From positions 1 through 10,649 of the forward strand of contig SLKW01000226.1 in assembly GCA_007134405.1 (NCBI GenBank): a stretch of 10,649 bases of DNA, written 5' to 3'. Positions 1 to 10,649 of this stretch are shown piece after piece. Within the stretch, counting starts at the first letter, position 1, and every line of letters begins with the position of its first letter. The translations under genes and the position numbers were made by a program. The notes under the pieces are model-generated. The model worked only from the letters and a program-made list of their open reading frames with translations, had not been told where the DNA came from and ran no database searches. Source of the stretch: Paracoccaceae bacterium. Its GTDB lineage: Bacteria; Pseudomonadota; Alphaproteobacteria; Rhodobacterales; Rhodobacteraceae.

Positions 1-1751
1 ACCTGATCTTCGCCGCCGGCCAGGGCGACGGCAAGACCCGCGGGCTCAACCGGCTGGGCCATGACGGCCTGTTGCGTCGGGTGATCGGCGGGCATTGGGG
101 GCTGATCCCCAAGGTCGCGGCACTGGCGCTGGAGGGCCGGATCGAGGGCTGGAACCTGCCGCAGGGCGTGATCAGCCACATGTTCCGCGATATCGCCGCG
201 GGCCGGCCGGCGACGATCAGCCATGTCGGACTCGAGACCTTCGTCGATCCGCGTCAGGGCGGCGGGCGCGTGCATCCCGAGCCGACCGAGGAGATCGTCG
301 AGTTGATCGAGATCGGCGGGCGGGCCTGCCTGGCCTACCGGCTCTTTCCGATCGACGTGGCGCTTCTGCGCGGGACGACGGCCGACGAGGCCGGCAATGT
401 CACGATGGAGCACGAGGCGCTGGTACTCGACAACCTTGCCCAGGCGATGGCGGCGCGCAATTCGGGCGGCATGGTGATCGTCCAGGTCGAGCGGATCGCG
501 GCGGCGCACACGCTCGACCCGCGCGCGGTGGTGATCCCGGCGCCGCTGGTCGATGCGGTCGTCCTGGCCCCGGCCGAGAACCACATGCAGACCTACGCCA
601 CGCAATACTCGCCCGCCTTCGCGCAGGTCATCCGCGCGCCGCAGGGCTCGCTGCCGCCGATGCCGCTCGACGCGCGCAAGATCATCGCCCGGCGCGCGGC
701 GTTCGAGCTGCCCGTGAACGGCATCGTCAACCTTGGCATCGGCATGCCCGAGGGGGTCGCCTCGGTCGCGGGCGAGGAGGGGTTGCTCGATCACCTGACG
801 CTGACGACCGAGCCGGGTGTCGTCGGCGGGCAGCCGGCCTCGGGCCTCGATTTCGGCGCGGCGGTGAATGTCGATGCGCTGATCCATCAGAACCAGCAAT
901 TCGACTTCTACGACGGTGGCGGGCTCGACATGGCCTGCCTGGGGCTGGCCGAGGTGGACGAGGCGGGCAATGTCAATGTCTCGCGCTTCGGGCCCAAGCT
1001 GGCGGGGGCGGGCGGCTTCATCAACATCAGCCAGAACGCCCGCTGCCTGGTCTTCGCCGGCACGCTGACCGCCGGCGGGCTGGAGATCGAGGTCGCAGGC
1101 GGTGCGCTGCGGATCGTCAATGAAGGCCGGTCGCGCAAGTTCATCCCCGAAGTCGAGCAGATCACCTTTTCGGGCGCGCGGGCGGGGCGGCTGGGGCGGC
1201 CCGTGCTCTACGTCACCGAGCGCGCGGTCTTCGAGCTGACGCCCGACGGGATCGCCCTGCGCGAAGTCGCGCCGGGCCTCGATGCCGAGCGCGACGTGAT
1301 CGCGCAAATGGGCTTTCGCCCCATCGTCGAGACCGTGGCCGAGATGGATCCGCGCATTTTCCGCCCCGAGCCGATGGAGCTGAAGCGCGACCTGCTGCAC
1401 CTGGACCTGGACGAGCGCATCACGTTCGATCCGGGCGAAAACCGGCTCTACATCAATTTCGAGAAGATGCGCATAAACAGCCGCGACGATCTGGACATGA
1501 TCCGCGCGCGGGTCGAGGCGCTGTGCGCGCCGCTGAACGCCCCGGTCGAGGTGATCGTGACCTATGACGGCTGCCGCATCGACGATGATGTGGCCGATGC
1601 CTATGGCGCGATGGTCGCCGATCTGCAGCAGCGCTTTTACGGCAATGTCGCGCGCTATTCGGGTTCGGCCTTTTCGCGGATGAAGCTGGGGCGGATCCTG
1701 CCAGGGCCACTGCAGCGCCCGCATCTTTTCCGCTCGGGGGGCGCGGCATGA
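1..1751 (+). CDS. Acetate/3-ketoacid-type acyl-CoA:carboxylate CoA-transferase, 5' end outside window
   Basis: This family I CoA-transferase moves CoA between an acyl-CoA and a free acid (for example acetoacetate, propionate or acetate) through a glutamyl-CoA thioester. The reading frame is open from base 3 to the stop, giving 582 visible codons, and no start is needed inside the window. Family signatures are WNLPQGVISHMFRDIAAG, VGLETFVDPRQGGG, QFDFYDGGGLD and GAGGFINIS. The likely catalytic Glu lies in TTEPGVVGG (bases 810-812), the position equivalent to the active-site Glu of E. coli YdiF. About 60-65 residues seem to be missing at the N-terminus, so the full protein would be near 645 residues, against about 530 for YdiF or propionate CoA-transferase. 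The excess is a C-terminal extension of about 129 residues (from base 1362). The stop overlaps the next start (ATGA), implying coupling. The family call is firm; the substrate is not resolved. Confidence 0.92.
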   Translation, partial: LIFAAGQGDGKTRGLNRLGHDGLLRRVIGGHWGLIPKVAALALEGRIEGWNLPQGVISHMFRDIAAGRPATISHVGLETFVDPRQGGGRVHPEPTEEIVELIEIGGRACLAYRLFPIDVALLRGTTADEAGNVTMEHEALVLDNLAQAMAARNSGGMVIVQVERIAAAHTLDPRAVVIPAPLVDAVVLAPAENHMQTYATQYSPAFAQVIRAPQGSLPPMPLDARKIIARRAAFELPVNGIVNLGIGMPEGVASVAGEEGLLDHLTLTTEPGVVGGQPASGLDFGAAVNVDALIHQNQQFDFYDGGGLDMACLGLAEVDEAGNVNVSRFGPKLAGAGGFINISQNARCLVFAGTLTAGGLEIEVAGGALRIVNEGRSRKFIPEVEQITFSGARAGRLGRPVLYVTERAVFELTPDGIALREVAPGLDAERDVIAQMGFRPIVETVAEMDPRIFRPEPMELKRDLLHLDLDERITFDPGENRLYINFEKMRINSRDDLDMIRARVEALCAPLNAPVEVIVTYDGCRIDDDVADAYGAMVADLQQRFYGNVARYSGSAFSRMKLGRILPGPLQRPHLFRSGGAA

Positions 1752-3262
1752 ACCCGGCGGAATGGCTGGCGCGCAGCGCGGCGCTGCATCCCGGCGCCCC
1801 GGCGCTGATGCGCGGCGCCGAGGTGCTGGCCGATTATGCGGAATTCGCCCGGCAGGCGGCGGGCCTGGGCGCTGCGCTGGCGGCGCGCGGCCTGGGGCCG
1901 GGGGCGCGGGTGGCGGTCTTCATGACCAACCGGCCCGAATATCTGGTCGCGCTTTACGCCGTCTGGTGGGCCGGGGCCGCGGTCGTGCCGATCAACGCCA
2001 AGCTGCATCCGCGCGAGGCGGAGTGGATCATCGCCAATGCCGGGGCGGGCGCGGTGATCCTGTCCGAGGATGTCGGCGCGGATCTGCGCCCGGAGGGGGT
2101 GGTGCGCCTGTCGGTGGACGCGGCGGAATTCGCCGGCCTGCTGGCGCGGGACCCGCTGCCCGCACCCGCGCCGATGGCCGGCGAGGCGCTCGCCTGGTTG
2201 TTCTACACCTCGGGCACCACGGGCCGGCCCAAGGGCGTTCAGATCACCGCCGCCAATCTCGTCGCCGCCGTCCTGTCGTACCTGGCGGATGTGGACGCCG
2301 TGCATCCGACCGATGCGGCCTTCTACGCGGCGCCCATGTCGCATGGCGCGGGGCTATACAACTTCATGCATGTGATCCGCGCCGCGCGCCACGTGCTGCC
2401 CCCCTCGGGCGGGTTCGACGCGGCCGAGATCCTGGATCTGGCGCCGCGGCTGGGCGATCTGCACATGTTCGCCGCGCCCACGATGGTGCGCCGCCTGGTG
2501 GCCGAGGCGAAGGCGCGCGGCTGCCGGGGCGCGGGGATCCGCACCATCGTCTATGGCGGCGGGCCGATGTACCTGGCCGATATCGTGGAGGCGGTCGAGG
2601 TGATGGGCCCGCGCTTCGTGCAGATCTACGGCCAGGGCGAAAGCCCGATGACGATCACCGCGCTGCCGCGCGAGCTGGTCGCGGACCGGTCGCACGCCGA
2701 CTGGCGCGCCCGCCTCGCCTCGGTCGGCCGGGCGTTCAGCGCGCTCGAGGTGCGGATCGCGGGCGCCGACGGCCGGACGCTGCCGCCGGGCGAGGTCGGC
2801 GAGATCCTGGTGCGCGGGCCGACGGTCATGCAGGGCTATTGGCGGAACCCGCGGGCCACGGCCGAGACGATCCGCGACGGCTGGCTCTGGACCGGGGACA
2901 TGGGGGCGATGGACGGCGCGGGCTTCGTCACCCTCCACGACCGCTCGAAGGACGTGATCATCTCGGGCGGCACCAACATCTACCCGCGCGAGGTCGAGGA
3001 GGCGCTGCTGCTCCATGCCGCTGTCGCCGAGGTCTCGGTCGTCGGCCGCCCGCATCCCGACTGGGGCGAGGAGGTCGTGGCCTTCGTTGTCTGCGAGCCG
3101 GGTCAGGGGGCCGACGCAGCCACGCTCGACGCCCATTGCCGGGAGCATATCGCCCGCTTCAAACGGCCGAAGCAGTACCGCTTCCTGGCCGAACTGCCGA
3201 AGAACAACTACGGCAAGGTCCTGAAGACCGACCTGCGCCGGATGCTGGAGGAGGATGCATGA
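1748..3262 (+). CDS. AMP-forming acyl-CoA synthetase (ANL superfamily)
   Basis: This cytosolic enzyme activates a carboxylic acid with ATP to an acyl-adenylate and then to the CoA thioester. The 504-residue protein has the full motif set: P-loop FYTSGTTGRPKG at residues 152-163, YGQGES at 294-299, TGD ending at Asp384, the hinge region RSKDVIISGGTNIYPREVE from residue 399, and the catalytic C-terminal lysine Lys490 in NNYGKVLK. Length and motifs fit FadD/4-coumarate-CoA-ligase-like synthetases, not the ~650-residue acetyl-CoA or acetoacetyl-CoA synthetases. The start is fixed by an ATGA overlap with the CoA-transferase stop, and its own stop overlaps the dehydrogenase start in the same way. 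The context suggests that it supplies CoA esters to the same short-chain acid pathway. Chain length and substrate cannot be read from the sequence. Confidence 0.92.
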   Translation: MNPAEWLARSAALHPGAPALMRGAEVLADYAEFARQAAGLGAALAARGLGPGARVAVFMTNRPEYLVALYAVWWAGAAVVPINAKLHPREAEWIIANAGAGAVILSEDVGADLRPEGVVRLSVDAAEFAGLLARDPLPAPAPMAGEALAWLFYTSGTTGRPKGVQITAANLVAAVLSYLADVDAVHPTDAAFYAAPMSHGAGLYNFMHVIRAARHVLPPSGGFDAAEILDLAPRLGDLHMFAAPTMVRRLVAEAKARGCRGAGIRTIVYGGGPMYLADIVEAVEVMGPRFVQIYGQGESPMTITALPRELVADRSHADWRARLASVGRAFSALEVRIAGADGRTLPPGEVGEILVRGPTVMQGYWRNPRATAETIRDGWLWTGDMGAMDGAGFVTLHDRSKDVIISGGTNIYPREVEEALLLHAAVAEVSVVGRPHPDWGEEVVAFVVCEPGQGADAATLDAHCREHIARFKRPKQYRFLAELPKNNYGKVLKTDLRRMLEEDA

Positions 3263-4065
3263 CACAATCGCTGAAAGGCCGCACGGCACTGGTGACCGGA
3301 TCGGTGCAGGGGATCGGGCTGGCCATCGCCAGGGAACTTGCCGGGGCCGGGGCGCGGATCGCGCTGCATGGCCTGGCCGAGCCCGCACAGATCGCCCATG
3401 CCGAGGTGGAGCTGCACGATGCGGGGGCGCCCGAGGTGCGCTTCTTCGAGGGCGATCTGCGCGACCCTGCCGCCATCGAGACGCTGATGCAGGAGGTCGC
3501 CGCCTGGTCCGGCCCCGACATCCTCGTCAACAACGCGGGCATCCAGCGCACCGTGCCGCTGGCCGAGGCCACGGCCGAGACCTGGGACGCGATCCTGTCG
3601 GTAAACCTGACCGCCGCCTTCCACACGATGCGGCTGGCGCTGCCCGGCATGGCCGAACGCGGCTACGGGCGGGTGATCAACATCGCCTCGGTCCACGGCC
3701 TCGTCGCGTCCGTCCACAAGGCGCCCTACGTGGCGTCCAAGTTCGGCCTCGTCGGGCTCAGCCGCGTGGCGGCGCTGGAATACGCGGCTTCCGGCGACCG
3801 GGCCTCGGGCGGGGTGACGGTCAACTGCATCTGCCCCGGCTGGACCGAGACCGCGATCATCGAGCCGCAGATCCAGGCCCGCGCCGCCGAGCTGGGCGGC
3901 GATCGCGACGCCGGCATCGCGAGCATTCTGGCCGAAAAGCAGCCCTCGCGCCGGCTGTCGGACCCGTCCGAGATCGGCAGGCTGGCGCTCTGGCTCTGCG
4001 CGCCCGAGGCGCATAACGTCACCGGCACGTCGATCCCGGTCGATGGCGGCTGGACGGCGCAATAG
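3259..4065 (+). CDS. D-3-hydroxybutyrate dehydrogenase (short-chain dehydrogenase)
   Basis: It oxidises (R)-3-hydroxybutyrate to acetoacetate with NAD+. The 268-residue SDR has the cofactor motif TGSVQGIG (residues 13-20), NNAG, and the Ser144/Tyr157/Lys161 catalytic set. It also keeps the substrate-binding set known from Pseudomonas fragi hydroxybutyrate dehydrogenase: Gln96, His146 and Lys154 sit at a constant offset of two from Gln94, His144 and Lys152. Gln204 corresponds to Gln196 after a roughly six-residue insertion (near GDRASG, before VTVNCICPG). The C-terminus TGTSIPVDGGWTAQ is typical of this subfamily. These residues raise the call above a generic SDR. The ATG overlaps the previous stop (ATGA), making it the third gene of the operon. 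bdhA or hbdH would be the usual symbol, but I leave it blank because paralogues are common. Confidence 0.88.
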   Translation: MTQSLKGRTALVTGSVQGIGLAIARELAGAGARIALHGLAEPAQIAHAEVELHDAGAPEVRFFEGDLRDPAAIETLMQEVAAWSGPDILVNNAGIQRTVPLAEATAETWDAILSVNLTAAFHTMRLALPGMAERGYGRVINIASVHGLVASVHKAPYVASKFGLVGLSRVAALEYAASGDRASGGVTVNCICPGWTETAIIEPQIQARAAELGGDRDAGIASILAEKQPSRRLSDPSEIGRLALWLCAPEAHNVTGTSIPVDGGWTAQ

Positions 4066-4155
4066 CGCCCATCTGCCCAATTCTTGAGCAGTCGCGCCGC
4101 GCGAGCGGCCAACTCTGTGTCCCGATGCCCGTTTGGCGTGCACAGGGGCTTCCGG

Positions 4156-4184
4156 TTGACTCGCGCTCGCGTTTACTTTTGCTT
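4156..4184 (+). promoter_or_regulatory. Possible weak promoter upstream of the ATP-grasp gene
   Basis: The 136-base gap between the dehydrogenase and the ATP-grasp gene contains TTGACT (4156-4161), close to the sigma-70 -35 consensus. The hexamer 17 bases downstream (TTGCTT, 4179-4184) is a poor -10, and the AT-rich TTTACTTTT lies too close. Some promoter is expected because a new module begins here, but this exact assignment is weak. I see no convincing terminator in the gap. Confidence 0.25.
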
Positions 4185-4190
4185 GTGCGG

Positions 4191-4197
4191 AAGGGGG
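4191..4197 (+). promoter_or_regulatory. Ribosome binding site of the ATP-grasp gene
   Basis: AAGGGGG ends four bases before the ATG at 4202, a strong Shine-Dalgarno match. It supports this start for the ATP-grasp protein, whose sequence from MSAYFNEMYD onward also looks complete for the family. Confidence 0.7.
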
Positions 4198-4201
4198 TCG
4201 G

Positions 4202-5614
4202 ATGAGCGCATATTTCAACGAGATGTACGACACCGGCGCGGTGCGCCCGCCCTACGCGCGGCTGCGCGACTGGATGGACGCCATGCCGACGGAGTTGCGC
4301 AATCTCAAGCAGGCCGAGGCCGAGGCGCTGTTCCGGCGCATCGGCATCACCTTCGCCGTCTATGGCGAGGGTGGCGACCCCGACCGGCTGATTCCCTTCG
4401 ACATGTTCCCGCGCGTCTTCGCCCATGACGAATGGCGCCGGCTCGAACGCGGGATCAAGCAACGCGCCCGCGCGCTCAACGCGTTTCTCTCGGATGTCTA
4501 CGACCGTGGCGAGATCGTGCGCGCCGGCCGCATCCCCGAGCGGTTGGTCTATCTGAACGAGGCCTACGAGAAGGCGGTGGCCGGCATCCGCCCGCCGAAG
4601 GGCGTCTACAGCCATATCGTCGGCATCGACCTGGTGCGCACCGGCCCCGACCAGTTCTATGTGCTGGAAGACAATTGCCGCACGCCCTCGGGCGTCAGCT
4701 ACATGCTGGAAAACCGCGAGATCATGATGCGGATGTTCCCCGAGCTTTTCCGTTCCAACCGGATCGAGCCGGTGGAGGGCTATCCCGAACTGCTGCGTCG
4801 CACGCTGGCCTCGGTCGCGCCCGAGAAGTGCAAGGGCGACCCCACGGTGGTGATCCTGACGCCGGGGCATTTCAACTCGGCCTATTACGAGCATTCCTTC
4901 CTGGCCGACCTGATGGGGGTCGAACTGGTCGAGGGGCAGGATCTGTTCGTCGAGGGCGAGTTCGTTTTCATGCGGACCACGCAGGGGCCGCAGCGCGTCG
5001 ACGTCATCTATCGCCGGATCGACGACACCTTCCTCGACCCGCTCTGCTTCCGACCGGATTCGATGCTGGGCATCGCGGGGCTGATGGATGTCTACCGCTC
5101 GGGCGGGGTGACCATTGCCTCGGCGCCGGGGGCGGGCGTGGCCGACGACAAGGCGATCTACTGCTTCGTCCCCGAAATGGTGCGCTTCTACCTGGGCGAG
5201 GAGCCGATCCTGGAAAACGTGCCGACCTGGCAATGCGCCCGGCACGACGACCTGAAATACGTGCTGTCCAACCTGCCGGAACTGGTGGTGAAGGAGGTGC
5301 ACGGCTCGGGCGGCTACGGGATGCTGGTGGGTCCCAAATCTTCGAAGGAGCAGATCGAGGCGTTCCGCGCCAAGATCCTCGAGGAGCCAGAGAAATACAT
5401 CGCCCAGCCGACGCTGGCGCTGTCAACCGTGCCCACCTTCGTCGAGGAGGGCGTGGCCCCCCGCCACGTGGACCTGCGCCCCTATTGCCTGGTGGGCGAG
5501 CGGATCGAACTCGTCCCCGGTGGGCTCACGCGCGTGGCGCTGACCGAAGGCTCGCTGGTGGTCAACTCGAGCCAGGGCGGCGGCGTGAAGGATACATGGG
5601 TGCTGGCGGAATGA
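4202..5614 (+). CDS. Circularly permuted ATP-grasp type 2 protein, first gene of the Anbu-associated module
   Basis: It is predicted to form an amide or peptide bond using ATP through an acyl-phosphate intermediate; the real substrate is unknown. The 470-residue length is normal for this family (formerly DUF404/DUF407). Recognisable blocks are YFNEMYD at the N-terminus, VLEDNCRTPSGVSYMLENR from residue 154, KEVHGSGGYGM from Lys364 (a likely nucleotide-binding lysine and glycine-rich loop), HVDLRPYCLVG from His422, GGLTRVAL, and the terminal SSQGGGVKDTWVL. No signal peptide or membrane segment is visible, so it should be cytosolic. It is followed by alpha-E, transglutaminase and Anbu genes, the conserved partners of this family, which supports a shared peptide-tagging or peptide-synthesis role. 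Unlike the next overlap in the module, a 196-base gap separates it from the alpha-E gene. The family call is firm; the function is inferred. Confidence 0.93.
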   Translation: MSAYFNEMYDTGAVRPPYARLRDWMDAMPTELRNLKQAEAEALFRRIGITFAVYGEGGDPDRLIPFDMFPRVFAHDEWRRLERGIKQRARALNAFLSDVYDRGEIVRAGRIPERLVYLNEAYEKAVAGIRPPKGVYSHIVGIDLVRTGPDQFYVLEDNCRTPSGVSYMLENREIMMRMFPELFRSNRIEPVEGYPELLRRTLASVAPEKCKGDPTVVILTPGHFNSAYYEHSFLADLMGVELVEGQDLFVEGEFVFMRTTQGPQRVDVIYRRIDDTFLDPLCFRPDSMLGIAGLMDVYRSGGVTIASAPGAGVADDKAIYCFVPEMVRFYLGEEPILENVPTWQCARHDDLKYVLSNLPELVVKEVHGSGGYGMLVGPKSSKEQIEAFRAKILEEPEKYIAQPTLALSTVPTFVEEGVAPRHVDLRPYCLVGERIELVPGGLTRVALTEGSLVVNSSQGGGVKDTWVLAE

Positions 5615-5690
5615 GGGACACGCTGAGCATCTTGAACGGGTCTGGCCGGGGGATGCCGCCCGTCTGGCAGGTGGTTGGGCCGAAAGTTTC

Positions 5691-5740
5691 ATTCCGGTTA
5701 ATGAATCAGAATATAATTAGAGAATTCAATGAATTGCGAG
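5691..5740 (+). promoter_or_regulatory. AT-rich internal promoter/operator candidate within the Anbu module
   Basis: This 50-base patch has only 15 G or C bases, set in DNA near two thirds GC. It contains a perfect TATAAT (5712-5717) with a poor -35 (TTTCAT or TTCATT about 18-19 bases upstream). It also holds repeated GAAT half-sites at 5703, 5709, 5722 and 5731, and the inverted repeat AATTC-AAT-GAATT (5723-5735). The composition and a consensus -10 suggest a promoter with start near 5724, driving alpha-E, transglutaminase and Anbu through a leader of about 87 bases. The weak -35 suggests an activator or an alternative sigma factor. This is inference from sequence pattern only. Confidence 0.45.
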
Positions 5741-5742
5741 TT

Positions 5743-5758
5743 TGTGCGCGCGCGCACA
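5743..5758. repeat. Perfect 16-base palindrome with alternating purine-pyrimidine tract
   Basis: TGTGCGCGCGCGCACA equals its own reverse complement. Strict pyrimidine-purine alternation extends to base 5759, the type of sequence prone to Z-DNA under negative supercoiling. It lies just downstream of the AT-rich patch and about 52 bases before the alpha-E start. It could be an operator, a supercoil-sensitive element, or chance in GC-rich DNA. Confidence 0.6.
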
Positions 5759-5799
5759 CTGCCGTGAATCACGACGCTTCTCCCCTTCCGTCGGTCAGC

Positions 5800-5803
5800 G
5801 GAG
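5800..5803 (+). promoter_or_regulatory. Ribosome binding site deciding the alpha-E start
   Basis: GGAG (within AGCGGAG) ends seven bases before the ATG at 5811. This favours the ATG over in-frame upstream TTG/GTG codons in the AT-rich or palindromic stretch. The family N-terminus MLSRTASNLYWLARYMERAE begins exactly at 5811. Confidence 0.65.
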
Positions 5804-5810
5804 CCGCGCC

Positions 5811-6764
5811 ATGTTGAGCCGCACCGCCTCCAACCTATACTGGCTCGCGCGCTACATGGAGCGCGCCGAGACCGCCGCGCGCCTCCTGGAGGTCGGCGCG
5901 CGCATCGCGCTGGTGCCCAATACCGGCCACGGCTACCGCAATGAATGGGACGCGCTGCTGCGCGCGGCGGGCACGGCGGCGCCCTTCGCGCAGAAATACG
6001 GCGAGCCGATCCAGCGCAACATTGAAAGCCATCTCTTCTTCGACCATGACAACCCCTCATCCGTGGCCGCCTGCCTGACGCAGGCGCGCGAGAACGGCCG
6101 GATCGTGCGCACCGCGCTGACCGTGCAGGTCTGGGACGCGCTCAACACTGCCTACCAGGAGCTGCGCGAGCTGGAGCGCACGCCGCGCGGCGAGCTTTCG
6201 CTCGCCCGCCTGACCGACTGGACGACGCGCAACACCGCCCTGGTGCGCGGGGCCATCGATGCGACGCAACTCAGGAACGACAACTACGATTTCATGCATA
6301 TCGGCTACCACCTGGAGCGCGCCGACAACACCGCGCGGCTTCTGGACGTGAAGTATTACGTGCTGCTGCCACAGGTCGAATTCGTGGGGTCGGGGCTGGA
6401 CAACTACCAGTGGATGACGCTTCTGCGCGCGATGTCGGCGCACCGGGCCTTCCACTGGGCCTATGGCGGCGAGGTGACGGCGCGGCGGATCGCGCATTTC
6501 CTGATCCTCAACCCGCAGTCGCCCCGCGCGCTGATCGCCTGCGTCGACGGGGTCAACGCGCATCTGGAGCGGTTGGCGCGCGGCTACGGCAGGCGGACGC
6601 AGGCCCAGTCGACGGCGCGCCGGATGCTCGCGCAACTCGCCGAAACCGAGGTCGAGGAGATCTTCGACGAGGGGCTGCACGAATTCCTGACCCGTTTCAT
6701 CGACGAGATCGGCGCGCTGGGTCAGACGGTGCATGACGCCTACCTGAGCGGGGATATTCGATGA
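5811..6764 (+). CDS. Alpha-E domain protein (DUF403 family)
   Basis: This 317-residue, largely helical protein belongs to the alpha-E family that accompanies circularly permuted ATP-grasp and transglutaminase genes. Its biochemical role is not established; it has been predicted to assist or act with the ligase. Family hallmarks are the N-terminal MLSRTASNLYWLARYMERAE and the second ER-containing helix GYHLERADNTARLLDVKYY (residues 165-183), each with conserved Glu and Arg residues. The C-terminal HEFLTRFIDEIGALGQTVHDAYL is also typical. No signal peptide or membrane helix is visible. The ATG at 5811 is chosen over an in-frame extension to 5742 because of the Shine-Dalgarno sequence and the family start. 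The stop overlaps the transglutaminase start (ATGA at 6761), so these two genes are coupled. Family membership is clear; function is open. Confidence 0.93.
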   Translation: MLSRTASNLYWLARYMERAETAARLLEVGARIALVPNTGHGYRNEWDALLRAAGTAAPFAQKYGEPIQRNIESHLFFDHDNPSSVAACLTQARENGRIVRTALTVQVWDALNTAYQELRELERTPRGELSLARLTDWTTRNTALVRGAIDATQLRNDNYDFMHIGYHLERADNTARLLDVKYYVLLPQVEFVGSGLDNYQWMTLLRAMSAHRAFHWAYGGEVTARRIAHFLILNPQSPRALIACVDGVNAHLERLARGYGRRTQAQSTARRMLAQLAETEVEEIFDEGLHEFLTRFIDEIGALGQTVHDAYLSGDIR

Positions 6765-7567
6765 GACTGCTGGTCGATCACGTGACGCGCTACCACTACG
6801 ACCAGCCGGTGCGGGGCGTCGTCCAAAGCCACCGCCTGACGCCCTCGCGCTTTGCCGGGCAGAAGGTGCAGTCCTGGGAGGTGACGGTTTCGGGCGGGCA
6901 GCGCGGCGGTGGCTTCCGCGACGGAGCGGGCGACTGGGTGCAGGCCTGGTCGGTGACCGGACCGGTGTCGGAGATCACTGTGCGGGTGCGCGGTTGCGTC
7001 GATACGATGGATCTGTCGGGCCTGCTGCGCCGCCATCGCGAAGCGATCCCGCCCACCGCCTGGTTGCACCCGACCGCACCCACCCGCACCGATGCAGCGC
7101 TTGTCGATCTGGCGCATTCGGCCTCGGGCAACGGGCCGCTGGCGCTGGCGCATGCGCTGTCGGACGCGGTGGCCGACGCCATCGCCTACCGCCCCGGCAC
7201 GACGCATGCCCACACGACTGCCGCCGAGGCGCTGGCCCAGGGCGAGGGGGTCTGCCAGGACCATACCCATGCGCTCATCGCCTGCGCGCGGGTCCGCGAC
7301 ATGCCGGCGCGCTACGTCTCGGGCTACCTCTATGCCACCGATGACGGCACCCCGCACGAGGCATCGCACGCCTGGGCCGAGGTCTGGGTGGCGGATCTGG
7401 GCTGGGTCGGGTTCGATCCGGCGAACCGCTGCTGTCCTGACGATCGCTACATCCGGCTGGGCTCGGGCGCCGACGCGCGCCAGGCTGCCCCCATCCGCGG
7501 CATCGCCCGCGGCAACGGCGAAGAACGTCTCGACGTCACGGTTGCGATAGAGGCGGCGCAGCAATAG
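6761..7567 (+). CDS. Transglutaminase-like cysteine peptidase of the ATP-grasp/Anbu module
   Basis: This papain-like-fold enzyme probably cleaves or transfers amide bonds; in this gene context it has been predicted to act on the product of the ATP-grasp ligase. The 268-residue protein has an N-terminal beta-rich transglutaminase-associated domain (about residues 1-90, starting RLLVDHVTRYHYDQPV) and a C-terminal catalytic core. The complete Cys-His-Asp triad is visible: Cys165 in GEGVCQDHTHALIA, His203 in EASHAWAEVW and Asp219 in GWVGFDPANR. No signal peptide is seen, so a cytosolic role fits with its partners. It overlaps the alpha-E stop by ATGA and is followed 44 bases later by the Anbu gene. 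The last ~20 residues are variable. The family call is firm; whether it acts as protease, amidase or transferase is unknown. Confidence 0.92.
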   Translation: MRLLVDHVTRYHYDQPVRGVVQSHRLTPSRFAGQKVQSWEVTVSGGQRGGGFRDGAGDWVQAWSVTGPVSEITVRVRGCVDTMDLSGLLRRHREAIPPTAWLHPTAPTRTDAALVDLAHSASGNGPLALAHALSDAVADAIAYRPGTTHAHTTAAEALAQGEGVCQDHTHALIACARVRDMPARYVSGYLYATDDGTPHEASHAWAEVWVADLGWVGFDPANRCCPDDRYIRLGSGADARQAAPIRGIARGNGEERLDVTVAIEAAQQ

Positions 7568-7611
7568 ACCACGACAATGGACAAGGCGCTCAGTTTGCGT
7601 AGAAAAGCGAG

Positions 7612-8337
7612 ATGACCTACTGCGTGGGATTGCGACTGAATGCCGGACTTGTCCTTCTGTCCGACACCCGCACCAATGCCGGTGTCGACAACATCGCCGT
7701 CTACCGGAAGATGTATCTCTTCGAAGAACCCGGCGAACGGGTCATCGCGCTTCTGGCGGCAGGCAACTTGTCGGTCACGCAGACCACGATCGCCCGTCTG
7801 AAAGAAGCGATCAAGGAGCCCGACGCGACCGAGAAGACCTCCATCATGAAGGCGCATACGATGCTCGACGTGGCCGAAATCATCGGTAGCCAGATGGCGT
7901 CGGTGCGCCGGGACGTGGATGAAAAGCTCTCCCAATCGGGGCAGAGCGCCCTGGCCAGCATGATCGTCGGCGGGCAGCGCAAGGGCGGCGAGTTGCGCCT
8001 GTTCCTGGTCTACAGCCAGGGCAACTTCATCGAGGCGACCGAAGACACGCCCTTCCTGCAGATCGGCGAGCACAAATACGGCAAACCGATCCTGGACCGG
8101 GTCGTGCGCCCCGACACCCTGCTGGGCGATGCCAAGAAGGCTGTGCTCTTGTCGATGGACTCGACCTTGCGGTCGAACCTTTCGGTGGGCATGCCGCTCG
8201 ATCTGTGCGTGATCGAGCGCGATGCGTTCCAGGTCGGAGAGTATCGCCGCATCGAGGCGGGCGACGAACAGTTCCGCCACATGTCGGAGGCCTGGTCGAC
8301 CGCGCTGCGCGAGGCCTTCCAGAAAATCACCCTGTGA
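7612..8337 (+). CDS. Anbu-type bacterial proteasome-like protease
   Basis: Anbu is an Ntn-hydrolase related to proteasome beta subunits and HslV, assembling in published structures into open or split rings of about a dozen subunits. This 241-residue protein starts MTYCVGLRLN. Removal of the initiator Met would expose the catalytic Thr1, and Asp17 (in LLSDTRTNAGVDNI) and Lys32 (in YRKM, aligning with HslV Lys33) follow at the expected spacing. That requirement fixes the start at 7612 although the upstream AAAAGCGAG is a poor Shine-Dalgarno sequence. Other family blocks are ALLAAGNLSVTQ and the MIVGGQRKGGELRLFLVYSQGNFI region. It is the last gene of the module, 44 bases after the transglutaminase gene, and no dedicated ATPase gene (such as hslU) lies nearby in the window. 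Family identity is near certain; substrates are unknown. The symbol anb is sometimes used but I leave it blank. Confidence 0.93.
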   Translation: MTYCVGLRLNAGLVLLSDTRTNAGVDNIAVYRKMYLFEEPGERVIALLAAGNLSVTQTTIARLKEAIKEPDATEKTSIMKAHTMLDVAEIIGSQMASVRRDVDEKLSQSGQSALASMIVGGQRKGGELRLFLVYSQGNFIEATEDTPFLQIGEHKYGKPILDRVVRPDTLLGDAKKAVLLSMDSTLRSNLSVGMPLDLCVIERDAFQVGEYRRIEAGDEQFRHMSEAWSTALREAFQKITL

Positions 8338-8453
8338 CACGAAGACCCGCTGGACGTGCATTCGGGCCACAGACACAACACCTAGATGTGAAACCGGATC
8401 TGGACGCGATTATCTGCGTGACAATCCCGGATCGCTGCGCTAAGAGCCGCGCC

Positions 8454-8460
8454 TAAGGGG
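8454..8460 (+). promoter_or_regulatory. Ribosome binding site for the longer DksA start
   Basis: TAAGGGG ends five bases before the ATG at 8466, better than the GGGG (8520-8523) found eight bases before the alternative in-frame ATG at 8532. It is the main reason to keep the longer form of the following gene. Confidence 0.5.
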
Positions 8461-8465
8461 CCCGG

Positions 8466-8954
8466 ATGACTGCAGAGAAGCAACCCGTTGATTCAGATGC
8501 CGTCACCCGCCAGAGTAATGGGGATGTGCTGATGAAGCCCGAAATTTTCCTTCCAGACGACTATCGCCCGGCCGAAGACGAGCCGTTCATGAATGAGCGG
8601 CAACTCGAATACTTCCGGCGCAAGCTTCTGGCCTGGAAGGAAGAGATCCTGAACGGCTCGAAAGAGACGCTGGTGGGGCTGGCGAACGGCGCGCGCAACC
8701 TTCCCGACGTGGCCGACCGCGCCTCCGAGGAAACCGACCGCGCGCTGGAATTGCGCACCCGCGACCGCCAGCGCAAGCTCGTCGCCAAGATTGATGCGGC
8801 GCTGCGGCGGATCGAAAATGGCGAGTTCGGTTATTGTGAGGTGTCGGGCGAGCCGATTTCACTCCGGCGTCTTGATGCGCGGCCGATTGCGACGATGACG
8901 CTTGAGGCTCAGGAAAAGCACGAGCGTCGCGAGCGCGTGCATCGCGACACCTGA
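8466..8954 (+). CDS. dksA: DksA/TraR-family RNA polymerase-binding regulator with a degenerate zinc finger
   Basis: DksA binds the RNA polymerase secondary channel and, with ppGpp, retunes rRNA and amino-acid promoters. The 162-residue protein keeps the coiled-coil tip aspartates (Asp81 and Asp84 in NLPDVADRASEE, equivalent to E. coli Asp71 and Asp74), then LELRTRDRQRKL and FGYCEVSGEPISLRRLDARP. Of the four zinc cysteines only Cys124 remains; the others are Ser127, Thr145 and Ala148, so zinc binding in the usual way is unlikely. I recall the same one-cysteine state in the functional DksA of Rhodobacter sphaeroides. The first 22 residues may not be real: homologues I remember begin near the internal Met23 (MKPEIFLPDDYRP, base 8532), but the Shine-Dalgarno sequence before 8466 is better. 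A hairpin terminator follows. No clear promoter is seen in the 128-base gap upstream. Confidence 0.9.
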   Translation: MTAEKQPVDSDAVTRQSNGDVLMKPEIFLPDDYRPAEDEPFMNERQLEYFRRKLLAWKEEILNGSKETLVGLANGARNLPDVADRASEETDRALELRTRDRQRKLVAKIDAALRRIENGEFGYCEVSGEPISLRRLDARPIATMTLEAQEKHERRERVHRDT

Positions 8955-8974
8955 TCCGCCACTTCCGGCCAGAG

Positions 8975-9003
8975 AGCGCCGCGCCCGCCGGGTGCGGCGC
9001 TTT
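8975..9003 (+). terminator. Hairpin terminator after dksA
   Basis: AGCGCCGC (8975-8982) pairs perfectly with GCGGCGCT (8994-9001) around an 11-base loop that can itself pair CCC with GGG. Only a short T run (9001-9003) follows, so it is a weak-U intrinsic terminator or a Rho-assisted stop. It begins 20 bases after the dksA stop and separates it from the monooxygenase gene. Confidence 0.6.
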
Positions 9004-9026
9004 GCATTCAATGCGGAGCCAAGAGG

Positions 9027-10235
9027 ATGAATGACCCGCGCGCCATCGCGGTTCACGCCGACCCGCCCTCCGCCCTGTCGGGTCTGCAAGCGACGGTGAT
9101 CGGCGCCGGCATCGGCGGGCTTGCCGCGGCGCTGGCGCTGTGCCGGCGCGGGGCCTCGGTCTCGGTACTGGAACAGGCGCCCGAGATCTCCGAGGTCGGC
9201 GCAGGGTTGCAGATCAGCCCGAACGGAACGCGCGTCCTGACGGCCTTGGGGCTCGATCCCGCGGCGCTCGGCGACCAGGCCGAGGCGGTCGAACTGCGCG
9301 ACCAGCGCGGGCGGCTTGTGACGCGGATGGACCTTCCGGCGGTGCCTGGCTTCTACCTCTGTCATCGCGCGGACCTGATCGCCGGGCTCGCGGCAGCGGC
9401 GCGCACGGCCGGGGCAGGGGTGAAGCTTCTGCAGCGGGTGTCCACGGTGGAACTGAAGGCGCGCGCCGAGGCCCTGATGCGAACCGGCGCGCGGCAGCCG
9501 GCGGGGCTGCTGATCGGCGCCGACGGCGTACATTCCGTGCTGCGCCCGGTTCTGAACGGGCCCTCACGCCCCTTTTTCACCGGCCAGGTCGCTTGGCGGG
9601 CAACGATCCCGGGAAGCGGCGGGCCGGCGGTGGTGCAGGTGTTCATGGGGCCAGGGCGGCATCTGGTCAGCTATCCGCTGCGCGGCGGCGCGCTGCGCAA
9701 CATCGTCGCGGTCGAGGAACGCCGGCAATGGGCTGCCGAGGGCTGGACGCATGCCGACGACCCGACGGCGCTGCGCGCGGCCTTCGGCGGTTTCGGCGGG
9801 TCGGTGCCGGACTGGTTGGCATCGATCGAGCAGGTCTGGCTCTGGGGGTTGTTCCGGCATCCGGTGGCGCGACGCTGGCACGACGGGCAGGGACGGGCGG
9901 TGATCCTGGGCGACGCAGCGCATGCCACGCTCCCGTTTCTGGCGCAGGGGGCAAACATGGCGCTCGAGGATGCCTGGGTGCTGGCCGAGGCGCTTGCCGC
10001 CCGGCCCGATGCGCCGGCCGAGGCGCTGGCCGGCTTCGAGGCGCGGCGCAAGCGGCGGTGCAAGGATATCGTCGCCGCGGCCGACCGCAATGCCCGCGCT
10101 TATCACCTGCGCGCGCCGATCGCGCCCATCGGGCATGCGATCCTGCGTCTTGCCGGTCATGTCGCGCCGGGCCTGGCTTTGCGACGTTTTGCCTGGGTCC
10201 ACGAACATGACGTGACGCGCGAGGCAGTGCCGTAG
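9027..10235 (+). CDS. FAD-dependent monooxygenase (salicylate/6-hydroxynicotinate hydroxylase-like)
   Basis: This is a group A flavoprotein monooxygenase that would hydroxylate a (probably aromatic) substrate using NAD(P)H and O2. The 402-residue protein shows the three class motifs: the Rossmann GxGxxG as GAGIGG (residues 26-31) with the ribose-binding Glu49 in VLEQAPE, the DG motif GADGVHSVLR around Asp166, and the GD motif GDAAHATLPFLAQGANMALED around Asp296. Its length matches single-domain 6-hydroxynicotinate 3-monooxygenase or salicylate hydroxylase types, and it lacks the C-terminal extension of phenol hydroxylases. The ATG at 9027 has GGAG (9015-9018) eight bases upstream and leaves about 20 residues before the FAD-binding strand. 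It stands alone, after the dksA terminator and convergent with xth, so the context gives no substrate; a UbiH-like role cannot be excluded. Confidence 0.85.
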   Translation: MNDPRAIAVHADPPSALSGLQATVIGAGIGGLAAALALCRRGASVSVLEQAPEISEVGAGLQISPNGTRVLTALGLDPAALGDQAEAVELRDQRGRLVTRMDLPAVPGFYLCHRADLIAGLAAAARTAGAGVKLLQRVSTVELKARAEALMRTGARQPAGLLIGADGVHSVLRPVLNGPSRPFFTGQVAWRATIPGSGGPAVVQVFMGPGRHLVSYPLRGGALRNIVAVEERRQWAAEGWTHADDPTALRAAFGGFGGSVPDWLASIEQVWLWGLFRHPVARRWHDGQGRAVILGDAAHATLPFLAQGANMALEDAWVLAEALAARPDAPAEALAGFEARRKRRCKDIVAAADRNARAYHLRAPIAPIGHAILRLAGHVAPGLALRRFAWVHEHDVTREAVP

Positions 10236-10257
10236 CGGGAAGCGGGGCCGTCGCCGC

Positions 10258-10276
10258 AGGGGGCTTTCGTCCCCAA
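10258..10276. terminator. Possible bidirectional terminator between convergent genes
   Basis: In the 50-base gap between the monooxygenase and xth stops, GGGG and CCCC flank a short loop (GGGG...CTTTCGT...CCCC). The stem is short and no real T run follows on either strand, so this is only a weak candidate for termination from both sides. Confidence 0.25.
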
Positions 10277-10285
10277 AGGCATGGC

Positions 10286-10649
10286 TCAGAGGTCGAGCGC
10301 AACCCAGACCGGGGTGTGGTCCGAGGGTTTTTCCCAGTCGCGCGGGGTGTTTTCGATCCAGGCATCGGTCATCCGGTCGGCGGCTTGTGGCGACAGGAGC
10401 AGATGGTCGATACGGATACCGTCATTGCGGCGCCGCGCGCCGGCCTGGTAATCCCAGAAACTGTATTCACCGGGGCCGGGCCGGCGCAGGCGCAGCGCGT
10501 CGTAATATCCCAGCGCCTCCACCCGCCGGAAGGCGGCGCGGCTTTCGGGAAGAAAGAGCGCGTCCTTGGCCCATGCCTCGGGGTGGGCGGCGTCGATCGG
10601 TTGCGGGATGACGTTCCAGTCGCCCGCCATGACCACCGGTGCCTCGGCC
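10286..10649 (-). CDS. xthA: Exonuclease III (AP endonuclease), C-terminal part, 5' end outside window
   Basis: ExoIII-type enzymes remove 3' blocks and cut at abasic sites during base-excision repair. The visible minus-strand part, about 120 residues entering from the right edge, carries C-terminal catalytic blocks of the EEP family: AGDWNVIP (the Asp and Asn matching E. coli Asp151 and Asn153), RRRNDGIRIDHLLLS (the Asp229 block), and SDHTPVWVAL with the Asp-His pair of the active site. The frame is open to the window edge, so the N-terminal half lies beyond it. A GTG near 10636 would be an artificial start. It converges with the monooxygenase gene. The family is certain; xthA rather than a close paralogue is likely from the high similarity of these motifs. 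Confidence 0.9.
   Translation of the reverse strand, partial: AEAPVVMAGDWNVIPQPIDAAHPEAWAKDALFLPESRAAFRRVEALGYYDALRLRRPGPGEYSFWDYQAGARRRNDGIRIDHLLLSPQAADRMTDAWIENTPRDWEKPSDHTPVWVALDL

Follow-up and report, generated by a model that had tools for sequence, protein, structure and literature searches.

Glutathionylspermidine synthetase/amidase (GspSA) is a permuted ATP-grasp ligase that works with a Cys amidase, and the D, E-x-N, K and Q residues of GspS have a catalytic role. In the Pup-proteasome system a ligase adjoins a proteasome homologue, the Pup ligase being glutamine-synthetase-like. Closest to the locus described here is the module predicted by Iyer et al. in 2009, which corresponds to the Anbu operon (PMC5666114, PMC6376114). 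The ligase of Yersinia bercovieri (YbATP-grasp) released phosphate from ATP; in the parts of the report available to us, neither glutamate nor glutamine stimulated this release, plain ATP hydrolysis being possible, and Alpha-E was absent from the assay mix (PMC6376114). In the same parts, Anbu had no stimulating effect on the ligase and was not found in complex with other operon proteins (PMC6376114). The T1 residue of Pa-Anbu reacts with epoxomicin (PMC5666114), and the proteasome substrates named in the available portions of both reports gave no peptidase activity (PMC6376114, PMC5666114). Connectase, a relative of Anbu, is described as a ligase (PMC8665760), and a Caulobacter NtrC paper describes HvyA as a transglutaminase homologue.

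The stretch of DNA analysed in this study (the window, 10,649 nucleotides) is one entire contig from a draft genome that comprises 2.83 Mb in 502 contigs and is 82.94% complete. Positions 4202-8337 carry four genes, all on the forward strand with open and uninterrupted frames, and Pfam matches confirmed the order proposed in the initial annotation: a type I CP-ATP-grasp ligase of 470 amino acids (4202..5614; PF14403, 550.9 bits; PF04174, 495.4 bits), Alpha-E of 317 amino acids (5811..6764; PF04168, 302.9 bits), a transglutaminase-fold Cys peptidase (TG) of 268 amino acids (6761..7567; PF08379, 64.6 bits; PF01841, 77.5 bits) and Anbu, a proteasome-like Ntn hydrolase of 241 amino acids (7612..8337; PF00227, 25.5 bits with a cut-off of 22.4). 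The window therefore holds a further copy of the module already predicted by Iyer et al. The closest named ligases belong to a Rhodobacteraceae bin (93%) and Pararhodobacter sp. SW119 (91%). No match was found for the four proteins in NCBIfam or PADLOC, and a defence-system reading was rejected.

The reading frames of Alpha-E and TG share 4 nt, and an intergenic gap of 196 nt (5615..5810, forward strand) separates the ligase from Alpha-E; the corresponding gap is 2-19 nt in 62 of 80 relatives and 73-198 nt in the other 18. The gap of the window and those of its two closest relatives have AAAG(G)TTTC...GGTTAA and an inverted repeat in common. An RNA element was rejected, an Rfam search of the window giving no match, and so was an intergenic hairpin, whose fold was significant at locus L091 alone (z -3.21) and not in the window (z -0.70) or L092. 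DksA was likewise rejected as a part of the system, because L091 and L092 are the sole two of the 80 loci where DksA, an FAD monooxygenase and Xth all lie behind the module. At L127, DksA and monooxygenase genes are also near the module, with a different order and orientation.

The residues which had been called intact, namely K364 of the ligase, C165/H203/D219 of TG and T1/D17/K32 of Anbu, were all found in place. In the ligase, E156, N158, K364 and a Gly-rich stretch (369-373) are intact in the window and retained in 109-110 of 110 type I sequences. The protein matches the solved structure 3N6X (E 6.2e-196), whose PDB name, 'putative glutathionylspermidine synthase', is an annotation only. 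TG, recognised here by its fold and triad, matches 3ISR (E 6.3e-12). Anbu matches the five solved Anbu-type chains 5LOY, 5NYJ, 5NYF, 5NYW and 5LOX (E 1e-55 to 8e-78), and its T1, D17 and K32, numbered after removal of the first Met, are invariant in 19 aligned Anbu proteins.

The first two genes of the module are closely paired. Among 144 alphaproteobacterial genomes, 81 of 82 copies of Alpha-E have a CP-ATP-grasp gene directly upstream on the same strand, at 74-477 nt from the end of the ligase profile to the Alpha-E start, and the one remaining copy starts 23 bases from a contig end. In 21 of the 82 copies the two are fused in one open frame of 798-1018 codons. As nearly all copies are paired in this way and a quarter are fused, the ligase and Alpha-E are probably one enzyme, and the two proteins would presumably be in contact. 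Alpha-E itself is an internal duplication, residues ~9-148 corresponding to 161-306 (hhalign of the two halves, E 3e-18, compared with 0.032 for the best among 20 column shuffles), with an ER motif in each half (E17/R18 and E169/R170). Sixteen positions reach a conservation of at least 93% among 60 sequences of types I and II, and seven of them are Arg and two Glu. Neither single-sequence nor profile searches detected a solved member of the Alpha-E family. The profile search returned five matches in total, three to cullin-4B (E 0.001-0.0035), one to uL29 (0.11) and one to VP35 (0.99), which we judged to be chance helical-repeat matches. A HEPN paper considered as a lead on DUF403 was discarded, as the match was to DUF4037.

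The initial annotation had proposed a check of gene-order conservation, and the four-gene order proved to be retained at 76 of 80 Rhodobacteraceae loci. Across the 144 alphaproteobacterial genomes, the ligase is present in 59, Alpha-E in 58 and TG (as TG_N) in 60 (Fisher p 6e-40 and 4e-40, each genome being counted as independent); the sole ligase genome without Alpha-E, G127, has its ligase at a contig edge. Anbu was found in 46 of these genomes, a single-sequence search failing to detect it in 13 of the 59 with the ligase. A profile search in a phylum-wide sample found Alpha-E in 171 of 299 genomes and no Anbu in 58 of the 171. Ligase, Alpha-E and TG thus occupy near-identical sets of genomes, and Anbu is an optional addition. 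The four genes are not a single indivisible unit, which weakens the initial interpretation: the ligase/Alpha-E pair holds together in 81 of 82 copies, and Anbu often went undetected. Scattering, which had been named together with lost co-occurrence as evidence against a common system, does occur, as Anbu or TG lies apart from the ligase/Alpha-E pair in many of the 144 genomes; co-occurrence, however, is lost in one genus only (2 of 115 Anbu genomes).

These distributions bear on the possibility that Anbu is a protease for protein turnover during starvation, with the other three proteins regulating or activating it and having no substrate in common with it. Fuchs et al. prefer protein degradation to peptide synthesis (PMC5666114), Anbu sometimes stands apart from the ligase/Alpha-E pair, and the two genomes of the exceptional genus (G226 and G374) keep Anbu with no ligase or Alpha-E match over threshold. 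On the other hand, Alpha-E accompanies Anbu in 113 of 115 genomes of the phylum-wide sample, the ligase, Alpha-E and TG persist in genomes where Anbu was not found, and the biochemical report cited above describes neither stimulation of the ligase by Anbu nor a complex. We consider a turnover protease of this kind quite unlikely.

We tentatively favour, at somewhat less than even confidence, a different explanation, in which an obligate ligase/Alpha-E enzyme, together with TG and Anbu, runs a make-and-break amide cycle under nitrogen shortage. As a single obligate enzyme, the ATP-grasp protein and Alpha-E would use ATP to couple a carboxylate to an amine, which would yield an amide or short peptide. 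Alpha-E, duplicated, helical and with conserved charges that are mostly Arg, would supply or shape the site for an acidic substrate. TG, plus Anbu where present, would cleave bonds of this kind or transfer them, so that the operon would make and break amides in a cycle. When nitrogen is short, the cell could rely on this cycle for the storage, salvage or recycling of nitrogen from amines or amino groups. We infer a small product on which TG and Anbu act, and a nitrogen role for the module in this organism.

The nitrogen component of the amide cycle draws on published regulation. In Pseudomonas putida grown on nitrate versus ammonium, PP_2685 ('bacterial proteasome, beta subunit') and PP_2688 ('circularly permuted ATP-grasp type 2') are listed with log2FC of 4.44 and 3.99, respectively, and urtA and ureD with 4.37 and 4.38 in the same comparison (PMC8050072). 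Other P. putida data give 11.1, 6.6 and 7.1 for PP2685-2687 in a nitrogen-limited column (PMC3325844) and 12.6, 11.0 and 14.7 for PP_2686-2688 (PMC7801951); one set lists a rise of just 1.12-fold for PP_2685. PP_2687 is taken to be Alpha-E, judging by its position in the operon. In an ntrC mutant of Burkholderia cenocepacia, the values are -8.2 for DUF404/407, -9.4 for DUF403, -9.4 for TG and -6.0 for a large TG protein (PMC5491218), and in marine metagenomes the domains of the module are associated with urea-metabolism domains (PMC3597751). Regulation in these two species, namely induction by nitrogen limitation in P. putida and NtrC dependence in B. cenocepacia, points to nitrogen stress or shortage, an aspect absent from the initial annotation. 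In the lineage of the window, a sigma-54 promoter was rejected, since sites scoring at least 9 within 300 nt upstream of the ligase occur at 3 of 80 Rhodobacteraceae loci (3.75%), no excess over the background of 4.4%.

The fused copies belong to a second arrangement, type II, in which a large TG protein, the fused ligase-Alpha-E and TG follow one another; the large TG is present at 17 of 20 type II loci (missing in L185, L187 and L188). All 21 genomes with a fused copy have an unfused pair as well, and none of the fused copies is followed by an Anbu match on its own strand within 5 kb. Judging from the alignment, the fused ligases have mostly lost the motif residues that the window retains: E156, N158 and D424 are each kept in 0 of 140 sequences, G370 in 3 and K364 in 32. 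The type II module thus has ligase, Alpha-E and TG families in common with the window, and differs in its fused, motif-changed ligase and in having no Anbu close behind.

The urea-transport marker UrtA divides the two types. With genomes treated as independent, UrtA exceeds the cut-off in 17 of 22 type II genomes (the 21 with a fused copy plus G106, whose copy is cut by a contig end) versus 6 of 85 module-free genomes (p 2.1e-4 with genome size; PhnE control, p 0.48), and the 21 fused genomes alone differ from all others (p 6.3e-5). When genome size is not included as a covariate, the association extends to the PhnE control (27 of 59 module genomes versus 9 of 85, Fisher p 3.3e-6, on the same assumption of independence). 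Among type I-only genomes UrtA is found in 11 of 37 versus 6 of 85 (p 0.45 with genome size), and the association with the whole module (p 0.011) is carried by type II. UrtA is accordingly carried beyond genome size by type II genomes and not by type I-only genomes, and was rejected as support for the type I module of the window, whose own genome (83% complete) has no UrtA over the cut-off.

A related but rather unlikely explanation takes the ATP-grasp protein for a half-enzyme which Alpha-E completes while holding an acidic peptide or tRNA-like substrate, Anbu for a transpeptidase or ligase, and the type II proteins for ATP-dead scaffolds. Alpha-E would then be an ancient duplicated, Arg-rich helical subunit, the pair would run a nitrogen-controlled amide cycle in which Anbu acts like connectase and not as a degrading protease, and the type II proteins would present that same face for the substrate to DUF2126, a second ligase, in urea-importing cells. 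The absence of a substrate response from the ligase assayed alone would be partly explained, because Alpha-E completes it.

The neighbourhood of the module bears on two further explanations. Among the 80 Rhodobacteraceae loci, no family of ORFs of up to 100 amino acids recurs within 3 kb at six or more loci, a test that covers the neighbours of the module and is weak for ORFs of 20-40 amino acids and for overlapping ones. Larger neighbours recur at up to 46 of the 80 loci, and transporters may be among them, as these neighbours have no Pfam identification. The window carries no ring ATPase or unfoldase gene, and HslU is on another contig (C493) of its genome. A Clp/Hsp100-type unfoldase gene starts 0.6-1.9 kb from divergent Anbu genes (30-38% identity) at 6 of 9 loci, which is suggestive but may be plain shared synteny. 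The initial annotation was right that the window has neither a ring ATPase nor an obvious small tag gene beside the module, and also that no substrate had been identified: the literature searched names neither a substrate nor a product.

One of the two explanations is protein tagging: proteins would receive an amino acid or peptide from the ligase, TG would take this tag off or crosslink it, and Anbu would degrade the proteins so marked, as the proteasome does with Pup. Two bond-making or bond-editing proteins do adjoin a proteasome homologue here, and the epoxomicin reaction of T1 and the unfoldase genes near divergent Anbu fit this scheme. The lack of a recurrent small ORF, the genomes of ligase or Alpha-E bearers in which Anbu was not found, the inactivity reported on proteasome substrates and the window's lack of an unfoldase gene do not, and tagging appears unlikely on balance. 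The other explanation, the original idea of peptide synthesis, is that the module makes a secreted or signalling peptide or a modified metabolite, for whose maturation TG and Anbu would be the peptidases. The logic of the operon and the chemistry of ATP-grasp enzymes are in its favour, and COG2308 has been considered as possibly acting in small-peptide biosynthesis (PMC8407117). The missing small ORF counts against it as well, and the presence of Alpha-E in more than half of the sampled genomes is more suggestive of a general function than of a specialised one; we regard this explanation as distinctly unlikely.

The widespread module had been described before; the ligase/Alpha-E pairing, the Alpha-E duplication, the motif loss in type II, the UrtA split and the lack of a recurrent small tag gene beside the module are findings of this study. 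The module is common in the phylum, and one of its proteins is closely related to the proteasome. Should the ligase depend on Alpha-E, a subunit was missing from the published ligase-only assay and the substrate question can be reopened, and the nitrogen regulation in Pseudomonas and Burkholderia tells which growth condition to examine first.

Compared with the module of Iyer et al. and the Anbu operon as described in the sources available to us (PMC5666114, PMC6376114), the window has the same four families in identical order and nothing disqualifying, its long gap falling within the range of 18 relatives. The analogy to the Pup-proteasome drawn initially is weakened: a ligase stands beside a proteasome homologue in both, whereas the module has no recurring Pup-size gene, the window has no ring ATPase, and the ligase is an ATP-grasp protein. 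As for GspSA, we know of no counterpart of Alpha-E or Anbu in it, and PF03738 (glutathionylspermidine synthetase) is not among the Pfam matches of the window ligase. Aligned with 22 GSP_synth sequences, the ligase motif D143...E156-x-N158...TPSG...VVKE...Q402 runs in matching order, in an alignment whose profile similarity is not significant (hhalign E 0.23). On our best reading, an amide cycle for nitrogen stress would resemble glutathionylspermidine synthetase/amidase more than the Pup-proteasome.

The window, 10,649 bp long, is one complete contig of a draft genome, and carries in its middle, on the + strand, four intact genes, namely those for the CP-ATP-grasp ligase (4202–5614), Alpha-E (5811–6764), the transglutaminase-fold peptidase or TG (6761–7567) and the proteasome-like Anbu (7612–8337). 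This agrees with the complete four-gene module proposed in the initial annotation, and the catalytic positions claimed there for the ligase, TG and Anbu were all found in the window proteins. Upstream of the module lie a CoA-transferase gene truncated at the contig end and genes for an AMP-forming acyl ligase and a short-chain dehydrogenase; the genes downstream encode DksA, an FAD monooxygenase and, again truncated at the contig end, exonuclease III. The closest named relatives of the ligase are from a Rhodobacteraceae bin (93%) and Pararhodobacter sp. SW119 (91%). The window copy is an ordinary, intact member of the module.

Gene-order conservation, proposed earlier as a check, was borne out, as the order and orientation seen in the window recurred in 76 of 80 Rhodobacteraceae loci. 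Three of the four deviating loci (L149, L150 and L151) run into a contig edge too early for Anbu to be read, and the fourth (L121) is without Anbu in the ~8 kb of sequence after TG. Scattering without co-occurrence, taken beforehand as an argument against a common system, was not seen for the ligase, Alpha-E and the TG search profile (TG_N), which occupy nearly identical sets of genomes (59, 58 and 60, respectively, of 144 alphaproteobacterial genomes), whereas Anbu, detected in 46 by a single-sequence search, is sometimes apart or missing. The TG_N count is the weakest among the four because TG_N has paralogues. The sole genome with a ligase and without Alpha-E (G127) has its ligase cut at a contig edge. 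By Fisher's test, the ligase co-occurs with Alpha-E at p 6e-40, with TG at p 4e-40 and with Anbu at p 4e-26, all overstated because genomes are taken as independent.

The ligase and Alpha-E are an obligate pair, and Anbu is an optional protease. Of the 82 Alpha-E copies in the 144-genome class sample, 81 are preceded by a ligase on the same strand, whose profile match ends 74–477 nt before Alpha-E; the 82nd copy is truncated by the contig start. The two form a single open frame of 798–1018 codons in 21 copies. The placement of Anbu is variable in this sample, being missing in some genomes, apart from the pair in others, and directly after Alpha-E with no TG between in 6 copies. In a phylum-wide sample of 299 genomes, a profile search detected Anbu in 115, and Alpha-E was present in 171, with both in 113, Anbu only in 2, Alpha-E only in 58 and neither in 126. 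Both Anbu-only genomes (G226 and G374) belong to one genus, with ligase and Alpha-E below the search thresholds. In L215, a locus of the same family as theirs (L211 and L212), the pair lies beside Anbu, and the flanking genes, alike by eye among the three loci, suggest that the pair was lost in the G226/G374 genus.

In 16 of 76 loci (L104, L109, L110, L112, L113, L118, L119, L122, L126, L128, L129, L130, L136, L137, L141 and L168), TG and Anbu are separated by an extra gene; the window is without it, and in L151 the same gene follows TG just before the contig end. It often bears a hydrophobic stretch at its end, and the two members searched had no Pfam match. Within the ligase/Alpha-E gap, the window (at 5683–5765) shares AAAG(G)TTTC...GGTTAA with its two closest relatives, L091 and L092, together with an inverted repeat that stays while its letters vary; among these three, RNA folding was significant in L091 only.

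The absence of an obvious small tag gene beside the module, noted initially, held across the 80 loci. No family of small ORFs (20–100 aa, outside other called genes, within 3 kb, clustered with larger neighbours) occurred in at least 6 loci, a search covering nearby tags and weak for 20–40 aa and overlapping ORFs. Larger neighbour genes recur in up to 46 of 80 loci. One neighbour family in 19 loci (median 105 aa, a single member of 100 aa or less) presumably resembles SCP2.

Nine loci (L191–L199) carry divergent Anbu copies (30–38% identity). In six of them (L191–L194, L196 and L199), a Clp/Hsp100-family gene starts 0.6–1.9 kb from Anbu in the opposite direction, and four of the six also have a ClpS-family gene; one gene of each kind was confirmed by Pfam (L192), the others being assigned by clustering. 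This proximity may be plain shared synteny, and an unfoldase link is possible. Genes for a phasin and a D-Ala-D-Ala carboxypeptidase surround most of the divergent Anbu genes in these six loci. Near extra Anbu copies, a xanthine/aldehyde oxidase large-subunit family gene adjoins Anbu in L204 and lies ~1.6 kb off in L203.

The unfused (type I) and fused (type II) ligases differ at putative functional positions. In 110 type I sequences (81 from Rhodobacteraceae, window included, and 29 others), E156, D157, N158, R160, D315, D316, K317, K364, the stretch 369–373, H422 and D424 are conserved in 109–110. Of 140 type II sequences (120 database matches and 20 class-sample copies, with some proteins overlapping), none retains E156, N158, D316 or D424 and every one has Glu in place of D315, while K317, G370, R160, H422 and K364 persist in 1, 3, 5, 8 and 32, respectively. 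D157 is conserved in 122, and R88, D98, D143, R146, E230, H231, R271, R272, D274, D279, R426, R444 and D464 in 137–140. These patterns suggest that ATP binding may be lost or changed in type II, with a shared substrate or Alpha-E face probably kept. The residues that type I keeps and type II mostly changes include a D..E-x-N..TPS..VVK..Q motif, which aligns in order with glutathionylspermidine synthetase sequences; this hhalign alignment is not significant (E 0.23), and membership in that family is unsupported.

All 21 genomes carrying a fused copy also have the unfused pair. A TG gene lies directly 3' of the fusion in all 20 type II loci examined, and 17 of these loci also have a large TG-containing ORF of 1,075–1,566 aa. 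The one large TG protein tested by Pfam, from L202, which adjoins an Anbu gene and is outside those 20 loci, combines TG with DUF2126 ('putative amidoligase'). The catalytic Cys is missing in 3 of 17 type I TG rows of the alignment (L007, L011 and L026, with Ser, Tyr and Pro), and all three genomes carry a fused copy too.

Published reports connect the module with nitrogen. In Pseudomonas putida, nitrate as nitrogen source raises PP_2685 and PP_2688 along with urtA and ureD (PMC8050072), PP2685-2687 are high under nitrogen limitation (PMC3325844), and in another set PP_2686-2688 are up 11- to 15-fold, with PP_2685 at just 1.12-fold (PMC7801951). NtrC is needed for the Burkholderia cenocepacia cluster (PMC5491218), and module domains are associated with urea-metabolism domains in marine metagenomes (PMC3597751). 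In our sample, the urea transporter UrtA was above the cut-off in 28 of 59 module genomes versus 6 of 85 genomes without the module (p 4e-8 by Fisher's test; p 0.011 with genome size included). The control, PhnE, gave 27 of 59 versus 9 of 85 (p 3e-6), an association gone once size was included (p 0.29). Type II genomes account for the UrtA association (17 of 22, one with its copy cut by a contig end; with size included, p 2.1e-4 for UrtA and 0.48 for PhnE). Genomes that have only type I, as found in the window, do not show it (UrtA in 11 of 37; with size included, p 0.45 for UrtA and 0.39 for PhnE). Since the window's own genome has no UrtA above the cut-off either, and the Rhodobacteraceae lineage shows no sigma-54 site that stands out, the evidence for a nitrogen role of the window copy comes from published work on other bacteria.

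Sequence and profile searches found no solved structure of the Alpha-E family. Its two halves match each other (hhalign probability 99.0, E 3e-18, 60-sequence alignment; best E 0.032 among 20 column-shuffled controls), and each has an ER motif followed further on by an NPSS- or PRS-like motif. Sixteen positions reach 93% conservation or more across this alignment, including seven Arg (R14, R18, R24, R31, R100, R170 and R239) and two Glu (E17 and E169), from which we infer that Alpha-E would bind an acidic partner.

The module, its gene order and Anbu structures are already known. Among the papers that our searches listed, none dealt with the internal duplication of Alpha-E or with the altered motifs of type II, either of which Iyer et al. 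2009 may already describe. In the mechanism we propose, the ligase would use ATP to activate a carboxylate, which would then be joined to an amine, with Alpha-E as its permanent partner; TG, and Anbu where present, would act on the same bond type. PMC6376114 reports a phosphate assay in which the ligase was tried by itself and together with Anbu, HslV, Gln or Glu, with no stimulation; if Alpha-E is a subunit, that assay was missing it. The nearest working analogy for the module is the synthetase/amidase cycle of glutathionylspermidine synthetase/amidase.
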